Origin: Gamsiella multidivaricata
Taxonomy: Eukaryota > Mortierellomycota > Mortierellomycetes > Mortierellales > Mortierellaceae
Direction: 5' to 3'
DNA: 64,000 bases
Assembly (NCBI RefSeq): GCF_025024155.1
Contig: NW_026251729.1
Coordinates: 372,001 to 436,000, forward strand
Shown: piece after piece, positions 1-64,000 of the stretch
How the letters are laid out: each line of letters begins with the position of its first letter
Numbering within the stretch: position 1 is the stretch's first letter
Program-made: the position numbers and the translations under genes
The notes under the pieces: model-generated
Told to the model about the DNA's origin: nothing
The model's input: only the letters and a program-made list of their open reading frames with translations
The model's database searches: none

Positions 1-834
1 GCTTCGATGGCCTGCTGAATTTCTTCGAGAGAAAGCTCGCGAGGGATGACATGGTGGTGGTCCCATTGGAGATGAGCACCGCCAGAAGGGGCAACGACAT
101 TGTCGCGCCAGAAATCAGACTCTGGGTGATTGGTGTACGGAGCCTTTGCGGAGGCCTAAAACAAGTGAAAAAGACGCAATGTGAATGGTTATTGACTGAA
201 TGCAATCAGAGATACACCATGCCCGCCATGTTATTATTGTGCCTCAGACACATACCTTGCGACCAGCATGAGCGAGCTGGATACCGATCTTAGTACCCTG
301 GGCGTGCACAAAGTCAACGATCTCCTTTAGCTTATGCACTTGGGCATCGTCCCAAAGACCAGCGCATCCAGGGGTGATTCGTCCGTTCGGTTGCACGGCT
401 GTTGCCTCCTGGATGATGAGACCCGCACCATTGATCGCGAAGGAACCGATACTGGCCAGATGGAAGTTCGTGAAGAATCCATCCTTGGACGAGTACATGC
501 ACATGGGCGCGACCACGACCCTGTTTGGGATGGTTAAATCCTTGACAGTAAAAGGCTGGAAGAGCAGAGGGATCTTGTCCGCTCCAGAGAGGGAGGCATC
601 GATGGGTCCGAGGTAGGCACCGGGCGCATGGGGCTGATCGATGTAGTAACTCTCTTGAGGGTAGATTGGTCTTGACTTGGCAGCCAAAGGCTCGTAAATC
701 GAGGTCTCGACGGTGTTCTTGAGGGATGGCATTCTTGTAAGAATTGGAGAGGGGCTTGAAGTTGAGTCGGAAGCACTTGAGTGAGGGTGAGGATGAGAGA
801 ATGGTGGACTTTGCCGAAAAACGGCCGCGTTCAT
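1..834 (-). CDS. Old Yellow Enzyme family NADPH:flavin oxidoreductase, 3' end outside window
   Basis: This is the N-terminal part of an FMN-dependent ene-reductase of the YqjM/XenA-like OYE branch, which reduces activated C=C bonds with NADPH. The TIM-barrel start is visible: a [19 protein letters not shown] segment leading into PMCMYSS, which carries the Cys typical of YqjM-like enzymes, and later QLAHAGRK, an FMN-contact motif. Exon 1 ends at 256. The intron spans 255-156 with a GTATGT donor and TAG acceptor, and exon 2 runs from 155 off the left edge, ending near SLEEIQQAIEA. The first in-frame ATG is at 834; a second at 732 (MPSLKNTVE) is equally possible because the first 34 residues are Ser/Pro/His rich. 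The paralogue at 11429-12831 has the same intron position after AGRK. The family call is firm; the substrate is unknown. Confidence 0.93.
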
Positions 835-1511
835 ATAGTTGAAGTGTGACACGTTCTCCTAGAGAATGCTTATTAATCTGCATTCGGAACGTGTCACAGC
901 GGCGATTGCAACTGTCCCTGACGTTTATAAAACGGTAAATGATGGCGCCCTGTAAGTCATGGGCACAATAGTTTGCTTGGTAATTTGCTTTTTATTTTTA
1001 TTTTTTTTTGGAGTATGATAGTACGAGTGCAGATTGGTAGCAAAGGTATTGAATGAAAAAGCCATTAAAAAACTATACCGTGCCTGAGACCAGAGATCTG
1101 AGACTTTCTAGCGAGGTCTCAACGACTAATGGACCGCTGTGTTCAGATATCGCTGGGCGATAGGAAACGATTAATGATATTGTGCTTATTTCGATGATTT
1201 ATTGCGAAATGCAGGGAATAGATATACAAGGAGTGAGGATAAAACACAGAAGGAGTGCTGTGACTAAGAACGATGGAGCATATTCGGCAATGGTCTATGA
1301 TGAATAACGTGGAGTGCTGAAGCTGCTTGATTCTCTAGAACCACTTGCGGTTGAAGAAATTCTCGAAAGGCGCATCGGCCGATGGAATAATAGACCTAAA
1401 TGAGTAACATCAAGCTCCATGAATTAAACACTTCTGTCATATTCTCAAGAAGTAAAAGAAATAAATGCAACGCACAGTAAAACTCATCGCCACTATTCCT
1501 GCTATCGTCTG
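835..1511. other. Intergenic: upstream of OYE, downstream of uS13m
   Basis: No coding segment is recognised here. The stretch is AT-rich with short T runs near 990-1010. It must hold the promoter of the minus-strand OYE gene and the 3' untranslated region of the minus-strand uS13m gene. I see no RNA gene or repeat. Confidence 0.5.
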
Positions 1512-2367
1512 TTACCTTGCTGTCGTAGAGTACTCCTTCTTCTCTCCCTTGATCCATCTTCCGTTCAATCGGCGAGCAGTCTTTGCGTTGTTTCTCGTGT
1601 TCTGTCCGCGAACAGGCAGTCCCATGGCATGACGACGGCCCACATACGATCCAATTGTACGATGGTGCATAATGTTGGCGCGGATCTGCTTGCGGAGATC
1701 AGACTCGATCGTCATGTCCGAGAGCAAGGACGAAAGCTGGTTCACTTGGGGCTCGGAAAGATCAGAGATCTTGCATTTCTTGTGGATAGAAAGAGTAGCA
1801 AGGATCTTGAGAGAGGTCTTTTGGCCAATGCCGTAGAAGAAGGGAAGCGCGTATTGCTAATAGCAGATCGATAGGACGTAAAGTTGACGTTGGGTTAAGA
1901 TGATGCCAGGAGTTGCATATTTATATCAACAGTGATGCTCATCGCCGTTGTCATGATGTCGTCCCTGGGAGTCTGAAGTTGATCCTAGGTCCTTTCGCTG
2001 CAGTCCTGATCGCTGATCAGTAATCGCTGGTGCCTGACGGCCCCACCCTTTTGATCCTGATCACTAATCATAGTCTTCTGTCCACATCCTGGGTCAAGTA
2101 GGGTTCTGTCCAGTTATTCTAGCCTCACAGGTCCTCGAATTGAATAAACCCCGGATTCTTGATGCCTTTATATTAAAACCCTCTCCTTTTAATGTGCAGC
2201 TGCTGGATCCTGCTGTGCTGTGCTGTGCTATGCTGTGCTGTGCTGATCAGATCACGCTAACGTCTCCTGCTCTGGTTTTCCGAGGTGAGTTCCAGTTGGG
2301 AAAGTGCTGAAGGGCCACTCACCACCAACTTTTGGTCGGGCAAGTTGACTCCGAGCAGATGCAACAT
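1512..2367 (-). CDS. Mitochondrial small-subunit ribosomal protein uS13m
   Basis: Bacterial-type S13 of the mitochondrial small ribosomal subunit, about 129 residues after splicing, a normal length for the family (SWS2 in yeast). Exon 1 (2367-2323) encodes only 15 residues, MLHLLGVNLPDQKLV, the S13 N-terminal strand. Exon 2 (1856-1512) starts YALPFFYGIGQKTS, the helix-two-turn-helix entry, and ends with the hallmark tail GLPVRGQNTRNNAKTARR that contacts rRNA and tRNA. Joining the exons keeps the frame and restores the family alignment across the junction. The intron (2322-1857, 466 bp, GTGAGT donor, TTAG acceptor) is long for this window and holds a TGCTG-rich microsatellite near 2210-2245. 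The protein is expected in mitochondria; the short exon 1 is unlikely to act as a classic targeting peptide. Confidence 0.9.
2210..2245. repeat. Imperfect TGCTG microsatellite in the uS13m intron
   Basis: About seven consecutive pentamer-like copies of a CTGTG/CTATG unit are readable. The tract lies inside the inferred uS13m intron, so it should be spliced out. Confidence 0.7.
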
Positions 2368-2566
2368 AGCGCTGTGTGTTTGAATGTCGTGCGGAAGGAG
2401 TGGGAGGATCAGATCGCCATCCCGAAACTGCTTTTTTCTTTCATAGAGAAATCCGCACATCTGCGCACCTATCACGTCACCGAAGTGGCTTCTAAGCGTC
2501 GCATACGAAATGGGAAATCATCAGGGGGAGTGTGGGGGCAGCACACAAAAAAAACTAGTCTGGCTA

Positions 2567-5500
2567 CTATTCCTCGCGGGGTCGGCGCGTCCTCTGGAGG
2601 ATCGCCATGATCTGTTCCTCCTCCTCCGAAGCCTTTCTCTTGGATGCCTTTTGGGTGCTGTCTTGGACGCTATCGAGAGTGCAGTTGTCGATGCTGCTAC
2701 TGCTACTGCTGGTTCCCTCAAAAGCTTGGTGGTCCTTTTCCTCAGCGCCCCCGGTGGTCTCCGTCTTCATCCACGGATAATTTCCCTCCTCGTCTACCGG
2801 CTGCAGGTACAAAGGCCGCTGTTGGTGGAGCAGATGTCCTTAGACGGCATTCACCATGTTGTGGGCCGCCATCTCATCCCTGTGGAATGGAGTTCCACAG
2901 TCCTCGCAGAAGAGCCTTCGGATAGACACCTGGGAAACAAATGTGTGACAACGGGGGCATTTCTTGGAGCTGTAATATTCATTAACACCAGAACGATGTA
3001 ACTAAGCGACCTGGCCTAAAGAGCGATGGCGGTGAAATGTGTGAAAGTCAATAAATGAACTATCTGTCGTAGGGACAAGAAATCGCCAGAGGAGTGAAAC
3101 ACTTACCAGGGGCACAAAGAATGCCAGAAAGGAGTCGTGGAGTGATGTGAGGCGCGAGCAACTGCTGAATTGATCAAGTCCAATGCCAATCACCACCATG
3201 TTCTTTTCCTCTCTTTTGGCGCCTATCGATCCCCCCACCGACCTCAGCAAACTGTTTGCAATTACCAGGTACTCCTCCTCCCGTGCACGTTGGGCATCCC
3301 ATTCGTGGCTCTGGTAGAGCCTGTTCGAGCCATTGTAAAAACTGCTCAAGCGCTGCTCGACCATCTCGAGCTGCTGAACGTACTGCCCAACGCTTGCATC
3401 TGGCCCGCGGAGCGGTGGGAGGTCTGACTCAATCTCTTGGATCGATTGAGTTGCACCTTCCAGTACCACCCGTTTTTGCTCCTCTGTCCATCTTCGGAAC
3501 TTGAATGTGGGTTGGTACACGGCCTTCTGGTTAACAGATATGTTGTAGTATGTCTCTGGATAGGGCGGATCCATCAAAGAGGTAGTAGAGTTCGTCCCAG
3601 GGGCGGCTGTGGAGATCGAAGAGGCAGGAGTGGCCCTGTGGGTAGTAGCGGTTGGGAAAGCAGAGGTCGTCACGACACGCCCCTTTCCTTTTTTGTCGTT
3701 AATCGGACGGTCTGTATCTGGTAAGAAGGCGCTTCCAGCTACAACATAGGCTTGACCAAGATCCGGACACAAAATCTTGATTTTTTCTGGAGGGCAATGC
3801 GGCCAGAGTCGAGTGACATCGTCCTTGGTCTTTACGACATTCCGGATCTCCTGCAAGTAATAGTCGGTACCTCCAACCGTTGACGTCAGGCGAGGGGGCA
3901 GAATGGCATCTGCCAGCCTCCGATATCGAACCGCTTGCAACTCCTTCAACTTGTAGGCAGACAGCTGAAGCCTGAAGCCATTGGTGCGGAAAGATCCTGT
4001 CAGAACATATCCCTTGAGGCTGTAATTTCGAGGGTCAAAGTTGGGGTCACGGATGGCAGACAAATGGTTCCTCGCATCCAGAAGGGACATGTTGGTGATT
4101 GCACCTCGGTATCCCAGCTTCCCTCGTTGCCGAACAGTGAGACCAGTAGGAGCGACATCTGCAATAAGGCTCTTGATTAGGAACCCTGGCTCTTGATTTG
4201 GTAACCATATGGTTTTCACGTCATCCTCCGAGGAGCAGCTGGAAAATGTGACCCTTGCCAACTCCAGAATCCGAGTTTTAAGGAGCGGTCGTTTCCAGCA
4301 TAAAGTGACGAGCTCTCGCTCCGAGAACGAGACAAAACCATCCTTTGCCGAAGATAGTGGGGCAATCTTCCGCCTGTTGCCGCTCATCATGTTGAATGCC
4401 AGAAAGCTCTCCACGGCTGTCAACTTGTTATGGATCTCCAAGTCGTATCCAACTACTTCCGGTCTGCCTTTTTTTTTGCCAACCCTTGAGCTATTGTTGA
4501 TAAAGCGACCATCTTGTATTAGAAAAATTCCTAATGTCATGCTACAGAATTCATTCAAGAAATACACTTGTCACTTGCTCTTGTAGTTCAATCGCTCCAT
4601 TGCGACAAATACGTTTGAGCTCAGCACCCAGCTGAGTAGACACACTCCGTACTAGCTCCGAAGGTGAGAAAGGTGTGCTCTGGCGTATAGTACTTGTTAG
4701 CCTTAGGGGAGTGTACAAGTTCAGCTCCCGTAATTGTCCAATGAAGCCAGTAACAAGTTTGCCAACGCCTCGATTCGTGGGAGGATTGCCCGAATAAAGG
4801 TGTCGTAGAAAGGCATAAAGGAACTGACTACTGGAACTGTCAGGTTCGCCATCGATGTCGTCGTCAGTGTGATTCTCACTACTGTCCTGGCCGCCATCTG
4901 CATCCTTGAGTTCTACCCTTGGGCATAATCCATCGAGATAGTCCCGGTCCTTTGGTTGCATATAACCAGCCGCCATGCTTTCCACGTACAGAGCAATGAG
5001 TCTCTGAGCACGTCGTTTGGTCTTGTTGGCCTCCCCAACGGCCTCCCGCAAGCAGTCAATCATCTCGTCAGCGACGTCCGCCCTGGTTTTCAATGCCGCC
5101 TGATGTTTGCTTGTATAGTGCCGATACGAAGAGTCGCCTTTGGGTGCTCCCATTTCAGCCCATTCCAGAGCTGTCGCTTGTCCATGGATTCAATAGGTGT
5201 TGGTAGCTTCGATGGCTTCTTGGCTGGCTTCTTAGCTGGCTTCTTTGGGGTCGACTTGTTCTCAACTTTCTCCAAAGGACTCTCAGGCAGCTCGGTCCAT
5301 GGCTTCCATTTGTAGCGCTTCATTGCCTGTGGAGGTTCGTGCGTTACTGTTTTCGTCCTGGTTTTAAAGGAATAGCGAGGGCGAGGAGGAGGTGTGGTAG
5401 TCGAATCCTTGCTGTCCTTCGGAGGCGGGCGGTCGATGGTGCGGTACCTGTTGAACTTTTGAGAGGATCGATGTCGAGGTGGAGAACCGGGGGACAACGC

Positions 5501-6744
5501 ACTACGTACAAAAATGGAGAAAGAAGAAAGGAATTAATAAAATACTGCAAATGCAATTGTCATCACGGACAAACTGAAATGTGTTGGTGAGGCATACCTC
5601 TTTGTTGCCTGTCTGGAAGCTAACTGCGCCTGTTTCCGCTCGGTAAACTTGCTGCGAGCGTACTGGTACCTTTCCTTGATGCCCCCAATCTCGCCTTAAG
5701 TGCGGTAGTATCTGGTTTGTCATGTTGGCCATGCGCGATCGGAGTTTGGTGAAGATGGACGAAAACATTGATGCTCGTGTCGAAAGTAATGCCGCGTTTG
5801 TTCTTGATAACAACACGTTCATCAGCAAGGTATTCTTTCACTAGTGCCGGTACGTCTTTGACTAAGAGATAAAAGATGAATGTATTAGAACAAGACATTT
5901 TTTTCAATGTGAAAAACCCAATGCATAGTACGCACCCTGATCGTCTGATCCTTTGGCTTTCATATCCTTAACGATCTTATAGTTGATCTCGCATCCCAGG
6001 CCGTACAAACTGCGATTGTAATCATTGGTCGACACAACACCCAAGACCGTAAGCTGCTCTGCCGTCTCGAGTCCCAGCGCAGATAACATGTCATTTTTCC
6101 GATACTCCAAGAAACCGCCACCACATACTGGTCGCCAAACAACAGGGATGCTGTGGTAAATGAGAAAGTCCGAGTCCCCGCTGATGACAATGTCTCCTTC
6201 CATGGTATCTGTGGCGATTTTGACATCCACCTCTGTATCACACTGCACGACCCTCCATCCGTGGTTCTCGAGAAAGCGGACAAGTCCGTTCCGAGCCTCC
6301 ACATCCCAGCGAAAGGCGTTTGTGAGTTGCTTATCGACATTGGTAAAATGGCGCTTCCTGATATGTGCGCCTTCGGATACGCGATCCATGAAAGTGTGAC
6401 ATGATCGTCGGCGGCGTCGATGACCGTTTTTCGAGCATTCTGGCGCTTTTCATGGGTTGCAAGCTTTTCCTCGCATTGAGCGCCATCGAAGTATAGAATG
6501 ACTGTCGTTGGATCCATGATGCGTTTTTCGAGATTCTTCATGACCAGAGCATGGGCGGCCTCAAGGTCACTGCAATGAGTATAGGCGTATCGAATCGTAC
6601 AATAAAAGCTTCCTTGCATGTCGACGCGAATTTGTTGTGTGGTTCACCAAGAGCTTGGCGTTGATTTCGCGGTTTTCGTAAAGCTGGGTCGTATCGCTTT
6701 TTTTTTTTGGCCGTCAGGAAGCGCCAAAAGGAAAGGCACCCCAT
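2567..6744 (-). pseudogene. FEN1/XPG-like flap nuclease fused to TnpB/Fanzor-like RuvC nuclease, frame-disrupted
   Basis: One minus-strand coding unit of about 4.2 kb with four inferred short introns. The N-terminus opens MGCLSFWRFL like XPG-N. It continues with VDMQGSFYCTIRYAY, an acidic YFDGAQCEEK block followed by a KRQ-type arginine bridge, TEVDVKIATD, and VISGDSDFLIY. STNDYNRSLYGLG matches the helix-hairpin region of FEN1/XPG nucleases. A basic Pro/Lys-rich linker follows. The C-terminal part has KILCPDLGQAYVV (RuvC-I Asp codon at 3763-3761), then VVIGIGLDQF. Next come GVNEYYSSKKCPRC, a CEDC pair and FHRDEMAAHNM (RuvC-III Asp codon at 2878-2876), as in TnpB and Fanzor zinc ribbons. The frame breaks near 6640-6708, 6392, 5682-5686, 5097 and 2990, and an in-frame TAA lies at 2842-2840. 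Either the copy is decaying or the assembly has indels. The domain reading is strong; RNA guidance is not shown. Confidence 0.75.
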
Positions 6745-7456
6745 GACGCGGACTGGATACCAATGGTGAAATGGAGAGTCGAGGCAACGTTGATTAGATA
6801 TGAGATTTATACCAAACAAGGGCTGTACAAGGAAGGAGTGGAATGAGAAAGATGACAAGTGAAGAAATCCGATAGGTGGACTCGACCAATTGCAACCAAG
6901 GGTGATAAGTGGCAACGAAGTGAGATGCAGAGGATGCGGAGCAATAAAAAAGAATATTTGCTCCAATAAGGATGGCACGTACCTGTGAAGGCAATGGTTC
7001 AAAGGACAAACAGCCAATATTGGTTATGGTAATGGGCAGAAGGAGCGGATAAGGGAAAGTGAGCGCGGGGGAGGAAACAAAAACGACACGCGTCCTTCTA
7101 GCTGGAACGGGGCGAGAACTCAAGACGCGATTAAGCAGCATTTGCGATTACAAGAAGGCATACTTCCTCCAGCATCACCCTTCCCGTCTTCGTCCCCCTT
7201 CGCCTCTAGCCCAACACATATTCATGTTCAGTTTGATAGTCTATTCTGTAGACAACAATAAAATTCTATCTTTTCTTCTCCTTTCATGTCAAGTTCTTGA
7301 CAACTATCACATGAGGCCGTTGTTACATAGTGGATTTCACGCTCATTGGTCTTAAGGCAGACGCGAACAAGATTGCCATTTCAACCTTTAAAACGCCGAT
7401 ATCAGCCATCATGCATTGCCATTAACAGAGATCTATAAATTAGAGCCGTGTCTACT
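6745..7456. other. Intergenic between divergent nuclease and transposase genes
   Basis: No gene is supported. The stretch is the shared 5' region of the minus-strand FEN/RuvC gene and the plus-strand MULE gene. I looked for inverted terminal repeats here and saw none by eye. Confidence 0.4.
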
Positions 7457-9575
7457 ATGGTGCTTTCTCTTCCCGTTCCCTCTGCACTGTCAACCATGCT
7501 GCCCATTGTTCTGAGAATAAAGGACATCCTTCATTTTGCCCCTCCCGACGTCAACCCCCTGGATCCCATCACACCTTTTGCCATTCCACCTCAATCAGTC
7601 AATCCCCTGATTCTTACCTTCACTTGCCAAGAGTTTCGCGCTTTTTGGGCGCAGGAGAGGCGAGCATATGATTGGCAGTACCGAACTGCCGCCCACTCTA
7701 AATTTTACAGGCAGGACCATGAAACCCCTTGCCCAACAGGTCCTCCCACCTTGCCACACATGCGAGTCGCCCTGGCAGAAAGCCTGAGTTTGACTGGAGC
7801 CTGCAGTACATATGCCGCCGTTGGCATAAACCAAAAGAAATCAAGAACGGAATCGTTTCTGTTGGAGCAGATTGCAAGGCATCCCTCACTGTGCGGAAAA
7901 TCATTGAAAAAGACGAGATTCAAGTCGAATATCATTGGGAGCATAATCATGACACGTCTGCCACAGCACGAGCGAAATTGCCTTGCGGACGAAATGACCG
8001 AGAATGGCTCCAACAGCAGGTTGATCAAGGCCATGATTGGAAGTCGATCCAGAAGAAGTTACGTCCTGATCAAGAGTTGGTGCAAGACGTGAGTCTTCTA
8101 TGTGCATGTTGTGTATGTTATTCGCCAAGATATGCCATAATCGATGCTAATTGCTCTTTTTAAATTTACTGAAGCAGATGCAAAGCGGCAATGTTATACC
8201 CCCACCTGCTTTAGCCATCAGCCAGAACGATGCTCGGGCTGCTCTTTACAGGCGGAGAATAAGGGAATCGCAGAAGGACAAGGACCTTGTGAAGAGTATC
8301 GAGCTATGGCTCCAAGCCATTAGAGAAAAGAGAGGAAAGACCCTGTTCGACCACAAACCGAGAGAGCAGGTTGATGGCTTTTTTTGATTGCCTGGTGCAC
8401 ATCATTTCAGCTTGAGATATATTGTGCAAAGCGTTGTTTATTATTATCACTGAGGTGCTGTAGATGCTGACAATCCGCTTTCTATATTCCTTCTTCACTA
8501 TTTGCAAGGTGATGGCTGACAACAACTCCATTTATTGTATGGACTCCACCCACAAGACTGTAACAAGTATCAAGATATTGCTATCGGATGGCGGCACCAC
8601 TATCAAATCAGCTTATTTGTTCACGTTGCTGGTAAAGGATCGAGTTGTACAGAAAGGCATTCCAGTCGCCTTTCTGATCAGCTCTTCTGAATCACAGTAC
8701 GTTGCATTTACTACCTTTTACCCCAACTTTTTTGGTGCTTCCTTATGCGACGATTGACCAGCGCCGCTATAACACATAGATATAACATTCAAGCTTGGTT
8801 GCGATGGCTGACAAATGAGTATGGCCTGAGAACAGCAGCATTCATGGTCGACTGTGCCCTAACTGAGTCTGCTGCTATCTTGAGCATATTCCCTCACACA
8901 AGGATTTTTTATTGCGACTTCCATGTCGCCCAGCTCTGGGAGAAGCATTTGAAGGAGAAGCGTTCGGTGGGTTTCTACAGCCATGTTGCTTGCTGCAATT
9001 CTCCGGAGTCACTTAGCATATTCGCAAGGTATTAACGTAACGCCTCTTACCTGTACCACTTCGGTCAATAACTGTTAGGTTGCGGAATGCATGCAGATGA
9101 GACCACTGTTGAAAGAGATTCGCAAGGCTAAGACTGCGGTGGATCAGGAGCGCCTATGGGCAGCATTTAAAAGAAAATTCCCCACAGCAACTACTTTAAT
9201 CGAGTATATCGAGAATCGTTGGCTCAACGAACATGTGGAGCGCTGGACTGCATATCATAGAATGGTAAGGGTTCTTGATGTGAGCAAAGATGGACAATAG
9301 GTGGAAGGCTCTGGAAACTGAACTTGATGCGCACACCCTGATAATAGGATGGCCAAGAAGTCACCACCAATAACTGGGTAGAATCTTGGCACAAGACCTT
9401 AAAGCAGAAACACCTGGGCCACGAACGGAACGTGCGGGCAGACTATCTGGTTTATCTTTTGGAAGGCGCAGTTGACGCGGATTTCCGCGTCGAGTATTTT
9501 AAGATCAAGAATGGATTAGCGCCACCCCCGCTTAGGCTCGACCCCAGCCTGAGGGAGAGACCGAGAGAGCATTAA
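7457..9575 (+). CDS. MULE-type (Mutator-like) transposase gene, multi-exon, SWIM domain lacking
   Basis: Readable MULE/FAR1-like protein. An N-terminal DNA-binding-like block (DWSLQYICRRWHK, then HWEHNHDTS with a CxnH pattern) comes before a DDE core. That core has YCMDSTHKTV (first Asp), FMVDCALTE (second Asp) with FYCDFHVAQLWEKH, and NNWVESWHKTLK (Glu). Inferred exons end or start at 8088/8178, 8369/8464, 8696/8762, 8966/9079 and 9264/9348. All introns have GT-AG ends and keep frame. A frame change near 7725 in the first part leaves the start uncertain. The protein stops at 9575 before the C-terminal SWIM zinc finger that usually follows, with possible frame-shifted remains to about 9690. 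No terminal inverted repeats were seen. It could be a decaying element or a domesticated transposase. Confidence 0.8.
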
Positions 9576-9828
9576 ATGCACATGAATTCAGTCATTGCCT
9601 TTTTAGGCGCAGACGACATTCGTCTCCTCTCAGGCTGGTACACAAGTCGGGGGCCTACTATGCTCTAAATAAAAAGGAAGGTTGTTAAGGGTTCTAGCTG
9701 TGGTTTCTTCGAGTCTCTTAATATTTTTTCGGGGTGCCCACGTTTGTGTATCCGCCTGGACTGAAAGCGCGCTTCTTTCCTTCATTCAGCTTCCTCATCA
9801 GCACCTCCAATTCTTCTCCATTGCCTGA

Positions 9829-10174
9829 ATGTCACAAGTAAGGACAGACATGTTCTCACGTACCGTTATTGCCTGCTTTACAACCCGACAGCCAACACTG
9901 CTCTTAACTCTATCAATTGCTCGACCAGTTCACGGTTCTCTACTTTGCATCAGCCAAGGATGCCTCCAAGGCCGAGGTTGACAAATTCGAATGGTCCTCT
10001 GATATCAATGCCCAAGTCCTGACACGGCTACTTGTGGAGCGTCACCCTGCGCTCGCCCCTATTCTCAAGACATCCATGTTTGCAGTGAACATGGAGTACA
10101 TGGATCAAGATCAGTCTTGGACCGTCCAGCCTGGGGACGAGGTCGCTGTCATTCCTCCTGTTAGCGGAGGTTAA
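9829..10174 (+). CDS. Molybdopterin synthase small subunit (MoaD/MOCS2A type)
   Basis: Ubiquitin-fold sulfur carrier of 84 residues that donates sulfur from its C-terminal thiocarboxylate to precursor Z in molybdenum cofactor synthesis, working with the MoaE/MOCS2B subunit. Exon 1 (9829-9837) encodes only MSQ; the intron is 9838-9928 (GTAAGG donor, CAG acceptor); exon 2 starts FTVLYFASAKDASK. The C-terminus AVIPPVSGG ends in the diagnostic Gly-Gly. The start is set by the splice: without the nine-base exon there is no in-frame ATG before the beta-grasp fold. The large subunit is not in this window. A Urm1-type carrier is less likely, because the central LLVERHPAL and PGDEVAVIPPVSGG pattern is MoaD-like. 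Confidence 0.9.
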
Positions 10175-12831
<2,657 letters not shown>

Positions 12832-12984
12832 GTCTTGACCGCTTAGAAGCCCTGCATATATCTTCATAGAACAATAATCGTAATATACTTACCTCACTGC
12901 AATACTTTGGAAACACCCATCGCCATAAAATTTGTTGAATTCCATGTAGCCATATATTTATTTGAAATATTGCTTCAAAACGTT

Positions 12985-14441
12985 TTACTTGTAGAACTCA
13001 AAGTCGGTGTCTGTCTTCTTCACGTTGCTCTTGTATCCCTTCTCCAAATCTTTAGCCAGAATAACATAACGGTTCTTGCGGACTGCATGCATACCAGCCT
13101 CCTGGCAAATGGCCGCAATTTCTGCTCCTGACAACTTGTCTGGTCGAGAGACGACTATATGGTGTTAAATAAGAATAGTTGGGATTAAAACCTGTTGTAG
13201 GGAGCACATCTTGCAGTCGGTATTTGCATGATTCACCTAGCTGACTTACAGTCTTCCAGATCAACTTCGTCTGAAAGGTTCATCTTGGCGGTAACGGTTG
13301 CAAAGATCAAGCGCTTCTGGCGACGATCAGGTGTGGGGAACTCGATCTTACGATCCAAACGACCGGGACGCAGGATGGCGGGATCCAATGTATCGGCACG
13401 GTTGGTGGCCATGATGACCTTGACATTTGAGCCTTGATCGAAACCGTCCATTTGGTTCAACAATTCCAAAAGCACACGCTGGACCTCACGATCCGCCCCT
13501 GTTTGAGCATCGAAACGTTTTGTTGCGATGGCATCGACCTCATCGATGAAAATAATGGCAGGCGAATTCTCGCGTGCCATCCTGAACGCATCTCTGACCA
13601 TCCTTGGACCCTCTCCAAGATATTTCTGTACAAATTCTGATCCGACCATTCGGAAGAATGATGCTGAGGTATGATGGGCGACGGCCTTAACCAGCATAGT
13701 CTTGCCAGTTCCAGGAGGTCCATAGAGCAAAACTCCACGCGGGGGGTCGATACCAATCTGGCGGTAAAGGTCGAAGTGAGTGAGGGGCAGTTCGACGGCT
13801 TCCCTGATCTCCTGCTTCTGCATATCCAGTCCACCGACATCTGCATAGGTCACATCGGGTTTCTCGTCCTGTCCGAGCATCTCAACACTCGAGTCCGCAT
13901 TTGGTGGCAAGACATCGACCAGAGCATTCGAGTGGCGATGAAGCGCAACAGAGCACGAAGGCTTGAGAAGCTCGCGATCGATCGTGCTGAGAATCCGGAC
14001 GACATGTTGGGCCCCAGTTGTCGAGGAAACAATACCTGTATGCTGGTCGATCGGCTCCAGGAACTGTCCAATGACTAAGGGGACTGACTGAATCCTCTTG
14101 ACCTCCTCTTGTGCGCGGATCAGTTCTCGCTTTAGATTCTTTTGCTCATCCTTGATGTATTCCTCCTGAAGCTGCAGAAATTCCAGGTGACGCTGCAGGT
14201 TTTTGTAGCGAGTGTAGAGATCGTTTGAGGCTAGATGCGCCAGAGGTCCCTGCTCGGGTTGGTCGATATTGTTTCCAGCCTCCTATGGTGACCAGGTTAC
14301 AGCGAGCAAATGGTTTTGTCAGTATTGCGCTGAACACGATTTGCTAAAGTACGTTATCAGGGCAAGAATTAGAAGGCAACGCACCTTCTGCTTCAAGGTA
14401 GCCTCTGAAGTGGCGGCAGGTTTGATTCCGAGCTCCTCCAT
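12985..14441 (-). CDS. RPT3: 26S proteasome regulatory ATPase Rpt3 (subunit 6B)
   Basis: AAA+ ATPase of the 19S base, 419 residues, which unfolds substrates and opens the 20S gate. Exons are 14441-14385, 14282-13250 and 13154-12985; introns are 102 and 95 bp and frames join exactly. Order: N-terminal coiled coil ([19 protein letters not shown]), OB-fold segment ([18 protein letters not shown]), Walker [15 protein letters not shown], Walker [10 protein letters not shown], sensor [18 protein letters not shown], and a C-terminal FEFYK tail. That tail fits the HbYX gate-docking motif. The start [14 protein letters not shown] is chosen because it is the only in-frame ATG joined by a good donor. 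I saw no PACE-type element (GGTGGCAAA) upstream. Convergent with the OYE gene. Confidence 0.97.
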
Positions 14442-14779
14442 GTGAATATGTGATCGAGTTGGGTTTGGGTGATGAGTGAGATAGAAGGAAAGATGTTTGC
14501 AAGTGATGGGCAAGCAAAAGGAGTGGAAGGGACGAATGGTTCATGCGCACTTTTGAATGTCCTTCCTTTTTGACGCGTCGCCTGGAAAGTAAAGTCATTT
14601 CAGCACAGGTTGAAGCTACGTCACCATCGAGGAATTACGTAGCCGAAGACTCTAGAGTCTTGGAGGCTGCTCGCTTGCATCCTCTTGTCCTGCAGAGGCA
14701 GATACCATACTGGCGCTGCTGGTGTTACTGCCATGCTCTGTCTACAACTTCGCAGCTTGCTCCCAGGGATACGTCCCAT
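14442..14779. other. Intergenic between RPT3 start and decayed nuclease copy
   Basis: No coding feature recognised. It should contain the RPT3 promoter. The sequence between here and 14900 grades into the decayed zinc ribbon of the next feature. Confidence 0.4.
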
Positions 14780-17700
14780 TCTCATACATTGGCTAGAGAT
14801 ATAGAACGACGTTGTAGATGCTACAGGCCTTGCAATATAGTCTACGAATCTCGACTTGCCGAACTGCTCGCATGTTGGGCACTTATTTATCGTGTAATAC
14901 TCATTCACACTCACGACAAAGTAACCAAGGGACCTAGCCTAGCAAACTGTAAAAAGGAAGCAGCACCACGCTAATGTTATCCACAATAAAAAACAGAAAA
15001 GGATGCTCAATATTTCATATCCCCGGTTCATATTTTTTGAACAAAGTACGACTAGAAGGACTCGTGCAAAGAGGAAAACCTGGTCTTTGATGAAAACTGT
15101 CCAAGACCCATCCCTTGTTGGTTTCATCCCTCTGCCTGCCGATTGACCCCCCCAATTAACTTAAGCAAACGGTCCGTAATGATAGTGGATTCGGCATCCC
15201 TGGCCTTACCGGCGTCCCACAAATGTTTTTTGAAGCGCATGTTGCTGTGGTTGTAAAGCTATCGAGCCCCTCTTGTGCTTTTTCGAGCTCCATGAAATAA
15301 GTTATACAGCTGGAGCCATCGCCGCGAAGAGGGGACAGATCACCCTCGATGTCGTTGATTAATTTTGTTTTGTTGAGAGGTACGGTTCTTTTCTGCTCTT
15401 TCATCCAGTGTCTGTGCTTGAAGGATGGCTGATAAACAGCTTTATACTTCACAGTCAGATTGTAATAAGTGACAGGGCTGGCAGTGGAGGTAGTGCCATC
15501 GAATGGCTCTTCCATATGGGTACCGCCGTCTGATCACGTCTAGCCTTCTTGGGTAACAACGCGTTCACCCCGACTACACAGGCTTGGCAAAGATCGAAAC
15601 ATAGGATCTTGATTTACTTTGGTTTACATCCTCAAAGAGCTGTGACATCCTCCTGGATCCTCACAACGTTTCGGACTTTGGTCAAAATAGTAATCCACGC
15701 CGCCGTTAGTGAGGTGATTTGAGGTGGAAGGCATCCTAGGTGAGTCGAATGTATCAGACCAACTGCAACTCCCTCAGTTTGAAAGCGAGTACTGAGGGCG
15801 AAAATATCAGTCCGAAGAAGCCCATGGAGGGGATAGTCGCGTTTGATGTAGGGTTTGGGATCGAAGTTGTTTTGCCGAAAGAACGTAAGATGCTGTTGAA
15901 TATTGCTGGATTCTTGTACGATTCAATGCTCCTGGTTTACTTCATGAATAGCCTTGTAATAAGGAACTCTAGTTCTTGGTTGACCAGCCAGTACTCTGCG
16001 TCTCGAAGTGCAAGGGCATAATCCTTGCTCCATAAGGTTCTTCTTGAGCACCTTGCTCTGCCAAAAGATACAAAGCAGCTCCTCTTCCGAGTACGAAGCG
16101 AAAGGCTGGCTAATAGGCGTTACAGAAACTAGCCTACGAGGATTCTTGCTGATTTGGTTCAAGCGGATAAAATTCTCGATCGCCGAGAACTCGCTACGAA
16201 TCTCGATGCTGCGCTCATCTGGCAAGAGCCCTTTGTCCTTTTAGGTCTTAAGCTGCAATAGCAAGAGCTGGCGCTGTTAACTTCGCATCTTTTAGATTGT
16301 TACCCGAGTTAAAGTCAATAAAGTTTTTTACCTTTTCATGCAACTCCAAGGTACCATTTCTGTAATTCGCTTGAACTCAGTTGAGTGCTGTGAGGCAACG
16401 GATCGCAGTAATGCCGTTCCTGGATATGACACTCTCGTCCTTATTGCAGCTTCATTTCCTTTGTCCAGAAATTCTAAGTCCTGTTCTCAATCAAGAAACC
16501 GTCGCATGCACTGGCCGATCTGCGTTTTGTCGGAGGGATTGCCTGAATAGAGATCTCGTAGTAGCATGCCAAGGAACTGAGTCTGAACACTGCCTTGACC
16601 CTTCTCACCCTCCTCCTCTTCCTTCCCTTTCCTCTTTTCTCTCTCTTCCTCTTCGTCGTTCGTATCGTTTTTTCCGTCACCTTTGCTCCTCGCTGGAATA
16701 CATGGACAGATATGGTCTAACAGTTCTACTCCTGGAAGATGCCTTGAGTAGTATCACACTCAATGAATCGACCAACAACCTTCTGGCGGGATCGCTTGGT
16801 GTTCGCTGAGAGGTGGACGGCTTCCCGAATATGCTTGAGTACTTCGCGCGCCAAATCAGGTTCTCGGTCTAAGGTCCTGTTGACATTCGCGGATAGAATC
16901 CCATTATCGAGGGTTGCTGTAGGATGTTTCCATCGCAGAGCACGGACCATATCGGCCTTGCGCGTGTTCTCCACCGCCATCACCTTCTCACTCACTGTTG
17001 GATTCTCTTTCTTTGTGAAGTATTGGGAACCGAAAGTGGGTGAGAAAGAGATGTAAGTCCACGCACCACACCGATTGCGTATTTATTACATTCCTCACAT
17101 TAAGTAAACTACCTTGGGCTCTGGTGAAATATGCGACATTATTCTTTTCAGGAGCATCGGCACCGCGGTCTGGCGCCAGAAAAGGCGCCAGCTTCTAAGG
17201 TTTCCATAAGTACTGCTTCATATTCTCTGGTGGTTCGTGCTCTATTTTTCGGTTGCGCACTTTGGCGGAATATCGTGGCCGGTGATGGGGTGTCTTTGTT
17301 GGAGGTAAAGAAGGCCGGTCAGCTGTCTCCTTCGCGCCTTCTTCTCTCGGGGCATTTGTGTCTTGTGGAGGAGCAGGGCGATCAATCGTACGGTAGCCGC
17401 TGAATGTCTGTATGGACTTGTGCTGGTGAATATCCCCCACAGATGACGCATTATTATGATTCGCAATGAAGAAGGCAGCGTTAGTAAGATGGATGCGCTT
17501 AGGAAAGTGGCATAGGAATACAAACAGCATTTGATGACAGAGCAGCAGTGGTCCGTACCTTTTTTCCGTTTGGCGCCCATCTTGCAGCACCTCCTGAATC
17601 TCGGTATACTGGTCTCGAAGATGGTTGAAGTTGGAGCGAGGTTCTTGATACGCGGGTGCCGTGAAGGACTGGACTCGCGACTTAGGCTGTAAAAGAGTCT

Positions 17701-18475
17701 GCGCGCCTTAGACAAAGACTCGTAACGAAGTGTCGAACGTCTCTTTTCCTGCATTCTTAACAACGATCAGACTGTGAGATAGATGCTGCTGTACCAAAAA
17801 AAATATAAGATACATCAGAACAAACGCTTGATGACGCTGAAGTTAGTGGCACATCCCAGCGAGGGGGCGTTGGTGCTGTATTCATTCTTGGAAACCACGC
17901 CCAGGACTATGAGCTGAGTCTATTGATATGTAGTGTCTCTGGGATATGTGGAACACCGTAAACCGAAAAATCGATCTTTCGAGATCGGTCGCCATACAGT
18001 CGAGATCCTTGCGTAAAATAACACTGCTCCGCGACAGGACAATATCGTCAGGCATGCAGTCTTGAGCGGCCTTGAGATCCGCTTCGGCCTGGCACCCTTG
18101 CGCAGACCATTCCTTCTGCTGAAGATGCCTTTCAAAAGCCTGTCGCGTCTCGAGTCTCCAATAGAAAACCATTGCCAGGTTTCTCTGCACGATAACGAGC
18201 TGCTGTTTCCGCGCACATAGCTTATTTTCACGCAATCCTTCAGCTGACTGATGCTGATTTGAGCCCCCATCGTGGCCTTTGCGCGGATTGCTTGTTAATA
18301 GGTATGAACGAATTCCTTTTCTTGCGAAAGAGGGCCGTCCAAGTAAAGAACCAAGTTGGCAGGAGTCCCGAGCATCTCTATTGCCCACTCGACGATATTG
18401 TATGCAACTTCCATTGTGTGGTCTGTGTATACAGATCAAATTGTAGAGGAAAGAGACCCTAGGATGTCTACTCAA
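14780..18475 (-). pseudogene. Degenerate second copy of the FEN1/XPG-RuvC fusion gene
   Basis: Collinear fragments of the 2.6-6.7 kb gene appear in the same order on the same strand. Near 18400-18300 there is NLVLYLDGPLSQEKEF (FEN acidic block) with an in-frame TAA. Near 18180-17990 come WRLETRQAFERHL and AEADLKAAQDCMPDDIVL. The equivalent of the GDSD motif there reads SRSSV, so catalytic acids are lost. Near 17400-17200 there is a linker like the first copy (GYRTIDRPAPP, EHEPPENMKQYLWKP). KADMVRALRWKHPTATLDN lies near 16950. KILCFDLCQACVVG near 15590 keeps the RuvC-I Asp. VTYYNLTVKYKAVYQPSFK lies near 15470. The zinc ribbon at 14910-14800 reads NEYYTINKCPTC and, after a frameshift, RRLYCKAC. 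The final HRD motif is lost. No long ORF spans it. Confidence 0.8.
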
Positions 18476-19259
18476 CGCGTCGGGCCACTATAAAAAGGAC
18501 TGAGAAGAACGGAGTGTTCATAGCGCACAGTAACCTCACATGCTTTCTTTTTTTTTTTTTTTTTTTTTTTGAGAAAAGGTTATAAGCCGTAGATGCCCGT
18601 CGCAGAATCGCGAGAATGTAAAGTTATCGGAGATAGAGGTTTGGTGTAAAGGTTGTGATCAATATCAGGCGTTCGCCGGAAACCTTTAGATCCCATCCAA
18701 AAAAAAGAGGTTTGGATGCGTAGAAAAATTATGGGCCATGTGTGGGAGCCAGGGCGGTGCTTCTCGAATTGACGCGATAGTGGTGCTTCTGGTTGCCGTC
18801 CTGTTGCCCTGCAGTTGGCTGCGATGATATCGTATGGTCCCGACTCAGGTACGGGTCGGTCCAGTGCGCTGGTTGCGGGGTAGAGATAGACCTCGTCTAT
18901 TCCCATATGAAATGCGATATTTGGTGCAGTCGCGCACCTTCAGCCCAAAGTCGACGATTAAGAAACCATTGCTAGTTTCTTTTGCACAGACGAGGCGCCT
19001 TGATGCTCAGTACAGTATTTGCTTTGTGCATGGACATCAATCCTTTTCGTTCCCCATCAAAGTCGACCGCCAACAGCACTCGCCCAGTCGAACATGCTGC
19101 GATATAAATAGGACGCCAGAAGAAGAGCAACAGCACCGACAAGAACAGCTCCTTCTTCCGTATCACTCGCTCTCCACCTGTTATCTCCATCCTCCTCTTC
19201 CTCTTCAGACGATCTCTGCCATTCTCAAACCCAACTCGCACATTCATATACCACTCGAA
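18476..19259. other. Intergenic region upstream of ATG12
   Basis: Contains a 23-base T run at 18548-18570 and no recognised gene. ORFs on either strand (for example 18580-18906 minus) show no family features. CTCC/TCTTCC-rich sequence at 19150-19230 is typical of a fungal 5' leader ahead of the ATG12 start. Confidence 0.4.
18548..18570. repeat. Homopolymer T tract (23 bases)
   Basis: Read directly. It lies just beyond the 5' side of the decayed nuclease copy, counted on the minus strand. It may be a poly(A) remnant, or one of several similar tracts in this window. Confidence 0.9.
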
Positions 19260-19895
19260 ATGTCCAGCTCAGGGACACCACTCTCAGAAACCCCACCACC
19301 GACCGACTTGGCTCAGGAGACATCTGATGCTACCTCCACAGCCCCCGCAGAACCCTCCGGACCTCCTGCATCATCTGCAACCGTCATTGCAAACCATAAG
19401 AAGAAGGACACCTCAAAAGGTACCCGCGTCAGTTGCACACTCGGCGCCCTTTACAATAGCCTTCACACGATAGTCTTTATTCCATCCTTTGTCTGTGCTG
19501 ACATTGCCTTCGTTCCCCTTTTCTATCATGGATAGTGGTCGTCCGCTTCCGGGCCATTGGAAACGCGCCCATTCTGAAGCAAAATATGTACACCATCACA
19601 GCGTCCAACAAGTTCATGGCCGTTATACAGTTCCTACGCAGGGAACTGAACTACAAACACTCCGATCCTTTGGTACGCGTCCTTGCCCTGAACGAACTCT
19701 CTTTTCAGTTTGGTCCTCACGAGATGACAGCACATATTGACTGACATCCTACTTCCTCTGTCATGCGAATAGTTTTTATACATCAATAGTGCATTTTCAC
19801 CAGCACCGGACGAAATTGTTAACAACCTGTTCAAGAGCTTTAATACGGACGGAAAACTGATCGTGAACTACTGCACAAGTCCTGCATGGGGATGA
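19260..19895 (+). CDS. ATG12: Ubiquitin-like autophagy protein Atg12
   Basis: 139-residue ubiquitin-fold modifier that is conjugated to Atg5 through its C-terminal Gly by Atg7 and Atg10. The Atg12-Atg5/Atg16 complex then promotes Atg8 lipidation on the phagophore. Exons 19260-19419, 19536-19672 and 19773-19895 join in frame across two introns (116 and 100 bp). After a Ser/Thr/Pro-rich leader the fold starts [16 protein letters not shown], continues [15 protein letters not shown], then [16 protein letters not shown], and ends [10 protein letters not shown], the family's characteristic terminus with the conjugating Gly last. The stop follows directly, so no processing by Atg4 is needed. The 3' end faces IMP2, with 88 bp between stop codons. 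Confidence 0.95.
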
Positions 19896-19983
19896 ACATA
19901 TCAAAAAGCACAGAGAGCCATTACAGTAATAAACAAGAACAAAACAGCCATTTTGCGCATCGGATCATTTTTTCTTTAAGGCT

Positions 19984-20874
19984 CTACGACTCATGGTCGT
20001 CAATTTGGTTGTACACTTTGTGTCCTGGTGCGTAACGCACCCTCGATCCCTTTGGCTTGTCGGGAACCTTGCCAAATCTGTCAAATGGGTACAGGATATA
20101 GTCTACTTTGGATTTTACAAGTCCCAGTGGTACCTATATTGCCACGAATTGAACGAAGAGTGTGTGAGAATCGTTGAAGCTATGCGGACAAAATTCCTAG
20201 TTGCAAAAAAGCGCCGGCAAAGTGGATTCAAATGTCACCTTACCGGCCCAAAACTGTTGCTGTCCTTGCTATGAAACATCTCGTCGCCTTCGATCCAACA
20301 GTGGCCTCTAGGCACCCTAACATGCGCCTCTGGATATGGGGACCGTGTTTGGATAATATCACCTTCCAGTGCCACGATACGTTTGATGATTATCCGGTCT
20401 GGCTGATCAGGGTGCCTATTGCATTGAATCGTCGAGATAGTGGGGAGCAGCAACATTGTTAGATCTCAACGCGCAAGGGTGGAACAAAGTTTACCATGTC
20501 ATGATCGCGCGGCAGCCCCCTGCTTGGTTTACCGCAATGTCACAACGTCGCCGATCTTGTATTTAAATCGATCGATGGCCCAATGATTGAATAGTACGAC
20601 GTCTCTTCGCAGCATGTTGCTATCTGGGTTTAGCGTCGGCTTTTTTTTTTTTTTTAGGATTGAGTACATCAGTGAAAGGTTAGCTCCAGTATCGTTGAAG
20701 GAAAAGCCTTCGACAACAGTACGGTTGTTCAAGAGTTGGTGCTGTGATGCTTGCCTGCATTGATCTTCCATGAACGGTGCCCAAACTGTATCCATGTTCT
20801 ACAAAGAATACGCCGACTGGAACCCAAGGCAGGAACATCCACGCAGCCTGACGTGCAGCTGAAACGAATGACAT
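19984..20874 (-). CDS. IMP2: Mitochondrial inner membrane peptidase subunit 2
   Basis: Type I signal peptidase family serine protease, 182 residues, acting on the intermembrane-space side of the inner membrane. Four exons: 20874-20755, 20639-20533, 20415-20244 and 20133-19984. A hydrophobic N-terminal segment (AAWMFLPWVPVGVFFVEHGY) precedes GRSMQPTLNPDSN, which holds the catalytic Ser, and IIIKRIVALEGD holds the catalytic Lys. The PRGHCWIEGDE block is the conserved box E. Intron 1 begins GCAAGC rather than GT, directly after SMQ, and ends in a 15-base A run before AG; splicing there is required to restore SMQPTLNPDSN. The other three donors are GTAAAC or GTAAGG type. Imp1 is less likely because of the NPDSN and C-terminal pattern. 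Confidence 0.93.
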
Positions 20875-20942
20875 TGTAGCGAATGGTGATTAGTGCTGGA
20901 CAGGAATGGTAAATTCAATGCCGTTTTGTCTAGTTGAGTCCT

Positions 20943-21788
20943 ATGGAGTCACGTAGCACGATACAGAAAAAAAGTGCCATCAATTTTTACTTCACTTCGA
21001 GTATCACCATGATCTTGGCACCTTCCACCAGCAACTCACTCTCTTACGATAATGGCAGCGACACATCCTATACGCTCTTCTACTTCAACTTCCATGGACT
21101 AGGTGCATGTCTGCGCGCGCTTCTCTGTTTGGGCAACGCGTCCTGGACCAATAAGATCCAGGCCATGTCAGACTGGCCCCAGGTCAAGCCCACAACTCCG
21201 TTCGGGACCCTTCCTATCCTCTATGAGGTCAACATAACAACAAGAGAATCTATCGAGATACCTGAATCGGGCGCTATTGAGCGGCACCTAGGCCGAAAGT
21301 TCAAACTTATGGGAGATACACCTAAAGAGCTGACCCTGAATGATGTCTTTTATACCCAGGCCGTGATGCTCAACACCAAGTTCGTGGCGAAAGTCGTATG
21401 GACCTTCGCAGAGGTCCGTTAGAAGGCCCTCGACCAGTTTTTGCAAACCACACTTTCGCCATAGGTGGAGGGGTATGAAAAATATTTGATGGGGAATGGG
21501 AATAGCGGCTATTTTTTGGGCAACAAGATCTCGTTGGCGGACGTAAAGACTGCTGTGGTCCTGGACTCGATGTTGGCATTGGATTCGGAGCACGCCCTGG
21601 GCGAGCTCAAGAGCCCGGAGATTTGGAAGCTGAAGCGAAATGTAGATACGCATCCTGTATATTCAGAGTGGAGGAAATCCAATCATTTCCAGTTGGAAGA
21701 GGAGACGCAGGGGGGATGTCTGCAAAGTTCCGTTCAACTTAAGGAAATCGCACATCTTCTCCTGAATAAAATAAAAAGAGGCCCTTGA
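20943..21788 (+). pseudogene. Glutathione S-transferase-like gene with two in-frame TAG codons
   Basis: The reading frame matches cytosolic GSTs. A thioredoxin-like N-domain runs YTLFYFNFHGLGACLRALL, then TPFGTLPILYEV and a SGAIERHLGRKF segment that carries the glutathione-contact Ser. A helical C-domain ends LGNKISLADVKTAVVLD, the N-capping box region, with an SVQL tail. The frame is open from 20943 (or the second ATG at 21009) to 21788, apart from TAG codons at about 21420 and 21462. Both fall inside a 51-base stretch (21414-21464) that starts GT and ends ATAG, and the stretch translates to GST-like residues (KALDQFLQTTL). So this is either a pseudogene with two transition-type nonsense changes or a gene in which coding sequence became an intron. 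Confidence 0.75.
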
Positions 21789-21841
21789 ACGATTATAAAT
21801 CACAAAAGGCGACGGATGCAGACTACTTTATTACGGCCTGT

Positions 21842-24800
21842 CTATTCGTCCATATCCCCACCATCCTCGTATTCGTCATACTCCCGCTCGCGCTGGGACG
21901 TATAGTGACTCGGGACCCGCAAAGGCGCCTGATTCTGTAGAGCTCGGGATATTCCAGACCTGGATGGTGTCTGCGGATATCCCATTCCAAACCCGGGTAT
22001 TGAGCTTCGTGCTGCACGCTGCTGCTGTAGCTGTTGCGAGAATTGTGGCGGCTGCCGGGAGTGCTGTGGTATTTGGTCCTGTCTTTGCGTAGGTGTGTAT
22101 AGCGACTGCTGATGTCTCTGCCCAAGCCCGCGTGCTCTTTGCGAAACTACCTCCTGCGTATGTTGCGGCGTCTGGTGATGACTGTGTTGATGGTCATCCT
22201 CGACTTCGTCGACGGGGTCTTCGTCGCCTGTCAAGACGTCGTCCTCATCCAAGTTGTCGCTAATGTGCTCTTGGCGATCCAGAGCAACATCCATGGCGTC
22301 CATGGCATCAGTAGCATCGACTTCGATATCCTCGTTATTATCCGACTCTTCAATCTCATCCTCGTCTTCTTCATCACCTCCATTGAGAACCCTTTCCACA
22401 TGGGCCATGCCTTCTTTGGCTCGCGCATTGTCAGGATTAGCACTAATCGTCCAATGAGAATGATAGTGTGAGTGTAGGGATTCAGTTATCAGCACATTAT
22501 ATTAGCCATAACTGACAGATGCAGTAGAAGAGTTCATTACCTTAATGCGCTTTGATAGCTGGCTAATGCGTGCTCCCACTGCTCAGTTGCTGTATAGATT
22601 TCGGCTTTTCTCACATGCACTGTGTCCGGTGGTTGGTAGTCGACTTGTTGGTCCAAGCTGGAGGACAATAAAGTAGATGTCCCTGTTAGCCTCCGGACGC
22701 ATAAGTTCATAATTCAGCAATGACTGACAGAATGCTTTGGCTTACATTTGGATGGCTTCATCGTATTGGCCTTGGTTCTCATAGATCATCACGAGACATG
22801 ATGCTGCTTCAACACAACCAGGGTCCATTTGCAAAGCCTCCTTCAGAATATCCTGAGCCGCGTTGCTGTCTTGGTCTCCAGTATGATAGACCGCCATTCC
22901 ATAGATCGCGAGAGCGTGCGCACTGTCAGGCATCAGCTTCTTGGCCTCCTTTGCCATATCCATGGCTTCCGGCATGCGCTCCATCAAGACGTACGTATTT
23001 ACGAGGCCTAATAAGAATAAATACGAATTCAGTCTCCGAAGTAGCATGCAAAAGATAAATGAGAACAAATTGCAATGCTGTTTTACCCTCATAAGTATTA
23101 ATGTTTTTCTCTATCCTGTATGCCTCCCGGAAGGACTGTAATGCTTTCAGTGGTGTAGTTTCCATAAGCAATTGGCCACGAAGTTGAAGGGCGCCACAAT
23201 GATCTGCCTTAATTTGTAATGCCTACTCATAGCCAGAGAATCAATATGTTATGCTCCATTTGAACATATGCCAGCGAGCTGGGTTTGGCATCATGAGACG
23301 CTGTATGTACTTACCCTTGATACCATCAGTAGCGCTCTCTCCTTATTCCCAACCGTCTCCCAATACAATCCCTGTACACACCATGCATCCGGATGCTTGT
23401 CGTTGTAGCCCAAAAGATCACCTGCCAGCCTATGAAAAATATTATAGTCGTTAGAATGCAGCCCGTAGTTTGAAAGGAATATGCATCATAAATGGCGGTA
23501 GTCCACGGCATACTTGTTCAAATAAAGCACTTTGCCCATTTGCTTTAGGCAAGCGCCATAATGGTACATGTCTTCTAACACGCAGCTATCCAGTTTGCGG
23601 ACCTAATTATTTTCAGTCGATATCACAAGACGTTAGCAAACGCTCGCGCACAACTCGGACCTATATGAAATAAGCAAGCAATCACGCGAGCAAAGGTTGA
23701 GAATTACCTGCGAAAACATGAAGCAGCACCGGACAGGCTTGCTCATCCATTTCAGACAAAGTGCCATCCGTAGTTTGATATCAATGTTGTCCGGGTATAT
23801 CTCATTCAGTGCAGAGAAATCTGATAATGCAGCTATACAGGCAATGAAAGTAAAACGACAATGGCTATCAGCAAAGTGAAAAAATGCAGTAATTAGAAGG
23901 CCTAGCAAGATTTCATCCTCTACCTTGGTACCGCATCCTGAGAAAGTTGTCCATGCCCTTCAGGTACATCTTCATCCAATGCTTTTCCGAAGAATCGGAG
24001 GGAATCATATTGAGGACAATCGCCAGTGGGACTTGTGAGCGCAAGAGTTGGACATACGCCTCTATTGCCAGAGGTTGCATCCTAAATGAACAAGAATGAA
24101 CTGTGAAAGAACCATCCAGGTGTCGCTGAAATGCCTCGTATTCAGCTTGGTCCATGGCAACTTACTCTGCTATACACTCCCAACACGCCTTTTCGCTGTG
24201 AACATGAAAGGAAGTACAATGGAATTATCCAATGATTAGATGATGGTTGTGGAGTAGAGTATTCGGTAACCAGTTCATGCATAGTAATAAAGTACTTACG
24301 GCAAAACGAAAATCTTTTTGTGTGCAAGCCGCACCATCAGCAAGTACACTTTGACTGTCCGGTTGCTCTCAGATATCTTTGCAATCTAGATGTACAGCAG
24401 GAACATAGAGTTTTCTCAGTCCATGGCGCTCATTCCTGTATTTCAACGAGATGAAACTCGTAGCCAAGCATGCATATCCTTACCACTCGCCCTGCTTCAA
24501 CATAATCGCCAGCTTCAAAACGAGACTGGGCGTGGTCGATATTGATTGCATCCTGCTGGTGTAGAACATTCACAAAATCGCCTGCCAGCCGGGCTGCAGA
24601 CGATTTATTGGTCATTTTGGGTACTCCTCCGATAATTGATCTGCTATCGTGAACAATGCTTTCGGCTTCGTTCGAATTCTCTACTTCAGATATCCGCGAC
24701 GCCAAGTGCCTTTTCATGGTTGTAGACTGAGGGACCACAGCTGGAATCGAGGTAGGGACGACGTTGGTCAGTCCTGTTGCCGTAGCATTGGATTTAAGTG

Positions 24801-25538
24801 GCGCTTTTGCTGACGACATCATGCTGGCAGTCCGATTCTGAGCTGCCAGCTTGGATGTTGTTCGAAGGATCTTTTCCTTGAACTGATCCCGTGCTAATCT
24901 TTGCTTTGCCAGTGTCGCCTTGTCCATGTTTTTCTCTAAGAGTAACGCCTCTACTGCAGACATTGGTGGTCTCAATTCTGCAACTCCTTCGCCATCCTGT
25001 TTGGATCCAAGCTTCATTGATACCGGGATATCTGACGGCAACGGTGAGTTCTCAAGATATGCTGCTTTCCTGTAATATTCCTATATATACATTGTTTTTG
25101 TTTTTGAAGAAGAAGGGGAAGAAGAAAAAGAAAAAGAGGATTATCAGCGTGGTTCTCAATCTCTTTATTCAAGGCATACCACAGAGCTATCGGCTAACTT
25201 ACAATCGATCTGCGGTGCTCCTGTAAACGCGTCAAGCAGCGGGCATACCGCGACAAAGCCCTTGATTGAAACCATTTCTCATCGCCTTTGATGGTAGAAA
25301 GCTGAATTCCCGTCTATTAATCGCATCAGATAGTACGATTTATAACTGGTTTAGTCTTTCCAGTCAACAGACAAAACCAACTGCGTCGACAACGAAGCGA
25401 TTCCTGTGGCGAGAAACAAATGGTTTATACCATGAACAAGGCTGAGGTATAAAGTCCTGCGTTGTATAATGACTCCGTTGTCTGGAGCTGTAATAGTCGT
25501 TCCCGCGAAGTGTGCTGCCGTGGGATTGCTGCTTCCAT
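21842..25538 (-). CDS. APC7: Anaphase-promoting complex subunit 7 (TPR scaffold)
   Basis: TPR protein of the APC/C ubiquitin ligase arc lamp, which helps place Cdh1/Cdc20 co-activators. The first exons are 25538-25431 (MEAAIPRQHTSRERL), 25301-25203 (ALSRYARCLTRLQ) and 25080-24484 (EYYRKAAYLENSPLPSDI); all join in frame. Later exons carry TPR arrays: PLAIEAYVQLLRSQ, AGDLLGYNDKHPDAWCVQG, HCGALQLRGQLLMETTPLK, NTYVLMERMPEAMDMAKEA and HALASYQSALSANPDNARAK. The tail ends with a long Asp/Glu-rich and Gln-rich segment like the acidic tail of animal APC7. Exons near the 3' end are 23222-23087, 23007-22746, 22657-22541 and 22442-21842. Exons between 24480 and 23230 are present but their borders were not fixed. 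Budding yeast lacks this subunit; it is retained here. Confidence 0.88.
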
Positions 25539-25661
25539 AGTTCCATAGTTTCGCGAATGAAGGTGAATGGCAGAGCAGCGACGTCGAGCACGAGCTTCAC
25601 GCGCATAATTTTTAGCGAATGTGTGACCTCTTCCTTGAACAGTCCGCTCAGCATCAACAAC

Positions 25662-25683
25662 TTTTTTTTTTTTTTTTTTTTTT
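25662..25683. repeat. Homopolymer T tract (22 bases) in bidirectional promoter
   Basis: Read directly. It lies in the 216 bp between the APC7 and EFG1 start codons, where it may exclude nucleosomes. That role is inferred from known poly(dA:dT) behaviour in fungi. Confidence 0.85.
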
Positions 25684-25754
25684 ACCCAACTTTACATCTT
25701 TACTCATACACACACACACGAAATACGAGACCAGATAGCATTATTCAGTCGATC

Positions 25755-26647
25755 ATGGAGACCACAAAGATAGAAAAAACAAAGAAAAAATTCGAGAGAA
25801 AGGTGGCCCCGTCGAAAGCGCCTCGCCGTCTCCTGAAGAAGAAGCTGCGCGATCTGGAACGGCTTATCCAGAACAAGAACAAGCTGAAAGATCTTCCGGA
25901 GCAAGTCATTGGTGATGTGGAAAAGAAAATAGTCGAAGTGAAGGATCAAATTGAAGCACTTGGTCCAGAATCCTCACCAGCTACAGCAAAGAAATCAAGC
26001 TCCTCGAAGGAAGACGAGACCAAGACGAACTCCAAAGGCGTACGCTTTACAGGTATGACAGTGTTGATACGGCAAATCGTTAATACAAAGAGAAAAATGC
26101 CATTATGACTTGACTGACAGCTATGTGGTGCATAATTATCTAGAATTGCGACGTGCTGGACGCAGGATCACGGCGTTCAAGAAGCAACATCCCAACCACG
26201 AGTCGTCAGAGGAGGAATCAAAGGAGCTCGCGGATCTTGAGTTGGATCTCCTGTATATCAAGGTTAGTTGGTGGGCGTAATTGCATTTTTTCTACATGCA
26301 TTTTGAGAAAACTCCATTAACCATTCCACTGGATTGCCCTTACTATGTGGATATAGAACTTCCCTAAGCGTGAGGAATACATTCCAATCTACGCAGAATC
26401 CTCGGAGGAGGACGAGGAACGTATGAAGAAACAAACTGAGATCAGGGACAAGATTGCAGAGGCGCTTGCGAGTGGCAAGATCAAACGCTCAAAACGACCC
26501 AAGACGGACGACGATACAGATGAGAAGGCCCAGACGATTATTGGAAAGCATCCAGCAAACAACTGGAGTGACGATGAGGATGAGGAAGACAGGGAAGACG
26601 AAGATAGTGATGATGAGCGGGAACACAAAAGACAGAAGGCAGAATAA
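25755..26647 (+). CDS. EFG1: rRNA-processing protein Efg1
   Basis: 235-residue nucleolar protein needed for early 18S rRNA maturation (yeast Efg1 is of similar size). Exons 25755-26052, 26144-26262 and 26357-26647 join in frame. A basic coiled-coil region (APRRLLKKKLRDLERLIQNK) is followed by VRFTELRRAGRRITAFKKQ, the conserved FxELRR-type core. FPKREEYIPIYAES and an acidic DDEDEEDREDEDSDD tail with a terminal basic patch follow, typical of nucleolar proteins. The ATG at 25755 is chosen over upstream in-frame codons because the residues before it translate a CACACA-rich leader. It is divergent from APC7, and the two start codons are 216 bp apart. Confidence 0.9.
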
Positions 26648-27116
26648 ACGTCGCATCGCCATGTCTTTGAACAAACACTGGAAAGGACTCTTTGCTTTTT
26701 TGCGTCTTTATTTGCTGGCTCCCTCGTGGCACATTTGCGTTGAATGTAATCACATTCCTGATATCAGTTCGAAGGCGCCATTCATTTCGGCGCAGGGATG
26801 GGGAAACCGGCACTGAGCTGGATCCGTAGCTGAAAGTATCAACCATTGTATGGTGCTCCCTCAGAGTAGAGCCGAGCAGCCCAATCACGAGTCCCAATAA
26901 TGATATCAATGATTTACTAGTAATTTTCCGCAGGGTGACAGGGAAGATCAAATTCATAGTTATTGGTTCAGGAGTACAGAGACAGAGAGAAAGAGACATG
27001 CGGTGGAAAATAATGTAGCAAAGGAAAGGGCACCGAGTGAAAGGAAAAGCGGCAAAAGGCAATGGACTCTGACATGTAACAAAGGCAACTAGGCTAAGTT
27101 AATTGGAGAGTGGCCC
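26648..27116. other. Convergent 3' flank of EFG1 and the unknown nuclease-like gene
   Basis: No coding feature recognised. It holds the 3' ends of two convergent genes. Confidence 0.4.
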
Positions 27117-29334
27117 TTAGACGCGCTTCTTTTTGGGAGTGAGGAGGATATTGTCCTCGAAGCGCTTTTCAGTCGGATATGACTCATCCACATCGTATTC
27201 AACATCTTCCACAAAGTCGGACTCGCTATCACTTGCCTCCTTGGCGGCAGCTGCATCCCACGCGGCCATTCCAAGTCGTTCAAGATGGCTCTGAATGCAA
27301 AAGTTGGTCAATGTAAGCAAAACTTGTGTGCTGTCAAAAATGGAAAACTCGCATTTCGTAGCACACCTACCAGGAAATTAATAATGACCGAGAGTGATGA
27401 TCCCTCCAAGAATTGGCGGAGAGTGTACATGCTGGTAGGAAGTGTAACAACTTGATCTGTAACTCGGCCTGCGACATAGATGTCATCCAACTTGACGACC
27501 TTGGAAAAAATTCCCATGTATCCTGCAGGCATAATCCAGTAACGCATGAGGTTTGCTATAATTCATATCGTTGCCCATAATTAATGATGGCGTAAGGTAT
27601 CTTACCGGAAACGTCAGCAAACAGGATCTCGGGCGTTGGAACACCTAAACGTTCTAGTTCTCTTTGTATGCACCTGGCCAACCGCAGATTCTTGCGGGTC
27701 TGCGTGGCGCGCTCTGAAGTCTTCCGTGAACGAGCCTTTAACTCGACGTTAGAGACTTCAATGTCGTTGTACAAGAACCTCATATCCACGCGTCGTCCTC
27801 CTCCTTCTCCAGCCTCGGTCCCCAACTCCGCTGCTAGTTCGCTGTGCACTGGCAACGTGGCTCTCAGCCATGTCTCCCCTCTTAAGTAATAATAAGAATA
27901 CAGCGTTAGAACATCCACTGATGATACGAAAACGGGCGACCATCCGAAAAAAATGCATAAACTTACGTTGATATTGTGATACCTGTTGGAAGTAATGTCT
28001 TGTATACGTTGGCCCAGGCAATGAGTGCATCGGTCTCGCTGGGCGAGTCCCCGAATGGCCGTTCTATCACCAAAGCACACCTACATGTTAACAATCAAAA
28101 GATATTAGTTTCCAGCCTTGCCAGCTCTTCTGGTGTAAACGAACGTATTACAGCTGGCAATGTAAGTTTACATTTGTTGCACGATATCCAGCACCTTCTC
28201 ATGAAGCGACCGCGCTCCTAGTGCGCATATTCTTCGACGCTCTCTCGTGAGTTCTGCGTTTTTAAACAAGGCCTCGTCCCTAACATCGGATGCGTCGCCA
28301 GATCGGGCGATCTCCCTCAAAGGAGCCAACCAACGCACTAAATCTTCGTGATGGTCGATTTCTGAATCCATGCACGCGTTAAAAGCTCGCGCCAGAAAAT
28401 CATCCTCAAAATATGCTCCTACTTTTGGCGAGTGTAAGTTCGCTGTGCACGACAGCGCCACCCTGAGGTAGGCAAGGGTCAAGAGGCAGAAAGGACGAGT
28501 AAGCATTCCGAGCAAGGATGAGTTAGGGCAACCGAACGGCCAAAGCGAGCATGAGCACGGCGTGCATACATAGCGTCCTTCAATAGTACTTGGTCTCTCT
28601 TTTTCTTAGGTGCTGCCTGGAAAGCTTGCATGCAGTCCCTGGCGACTTTAAACAAAGCCTTGTGGGTCTTTGAGAGTTCCGACGGGATTTGTGAAGGTAT
28701 GGCAGTGTCTTCTCCTCCGTTCTAACGCAAATGGGAATACGCCAGTAAACAGCCGTGCTTTTTTTTTTCTTTCCTATCTTATGCATTAACTTACCAGCGT
28801 CTTCACCACTAGACCGAGCTTGATCCACCAATCCGGTTCCTTATGGTCATCTGCCTGTGCCTGCTTCCGTTTGCGGCCCTGTACTCCTTGGACCTTTGTC
28901 TCCAGATATTCTATGGAAGAATCGACAGTTATCATGAACATCGTTTGACTTCCCTAGCATTGCATCGTGATCACAAGCGGCCAAGATGAAATATTACGTG
29001 AATGGAGCTGTACGACAGAAGCAATGCTTCCGCTTATCATAGTTGAGGCAGCATTGTCTGCTTGCTGGGAAAGTGGATTCGCTGTCAATTGGCCGTCGAT
29101 TGTTTGTTCCACGTGGTCCTCGGCTATTTGTTCCATATATTCCTTGTACTCCCGCAGCATTTCTGGAACTGAGTACTTCCCCGATCGTTGAAAGGGTTGC
29201 CTCTTTTTCGAAAGATATAGTTGGTAGCACCTTAGATATGAACTGAAATCGCTGTGATTGTGCTCGTCGCTGGCGAGAAAATCCACAAAATTCATTGTAT
29301 TTGAGCCTGCCAGCTTACTGGTAGACAAAGACAT
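27117..29334 (-). CDS. Uncharacterised protein with a PD-(D/E)XK-like core
   Basis: Eight exons (29334-28998, 28910-28795, 28721-28570, 28462-28172, 28080-27967, 27880-27606, 27555-27371, 27290-27117) join without a single frame break into 547 residues, so the gene looks intact. I do not recognise a named family; similar proteins appear to be frequent in Mortierella-type genomes (from memory). A helical, basic N-terminal half precedes ALIAWANVYKTLLP and ITISTGETWLRATL. RRVDMRFLYNDIEVSNVELKA then looks like the Asp...Glu-x-Lys core of restriction-endonuclease-fold proteins, with ARCIQRELERLG next. The C-terminus holds TLPTSMYTLRQFLEG and an acidic, then lysine-rich end (TPKKKRV, a possible nuclear signal). 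The nuclease fold is an inference from the D-ExK spacing only. It lies beside the tandem-repeat block. Confidence 0.7.
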
Positions 29335-29601
29335 GATGGCTGTCGGTGGTGCTGGAGAAGCTGGAGATTCTCTGAAAAGGGATTTTTGAGTTAGTAAGCA
29401 GGAGGGACGTGCGGTTCGTCGCTTCGGTGACGTAATTTTCGCGCCTACTGTCAGGTTCCATCTCACTACCGCCACCATTCACATACATCTTGTTCTACTC
29501 ATCACTCAGAATCAGATCGTACTCGTCTTTAAGCAAGTAGTAGTTGTCCATATCGATATTATACTCAAAAGGTCAGTGTCTTTATCTTTTTTTAGTTTTT
29601 T

Positions 29602-30615
29602 GTTACGTGTTGAACTGGCTATGTTGCGGGATGGAGCATCGACTTCGGCGCGATGTCTTCTACGGTGTGTTGACCTTTGCTTTCACCGGTCTGAGGAAGG
29701 TCCACCAGCCGGACAGGGGTCAATGGCACTTTATGTCTCTCAACGTGGCTGTGAACCCATCTTTTTGTTTGTTCTATATGTTAAACTAGCTGTGTTGTGA
29801 GATGGAGCGTCGGCCTCGGTGCGATGTCTTCTACGGTGCGTTGATCTTTGCTTTCACCGGTCTGAGGAGGGTTCACCAGCCGGACAGGGATCAATGGCAC
29901 TTTATGTCTCTCAGCGTGGTCGTGGACCTACCTCTTCTTTTTGTTACGCGTTGAACTGGCTATGTTGCGGGATGGAGCATCGACTTCGGCGCGATGTCTT
30001 CTACGGTGTGTTGACTTTTGCTTTCACCGGTCTGAGGAAGGTCCACCAGCCGGACAGGGGTCAATGGCACTTTATGTCTCTCAACGTGGCTGTGAACCCA
30101 TCTTTTTGTTTGTTCTATATGTTAAACTAGCTGTGTTGTGAGATGGAGCGTCGGCCTCGGTGCGATGTCTTCTACGGTGCGTTGATCTTTGCTTTCACCG
30201 GTCTGAGGAGGGTTCACCAGCCGGACAGGGATCAATGGCACTTTATGTCTCTCAGCGTGGTCGTGGACCTACCTCTTCTTTTTGTTACGCGTTGAACTGG
30301 CTATGTTGCGGGATGGAGCATCGACTTCGGCGCGATGTCTTCTACGGTGTGTTGACTTTTGCTTTCACCGGTCTGAGGAAGGTCCACCAGCCGGACAGGG
30401 GTCAATGGCACTTTATGTCTCTCAACGTGGCTGTGAACCCATCTTTTTGTTTGTTCTATATGTTAAACTAGCTGTGTTGTGAGATGGAGCGTCGGCCTCG
30501 GTGCGATGTCTTCTACGGTGCGTTGATCTTTGCTTTCACCGGTCTGAGGAGGGTTCACCAGCCGGACAGGGATCAATGGCACTTTATGTCTCTCAGCGTG
30601 GTCGTGGACCTATAT
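29602..30615. repeat. 341-bp higher-order tandem repeat, three A-B dimers
   Basis: Two related half-units, A (169 bp) and B (172 bp), alternate A-B-A-B-A-B. A starts at 29602, 29943 and 30284, exactly 341 bp apart; B starts at 29771, 30112 and 30453. Dimers 2 and 3 are practically identical by eye, and dimer 1 differs at a couple of bases. A and B differ at about two dozen positions, and each difference I aligned is a transition. ORFs of about 100 codons run through the units in more than one frame, but they are repetitive and have no family resemblance. The last unit ends in a T/C-rich tail at 30612-30655. Confidence 0.95.
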
Positions 30616-30655
30616 TTCTTTCTTTTTTTCTTTTTTTCTTTTCTTTTTTTTTCAG

Positions 30656-31245
30656 TATGTAAATGTGTTTGTTTGATACAAATGCTAATCTTGACTTTTC
30701 CTTTCACTTTTTTTCTATGTTATGCCGTCGAATACGACGAACATGGCGCAAGAACGACATGGAAAAGACGTTAGCGTTCATGGAATCAAACTCGGAGGGC
30801 TACCCTGTGTTTTGCGCATGAATCGCATAGGACGCTATAGATTAGAGCTGCAATAAAAGCTATCTAGCCTTAATGACATCTGGAAGCTCATGCGCTCGAG
30901 GCATAACACGATGTGTGTATGGTGTGGACTAAAGCTGAATGATAACCATGTCAAGCACAATGCTTTATTCAACAATCTTTATTCGGTCATGTCGCAATAG
31001 CTGGGTTACGAATCCAGGAAGTCATCCAACAGAACAGTTCGCTGTCAAACAAGGGTCCAAATGGAATTCTTCATTTCTCAAATTCGATTGCGGTCCTGGT
31101 GCATTTTCGTTTCTTCATTGTTTCGTACGCTTTGCTTTTGAAAAGACCCTTCTCCTTGATAGAAGTGAGTGTAGAATATACAAGTCTTTAAGACTGAGTC
31201 TTGCTTGGATATAATGAAGGAGAGATGGATGAAAAAGGAAGCAGC
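30656..31245. other. Intergenic between tandem repeat and hemerythrin-like gene
   Basis: T-rich sequence follows the repeat and nothing is recognised. It includes the 3' flank of the minus-strand hemerythrin-like gene. Confidence 0.4.
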
Positions 31246-31722
31246 TTAGCTCATCCAGGGAAAGGCGCGCCGCATTTCCTGTTCGGTGGGCCAAAGCTTG
31301 ATAGACTCTTCGGGGCTGCTCAAAAATTCTTCATCCGAGAGGTGAGGCAAGACAATGTCGGAGAGCTTTTGCATCTCTTCGACTAGAGTATCCTTTTCAG
31401 CTGTGAAGTCCTTGCCGTCCTGATCGACGCCCTTTTGTGCGAGCTGGCGGATGTTCTCTAATGTATGATCCAGGGTCTCATGTGAATGGCTCCAATGTGA
31501 GATATCTGTCACGGCAGCAAAAGATGGGAAGATAACGGCTTCCTCCAGGTCATGGTGCACCTGAAGATGGCGACAGAAGAGAAGAACGTCTCGAAGACTC
31601 GACTTGACAGATGCGGGCTGGGTGGCCGTGGGGAGGGTGCGAAGACAGGTCTTGAGTTCATGGCGAAGATGATTGTGGATGGCGACCAAGTGGTCGTAGT
31701 AGTATCGGTGGAAGCGGGACAT
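31246..31722 (-). CDS. Hemerythrin-like (HHE domain) protein
   Basis: Single-exon protein of 158 residues with the four-helix HHE cation-binding pattern. His ligands are IHNHLRHEL in helix 1, CRHLQVHHDLEEAVIF in helix 2 (HxxxE), HSHETLDHTLENI in helix 3 and VLPHLSDEE in helix 4. The family binds a di-iron centre and is linked to oxygen, iron or nitric-oxide sensing; which of these applies cannot be told here. The ATG at 31722 (MSRFHRYYYDH) is preferred over upstream in-frame codons because the residues before it translate a T/C-rich leader. Confidence 0.9.
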   Translation of the reverse strand: MSRFHRYYYDHLVAIHNHLRHELKTCLRTLPTATQPASVKSSLRDVLLFCRHLQVHHDLEEAVIFPSFAAVTDISHWSHSHETLDHTLENIRQLAQKGVDQDGKDFTAEKDTLVEEMQKLSDIVLPHLSDEEFLSSPEESIKLWPTEQEMRRAFPWMS

Positions 31723-31966
31723 GTTTGGTGGTGAGAAAGAAAAAAAAAAGAATGTGAGGGAAAGAGGAGCTCGGAAAAGTTTATCGTTCTGGAGGTCCAA
31801 ACTTGTTTGGTCAGCATTAAACTTCCGTTCGTAAGCAGATCGCGATCCCTCCAGCCACCGCCACCACCGACGATCGGAGAATCAATCTGGGCGAAGACAC
31901 GAATAGACTCGATCTTATTCGAGGAATGCTATGAATGCCACCTATCAATGTAAAAACGCTGTAGTT

Positions 31967-33397
31967 CTACGCGCTAACACTAATGCTGTCCTTGCCTGTA
32001 CCTCCTCCCCAGGCAAAGTCAATCCAGTGGTCGATCACTTTGAATCCTACCGCCCTCTCTTGCTCCGTCATGTGTGGCAAGCACGCGTCTGACATGAATG
32101 TGAACTTTTTACTGTCACTCTTTGTCCCCTGGTCAGCTACTGCACTCAATTGGCTGCTCAATGTCATTCTCCGCTCAGGGATTGTCTGCGTAGAATCCCC
32201 CCGCTCGCTCGCATCAGTAGGTCCGGATACTGAATGCATGATGGCTCGTTTAAACAGGCCTTCGTGTTGCGCAGTCATTAAATGGTATCCTCCAGGAGAT
32301 GCTCCACTGGAATGGCCCATCAGTGTGATTTCGTTAGGGTTGCCGCCAAAGTTGTGAATGTGTTTGCGGACCCACTCCAGCGCCATCTTTTGGTCATATA
32401 GACCCCAGTTAATTCTGTCATCTGCCTGCCGAGGATGATCCCCTTCCTGTGGTTGTGAGCTTTCAAGAAGACCTGCTGATGGTAAAAGGCGGTAGTTGAC
32501 TGTCACCACAGCCACAGGCGTCCCTTTGGCGATCGACTTTTTGACAATATTTGTTGCATCTATTTTTTTTTTTAAACAAGGCTGTCTTCAGTTTCTAAAG
32601 CCAGCTAGTCCACGGATAATGAGAATCGATTTTTCTTCTGCTATGTTACCATTCTTTGGAAGCGCATTTCCTCCATGACTTGATCCGCCGTGTATGTAGC
32701 AGATCACTGGCACGTCCTCTGCATACCGGGGTGCAAAGACATTCAAATTTAGGCAATCCCGTTCTGAGAACTCAAAGCCTGGCCCTGGCAAGCCGAGCAT
32801 CATTGTCGTCAGGCTGTTGGCATGTTGTACCTTTTGGGGACACATTGGCCTAGAGGAGACAAAGCAATTGGTAAAGTGTGGGAGAATTGTACACTTTCAC
32901 ATGCAGCCATCGATCTTCAGTATTCACTACTCTGTTTTCTCCTTCACCCCCCTTTTTTATCTTACGTACCCAAGAACAGTTGCGTCCCGGATCCCTGCCC
33001 ATGACTCTGGTGCAACAGCGTGCTTGATCGGGTCTTGGACCGAGGCGAAAGGAATATTCAAGTACTTTGTCAACAGCCGGCTTGGATCCATTTGACCCTG
33101 AAGAATCCCGTATCCCTCAATCACGACCAGCTGCGGTTCCCTGCAATAGTGCGTGTTGATCTTGGATATCTGGGCAGGAGGGTCGAACTCTGAAGAAGAG
33201 ATGGAACGCGACTGTGTTTGTCCGCTGCTGGCCCCGCTGACGATGGCTTGCTGCGAGCAGTATGTTTGATGAAGGGACCTTTGAAGAGCGGTAAGCCTCG
33301 GTAGCGGTGTAGGTGGTGATACTGCACGGAGGGAAGTCCTGGCCAAGCGAGAAGAACACGACGTTGGTGGTCTAAGGACCCTGCCTGGGAGAGACAT
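31967..33397 (-). CDS. Type-B carboxylesterase-like protein, internally shortened
   Basis: Alpha/beta-hydrolase of the cholinesterase/carboxylesterase family. Exons 33397-32970, 32849-32650 and 32559-31967 join in frame to 406 residues. The N-terminus is Arg/Ser-rich without acids for about 40 residues and may target mitochondria. Motifs: GQMDPSRLLTKYLNIPFA, SERDCLNLNVFAP (EDCLxLNV-type), ICYIHGGSSHGGNAL (oxyanion hole), VAVVTVNYRLLPS and ITLMGHSSGASPGG with the nucleophile Ser. Family members are usually 530-650 residues. Here the segment after LFKRAIMHSVSGPTD goes almost directly to a C-terminal-like block (FKVIDHWIDFAWGGG). About 200 residues that normally bear the catalytic Glu and His are therefore missing. 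An inactive or altered enzyme is likely. Confidence 0.82.
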
Positions 33398-33931
33398 CGT
33401 ATCGAATGAGGATGCAATGGAGTTGTATATTAGGAGCTGGCGTGATGAAAGAGTGGAGGGAAAAAGAGATGAAAGGGGCGACCGAGTGAAACGCGGCTTC
33501 TTGAAAGATTTGTACCAGTCAACAGCCCCATATCCTTCCACGATGCAGAGATATCTCTCTCTCTTTGTGACCCATTTGATCTGCATGCCCCCTGCAGCAT
33601 TTCAATTATATCAGTTACACCCCTGTCATCAGTCTTCTTCGTCGGTTGTGCTGTCTTGGTTGTTGAAAGTGTTGCTTGCCTCTGAATCTGCCACCATTCG
33701 GCGACAGATTTCTTTCTGAGCATAATGCCTCTGAAACAGATGCCCTTTAGCAAAACCTACACAAGGCTTGCCTGTCCTTATCAATCGCGAGCAAGCACAC
33801 ACCACCCGCTGGCTTTGACGCGTTTGTGTTCACCTTGAAGAGAAACTCAAACAATGCGCGTAGAACTAGACTACTAAAACCATGTAGAAAAGTAGATAGC
33901 GGCTGTTCTATTTACGTTCTATTCATGTATC
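33398..33931. other. Intergenic between esterase and membrane-protein genes
   Basis: No gene is supported. It contains the esterase promoter (minus strand) and the 3' flank of the large membrane-protein gene. Confidence 0.4.
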
Positions 33932-36900
33932 TCAGCAGCTCGTCAAAGATGCTATATTTACAACGAGATTCTTCTTATTGCGCTGACTGGGCTGGCGCTG
34001 GATCCCGTTAAACTCTTGGAGGGATAGTCGCTGAGTCGGGACAGCTGCGTGTTGCCGCTGACGGCATCGAGTCGTGTCTTTCTCACAAGAATCATGATTG
34101 TCGCATCCAATAAGTTGACGGCAAGGGTTCGTCTGCACAGCCTCTGTAGGTCCTGTTATTGTTGTTGTTGTTGTTGTCGTGGTCATCGTGGTCATCGTCA
34201 TGGTTGTTGTCGATCCAAAAGCCATACTGATGGCCGTATCGGGCTGTTCGTGCAGATCATCCTGGATATTGTTGCTGCGAAAATAGCTGGTCGCATGGTT
34301 GGAGGGCTGCTTATCAGGGATGGGCCTTAAAGGGGTACTGCTCTCTTTTGTAAGTGCCGATGTGGTCTGATCCATGTCGGCATTGGGACCGAGGGTGAGA
34401 CCCAGGCCAATACATGTTTCAGTCCATGCTACCTGTTCCTCGAACGTAGCGTTTTGGTCTTGGGTGGTATGAGCAAAGATAGGAGGAGTGCCCTCGATGG
34501 TTTGACCGCGATATTCATGCCGATCCTTAGACTGAGAATGCGGAAGCAGAGGAGAAAGATCCAACGGATGGACTCGCTGATCCACAATCTCATCGTCAGA
34601 TAATCGCGCTGATGGATAGGTCGGCTCCTCACCCCATAATCTCTTGTTGACTTGCATAGGGTCGTCGATCGCAAGGACCCCCTTCAGGTCAGTTGCAGGA
34701 GTTGCACTGATGCGAAAGTCAACGTTAACATGTTCTTCTGGGCTCTGATACTCCACGGAAGACGAGGGGGTGGATGGGCGATTGGCAAAGGCTCCACATC
34801 CAGACTGAGGACCATTGAAAGCCCTATGCCAGTCCCAGGAAGAATCACTATCATGTCCACTTGATTGCGCTCCCTGACTATGTCTCCGAGAATGGGCCTT
34901 CTTCAAACAAGATGGTGATGCCTTGTCCTCGGCAACGTTCGAACCGTCAGTGTCACCTTCCTCGAACCCATGGCTCACCAAATTGCTCAAATGACTTGGA
35001 GATCTCGCCCTAACTCGCGTCATAGGCGCTGGAAAGGCAACGTTCTGAAGAGTATACAGTTGGCTTGTTGGGAGGTTGGCCTGCTGTGCTCTTTTTGATG
35101 CGGCTTCTTCCTTGGATGAGCCCTGAATGGAGGTGGGCAATGAGCCCTTGCGCGCGGAGGATGGACCTTGGTAAGAGGATCCGCTTAAGATCTCATACGA
35201 TTGCTCGCTGTACATTGGATTGGAGAGCGAATCCGCCAGGGAAGGAGATGAGGCTATAGAATAGTATCCACCGATGGTGCTGTTCAAACTCCCTTGCCTT
35301 TGGGACCTTGTCTGGCCAAAGACATTCGGTGGCGGAGTGATACGGAAATCATCGGCAGAGTAATACAGCTCTTCATCCTGCTGGTAATCCACAGCCGCCT
35401 CCGCCTGCTGGATATGGCTTGATAAAATGATGGGGATCGTACCTCGCCTAGAGATGCTGTCATCAGGCATTGGGTCGCACGAATCCCCGGTGTAGTCGCC
35501 ATAATCCTCCAATCTGCACTCTCCTTGCTCTTCATCTTCTTCCAGCTTCGGCGTATAGACAACGAGATCAGGGATCGCTGGAGGACTTGGGACGACATGA
35601 ATTCTCCATTTTTCAATAGTCACTTGGGATTGGGACCGACTTAGCCCTCCGGAATGACAATGATGCGCAGACAATGTTTCCTGGCTTTGAAATGCTGGCG
35701 ATGGGTGGTTTCCGTTTCGTGACCGGGCCTCGATGCTGTCCACAGGATCAATATACATGTCCAATATGCCCCCCACAGAATAACCCAAGGACACTGCAGA
35801 TCGGTTGATCGCCTGCAATTCATCCGTAGTCCGGAAATGCGGCCCTGTATCGAATGGATGGATAGGTCTGTCGCAGGTGTCATCATAGTCGCTGCAGCTA
35901 GAGTGGCTGAGTGGGGTCGAGGAGCACAAGGCGATAGAGGGCGCATTGGTTGAAAAGTTGTTGTATTCCCGCCTGTGGACATCGCCATCGACCTGCAACT
36001 CTCGGATAGCCTCAAACTCTTGGTCGCGTACCGGGGATGCGTACACCATCAGCTCTGAGTTGATGCTCTCCAGCAGGTCGTCGTAAAAGGATAAATTCGC
36101 CTGCCTCCTGCTTGACGCCATGTGAACAAATCCGTTGCGGGTGGCCATGTCTCCAGTGTTGGGCCCATGGTCCTGGCCGGCAGTCGAAATAGTGGGTAGG
36201 TGCCAAGGCGATAAGGGCCTAGGCACTGCTTGCTGACGCTCATTCGTAATGACCTGGAGTCCTTGAGTGGACGCAGCAACAAAATCGTCCCAGTCGGCAT
36301 CGTAAAAGCTATTCTGTATTCGGTGCGGGTTCGTCGTGGAGGCCTCAGTGTCGTATTGATATAGCTCTGGACTTTTCTCTATGTGTTCCGGATAGATGAT
36401 TCCCTGTCCACTGAACTGGCGATCGATGTCATCCGCTTTTATTGCGTGCTGAAGCGACAAGTGGCCGTCTTCACACTCGGCACCATGCAACGCTGATATG
36501 ACCATGCTCGTGATTCTATTCAAAATATTTGTCTTCAAGTCAGTAAATATTCAATTACGCACCTCGTGAATGTTGCATAAAACAACGTGCGCTAACCTGA
36601 ACTTGAGATCTCTATCCATTTCTCTCTTGATCTGTCCGAGGTAGCAAAAGGAACAGGCGCATGTTGTCATTGCGAGTACTATCCTGGTCGTGTTGATACC
36701 GTGGACGACGAGAGACAAGATTATGGCCGCGAGTGCCCCTCTTAACCAGACGTCTTCATGGCCACTGGGCCCTTCTAGCTGTAGCCACGCAAACCCACGT
36801 GCCGACATTGCCAGGTCGGGTATGTCTTTTACTGCATAAAGGATGCATCCATAAACAACGAGCCTTGGCAGTGTAACCAGAGCCAAAGTGAATCCTATAG

Positions 36901-37545
36901 AGCATCCATGTTTTGGTGGTACAATGGTTGCCATATTTTCATGTGAGAGTTACCATGTTAGCCTTAAGGCAACCATATTCATGTAGACTATGACATTGAT
37001 CGATAGTATGTGGGACAACACCATAAATATAATAAATGCAGCTGTGGTTTACCTTGTGTGCCAAAGTAAACTGCCATGATGAACCGCTGGCGTATGTCTT
37101 GACCCCATTTGATCTGAGAAAGAAAACAAAAGTGCCTGTACGACCTGATGCCCCAGAGCCGGAATGCTGCCGTGTGTAAGAATGCTTGAGAAATGCTGTC
37201 GGATTCAACGATTGACCATGCTTGCATCAATTCCCAGACGGTGACGAAGATGCTTAAGCATATTGAGGCAAGCACCAGCCATCCCGCCGCAGTGCCGATC
37301 TGTTCGAGTGCTTGAGATGAGGCGGAGTTGTAGATCAGACCGTGCTGGAAAACGCGTTGTGCCCAAACGTTATTTAAAATTAAGTTGACGCTGGCAAAGA
37401 TTTCTGTCAAGAGCAAAAATATCGAGAATCCAAACCAAAGGAGGAAGAGGATATAACGTGAGCGGAGTGCACGGGATCTCCGTTCGAAGTTGGACAGGTC
37501 CACATTGGAGAACCAGTGTGGATCAAGATCTGCGCCGTAGTCCAT
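33932..37545 (-). CDS. Four-helix membrane protein with very long disordered cytoplasmic-type tail
   Basis: Not recognised as a named family. Exon 1 (37545-37053) starts MDYGADLDPHWFSN and carries two hydrophobic helices (ILFLLWFGFSIFLLLTEIF and GWLVLASICLSIFVTVWEL). Exon 2 (from 36894) adds two more (FTLALVTLPRLVVYGCILYA and ALAAIILSLVVHGINTTRIV) plus CACSFCYLGQIKREM. The exon 2/3 border near 36555-36470 is ambiguous: the nearest in-frame acceptors give an intron of 32 or about 88 bp. Exon 3 runs to 33932 as about 850 residues rich in Ser, Asp, Gln, Pro and Tyr-x-Ser patches, with a Thr/Met run near 34145-34215 and no domain I can name. A signalling or scaffold role is possible but unproven. 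Confidence 0.75.
34145..34215. repeat. GTTGTT/GTCAT trinucleotide run encoding poly-Thr/Met
   Basis: A coding microsatellite in the last exon of the membrane protein; on the minus strand it reads as ACC/ACA/ATG codons giving a Thr-rich stretch. Confidence 0.75.
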
Positions 37546-39162
37546 GGTAAAGACGTGTGTTGATGGTCTGTTGTGCGTTGCTAGCAGATATGTCGAAGAT
37601 ACATTTAAATCGTGAATGATGAAGGATGATGAAGGATGAAAGGATGATGAAGGATAGTATTCTGATTGAAGTTCAAGAAGCAATGTACAGAAGGAGATGG
37701 TTCTTTAAGTGGATGTGTTGAGCGTTGAAGAGGCGTAGCGATTGGAGGCAAGAAGAGATATGGATGGCACTGAGTGTGGAAGTTAGGCCGTTCGTTATGG
37801 TTGGCAAGGACAACTAATGATGGTACAAGGGCTAAGGAAGGTGTGAAAATGTCGTGGTATGGAGTAGGGAACCCGAAAACTGCTGTGCGATGTGAGTGTG
37901 TGCCTGGATGGGGCCAGAGAAGACAGACAAAAGAAAGAGAGAGAGGAAAGAAGAAGAGACAAGAGAATCGGGCATAAGTAGAATAATTACGGGACCAAAA
38001 AAGAGAGGGTTGGTTCCTTTGCATCCATGCATGCGCGTAAGGGAGAGAAACTAAAGCTGCGAGTGAGGACAAAAACAGCTTCTATCTCGGGGCAGTCCGT
38101 GTCCCTGTCTCTGAAGCTGTTACCATCCACGCTGGATGACACCCAAGGGAGGATGTTCAGGAGTGTAACAGAAATTAAGGAGGCACCCAAGTTGGGAGCG
38201 TATTAGCGCCGCCGTGGCTATAAGGAAGACAGAGACAGAGACAGGGACAGAGACAGACCAAAAGCACTGCTGCAGCAGATACTGCCAAGTCGACGTTAGG
38301 TTTTGGGCAGGAAAGTAGGAAGCAGTTGCGGAGTTTACACGGCCACCACATCGCTGCAACGACCTTTGCTTGGCATAAAAGGCTGGCATAGATGTAGAAG
38401 TTGACAAAGAAAGGGTGCAGTGTATATATCATTAACCCTGAGAAACAAGGGAATTGGAAGTCGGATGCAAACGCATCTATTGGAAAGACAAGAGTGAGGC
38501 CCGCGCATTCGTTCTATCGCTCATTTTTTTTCTCTCTCGCTGCATCTCTTTCCCTTTAATATCTGATTGGTGCTGCAGCAGGCATGGGGACGTAGGTCCA
38601 GGTGTGCATAGAAGTACGTGCTTCTCGTATGGGCGTAGGCGTTGAAAAGGGGGCCCTAAGACAGCTTCATTTACAAGAGTGCGCGCAAGCACGATCGCAT
38701 ACGTGATTCAGTCTCTTCAGGGGAACCAATCCCCTTTCATTCTTACTATCGCAACTGTTGTCAAAGTGTGTTTCGGGGGCAACATCTAGCTGCGGTCTTT
38801 TGTCTTCATTTTGTTTCTGTTTCTGTGCAATAAACGTTCCTTTTCTTCTTGTCGATAGGATGTGTTACACGAAGGATAGTGTTGCACAGAACTATCTGCT
38901 CTAACGGTTATGGCCGCAACAGCTCTTTTGATCCATCTAGCCGTCGACTCCGGCCCTTTTGTTATCCCTAAAAAAAAAAGCACCGACGGGTATCTTAACA
39001 AGCAGCCGCAAGGTCTGTGGGCCCAAGACACTCCGCAAGCATCGCTCGTCAGCCAATCCAACGACTTCTCCTCTAGCTTTCATTATCTACTTCCTTACAC
39101 TGACTAAATCATGATGGACAAGTACTCTAGCTCATATTCCCGTTGTCGGAGTCAGTCCCGTT
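37546..39162. other. Long intergenic region with GACAGA microsatellite
   Basis: About 1.6 kb separating the membrane-protein start from the PHO81-like stop. There are ATGA/GGATGA-like repeats at 37610-37655 and AGAGAC/GACAGA repeats at 38227-38262. GA-rich runs around 37920-37970 fit a promoter of the minus-strand gene. No convincing coding exon was found on either strand. Confidence 0.45.
38227..38262. repeat. GACAGA microsatellite
   Basis: About six copies of a GACAGA/GACAGG hexamer, read directly. Confidence 0.85.
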
Positions 39163-42100
39163 CTAATATCGCAAAACGCCTTCTTCCGCCTCAGGCATAT
39201 GTACAGTGCCAAGCAGTCCCGATGCGGATCCTAATGGGTCTGATGACACTGGCTCTGTATGCAAACCCAGTCCGGTCATGGCACTATTGGTGCGGCCATT
39301 TATGATCATCAGAGCATCGACACCATAACCCTTCTGAAGTTGAACCAAGGACGGGTCTCTGTTACTGGCGCCGAAACTTGTCAGAATAAGCCCTGATTCT
39401 TTGATATGCGTAATCAGGCTAGGAACTTGGATCAAGGGTGTTGCCTCGCAGATGACGCCCAGCAGGTTATTGCTTCGCGCGAACTTGATACCCTCCTTGA
39501 TGGACGTGCACCTCCGATCTGACTCGACAAAAACGGCAGAGCCGTCATTAACGTTACTCTGATTCATGCTTGAAATCGCGGGAGAGCTCGATACGCTGAC
39601 TGGAGTCGACCTGACAGTCTCAGAAGATGCACCTGATAAAAGCTCGGGCCGACCACTATCAAGGCCAAGGAAAGTCGATGCTCCTGATCCATATTTCGGC
39701 GAAGGAAGAATCTCAGGGTCGGCAGGCTCCTTACGTTTAGCTCCACGCAGTGTTGAGTCGATAGGATGAAGTGATCCAACGGTGCGCTCTTTGTTGTATC
39801 CGCAATATGTACTGAAAAAGACAGCATCTAGTATCGAATGAAGGATAATGTGAGTATATCGTAATGATATCAATGTTCCCGAAAAAAAAAAAAAAAAAAA
39901 AAAAAAGAAGCCTGATGGACTCGACTTACAGTTGGGCTGCTTCCAGTTGAGGGCCGAGCAAATGACTGGATTGAACGAAGAGAACATAAATCTGCGATGA
40001 TGTGTTGCGGAGGAAGAGTTGTAAACTGTTTGCAGAACTGTGTCCACAAACTTATTGAACTCGGCTGTGTTGGACAACCTGTAGTATCGCCTCTCGGATG
40101 TGGTTGGGTACTTCAGCTCGAGGTTAACTCCGATGCGCTTAGGGAGGATCTATATACAAGTTATGAAAGCGTGTGAATATATGATATCCATTGAGCGCTC
40201 AAAAATTATGGTACCACAAATGATTGCTTACCTTCAGCGCCTGTTCAAGGCTCATCCAGCGGCCATATATCACGCGCCTCCACTTGGTACTGCTCCACCC
40301 GCTTGAGAGACTTGCATTTGTGTTCTCCAGCTCCTCAGCTCTGTCGCTGTGGCGGATTGAGTCCTTGAAGTTCTTGAACTGACTGAAAGTGACGTCCGAG
40401 AGGGCCACATCGAATCCCTCAAGAGGCAGACGCCAATCTGTGAATACGACTGGAACAAAATCTCGTGTCAGCTGGATAGAAAGCTGAATATACTCTCCTG
40501 AAAGCGATGAAGCCGTAATATAGGACGGAATGATATTGCCAGAGAGCGTCGTCTGCGGTCCAGAGTGCGGTAAAACTCCCCTGTAGGTCGATGTGCTCAA
40601 TGGTACTAGAGAAGTATTTGTCACCACCGGTGGCGCGGCGGTTGAAATGACAGAGTCGATGCTGTTGGTTGACTTCCAGTATGTTTCGAGGCGACCTCCA
40701 ACCTCAAGACCAACACCCTGGAAAGGTTTGATGACTTTGAACTCGAACGCGAGTTCTCCGACGACCTTGAGATGCGCATCAAACAGAGGTAATACATCCC
40801 TGCCGATGGTGGTTGCTGGAGACGAGAAAGTACTGGGCAGGGCCACAGCTCGACCGATGGCTTTAGATCCGAAGGTTGGAAAGATCTCAAACTCGACTGT
40901 GAATTGTTCGAGTGCATCCACCTGAAAACCGTAGACCTTCCGATATTCTCTCAGAGGAAGAATCACGTTGTGTGGAATCATGCCATTGTCGGGCCGTGAC
41001 GAGATGACGAGTTTGAGTGAAGATATCTGGGCTGCGCCATACAGACGGACGGGGTTCTGGGTGGCTCCGGGCTGGTTATGAAGGACATGGCCCAGCATAA
41101 GGTCGATCTGATACTTTTTGTCGAGATAGTTATGTCCATAAATCCTGAACGGGATGATAGGTGGCGGCAGTGACAGTGACGGTATAAGGTCCATGTCTAG
41201 ATCATCCATATTTGTTGGGCTCTCCATCGAATCCGGTCTCGCTTCCTCCGATCCCCTCGCGTCCGGAAGGGGAAGGCTAGTAAGGTTGTCGATAGCACAT
41301 GGAGCGAGCTCCATGACCGTATCAAGTACCAATCCTGAAAGTCGTCCTTCAGCCTTGGCCCCAGCAGCAATCAGGAGGGCGACACAATCGACATGTCCCT
41401 CGCTGGCAGCATAGTAAATAGGAGTCTTGCCATGTTCATCGGCCACGTTGACGTTGCAGCCAGCATCCAGGAGGATTTTGACACAATCGACATGCCCCTC
41501 ACTCGCAGCATAGAAGAGTGGTGTCCAGCACATATACTTGTCCTCCTGATCCAATCGAGCACCTCGTGCGACCAAAGTCTTTGTAAGACGAGTGTGACCC
41601 TCCCGAGAGGTAATATGCAACGGCTCCAACCCATCGGCATTACTAGCGAGGACATTTGCCCCACGGCTAATCAGCATCATAGCAATGTCTTCATGGCCAT
41701 AATGGCAGGCCAGGCTGAGGGGGATAGGATCGCCTTCCTTACTTGCTTCGATTTCGGTGCCATTGACAAGAAAGATTTCGACACACATGGTATGGCCATT
41801 CATGACAGAGTATATCAATGGTTGGAATCCATCATGATCCGTCGCGGTCGTAGATGCCCCCAGCGATAGCAAATATGTCGCACAATCGGCATATCCGTAC
41901 ATCGAGACATAGTGCAGAGGTCGCCGTCCATACACATCGGTGCTCTCGGGGCTGAGACCATGCTCCACACCAAGTCTGAGGATCGAGAGCCGTCCCACCA
42001 TGGCCGCCTCATGAAGGCAGGTGCGGTCGCTTATATCGTCCACAAATTTGAAATTGACCAGACCTGTGTCTACAAGTTGCTGCATCACACTGTCCAAAGC

Positions 42101-43268
42101 TCCGGTCTCCGAGCAACACCTCCAGAAAACACGAGATAAGACCTCTCGAACATGTTCAGGGCCAGGAGCGCTGCTGTCGGGGTTAGGGTCGGACTCTGAT
42201 CTTGCACCGGTGGTCTGTTGCGCAGAGGTCGTAAAGATGCGGCGACTCATGATTTCTTGAACAGCAGAGGCCTGGTTCGTGATGATCGCATTGAAAAGAT
42301 CCGATTCTAGCTCCTCCAGTTGCTGCTGCATTGGGGACGGAAGCGCCTGGGATTGGAGAGATTGCGCAGGCTTGGTAGAAACCGGGCTTGAAGGTGTGGA
42401 CGATGGCCGTCCCTGCTGGATATTTTCCAGATCGAGAAGATGGTGGGCGGCGCCGTCGGCGAGCTCCACCATGGCATCTTGGTTGAAGCATGGCTGAAGA
42501 TCGACCTGACGGGTCAAGTACAGCTCCTTGGTTGTAGACTTTGATCGCTTGTCCCACTTTTTCAGGATCTTTCGAAACCCCGTACCATTGGTTTCGACAA
42601 ATTTCTACGACGATCACAATAGCGTTAGAAACAGCTTCACGATCTGGTTAATACGCTGTCTTGGGCAGTAAGTATCAGGTACCTGCAACTTGCTGAGATC
42701 CTGCTCGAACTGTCTGTAGGCCTCTTTGAGCGAGTTGATGGAGGAGCCAGTGCCAGGTCTGCCTTGGCGCAAGAGAATGACCTTTTCCTTATCGATCAGG
42801 GATCTAAGTCGCACCTTGAGTTCGGACTCCTTTTGCAAGTAGAACGAGTTGACCTGAAAATAAAGATGGTCAGGGACAGCAGATACTGAATGCCATGTCA
42901 CATACTGGTACTCTAGCTGGATCATCCACCTTTTCTAGCTCACGCTCCAGCTTGAAAAAGAAGGCCGCCTTTTGCGACTGCAGATAAGTCGAATTATCAT
43001 CATCTGGGATCTCGGGCGCAGATCCTGGAGGAGGCGACGCTGCTATCGTGACAGACACTTGGGCTTTCTCCTGAATGAGTGAGTTGATGATCTTCTTCAG
43101 ACCCTTGTAGCTCATGTAATGGCTCTGCCATTCCGGAATCTGTTGGAACTGAATCTGCTTTCCGAACTATATAACAACATAGCAACGAAGACATCGTCAA
43201 TAAAGAGACGGCATTGTGGGGGTTTAACCTCGACCTTCCAAGAGCAAAGATCGCTAATATACCTTCAT
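39163..43268 (-). CDS. PHO81: PHO81-like SPX-ankyrin-GDPD-like phosphate-signalling protein
   Basis: Six exons (43268-43263, 43166-42906, 42853-42683, 42604-40232, 40149-39930, 39827-39163) join in frame to 1,231 residues. Exon 1 encodes only MK and completes the canonical SPX start MKFGKQIQFQQIPEWQ. The SPX domain continues FYLQKESELKVRLRSL and ILKKWDKRSKS, the inositol-polyphosphate pocket region. Six or so ankyrin repeats follow (GRRPLHYVSMYGYADC, GKTPIYYAASEGHVDC). A C2-like region leads to a GDPD-type C-terminus (RFMFSSFNPVICSALNWKQ, then LLGVICEATPLIQVPSLI). The final part lacks the His/Glu/Asp catalytic set of true glycerophosphodiesterases, as in yeast Pho81 and NUC-2, which inhibit the Pho80-Pho85 cyclin-CDK when phosphate is low. 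Gde1-type enzymes share the layout but keep the catalytic residues. Confidence 0.9.
39882..39906. repeat. Homopolymer A tract (25 bases) inside a PHO81 intron
   Basis: Read directly. On the coding (minus) strand it is a T run in the upstream part of the 102-bp intron between exons 5 and 6. Confidence 0.85.
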
Positions 43269-43766
43269 GATGGTTCAGGGCAACTTGTTGAAGACAGTGT
43301 ATGGCCTGCGTGATTGAGGGTATTAAACAGAACTTGGTTGGCGAACTCGGATAGGAAGTCAACGGGCAGGTCGAGGCATTGTCATTCGAAGGATACGTGG
43401 GAAAAAGGGTCAAAAAGAGTGTGTGAAGAAGGGAAGAGTGGATACGTTCTGTCTCTTTGTTTGCTTTTTTCTAACAACGAATGCACGCTGAACAAGCCCG
43501 CTACACGTTGCGTTTGGGGCAAGGAACGGGCAAAGGAACGGGCAAAGCTGTTATCGTGTTACCGTCGCAGACTTCGAAATGGCCAGACGTGTAGCTGCCC
43601 TTGACCAGCCAACGTGCATCGTTGCCGCCCTACGACTGCCCTCTGAGTTCAATGCAGGAAATTTCCGAAGGTTTAGCAAAGAGTCCTCTGCGTGGTTACG
43701 AACAAGCAGGGGATCCAAATTTTTCATGAGGTCCCAAAGAATGGTCATTCAAACGAGAACTACAGT
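43269..43766. other. PHO81 upstream region
   Basis: About 500 bp upstream of the PHO81-like start and downstream of a possible minus-strand membrane gene. No coding signal recognised. The Pho4-type core CACGTG is not seen; CACGTT occurs at 43503 but is weak evidence. Confidence 0.4.
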
Positions 43767-44432
43767 TTAGTAGTATGCTGGGCGTGGGTTGTTGATAAAT
43801 AAGTTGTAATCTGCAACGGCTGCGCCGGCGTATTTCCCTGGAGGCGATATGAGCGAGTGTTCGAGAGGGACTCGTCGACTGGCAGCTGCTTGGGTTTCAG
43901 CTCCATTGGAATGTAATGTGTCTGCTGCTGAGTAGAGTTTCTGGACATGGACGCGTTCGTAGCAGCAAGCTAGGGGCACCTCCACAAGTACAGGGACGCC
44001 CACGAACATTCCACCAATGTCCTGAATCAGCAGCAACGTACATGGGAGATCTCCACAATTCCATATCCTCATAAAGGCCGCGCTGCCGTTGTGCTGGAGC
44101 AGCTGGTTAATACGATAGCTTGGGGACACGAACCAGACCGCCGCTAGCAGGAGCAAGAAGGCGCTTCGGAATTAACGCCTGACATAGATCCATTTAGAAA
44201 ATCATAACGAGTAGATAATGTCGGAGAGGATCGCAAGGAGGCAAGGCATCCAATATAGCCAGAGCCGATCCGTAAATGTGATATGGTATTTGATCATTAA
44301 ACAAACGGAAGCGGTGAAAACAACGGTTGAAAAGAATACCAGCACGCTCCTGATGGTATGAAAGAAGGCGGTCGACAATATATATTGGAAACTATTAAAT
44401 TGAAGCGAATACTGTCTATTTTGGCGATGCAC
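43767..44432 (-). CDS. Possible small membrane protein, two exons, 5' end unresolved
   Basis: Two hydrophobic reading frames can be joined through a 45-bp GT-AG intron near 44209-44165. The upstream part reads SVLVFFSTVVFTASVCLMI and LYWMPCLLAILSDIIYS. The downstream part reads AFLLLLAAVWFVSPSYRINQ and TLLLIQDIGGMFVGVPVLV, followed by a short polar tail (SRRVPLEHSLISPPG). This predicts about four transmembrane helices. No ATG fits the first part, so an upstream exon is missing or the gene is broken. I do not recognise the family. The general layout (helices first, polar tail last) resembles the larger gene at 33932-37545, but no clear sequence match was seen. Confidence 0.4.
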
Positions 44433-45037
44433 CTATCGGTCTGATCCTTTGAGCGGCGGGGGTGGGGGAAAAGAGATGCGGCAACTTCTTGGCGAGGGTT
44501 CCTACACAATTCGAAGATCCTGCTGCAATGTGCGATGCATCCAAGCAGGTCCATTTGCAGAACCAATATCTTTTGGGGTGGGAGGACAGTCCTTCTGGCG
44601 AATAAAGATGCTTCGCCACAGTCGCGCCTGGGCGCCTTCGTTTTTTAGCAACTTGATACTACGATCATCGTATATGTGCAAGGAGGAGATTAAAGTTTTA
44701 GCGCGTTGGATCAAAGGTTTGATAGGAAAGAAAGAAGGGGCTATGAGGCAGGCAATAGTAGCCGGATGAAGGGAGATCTGATATGTCTATTTCATAACCT
44801 GGCCGGCATTATTGCATAAATAGGCGCAGCAACCATCTCGCGGAGACTCCTTTCAACACCAACTTCACACGCCCTACAAAATTGTCAAAGCTCTCTGTCC
44901 ATATTGTTTGCATTAGTTGTTACTTTTATTGATTTACAAAAGGCATGGTCTATTGTGGAGGAAGATGCAGGTAAAAGGGTATAAAGCGATAAACTACATT
45001 AGACGCTCGGGTGGCCATCGTAAACTTAGTCGAATGT
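44433..45037. other. Gap between possible membrane gene and giant LRR gene
   Basis: No feature is supported. Minus-strand ORFs at 44502-44714 have no recognisable homology and might contain the missing 5' exon of the preceding gene. Confidence 0.35.
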
Positions 45038-48000
45038 CTACTGCATTATACTTGTCAAAGCAAGGGTGCTTGGCAGAGATCCATGGTGCTGATGATGATA
45101 TTGCTGGTGTTGTTGCTGTTGTTGCTGTTGTTGCTGATAGGCACTGCTGCCACTGCTGCTGCTGGTACTGCGGTCAGCCTTCAAGAACCGTAAAGTGTTG
45201 AGCAGCTTGAACCGGTTGTTCTTCTTAGCGGGAGATTCTTGCACGTTCTGCTCGACAAGCTGATCCATGTTCTGTAGTATTTGATCATAGATTCCCTTCA
45301 AGACTGCAATCTTCAGCACCGGATCTGTGGCGCTGAGTTGATGGCTGAACCGGTACTGTTGTTGCTGATCCATCTCTTGAGAAGGTCGCGGATCCGGGTA
45401 CTCGAAGTGCGCCTTGCCCTTGCGTCTTGCTGAGGGGCCATCACCCCCGGTCGTCGTTGACTGATCATCATCTTCAGTCTCGCCATCTCGTGCTTGAGAT
45501 GCTCCGTCCTGGTCCGGGTGATCGCCATCGACATCATCACCCCCGGCGCTGTAGTACATGTGCGGGGGGATATCCAGATGCGACGTATCAAGATCATAGT
45601 CTAATAAGATCGGGGGCGGTGTGGGAGCAGAAATTGACAGGCCATTCACTCTAGGTTGAAGTAGCAAGGACGACGTCGACATGGAGGTCGCAGTGGAGGC
45701 AATCGAGGACGAAGCCGCTGGGTAATCGGACAGACGTTGGTGAGCATTGTCTTGTGTTGGGCTAAACGGTGCTGTTGAGGGCTTCAATCGCAACCAAGGC
45801 AATGCGGTTGTTGACTTTTCAGAGTCTTGGCCTGCGCTTGTGTTTCCAATGGTCGATAATGAGCGCTTCAGCGGCTCTGAGGCATGGGCAGGTTGAGGGG
45901 AAATGGACCTTCCAAGTGAGGTTCTCGGAGCAAGGATCACAGGAGGTCGGCTGTCGCTGCCTGATCCAGTAGGTACCGGCGAAGATGGTCGAGATGAGAA
46001 TAGAGACAAGGGTGTGGACGTCAAGGAGGGTGAGCTCTTGATAGCCATCGATGACCTGATGTTGGCTAACGATCCATCTCCAAGCATGAGGTCGCCGTAG
46101 GTCAGCCCGTATCCCAATCGATCAACATCATTGCTATGTACAATCACGCTTCCTGCAAATCCTGGTTGAGTTCTCAAGCCGAGTGCAGACATTGCATCAG
46201 TACTGAGCTGCAGCGAAGACGACTCCAGCGTTGCGACTCTGGAAGTAGACTCGTCGTGCCTTTGTCTACTGCCACTGGCGAAATCAAAGACACGACTGAT
46301 ACGGTTACTACGATTCGAAGAGAATTGCTGCTCCTCCTGCTGCAAAACTTCCTGCTGTTGAGGATCCGAGAAGGTGTATATGGTCTTGGGGCGCGATCTT
46401 GTACTGATCCTGCTCTTGGTTGAAAGCTGCTGCTGACTCTTCCGGGATCTCAAGCTGTTCAGGAGGGGAAATGATGACATAGGTCCCGATGAAGCAGTGG
46501 TAGACTGTGGGCTCGTGGTAAGTGGAAATGCAGTAACTGATGCCGAGTGGCCTCTGATTCCTGGGAGGTATAGGGATGGAACGTTTCCGAAGGCGGATGG
46601 GCGCTCGACATAATTGGGATTGATGCCCTCACTGTTCACCGTCAACAAGGAAGCCATTGCTTGATCCGAGGACGGACCATCATTGCCGGACGACATAGAC
46701 GGTAACGCAAAGCTGCGGTTGATCATCATGTTATGTGAAGCGATCGCCAGTCCTTGAGTAACAGAACCACGTCGGGCTGGCTGTAAAGTAGCGGATCCTG
46801 ATAGCCTGGGGGGGCTGGTAACGAGTAGCCTCGAGGCCGTTCCTGCACCTCTGTTCCTGTCCATCTCCTGCTGGTCGCGATACTGTTCACTGTCGAGTTC
46901 CTGAACGCGTTTCAAGATGGAGTCATGCATCCTCAGAAGCAGGGTGCGCTCGATTTGCTGTGGCATAAACGACTGAAGGACGTTGATCTTCATGCTCATC
47001 TGGGTCTGGTCCTGCACAAGTGAAAAAAAAAAAAAAAAAAAAAAAAAGGTCAGTCATCCATATCTACAGTATAGTCAGCAAGTCCGAAGGCCACAATGGG
47101 TTAGTTTTTCTGAGCTTACTCTCGTAATTTCGAACCCGTTTTCTGGCCATTCACCGATCCTAAAGACCTCCAGAGACCCCATCAGCTTCGTCAAGGACGA
47201 AGGCAGCGACTTGATAGGATTTCCCTCCAGGATCAAGACTTTGAGATCCGCCAAGTCGCCGACTTCCTTTGGTAGCCAGCTAAGAAAGTTGTTTCCGAGG
47301 TTCAGCACTTCTAGTCCTGGGATCATCTTAATTTTAGGAGATAAGACGCGGATTTGATTGTCATGGGCTTCAAACACCCGAAGACGCTTAAGTTCCGACA
47401 GCTTGCTAGCTGTCACCCCTCCGCCCATCATGGAGCTACCCAATCCAGTCGATACTGCAGCTTGACCAGCAGATGGATTGCCTGTTGAGTTCCCAGTATT
47501 GACAGTCGCGCTGCCAGTCTGACCGCTCAAAGACATCGACCCCGAACCAGAGTGTGCATGGCCAGTAAATCCTGCTCCGCTTCCTATCGAGCCGGAGGTG
47601 ATTCCTGAATAGCTGTTGCTAACACTGTTGGAGTTTGACAGGTTAAGTGACGATATGCCGATCTCGCGCAAAAAGTTGTTGGATATGTAAAATTCCTCCA
47701 GCTTCGTCATCTGATCCAATGCAGGCATAACCTCGAACTGATTGCCTGACAAATCCAGATAGACTAAATCTTTGAAAGCAATACCCAGCTCTACTGGTAA
47801 ATCGTGAAGTTCACAGCCTTGAAGGTGGACACGTCGAACGTTCGTAAGGCGCTGGATGGTCCTGGGCAACGAACGCAGAGGATTATTGTCGAATTTTAGT
47901 TCCTGCAGCTTGTTCAGCTTTCCGATTTCGTCCGGCAACCACTGCAGCTGATTGAAAGAGAGCACCAGATCGTGCAAGTCCCGTAAACGTCCAATATCCT

Positions 48001-51000
48001 TGGGTAATTCGCGCAAATGGTTGTTGCAGAGCTGAAGGACGACAAGATTGCTGAGCTGACCAATCTTTTCCGGCAGGGCTTGGATTTGATTGTCGTGCAG
48101 ATCCAGATGCGTGAGTTTGGGTAAGCGTACGATGTCTGCGGGAAGGAACGTCAGGCGATTGCAAGCGAGATCAAGTGTTGATAGATTCTCCATATCCTTC
48201 CACGATTCTGGTAACTTTTCCAGCAAATTTGAACGCAATGCCAGCACCTGCAACGTGCGAATTGATCCGATCGAGCTGGGCAACGTCCTCAGATTGTTGT
48301 CCGAAAGTCGAAGTTCGCACAGATTCCCAAGTTTGCCCATGGTTTCCGGTAGGGTTGCGAGAGAGTTGGACTCCATGGCGAGAATCTTGAGCTTAGTCAT
48401 ATTTTGGATTGCGATAGCCAAGTAAGGAACAAAGTTGTGGTTCATCCGTAACTCGCGCAGGGCCTTTAGTTTGTAGATGGGCGAGATGTCCGTGAGCATG
48501 TTGTGATCCAAGTTGAGTCTTCGCAGATTCTTCAGCTTCTTCAGCTTAAAGGCAGAGTGGAAGCTGCTGATAGAGTTGCAGCTGAGGTCGAGGACGTCCA
48601 GTTTCGTAAGTTTCAGAATTGAGTCCGGTACGACCTTGATATCGTTATGATCCAGATACAGCTCCCTCAAGTTGCGAAGTCCGTCGAAAAATTCGTGAGG
48701 AATTTGTCCAAGCCCACGATTGCTCAGCCAGAGCGGCCCTCTACTATTGGGATCCATCTCGAACAGCTCGTCCCACCGCAGAGGTGCGCAAGGATCATAA
48801 CTTGATTCGGACCACTGAGCCACAGAGGTGAAGCGCTTTGGATGGTGCTGATGTAACTGCGGGTGCTTGTTGGAAGAGGCAGATAGAACTGAAGAACCAA
48901 TGGAGAGTCGTCTTGTGCTCTGCGTTGATTGGGGCTGGTCCGGAAGGATCGGTACGTCCATAGATGTTCGTTGAGCCATTACAACCGGAGGCGCATCTTC
49001 CTGCAGGGACTCTGAGTCATCCCAATCCTCATGTGTCGTGATGATTCCTTGCTCTCTGTAGTCACGCACCATCTGAGCCGAGGAAAGCGTCGAAACCGAA
49101 GGGGTGGCCTCGCCATCTGAGTCCGAGTCCTGTGACTCCAAAGATGTCAAGGCGCGACTGTAAGCTGATTCCGTCCGAGTTATGTTGCTCATGCTGTCGG
49201 GAATATTTCCGATCTCTGATGGCATGCCTGTCGTTCTTGACCAAACTGAGCCACTTGATGAGACGCCTATCCGGGGGTCCGGTCGCTCTGGATGCCGCTG
49301 ATCCTCGTTAACCTATAATGGCCATGGCAGCCGGCATTAAGGGATGTCAATAATTGTTAGGATGTCATATAAATAAGCCGGAATCTTTGTTTCCGAGGTA
49401 ATTAATTGCGGGCGTAACATGAAATGCTGTAGCGGACCTGGTAAGCTTTAGATTCTGCTGGATAGTTAGATATCGCTGGGTTGGTAGGGTTCCTTGAATG
49501 CGTCCTATCATCGTGGTCGTTTTCAATAGCGGGCGGGCTCTCCGTAAATTTGTTCCTGCTCAAAGTTCCAAAAGGTGGTGCCTGGGCCCTATCCTTCGCG
49601 TTCTCGTCCCGCTCCATGCCACACTCCTCATTATACGCAGAATTGAGCATGGGTCCAGAATTTGGACTACTGGCAGAGTTGCTCGACCTCCGTACCATAT
49701 GTCTGCCCGTCCGGTCTCTGGTGTCAGACACAAGACTGCTCGCTGTAGACGCAGTTGATGCCCGGCTTGTCTTGTCCGGGGCTGCGTTGGCCTGCTCCGC
49801 TGCACTCAACTTCTCCCGACTTGATGTTGCCTCGGCCCCGACCTTTGCACGTTCACCCCCCACAGATACCAAGCTCCTCCGCTTTCCTGAAGAACTGCTC
49901 AGATCTCTGTCATGAAGTGAGTGCTTGCCACCGTTTCCGAAGCGAGCGATGGCACCAGAGTAATATGGATTCGCCTTCCGAGAAGGCGAGATCATCTTAT
50001 TGGGGTTCATATTGCTGCCTCCGTAGGTACCAATTTGTCGAATACTGTGGCTACTCGAAACAGACGACACCCTGCGCTGCCGAGCTTTGTTTTCTTCTCT
50101 CGTCAGGGGCGAAGGCGGCGTAGCAGGAGATGAGATTAATGATGGTGTGAAGCCAGGGGCAAACGATGTTTGAGGAGTACTTGAGGCGGTGGAGATACTG
50201 CTCGATCTGGTCTGCGCTACTGCATGCGTAACGCTTTGATAGGTAAGAGGATCCTGCTTGGGCTGGGATGGACTGTTGCGCGAGAAGTATGGAGGGCGAA
50301 AATAAGATAGAAAGGGTAGGGAGTGTTAATAAAGAAAGAGAAAGATTGGCAAGGAAATTTTTATGAGGCCGTTAGAAAAAGAGAGCAATTGTCTAGGCTC
50401 GCTCCATGGGGGCCCATATTCGTTGTATAAAAAGTATAGCGCGATGCAAAGTATATAAAAAGGAGGTTGCTTCGCGATCTACTGTGGGGGAGCAGGCTCC
50501 AACGATGCACCATGCCCCAACGATGCACCATGCCACGCCCCATGCCATCGCATAGAATAGGCAAGACCGCCGTTTCCTACTCCATCCCTAAATATCACTC
50601 GCTTTATTACGTTCTCCTCAAAAGCGATCCTTAGCAATCAGTCAGGGCTCTCATAGTGCGTCTCCACATACACGCACTCATCGCCCTCCACATGTTGCCC
50701 GACGATCGCTCCGTTGCCTTCTACACTATCCGCCTTTTTTCACAACCAGGCACGGCAGAGTACTCCTAACCAACAGAATACAACCCCTTTCCCCCCTTTT
50801 TCAATTCGCTCCTCGGACCGCACACACGCGACTTGATTCTATATATATTTCCAACACAGCAAGCCCACCAAATGTAGTCACTCCAGAGCAAAAGCTCATG
50901 AAGGAAAGAGCAACGGCACTACCATCTTCGATGCCACATATCTCTCCAGATAAAAAGGCACAAATCTCAACAACTATAACTTTAACACTTGCCTTACAAC

Positions 51001-51271
51001 CCCTTGCGTTGAACCGTGCTCCTTGGCCTCACTAGCAGCAATCACAGAGGGAATTTTTTCCAAGCTGGACAGACGTTTTGGTGGCAATGGATGTAATGCT
51101 GGCGTCAAGGCCGATGGCGTCAATAGCGCAGGTACTGCTGCTGATGGTTCTGAATCTAACCGTTTCTGCTTTTGTTGAATTGCTGTCGGTGTTATTGTCG
51201 GCGCCTGGCTTTCTGGATCGTTCCGTCCTTGTGTGTTTATCTGCAACGGTGGTTGCCGTCGTACCTGTTCG

Positions 51272-51306
<35 letters not shown>

Positions 51307-52884
51307 TTGTTCTGGACCCTGTCCCTGTCCCTGCAGTTGTGGCTGTGCTCGTACTTGTGCTTGTACTTGTGATTGTCGCGATGTTGGTTGCAATAGTCGG
51401 GATGCAGGAAGAGTGGCTGCCTGCTTGGCCAGCCTCTGAGAGTCGCGGGGACGCTGAACTGAACTTGGATGTCCCTCTGGTCTAGAGCTTGGTCGGAACA
51501 GGCGCGTCAATCGCGAGCGAAAGTTAGGGCTTTGTGCCTCCTGATTGGATTCTGGTTTGTTCTTGGGGGCAGTTGTCCTTTTGGGTATGACAGTGGTAGA
51601 CGGTGCCGTTGATTGTGATTGTTTTGCAGCTGCCGGCGGTGGAAGTATTTCCTTCGAATGTGCAATAATTGCTGCAGGACCTGTACCACCTGTTTCAGGT
51701 TGAGATGCACTGGATATTTTCCGTTGCTGCACAGGGGCATCACCAGAAGTCCGTAATAACGGACGCTGCTGCTGTTGCTGCGGTTGAAGCTGGAGCTGGT
51801 GTATAGACTGGGAATGATGCGAAGAATGCAGGCTGCCTTTGTCCGAGAGGATAGAAGACGCCTTGGATGGCGAGGGTGAGGTTGCCCTTGAGGCTCCTGC
51901 AAGGGCGGACACCGAGGGTTGCCGGATGACGAACCTCGGGGGATGGAGAAGATTGTCGCCTGTCGGTGTTCCAATATGCTCTCGTGCCCTGCTCTGCCCC
52001 GTGTCAGTACTGTCCTCAGTGCGACCATGGTCTGAACTCTTTACCGAGGACTTTGATGTTTCAAGATCACCATCGTTGCGAAGGATATAGTCGCTGACCT
52101 CGAGTCTCGCGAGGTCAACGGGGCTGTCCTGCTGAATGGTTCCTGAGGCATCGATTGTTGTGGTTCTGGAGCGCATAATAGGCTGTCGGCCAACGTTGCT
52201 GGCGCTGTAAATGCTGCTGCTATAATTACTTTGGGCACTGCTGCTGCTAGCAGGGGGATCAGGATGCGAGCGAACAGCAGAGGTAGGAGTGGGACTCAAA
52301 AGGTCTTGGACTCTTGAAGACTGAGAGGTGAAGAACTGGCCGCTGGAAGGAGACAGGGAGGAATATGTAGGGCTAGAATGTGGCGGCCGAGAATAAGAAA
52401 GAGAAGGACCGGGCGCGGCTGCAGAGAGAGGGAACGAGGAAAGCGTAGAAGGGGCACTGGCTGACGCACTGGTAGAGGATACGGACTCGCTCAGAAAGGG
52501 CAGGGAGAGCTCAATGTCATCTAGGGTGGGTATGAGGGGCAGCAGCATATGTCCGCTGCCACTGCCCTTATTGACATTGTCGCTGTTACTGGAAGGGCTT
52601 ATGGCGATGCTGCTCTCCTGTTTACTGACCGGTCTCTTAGTGCCATTGGGATTGCTGGTGCTGCTGCTCCTACCGCCAAAAAAGCCAGTGCCCTTTGGTT
52701 TCGTAAGCCGGTCTTTGGAGACAGGAGGGGTGGAGGTTGAGGGAGCTGAGGAGGAGGTATACGAGGAGGAAGTGCTGATGGGTATTTGGGAGGAGGGGTT
52801 CCTAGTCCCGGCTGCTATGTTCGGATTGGTGGCGGCACCACCCAGCTGCTGCAGCGGCGTCCGCTGGCGGTTCTGGCGCGCCAT
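45038..52884 (-). CDS. Giant leucine-rich-repeat protein (about 2,292 residues)
   Basis: Four exons (52884-50998, 50262-49438, 49312-47120, 47011-45038) all join in phase 0. The first 900 residues are Ser/Pro/Gln-rich and disordered, including a Gly-Gln run near 51280-51340. About 17 LRRs of the 23-residue LPxx(I/L)GxLxxLxxLxLxxNxL type follow in exon 3 (for example LPETMGKLGNLCELRLSDNN), as in SHOC2/Ras-suppressor proteins. One LRR is split by a Ser/Gly-rich insert near 47640-47400. The last exon has a predicted helix (QQIERTLLLRMHDSILKRVQ), a long Ser-rich region and a C-terminal helix (LKGIYDQILQNMDQLVEQN) before a Gln/His run. Sog2-type RAM-pathway proteins are another candidate. Exon 1 is tied to exon 2 through a 735-bp intron and could instead be a separate gene. 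Confidence 0.8.
45090..45150. repeat. CAG/CAA-type coding microsatellite (poly-Gln/His)
   Basis: On the minus strand this is a run of CAG/CAA and CAT/CAC codons near the C-terminus of the LRR protein, read directly. Confidence 0.85.
47023..47047. repeat. Homopolymer A tract (25 bases) inside an LRR-gene intron
   Basis: Read directly. On the coding strand it forms a long T run just before the CAG acceptor of exon 4, a plausible polypyrimidine tract. Confidence 0.85.
51278..51336. repeat. Minisatellite of CTGTCC units encoding Gly-Gln repeats
   Basis: About nine copies of a CCCTGT hexamer on the plus strand; on the coding strand they give GQGQGQ-type residues in exon 1 of the LRR gene. Confidence 0.85.
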
Positions 52885-54251
52885 GGACGGACTTTTAGTG
52901 GAGGACTTGCTCTAAGGGGCAGAGGTTTAAGGGACAGAGCAGAGGTATGTGCGTGTATGTATTATGTGAGATTATATAGGACACAATTGAGGACAGCTGA
53001 GTGTGAGGCGAGTGAGAGAGGTCAGGGTGAGGAAGGGTCGACAGGACAGAATGTGCCCCATGGGGTCATGACATACAGAAAGAGGAGGTGCGAAAAGAGA
53101 TGATCACGGGTTGAGATGGAGCGCGTCAAGAGGGGCGGGTGAAAGGGCCATGGAAGGGGATGAGCGTCGAGACTTTGTTGCGGAGGAAAGTCAAGGAGGG
53201 ATGAGGGGAGGGGAAGTGAGAGAAAGAGCGAAAGAGAGCGAGAAAGCGAAAAGGTAAGCGATGGGACAGCCTATCCGTTCATTCGCACTTTGCTCTTAGG
53301 CCACACAATAATTACTTTCGTTATCATATGTAACAAACATTCGCCAATAGTACTAATTGCGAGCCGCTGCATCTCTTCCCGCCCCATCCTATGTGGCTAT
53401 TCCCAAGAGAAAAAGAGGGCACGCCCGTCCAAAGTCGACAGCATCAAAAAAAAAAAAAAAAAAAAAAACACCGTGTTACCAGCGATTCATAGCTCCATAG
53501 CCACTTGGTCCTGCCATCTGGCATTACCCTGGTTATCCGCCAGATGAGGAGTCCTTTTGCTCGCTTGTGGGCTCTGATGGCCATTACAAAATCTTGGTTT
53601 GAGTGCCTGAGCGGTCGACCGATCGACTTTGAAGGACCGTCATTGCAAAAGACTGCTTCATAGCTTATTACAAGTGTGTCAATGTTCCTGGAGAAGCATT
53701 AATAAGACTCGACGCACGAGTCCTCCCCTGGCAGGGTAACGGGCAATGGTCAGGGTCATCAAGAAACAGCAGGGACAAATGCCATCCAGCACAGGGGCAC
53801 ACCAGCGCAGGGGCGGAGATCAATCAACTGGCATCGCCTGGGCGGTAAATGTACTTGGGTCTTTCTTCCCGTCAACGACACATGGGTTGGTTGCTCCTGA
53901 GTGGACTGATCACACTACACGTTCCCTGGGCTCTTGCTATGAGGTTTTCATAGTCTACCATTGCTGACCACATCCACCGCGGATATCCTTCAGACTCCAG
54001 AATGAGGGAGTGAAGAGGCCAATTATGACCTAGACCGAATGGCTTGATTACTCGTGTATTAAGCAAACAAACAGAGGACCGATTATCACCCGTCTCTACA
54101 TACTTCGCGGGTTTTTCATATTCGGGTCTCCCGAAACTTCGGTCATTGTGGTCCCTGAGAGAGTGTGACTATTGGATCCCAGTGGCGAATTTTCTTTTTG
54201 AGAGACGCTCATCGCCACAGCATTCGAGACCCCAACCTCATTCAGATCAAC
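52885..54251. other. Bidirectional intergenic region, LRR gene and Zuotin
   Basis: About 1.37 kb between divergent start codons. It holds a 23-base A run at 53446-53468, GA-rich sequence at 53150-53250 (likely 5' leader or promoter of the LRR gene) and no recognised gene. Confidence 0.45.
53446..53468. repeat. Homopolymer A tract (23 bases) between divergent genes
   Basis: Read directly, in the intergenic region between the LRR and Zuotin start codons. Confidence 0.85.
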
Positions 54252-57192
54252 ATGGGTAACGCGACCTCAGCGACCTCAGATTCGACCGAACCAACCACTC
54301 TCGACTCGCTTCGTCTCGGACCACCCCCTGCCGACTGGGACCTTTCGCAGGACTCGAGACACCATGGCCGTATTTCAGGTACTGCAAGGTCGCAACACCA
54401 TCATCCGACCCCGTTCAATATTTCCTCGCAAAGTGCCAACTGCGGTGTTCTTTGTACCCCAAGGATCCTCGCCTGATAATCAATTGTCTTTTGTTTCATC
54501 GTGTAGAACCGATTCTGGAAGCAGTTGAACCCGTTGGCCCTCAGTATCTGGCTCATGCGCGTCGCAAACTCCTCAACCGCACCTTCTCCGAAGATGAGGA
54601 GCACCTGGAAAGGACAAAGGCTGAGGCAGATGCAGCTGCGGTTGCAGCCCAATTGGCCGACGATGCCGAGAATGCGGACTATGAGATTGAACCGGACCAC
54701 AAGGATGATTTGAAACGCGATGCGAAGGATTGGAAAAAGCAGGATCACTATCGCGTGTTGGGATTGGGCAGCGTACGTTGGAGAGCTACGCAGGGGTTGA
54801 TCAAAAAAGCTCGTAAGTAATGTATCTTTGTCCATTCGATAAATCCTCACAACTGGTATCTCTTTTTCATATGAGCTTTTATTTTTCCTCGTTCTAATAT
54901 TGATCATGTGTTTGGACAATCACCTTGTCAACGTGAATTGTAGATCGTACCAAGGTCCTTGTTCACCACCCAGACAAGAAATCAGGCGCTTCAGGTGGAA
55001 ACGCTACACATGATGACGGGTTCTTCAAATGTCTTCAGAAGGCTTACGAGATCCTCTCTGACCCTGTCAAGCGCCGCCAATATGACTCGGTCGATCCGAT
55101 CCCTGAAGAGTCCTACTCGCCTTTCAAAGACGGAGCTGACCTGCCATTCATCGAAGCATGGCGGCCCGTTTTCGAGCGCGAGGCACGATTTTCGGTCAAG
55201 GACAAAAAGGATATCCCAAATATCGGCACCATGGAATCGACTAAAAAGGAAGTCGAGGCCTTTTATGGATTCTGGTACGGGTTCGAGAGCTGGAGAACTT
55301 TTGAGTACCTCGATAAGGAGGAAGGCGATGGCCCTGAAAAGTAAGTCGTGATCCCATATGTGCACTCGCACGCCGATGAAGGAAAAAATAATGAATATAG
55401 CGTGCTTAGGAGCTGCGCTTGCTGCAATCGCTTCGGTTGGTACTCACTATCGCTCGTGATTCTTTGTGCTTTAGTCGAGACGACAAACGGTATCTGGAGA
55501 AAAAGAACAAGGCAGAGCGGGCCAAACTCAAGAAGGAGGATGCAGCTCGACTTCGCAAACTTGTTGATAATGCTATTGCGCTCGATCCTCGCATGGCCGC
55601 ATTTAAAGAACAAGAAAGGGTTGCCAAAGAAGCGAAAAAGAAGGAGCGTCAGGGACAGGCTTTACAGGCAAAGATGGATGCCGAACGCGACGCTGCTTTG
55701 GCCAGGGAGCTGCAAGAAGAGAAGGAAGGTGAGGAGCGGGCCAAAAAAGAGGAGGAGCGGAAGGAGAAGGAGGTCAAGAAGAAGGCCATCCGGAAGGAGA
55801 AAAAGAACGTAAAGACATTAATCAAGGTATGTCGGGTTACATGCCACGATTGTATACTTTACGATCACAGTCAGAGAAAAGTGTTAAAGAACGTTTCCTT
55901 CTTCGCTGCTTTGTATAGGATGCAAACTATGGTTATCCCACAGGGACCAGCGCCACGTCTGCGACATTGGAAATATATCTATCGGAGCTGGAGACCATGC
56001 TAGACAAGCTGAGTCTAGAAGACTTGGAAAGGATCGGGGCCGAACTGAGCGTGCCACGGAAATCCAATGTAGACAAGCAGAAAATTTTGTCCGCAGAGGC
56101 ACAAAAGTTGGTGCACGATGGACTGTCAGAACCCGGAAGTTTGACGCAGTTTGGAGTCGGTAGGTCTATCATCCTTTGCTTTTAACTCTGAGAAACGGTG
56201 CCATAAGACTCTAATTTACTAAATCGAGTTTTGCTGTTCATCTAGATGCCGTTGAGCGCCCAGCAAACAAGGCAACAGAGATTAAAAAACCAGCGTCTGG
56301 ACCACCGTCCGCATCGTCGTCACCAAATGTCCCGAATAAGGAATGGTCCGTTGAGGAAATCGCCCTTCTGATCAAGGCGGCCAATAAGTTCCCTGGAGGT
56401 GTCAGCAATCGTTGGGAAACGATTGCCGCTTACGTAGCTTTGCATACAGGTCTACCGCAGCGTGACCCGGATGATGTGATCAAGAAGTCAAAAGCAGTTC
56501 AGAAGGGGTCCTCGCAAGAGGCTGCCGTCCGGCAGCTCCAGTTCCAGAAGAAAACTTACGACATCGCAGATGCACCTTCGATTCGGTATGATATCGAAGG
56601 TGGCGTACCACCGGTCGCAACGGCGGACATGCCAGTCGCTTCTGCTGTTGCTGCTGCAGCTGAGGTGGCAGCAGGAAAGAAGAAAACCAAGCCGACTGCT
56701 GTAACATCAAACACCAAGTCAGGACCGACGAAGGCAAACAAGCATGCTGCCCAGGCAGAGGCATCGCCCTCGGTTCCCGCGGCAACAAACCCGTCAGAGG
56801 CACCGCCAGGCGGAGCGAAGACAGCTGCGCTTGCGGCTGCCACTTCTCCAACAGCAGCTTCCCCTAGCGTAGCGGCCGCGCTGTGGAGCGCAGCAGAGCA
56901 AAAGCTACTGGAAACGGGCATGAAAATGTACCCGCCCTCATGGCAAGGAGAGGGTGATCGCTGGGACAAGATTGCCGAGGTTGTACCCGGTCGGACCAAG
57001 AAAGAATGCAAACTTCGTGTCAAAGTAAGTTCTGTTCCCGATTACATGGTTGTATACCCATAATGAATTCGATAAGCAGTTTCAAAGCAGAATCTAATAC
57101 GCTTTCTTTTCTGTTTTCTTTTTTTTTCCTAGTATCTACAGGAGCAAGTTAAGGCGCAAAAGGCTGCTGCTGCTGCTGCTGCAGGAAAATAA
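54252..57192 (+). CDS. ZUO1: Zuotin/DNAJC2-type ribosome-associated J-domain chaperone
   Basis: Seven exons (54252-54378, 54507-54812, 54944-55340, 55475-55826, 55919-56159, 56246-57024, 57133-57192) join in frame to 753 residues. A zuotin N-terminal segment leads into the J domain: DHYRVLGLGSVRWRAT, the VLVHHPDKK motif with HPD, and a KAYEILSDPVKRRQYD helix IV. The ZHD region follows (FIEAWRPVFEREARFS, NRDDKRYLEKKNK), then a long charged, rRNA-contacting helix rich in Glu/Lys. Two SANT domains come next (KEWSVEEIALLIKAANKFPG and ALWSAAEQKLLETGMK), as in DNAJC2/MPP11 but absent from yeast Zuo1, and a poly-Ala tail. The protein works with an Ssz1-type Hsp70 and stimulates the ribosome-bound Ssb at the exit tunnel. 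The 3' end faces the ubinuclein-like gene. Confidence 0.95.
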
Positions 57193-57248
57193 AAAGGCTC
57201 CAACTTTGTAACCATGAAATATGCCTCACAACAACTTCAGTTCTTTAT

Positions 57249-60200
57249 TCACCGTGGACGAGAGCGCGGAGCCTCCCAGTGCTTGAAAGAAATTGGCGGT
57301 TTGGAAGGCTCGACCTCTGTTCGTGTTCCCCTTGAGTTCACTCGTTCGCACCATTCCATGTATGCCGGCGTCAAGTACGTGGGATCAGAATAGGGCGTTG
57401 GAGATCCCGGCATTGGCGCGAGTCGGCGTAAGGACGGCTGAGCCTGCATGTAAGCACGACTAGATGCGTCATCGGTAGGGCTACCTGTCATACTAGCTTC
57501 TGTAGCAGAATGCTGTGGCCTCCAAGCCTTGTCCCATGAATCGCATTGATCTTCAGACTGCAGGCGGGAATGATGAGGACCGTGATGTGGATGAGCGTCT
57601 GGACTTGGATGGCACTGTTGAGGATATGACCGTGGGTGTATCGGATCGTGATGCTGTACCAAAGGTCTGGTCTTCTCAGTACGCCTCTCAGGTAGCTGAA
57701 TTGGCGCTCTTGGATAAGATTCTTCGTGCTGAACATCCTGGTACTCTTGTTGACGTTCATATGTCGGCTCCTGCTGCTGCTGCTCTTGCTCCTGCTTTAC
57801 CTGCACTAGCAACTCCAACTTCCGCTGTTCCTCCTGAAGTCGCTCCTTTTGGACTGCAACCCGCCGTTGCTGCTCCTCTAGCTGCCATCTCCCCCCTATA
57901 TCCTCGCCTTCCATCTTCTCGCCTTCCATCTTCTCGACTTTTATCGACTGATTTTGAGATGATCTCCACTTTTTGGTCGCCACACTACTTGCTTCGCGCC
58001 TTCTATCGCCATTCTTCCATTCCCAATCAAGGGACTCGCGCTTCCCTGCAACAGGCGGCCGCTCTGAGACCGGCTGATCTGCGCTACTCTGATAGATGCT
58101 ATGCTGTTGACTTGGCAACCTATCTTGATAGATTCCGCGCGGCTGACTTGTTGAACCGCGCTGAGTCAGGGGCTGAGGTTGCATCGGAAATGACTTTGTG
58201 TGCTCCTCGTAGCTGCGTTGTGCTCTCGCCGCCTCATCCTCGGCCTGCGCCCTGTAACTCATACGTATCTTCTTCGCAGGCCCTCCTTGCGCACGCAGTA
58301 ATGAGTCATATATGGCCTGCTGAATAGGAGCTGGAATTGGTCGTGGATTCGGGTTGGACTGGACTGCCGATGGTTCGTATCCTGGAGTGGTTATTGACTG
58401 CTGAAGATGTGACTTTGGTAACCTCGATGCTGTCGCATCACTTCCGCTGCCTTCTCTGGGCCTTCTACCAACTATTGTCGCTACACTCTTGTTATTACCG
58501 GAGGCATTCCATGCGTTCTGTGGCGAATTGGGTGAGGGTGGTAAAGGTGACCGCATTGATCGGTGCAGATACTGACGATCTTTTAGTGTCGTGGAGGGTG
58601 GCCGCTCCAAGGTGGATGGGTGATTTGAAACTGAATTTCGCCGCTGCTGATCAATAAGGGACGCTCCAGAAGATAGTTCGCTGGCATCTGATAAGGTCTG
58701 GGGGTTTGATTCCGAGTGTCTTCTGGGCCCTGTTGCGCGAAAACGGGAAGGAGTAGTCATGGTCAGCATGGAATAGGACTCGATCGAAAATCAATTCTTT
58801 GCAAGGCGTTGTAGATGCTGTATAGGGAACTACCATTTGAGCTGTCGTCCAAGGCTCCGTTATCCTCGCTCTTGAAAGCCTCATCTGCTGACCTGGGGGC
58901 GCGAGATTCTCTGTCTTGCGAAAAGGATGGTATCGCATTTGGTGACATCGCAGGGGACAGCGGTCGATATATTGGCGCCGCGGAAGGCGTGGAAGAATTT
59001 AGCTCAGAGCTCTGTGAATGCACAGATGCACTGGACGGCGCTGTCGGGCGCTGTTTCTCCATGAAATCCTCATGTTGCTTATCCGCCTTCTTTTGGTTGG
59101 TTATCTTGTCCTTTAACTGCGAATACTGGCGTGCAATCTCGCTCAAGGTCATCCGGCCGGGAGGGAAACATGAAAGTATCTAATAATATGGAATGAAAAG
59201 TCAGATACGATTGCCGGCCAGCTACTGTTCTCTATATCCTTGTTCTCTCGCAAAAGATGCCATTGAGGTTCACGCCTGCCCGTCGGAACGGTCACGATAC
59301 TAATAACTGGCTTACCTTCAGATATGCGCCCTCTCTTGTCTGCGCCTCAGATTCGTGCATGGGGAAGGATGGATCGAGAAAATGAAGTTCTTTGGCTGCG
59401 GCCCTGAGCTCCATGAACTTCTCCATGATCTCCCACAGAAGCAACCTCAGACCCTGAGTCCACATAAACACAGGCTTGGACCTATCCATTGCTGCCATTG
59501 AAAGAGATAAGGATTGTTACTGAGATGCGAGCGGGATGGGAAAGTTGTTTCTTCTTTTTTTTTTTTCCTTGCATGAAAGATCACAAACTTTACCATCAGT
59601 GCTGTGCTTTTGGTCCCGCGCTGGGTTCAGTCCCAGTGCGGCGCCTTCCGCCTCTACACGCGTCATGAGCATGGCAATCATATGATTCCTCTGTGACTCC
59701 AGTTCGCGAATCCATTCCGGTAGGATGTTCTTATAAACAAGTTTCTAGTACAATTAAGAATGGTTAATGAAAAGAAGTGAAATGAAGCCATAACGAGTTG
59801 ATTCATCCCGCCTTCCTCAGCACTTTGATCGCGGGATTTTTCTATTACCTTCAGGGTAAACTTGTTGTAGGGAAGAATTTTTTGCAGATGTATAAAAAAG
59901 TTTTCCCCGATCATGTATCCACTTGGGCGTGTATCCAATGCCATTTTTGCACACCTGAAGAGTGGCTCGCGAAGCTGTTGCGGAAATGGTACCTTGGTCT
60001 CCCATGATTCTGGTGGAAGAGCGACTGCATATTAGAGGCGGTGTTTGATGTTGTTTTTTTGTTCTCGGACTTTCGAAACAAAAGGTGCGTGCCGCTCATG
60101 TTACCTTTCATGGCCAACGCTGAAAGGACACTGTATGCCTTTTGAACTTTGTCGTCAAACGGCTGTAAACACATTTCCGTTTTCTCCACACCCGAGGTCG

Positions 60201-60276
60201 CCTCGTCCATCCGTGCCATAATAGGCCCTGTGTCGAGATGTGGCGATGTCACTGCGCACTCGTTGCTGTCCGCCAT
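57249..60276 (-). CDS. Ubinuclein/Hpc2-like protein (HIR histone chaperone complex)
   Basis: Six exons (60276-60105, 60009-59849, 59744-59594, 59491-59316, 59179-58834, 58729-57249) join in frame to 828 residues. The conserved part resembles the ubinuclein middle domain: PFPQQLREPLFRCAKMALD, FFIHLQKILPYNKFTLKKLV (compare the LPYNK/FTLxKL core) and LPEWIRELESQRNHM. The C-terminal 490 residues are Gln/Arg/Ser-rich and disordered with a long basic coiled coil (QRRVAVQKERLQEEQRKLEL). I do not see the short N-terminal Hpc2-related acidic motif that contacts Hir/HIRA-Asf1-H3.3. It may lie in an unfound upstream exon or be absent. The expected role is replication-independent H3-H4 deposition. Stop codons of this gene and Zuotin are 56 bp apart. 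Confidence 0.7.
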
Positions 60277-62598
60277 TAAGGAACTAGAGGGCAAGTCATA
60301 TGGTGGTGCTATGAGTCAGTGTTTGGTATGGCTTTCACACCAAGACGTTGGCAGGGTCAAGGAAAGGGGTCAAGAGAATAATGAAGAAAGGAAGGTTAAG
60401 CCAGAAATTGGTGTCTCCTGCCCAAAAGAAGGTGAGGCGTGACAGTCTCCGCATCGTCCAATCGACAGTGAACACAGCTCTTCCTGTGCGGCGCGGAGGG
60501 GGCGGGCAGGTCTAATAGCTAAACAAAAAAACAAAAAAACAAAAAAACAGGGACACAGACACTCAGCCCTACTGCTGATAACGAAGGCGGACTAGCATTG
60601 CATGTGTGCATATCGTACTTCTCCATACTCACAAAGCGATACTGTCAGTCTAATCACATATTCCTCAGCCCCGGGTTATCGGAGAGGCACTGGGGCTGTT
60701 AGGAAGAGTAGGTAGGGGTTATCTTTGCCCAGTTCGGTAATGAATTTTTTACGTGGAAGGAAAGCTCTGTTTTACAGAGATTATTACACAAAGCTGAATT
60801 TGTCTCATGTCTGCTGCACGAAGACACAGCAACTGCAGCCTGTCTTTAAATTGAGAACACAGAAAACGTTTCTCACATCCTGCAGTACAAAGGTACACAG
60901 GGGGCGAACTCAATACACAGCATGATTAAACTTGGTGCTGGATGGTGGGGCTAAGCGACAGACGGTCGATGGCAGGATGAGTAGCCTAGATACGCGATCA
61001 AGATTCATGGATGTGAAGACAGCCTGCGCGCCGATTCATCCATTGTATATAGCCAGTCTATAAATGTTTATATTTAAGACGAATGGCAGTGTGAGGAATC
61101 GAGTACATTAACATGTGAGCCCAATGTATATCGAGCACAGACAATTGCCAGTGGACGGTGTGGGGGTCACAGAAAGAACCGCCAATAGTCTGGTCTACTG
61201 GCGAGCAATTACAGGATCAGATTAACCTTATTCCACTCAGAATGACCCACTCCTCTACAAAGAATGAGAGAAAGTGGACCCGCTTCGTCTTTGGGAATGA
61301 CGATAGTAATGCGCATATGCCTAGCCCTGGATGAACGTGATAAATTAACCAAAGGCGGTATGTCAGACCATACGACGCACCCATCGAAGCTCACCGTATT
61401 TCTCTTCGACTACGGCCCGATTCTAAAACGTATAATCGCAAGAGGATGAGTATTCAGTTGATGATAGAGTGCTCGGCCTAGGCGGTTGGCCAACGTTCGG
61501 ATGTGTGCATGGTTTACACTAGGGTAGTGAATTGAGTAGAAGTTGAGAGGGTGGCTGATCTTCTTGGGCGCAGCCTGAGCCAACAGCACATGCTACACAG
61601 ATATCCTGAACATTTTGGTGCCAACTGAAAAGAAGAAACCAGAGCTACATTAACTTGGCACGAAGGGAACAGAGCGTCGACGATATTTTTGTTTGAATAT
61701 GCACATACTAGCGCTAATCATCTGCGTCGAGGCCTTTAGATCTTGGGCTGAATTCGAAGCTCTTTTATATCTTCACCTAGACCTCAATTTGTTCCTTGTC
61801 CAACAGTTTTTATGAAAAAAAGTCCATGCACGACCCTGATGAATGAATCCGGCTAAGGAGAAAAAGAGGACCGAAAGCTTTTGCGCCTAGGCACACGTCC
61901 ACGTGTTCCATACACCCCTATCAAGCACTTGGTGCTGTAAACTCATGCTTGATACTTAAACTAAGCTGGTGCACATGGACTGCAGCGATTGTTTGGAAGA
62001 CTGCATGGCTGGCGCAGCAATGACAGCTTTATTTTCATACTTGCCATTGGTAGGTAAAATAGCCTTCCATTACGTGTTCAATTGCTCAATTGAACGACTG
62101 CGCTGGACTTGGACCCCGCGGTCTCTGCGGGAGGCTTGCGCTGCAGCCGGCGGCGTAATGGCCCGGTTCATAAAGCCTTGTCCGTTTGCTCCAAGGCTCA
62201 GATAGGTATCCAGGAATGGCCCACCCGACCGCCAAGCAGATGGGGCAAAGAGGGGGTAAATCGGAGAGATGAGCCAGCCATGGCGCATTTGCGGCAGGAA
62301 AAAACTATGTCTTCTGAAAAAGGGAATTTTCCATATGTACTGGCGGAATGGGATGGCGGGTTCACTCCAGCCAATGGAATGGTCAGCCCTCTTGCATCAG
62401 ATAATCAGACCCCACAGACAGACTAAGCAGTCGCCGCCTTTCTTTCTTCACTTCCTCGTTCCTTGCTCCCCTGCGCTACCCCTTCAGTCCCCCGCACTCT
62501 TCCTGACCTTGCCACCACATTCATTTCCACATACCCCCATTGAGTGACTAGTTTTCCTCGCCGAGCACATCGTTCCTCTATCCATCGCCAAATGCACC
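60277..62598. other. Long intergenic region, no recognised gene
   Basis: About 2.3 kb. It includes an AAACAAAAAAAC-type repeat at 60520-60548, short ORFs without family features, and CT/CCCCA-rich leader-like sequence at 62430-62590 before the next start codon. I saw no tRNA B box or transposase remnant. Confidence 0.45.
60520..60548. repeat. ACAAAAAA tandem repeat
   Basis: Three to four copies of an eight-base AACAAAAA unit, read directly. Confidence 0.85.
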
Positions 62599-64000
62599 AT
62601 GGAGACTGCCGAGCATTCGACCCGTCCACCGCCACTGCCTGCAAAGCTGCGCTGGCGTCCTTACAGCAACGGGACCACGATCAAGCCGAAAAAGCACCAG
62701 CAGCAGGAGCAGCAGCAGGAGCAGCAGCAGCATGAACGTTCTGTCCGCGACCTAAACCCAAAGGCATTGGCACACAATCTGCGACGCAGCCCCCCTCATA
62801 CCCCAAAAGCCCATCCAGCCCCCGTGGCTGTACAGCTGCAGTGGGAAGAGGCAGAGACGATCGATTCCATGAGCCATGGCGGACACCCGCACAACCAACT
62901 CCATCACCACTACCATCCTTCTTACCAGAGGAGCCACACCCCATCTGATACAGAGACAGACTCGACAGCCAGCTCTTTACGGCGTGCAGGATCTTCATTG
63001 CCCTCGCCACCACCATCACAGTCGCCGATATCTAGGCTGGCCCTGCTAGAAGGAGACTCTGATTTCGGTCAATACAAAGCCTCGGTACCTGCGCTGACAG
63101 GATACGACTTTTCGCAGCACGGAATCGCCTTGCCTAAAATCGAAAACAACACTGTGTATCAGGTGGCCTTAAATACACTGCTTGAAAATCACCGCAAAAA
63201 TCAGCTTCTGGATGCTCAGGCACCGTCGCTGGCTCTTACAAGCGTGCCAGCGCCGGTATCCTTGACAAGCCCACCTATGACACTCTCGGATACGACCCTC
63301 AATTACTCAATGTCTCCACTATTCAGCGGTGTCGGTAACAACTCGCAGCGAAAGCTCTCCACATCAGAGCTGCTCGGCATCTCGAATATTGACGATCTAT
63401 TGATCTCTTGTGGATATATGGATGTGACTGATAGCAGCACAACGTTATCAACAGCCGCGAACACACTTGTGTCACCGGCGACCACGAATAAGTCTCTTCA
63501 TTCCTCACCTGTCAATGCAGCGGTGGACTTTTCCGCCTCTGACCCCTCGTCTTCCGCCTTAGACTTGGCAGCTTCATATTTTGACATGCTGGTAGCTCAA
63601 ACGCCAGTTCTGCTTGCAGAAGGCGATAGTAAGCAGCTCCTATTGCAACAACAACATCGATATCAACAACAACAACAGCAATCCCAGGCTTCATCCCCGA
63701 CACTTACGATGGCTGCCAGTATTACCGACTCGTTTACGGGAATCTTCCACGATCTTGCCTCTCCATTCACGCGCCTCATTTCGCAGGAGGATACAGGGGT
63801 TGGTGGCAACAACCCCTCTACATGGAGCTCCCTGTTTCCAAAATCTAGTGAAGATGGTTATTCATCAAATGATAGCGCCCCACGTGTCGATATGGCCACT
63901 CAAACGGACCTTCCTTACGGACCGGAGCAATTGTCCTCGTCACCGTCCTCGGGAATCTCGGCCCAAAGCCCGTCCCTGGCGCATGTTGGACTTGTTCAAG
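62599..64000 (+). CDS. Unrecognised low-complexity protein, 5' part only
   Basis: An open frame of 467 codons starts METAEHSTRPPPLPAK and is still open at the right edge. It contains a CAG/GAG run (QQQEQQQEQQQ) near 62700-62730 and His-rich patches. It also has a potential short conserved segment (YQVALNTLLENHRKNQ, then STSELLGISNIDDLLIS), and Ser/Thr/Pro-rich linkers with a second poly-Gln near 63650-63685. No catalytic or binding domain is visible in this part. Composition suggests a regulatory or scaffold protein whose folded domain lies further downstream. The start is the first ATG in the frame and follows a pyrimidine-rich leader. Confidence 0.7.
   Translation, partial: METAEHSTRPPPLPAKLRWRPYSNGTTIKPKKHQQQEQQQEQQQHERSVRDLNPKALAHNLRRSPPHTPKAHPAPVAVQLQWEEAETIDSMSHGGHPHNQLHHHYHPSYQRSHTPSDTETDSTASSLRRAGSSLPSPPPSQSPISRLALLEGDSDFGQYKASVPALTGYDFSQHGIALPKIENNTVYQVALNTLLENHRKNQLLDAQAPSLALTSVPAPVSLTSPPMTLSDTTLNYSMSPLFSGVGNNSQRKLSTSELLGISNIDDLLISCGYMDVTDSSTTLSTAANTLVSPATTNKSLHSSPVNAAVDFSASDPSSSALDLAASYFDMLVAQTPVLLAEGDSKQLLLQQQHRYQQQQQQSQASSPTLTMAASITDSFTGIFHDLASPFTRLISQEDTGVGGNNPSTWSSLFPKSSEDGYSSNDSAPRVDMATQTDLPYGPEQLSSSPSSGISAQSPSLAHVGLVQ

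Follow-up and report, generated by a model that had tools for sequence, protein, structure and literature searches.

Fanzors are the eukaryotic relatives of the CRISPR enzyme Cas12. The transposase of Mutator-like elements (MULEs) excises and inserts its own element, and the second gene of maize MuDR is mudrB. Another group of eukaryotic DNA transposons, Academ, encodes a nuclease of the XPG family together with a transposase other than that of MULEs; we know of no Fanzor in Academ. Enzymes of the XPG family act on R-loops and RNA flaps, and resection is what commits a DNA break to recombination. In one account of Fanzors their biological roles are said to remain unknown, and TnpB is believed to make cuts that lead recombination to copy the insertion sequence (PMC10432273). 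An earlier report gives the Fanzor motif as D-X(125,275)-[TS][TS]XX-C4 zinc finger-X(5,50)-RD and places Fanzor1 in MuDr-type elements of Rhizopus, Phycomyces and Mucor that have 9-bp flanking duplications (TSDs) and no MuDR transposase gene; the word XPG is absent from its main text (PMC3627910). The Fanzor RuvC-II glutamate has been described at an alternative position, termed Ealt (PMC10711439). DPG at RuvC-I has been described as near-exclusive for Fanzors. A search of the open-licence literature (without preprints and most subscription papers) found no fusion of XPG with Fanzor or of TnpB with a flap nuclease.

The window analysed here is a stretch of 64,000 nucleotides from Gamsiella multidivaricata (positions 372001-436000 of contig C95). 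In it lies a decayed Mutator-like DNA transposon with two genes, from soil fungi of the family Mortierellaceae, in which a MULE transposase gene and a gene fusing an XPG/EXO1/FEN1-type nuclease to a Fanzor diverge on opposite strands. The first-pass annotation had described a dual-nuclease gene at 2567..6744. This was close for the fusion gene, and the mobile unit turned out to be larger, extending from 2448 to about 9534 and including the second gene. Read on the minus strand, 6744-2567 is a decayed fusion gene in several frames, and the motifs named for both parts are present there: the XPG-type acids in RVD, YFDG, TEVD, DSD and NDY, and RuvC-I PDLG, NEYYSSKKCPRC, the second CxxC and HRDEMAAHNM. 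All ten catalytic acids (seven XPG-type and three RuvC) are found in the pieces.

The XPG-type half (5904..6744, minus strand) lies in several frames and gives tblastn matches at 5946-6386 and 6407-6529. It is followed on the same strand by a middle part in two frames (4551..5533), made of the Fanzor recognition region and a flexible linker; the matching part of the homologous protein P0006, from residue 446, aligns with SpuFz, and the long middle stretch is mostly Fanzor recognition part. A 522-codon open frame (3005..4570, minus strand) then covers a WED-like stretch and the RuvC-I to RuvC-II region, and the homologous stretch of P0006 again aligns with SpuFz. The last exon (2842..3000, minus strand) carries NEYYSSKKC, the C4 zinc ribbon (TNB) and HRD, and matches PF07282 over the cut-off at 2855-2986. 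The XPG part and the middle part are disrupted by frame changes, and the last exon is ended early by an in-frame stop at plus-strand position 2842. Taken by itself, the 522-codon frame had no match in Pfam and only chance matches by phmmer against the PDB; exon pieces and profiles were required. The MULE gene (7439..9534, plus strand; matches at 7768-8064, 8784-8969, 9061-9267 and 9348-9554) ends before its SWIM zinc finger, and its PF10551 domain (E 0.005) is below the Pfam cut-off.

The remnant as a whole (2448..9534) has an intact left end, with a border at 2448 common to copies L017, L018, L019 and L020. A left terminal inverted repeat (TIR) at 2448..2482 (plus strand) is recognised by the imperfect inverted match between the ends of the near-identical copies L017 and L019. 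The right end is lost at about 9534, a point past which L017 runs on; neither a right TIR and TSD of the window copy nor a second copy of its left flank was found.

The two nucleases lie on one polypeptide. An exon-joined reading of the better preserved copy L009 was used as query. At E up to 0.01 it retrieved 52 annotated relatives; 21 cover at least 90% of query residues 1-1240; all 52 belong to genera listed in the taxonomy under Mortierellaceae. With the C-terminal half as query, 161 proteins were found, and among the matches listed (the best 120) all with an organism name are from Mortierellaceae. In both searches the scored set was the 8000 candidates sharing most words, so relatives outside this family are possible. 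Twenty of the 52 relatives, selected for length, were scanned for domains, each alone and at E up to 0.01. All 20 match both the Pfam TNB (Cas12f1-like) model and NCBIfam guided_TnpB, the latter with a score below NCBI's curated cut-off in P0001, the one protein compared with it; flap endonuclease-1 is matched by 15, XPG_I by 10 and the XPG_N Pfam model by none. Against the PDB, the N-terminus of a family profile matches Rad2 (E 1.2e-8), FEN1, XPG and EXO1, and its TNB end matches LaTranC (E 0.002); the predicted full-length structure of the fusion protein is a confident model. In an alignment of catalytic residues in 51 of the 52 relatives (P0051 was left out), 13 proteins span all ten catalytic positions and 11 of these have the ten acids. 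Of 109 TNB exons in the genome, 56 are preceded on their own strand by an XPG match no more than 6 kb away, at a distance of 2.7-3.3 kb in 42 cases; the controls gave 3/109 downstream on the same strand and 3/109 upstream on the opposite strand. The pairing of XPG and Fanzor is neither chance nor a by-product of frame repair, and the identity of the parts is near certain. The first-pass reading of a dual nuclease is thus sustained by profile, fold and catalytic residues: the C-terminal half has a Fanzor fold by structure search, and in annotated homologues the two halves belong to a single gene. Its assignment of the N-terminal half to FEN1/XPG was likewise right and can be refined, as the fold there is closest to EXO1, tied with FEN1.

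Residues 2-297 of the P0006 model match the EXO1 and FEN1 folds, with the XPG fold running from the N-region to the helix-hairpin segment. The seven active-site acids are kept in 20/22, 27/28, 32/33, 34/34, 33/35, 34/35 and 37/39 of the proteins with a residue at the respective position. This half shares with EXO1, FEN1 and XPG (the Rad2 family) the fold over residues 2-297, the seven acids and the helix-hairpin NDY segment, and differs in being transposon-borne and joined to a Fanzor, and in having Asp as the second acid of the XPG-I pair.

Residues 446-1124 of the same model have the Fanzor fold (REC, WED, RuvC and TNB). P0006 fits the published Fanzor motif with D877, T1066-S1067, C1070/C1073/C1087/C1090 and R1096-D1097; in the alignment the D is present in 50/50 proteins, the C4 columns hold Cys in 28-31 of the 30-33 with a residue, and the last D in 31/32. 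The second RuvC acid stands six residues before the first CxxC, which is the Ealt position, and is Glu in 32 of the 33 proteins with a residue there; the Glu of NEYYSSK had been placed at the Fanzor-type second RuvC acid in the first reading, in agreement with the position described for Ealt (PMC10711439). Compared with Fanzor1 proteins (SpuFz1, GtFz1 and PpFz1), the fusion protein has in common the fold over 446-1124, the Ealt glutamate, the C4 zinc ribbon and a DNA transposon as home, whereas it has a complete XPG/EXO1-type nuclease in front and, in the main lineage (lineage 1), mostly DLG at RuvC-I. It is also longer, at about 1050-1360 aa against the 400-700 aa given for characterised Fanzors (PMC10432273).

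The transposon setting is documented by other copies of the element. The unit L017 (contig C137) measures 5757 bp and has 9-bp TSDs, imperfect TIRs and a MULE gene beside the Fanzor part; the XPG part and part of the middle are missing from it. In L009, XPG, Fanzor and MULE parts lie between 13-bp repeats of flanking DNA. The flanking duplications of the five units span 9-13 bp (L016 9, L017 9, L018 9, L019 10 and L009 13 bp). When the TIRs of three units were compared with shuffles, 0/2000 did as well for L017 and for L019, and 34/2000 for L016. The MULE domain PF10551 has E 6.8e-4 in L009, again below the Pfam cut-off, and a SWIM finger there scores 25.3 bits, over its cut-off of 19.6. L018 and L019 have no transposase gene and retain the fusion gene; since they have one common deletion junction and different TSDs, this shortened form has moved, presumably in trans. 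The Mortierellaceae element shares with the MuDr-type Fanzor1 elements described in PMC3627910 a Fanzor1 between MuDr-type TIRs, 9-bp TSDs and a host among early-diverging fungi, and adds to them a MULE gene and an XPG domain. In L016, an unrelated DDE transposase gene, pogo-like by eye, lies inside the XPG-Fanzor MULE copy (4133-6873, minus strand).

Throughout the 37.5-Mb genome, 100 pieces of the C-terminal half fall into 71 clusters. An XPG match lies within 4 kb upstream on the same strand in 38 of them (opposite-strand control, 4), a divergent MULE match within 7 kb in 18, both in 14 and no MULE match nearby in 53; these cluster counts, like the exon counts above, are lower bounds, since several copies run into contig ends and a single subfamily supplied the XPG and MULE queries. 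Most copies of the fusion gene are broken. Four loci were fetched from among the 53 of 109 TNB exons with no XPG match within 6 kb upstream: two (L034 and L036) are deletion remnants of the XPG-Fanzor family, and two (L035:2615-3516 and L037:3030-3251, both plus strand) are other Ealt-type Fanzor-like loci with no XPG in the stretch read, and are possible outgroups. A telomeric location of the copies at contig ends was considered and rejected, as the fetched loci hold no TTAGGG arrays, and these ends are taken as assembly breaks in repeats. A long open frame around one Fanzor piece, considered as a domesticated gene, proved to be a run of N.

The fusion is present in three divergent lineages. 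In lineage 2, on contig C115 (L029 and L031), the parts are arranged identically and read IDPGEV and HEYYTSARCP; the arrangement is also kept in lineage 3, on contig C108 (L030 and L032), with VDPGEV and DEYLTSSKCPSC; the Ealt segments read HEYYTSARC and DEYLTSSKC, respectively. The alignment of lineage 1 with the joined readings of the other two extends over 872 columns with probability 100, and in two annotated proteins of lineage 3, P0160 and P0163, the XPG and RuvC parts are on one chain in gene models that end before the last exon. We infer one old fusion event that later diversified. A comparison of subfamilies L021 and L024 gives a dN/dS of 0.15 for the RuvC exon, and a dN of 0.27 with saturated dS for the XPG exon; judged from these sequences, both halves have been kept by selection since the two split, the RuvC exon being under purifying selection. 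Near-identical copies have dN/dS of about 0.2 to 1.0, as expected of decaying copies. In lineage 3 (L030, P0160 and P0163) the first XPG-I acid is Gln, so the XPG active site there may be impaired; with the RuvC residues kept in the same lineage, this is a hint of separate fates for the two active sites. L022 (C134) looks mosaic against L021/L027, with about 96% identity to L021 over the XPG half and about 82% over the RuvC half, as if copies had recombined. A single-protein query of IMG/VR, which finds close relatives only, returned no relative, and a viral structure library gave matches to giant-virus transposases and to flap endonucleases, none joining both among the best 50 of 158.

A block of about 95-130 nt lies directly 3' of the stop codon in several subfamilies and ends at the end of the element; in the window it occupies 2448..2560 (minus strand). 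A U-run and a short hairpin can be made out in it, along with a terminal stem that bears TGACGT (or a variant) near its apex. Twenty-six loci were examined (20 + 6), of which 16 were aligned; the other ten were near-duplicates, were truncated or showed no recognisable block. Set against 300 dinucleotide shuffles, three of seven subfamily representatives fold as well as or better than at least 299 (mean z -2.44). For the block in the window itself, folding is no better than in shuffles (z 0.18 and z -0.57). The pairing of the terminal 14 nt is weakly unusual (p 0.027), and the short 5' hairpin does not rise above chance (combined p 0.39). The first-pass annotation had proposed looking for a conserved non-coding RNA at the 3' flank: similar blocks do recur in the same place across subfamilies, and RNAalifold finds no common pair in the 16-sequence alignment. 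No Rfam family was found in window 2400-9600 at gathering thresholds. For one RNA type, ghost loci were sought and none found, all 7 places adjoining a TNB exon. In position and partial conservation, the block fits a candidate omegaRNA.

With such a fusion, the transposon may be able to make a cut at a selected site and afterwards process the ends of the break. From its parts we infer a guide RNA, guided cutting, resection, copy-back and transposition, as follows. The MULE transposase would excise and insert the element, and transcription running from the 3' end of the gene out past the end of the element would yield an omegaRNA that carries flanking DNA as guide. After excision, the Fanzor half would cut the emptied site or an element-free allele, and the EXO1/FEN1-like half would resect 5' strands, or trim flaps and R-loop ends, at the break. 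Homologous recombination from the sister or homologue would then copy the element back, a step to which an EXO1/FEN1-like nuclease is suited because resection commits a break to recombination. For this reading as a whole, a decayed two-gene MULE whose fusion protein serves guided cutting, resection and copy-back, we estimate a probability of about 0.5. Cutting followed by resection is the likeliest of several roles for the protein, with somewhat less than an even chance. That it would be a one-protein machine, an RNA-guided Fanzor with built-in EXO1-like resection by which the MULE gains copies through guided copying, is a tentative proposal that more probably fails than holds; if true, it would be a natural precedent for man-made fused nuclease-exonuclease editors. 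Against the cut, resect and copy model stand the lack of a common pair in the 3' block, its 5' hairpin at chance level and the unremarkable folding of the window's block, the Gln of lineage 3, the presence of DPG in only 3/50 proteins of lineage 1, the mostly broken copies, the 53/71 clusters without a nearby MULE match (obtained with a lower-bound query) and a MULE domain below the Pfam cut-off. With the fusion kept in three divergent lineages and a transposase at hand, the role of Fanzors in eukaryotic transposons becomes testable. Should both active sites prove necessary, Fanzors would act through break repair. The protein is also a natural enzyme with a possible capacity for RNA-guided cutting followed by resection.

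The XPG half might alternatively help the transposase, acting on flaps, hairpins and gaps left by the MULE enzyme at excision or insertion, with the Fanzor half mainly bringing XPG to the element ends and RNA-guided cutting being secondary. The fusion gene would then fill the place of mudrB. This is unlikely, if to be taken seriously: the divergent two-gene layout agrees with it, as do L018 and L019, which retain the fusion gene after loss of the transposase gene. Against it, 29 of the 51 proteins in the alignment retain the full set of three RuvC acids (many of the rest are incomplete), and purifying selection acts on the RuvC exon. It is improbable that XPG instead trims an R-loop or guide transcript made by the Fanzor half, with no resection of DNA breaks. 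The action of XPG-family enzymes on R-loops and RNA flaps and the non-coding block adjoining the fusion gene speak for such processing; the fold, however, is closest to EXO1 and tied with FEN1.

The origin of the RuvC half bears on the name given to it. In lineage 1 (n=50) RuvC-I is DLG in 34 proteins, as in the window copy, DGG in 9, DAG in 4 and DPG in 3. The D[LGA]G of these 47/50, together with the D{P}G Ealt TnpBs that have also been described (PMC10711439), would agree with an Ealt-type bacterial TnpB taken up separately rather than a true Fanzor. This origin is nonetheless quite improbable, as both loci read from lineages 2 and 3, like P0160 and P0163, have DPG, the fold search ranks Fanzor structures first and has no TnpB in its best 50 matches, and the weak profile matches of this half are to APMV L79 and GtFz1. 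The broken genome copies and automatic database gene models could mean that two separate genes were joined only by gene prediction or by our reading, which is very improbable given single annotated proteins in many species, also in lineage 3, the fixed XPG-TNB spacing, the short GT-AG introns that separate the L009 pieces and the confident full-length model.

Elsewhere in the window, a second and more decayed XPG-Fanzor copy lies at 14621-18487 (minus strand), with NEYYTINKCPTC, KHPTATLDNGILSANVNRT and XPG pieces in many frames. Two related open frames, at 244-858 (minus strand) and 11336-12019 (plus strand), flank the region of the element with about 71% mutual alignment, and look like Old Yellow Enzyme-type NADPH dehydrogenases.
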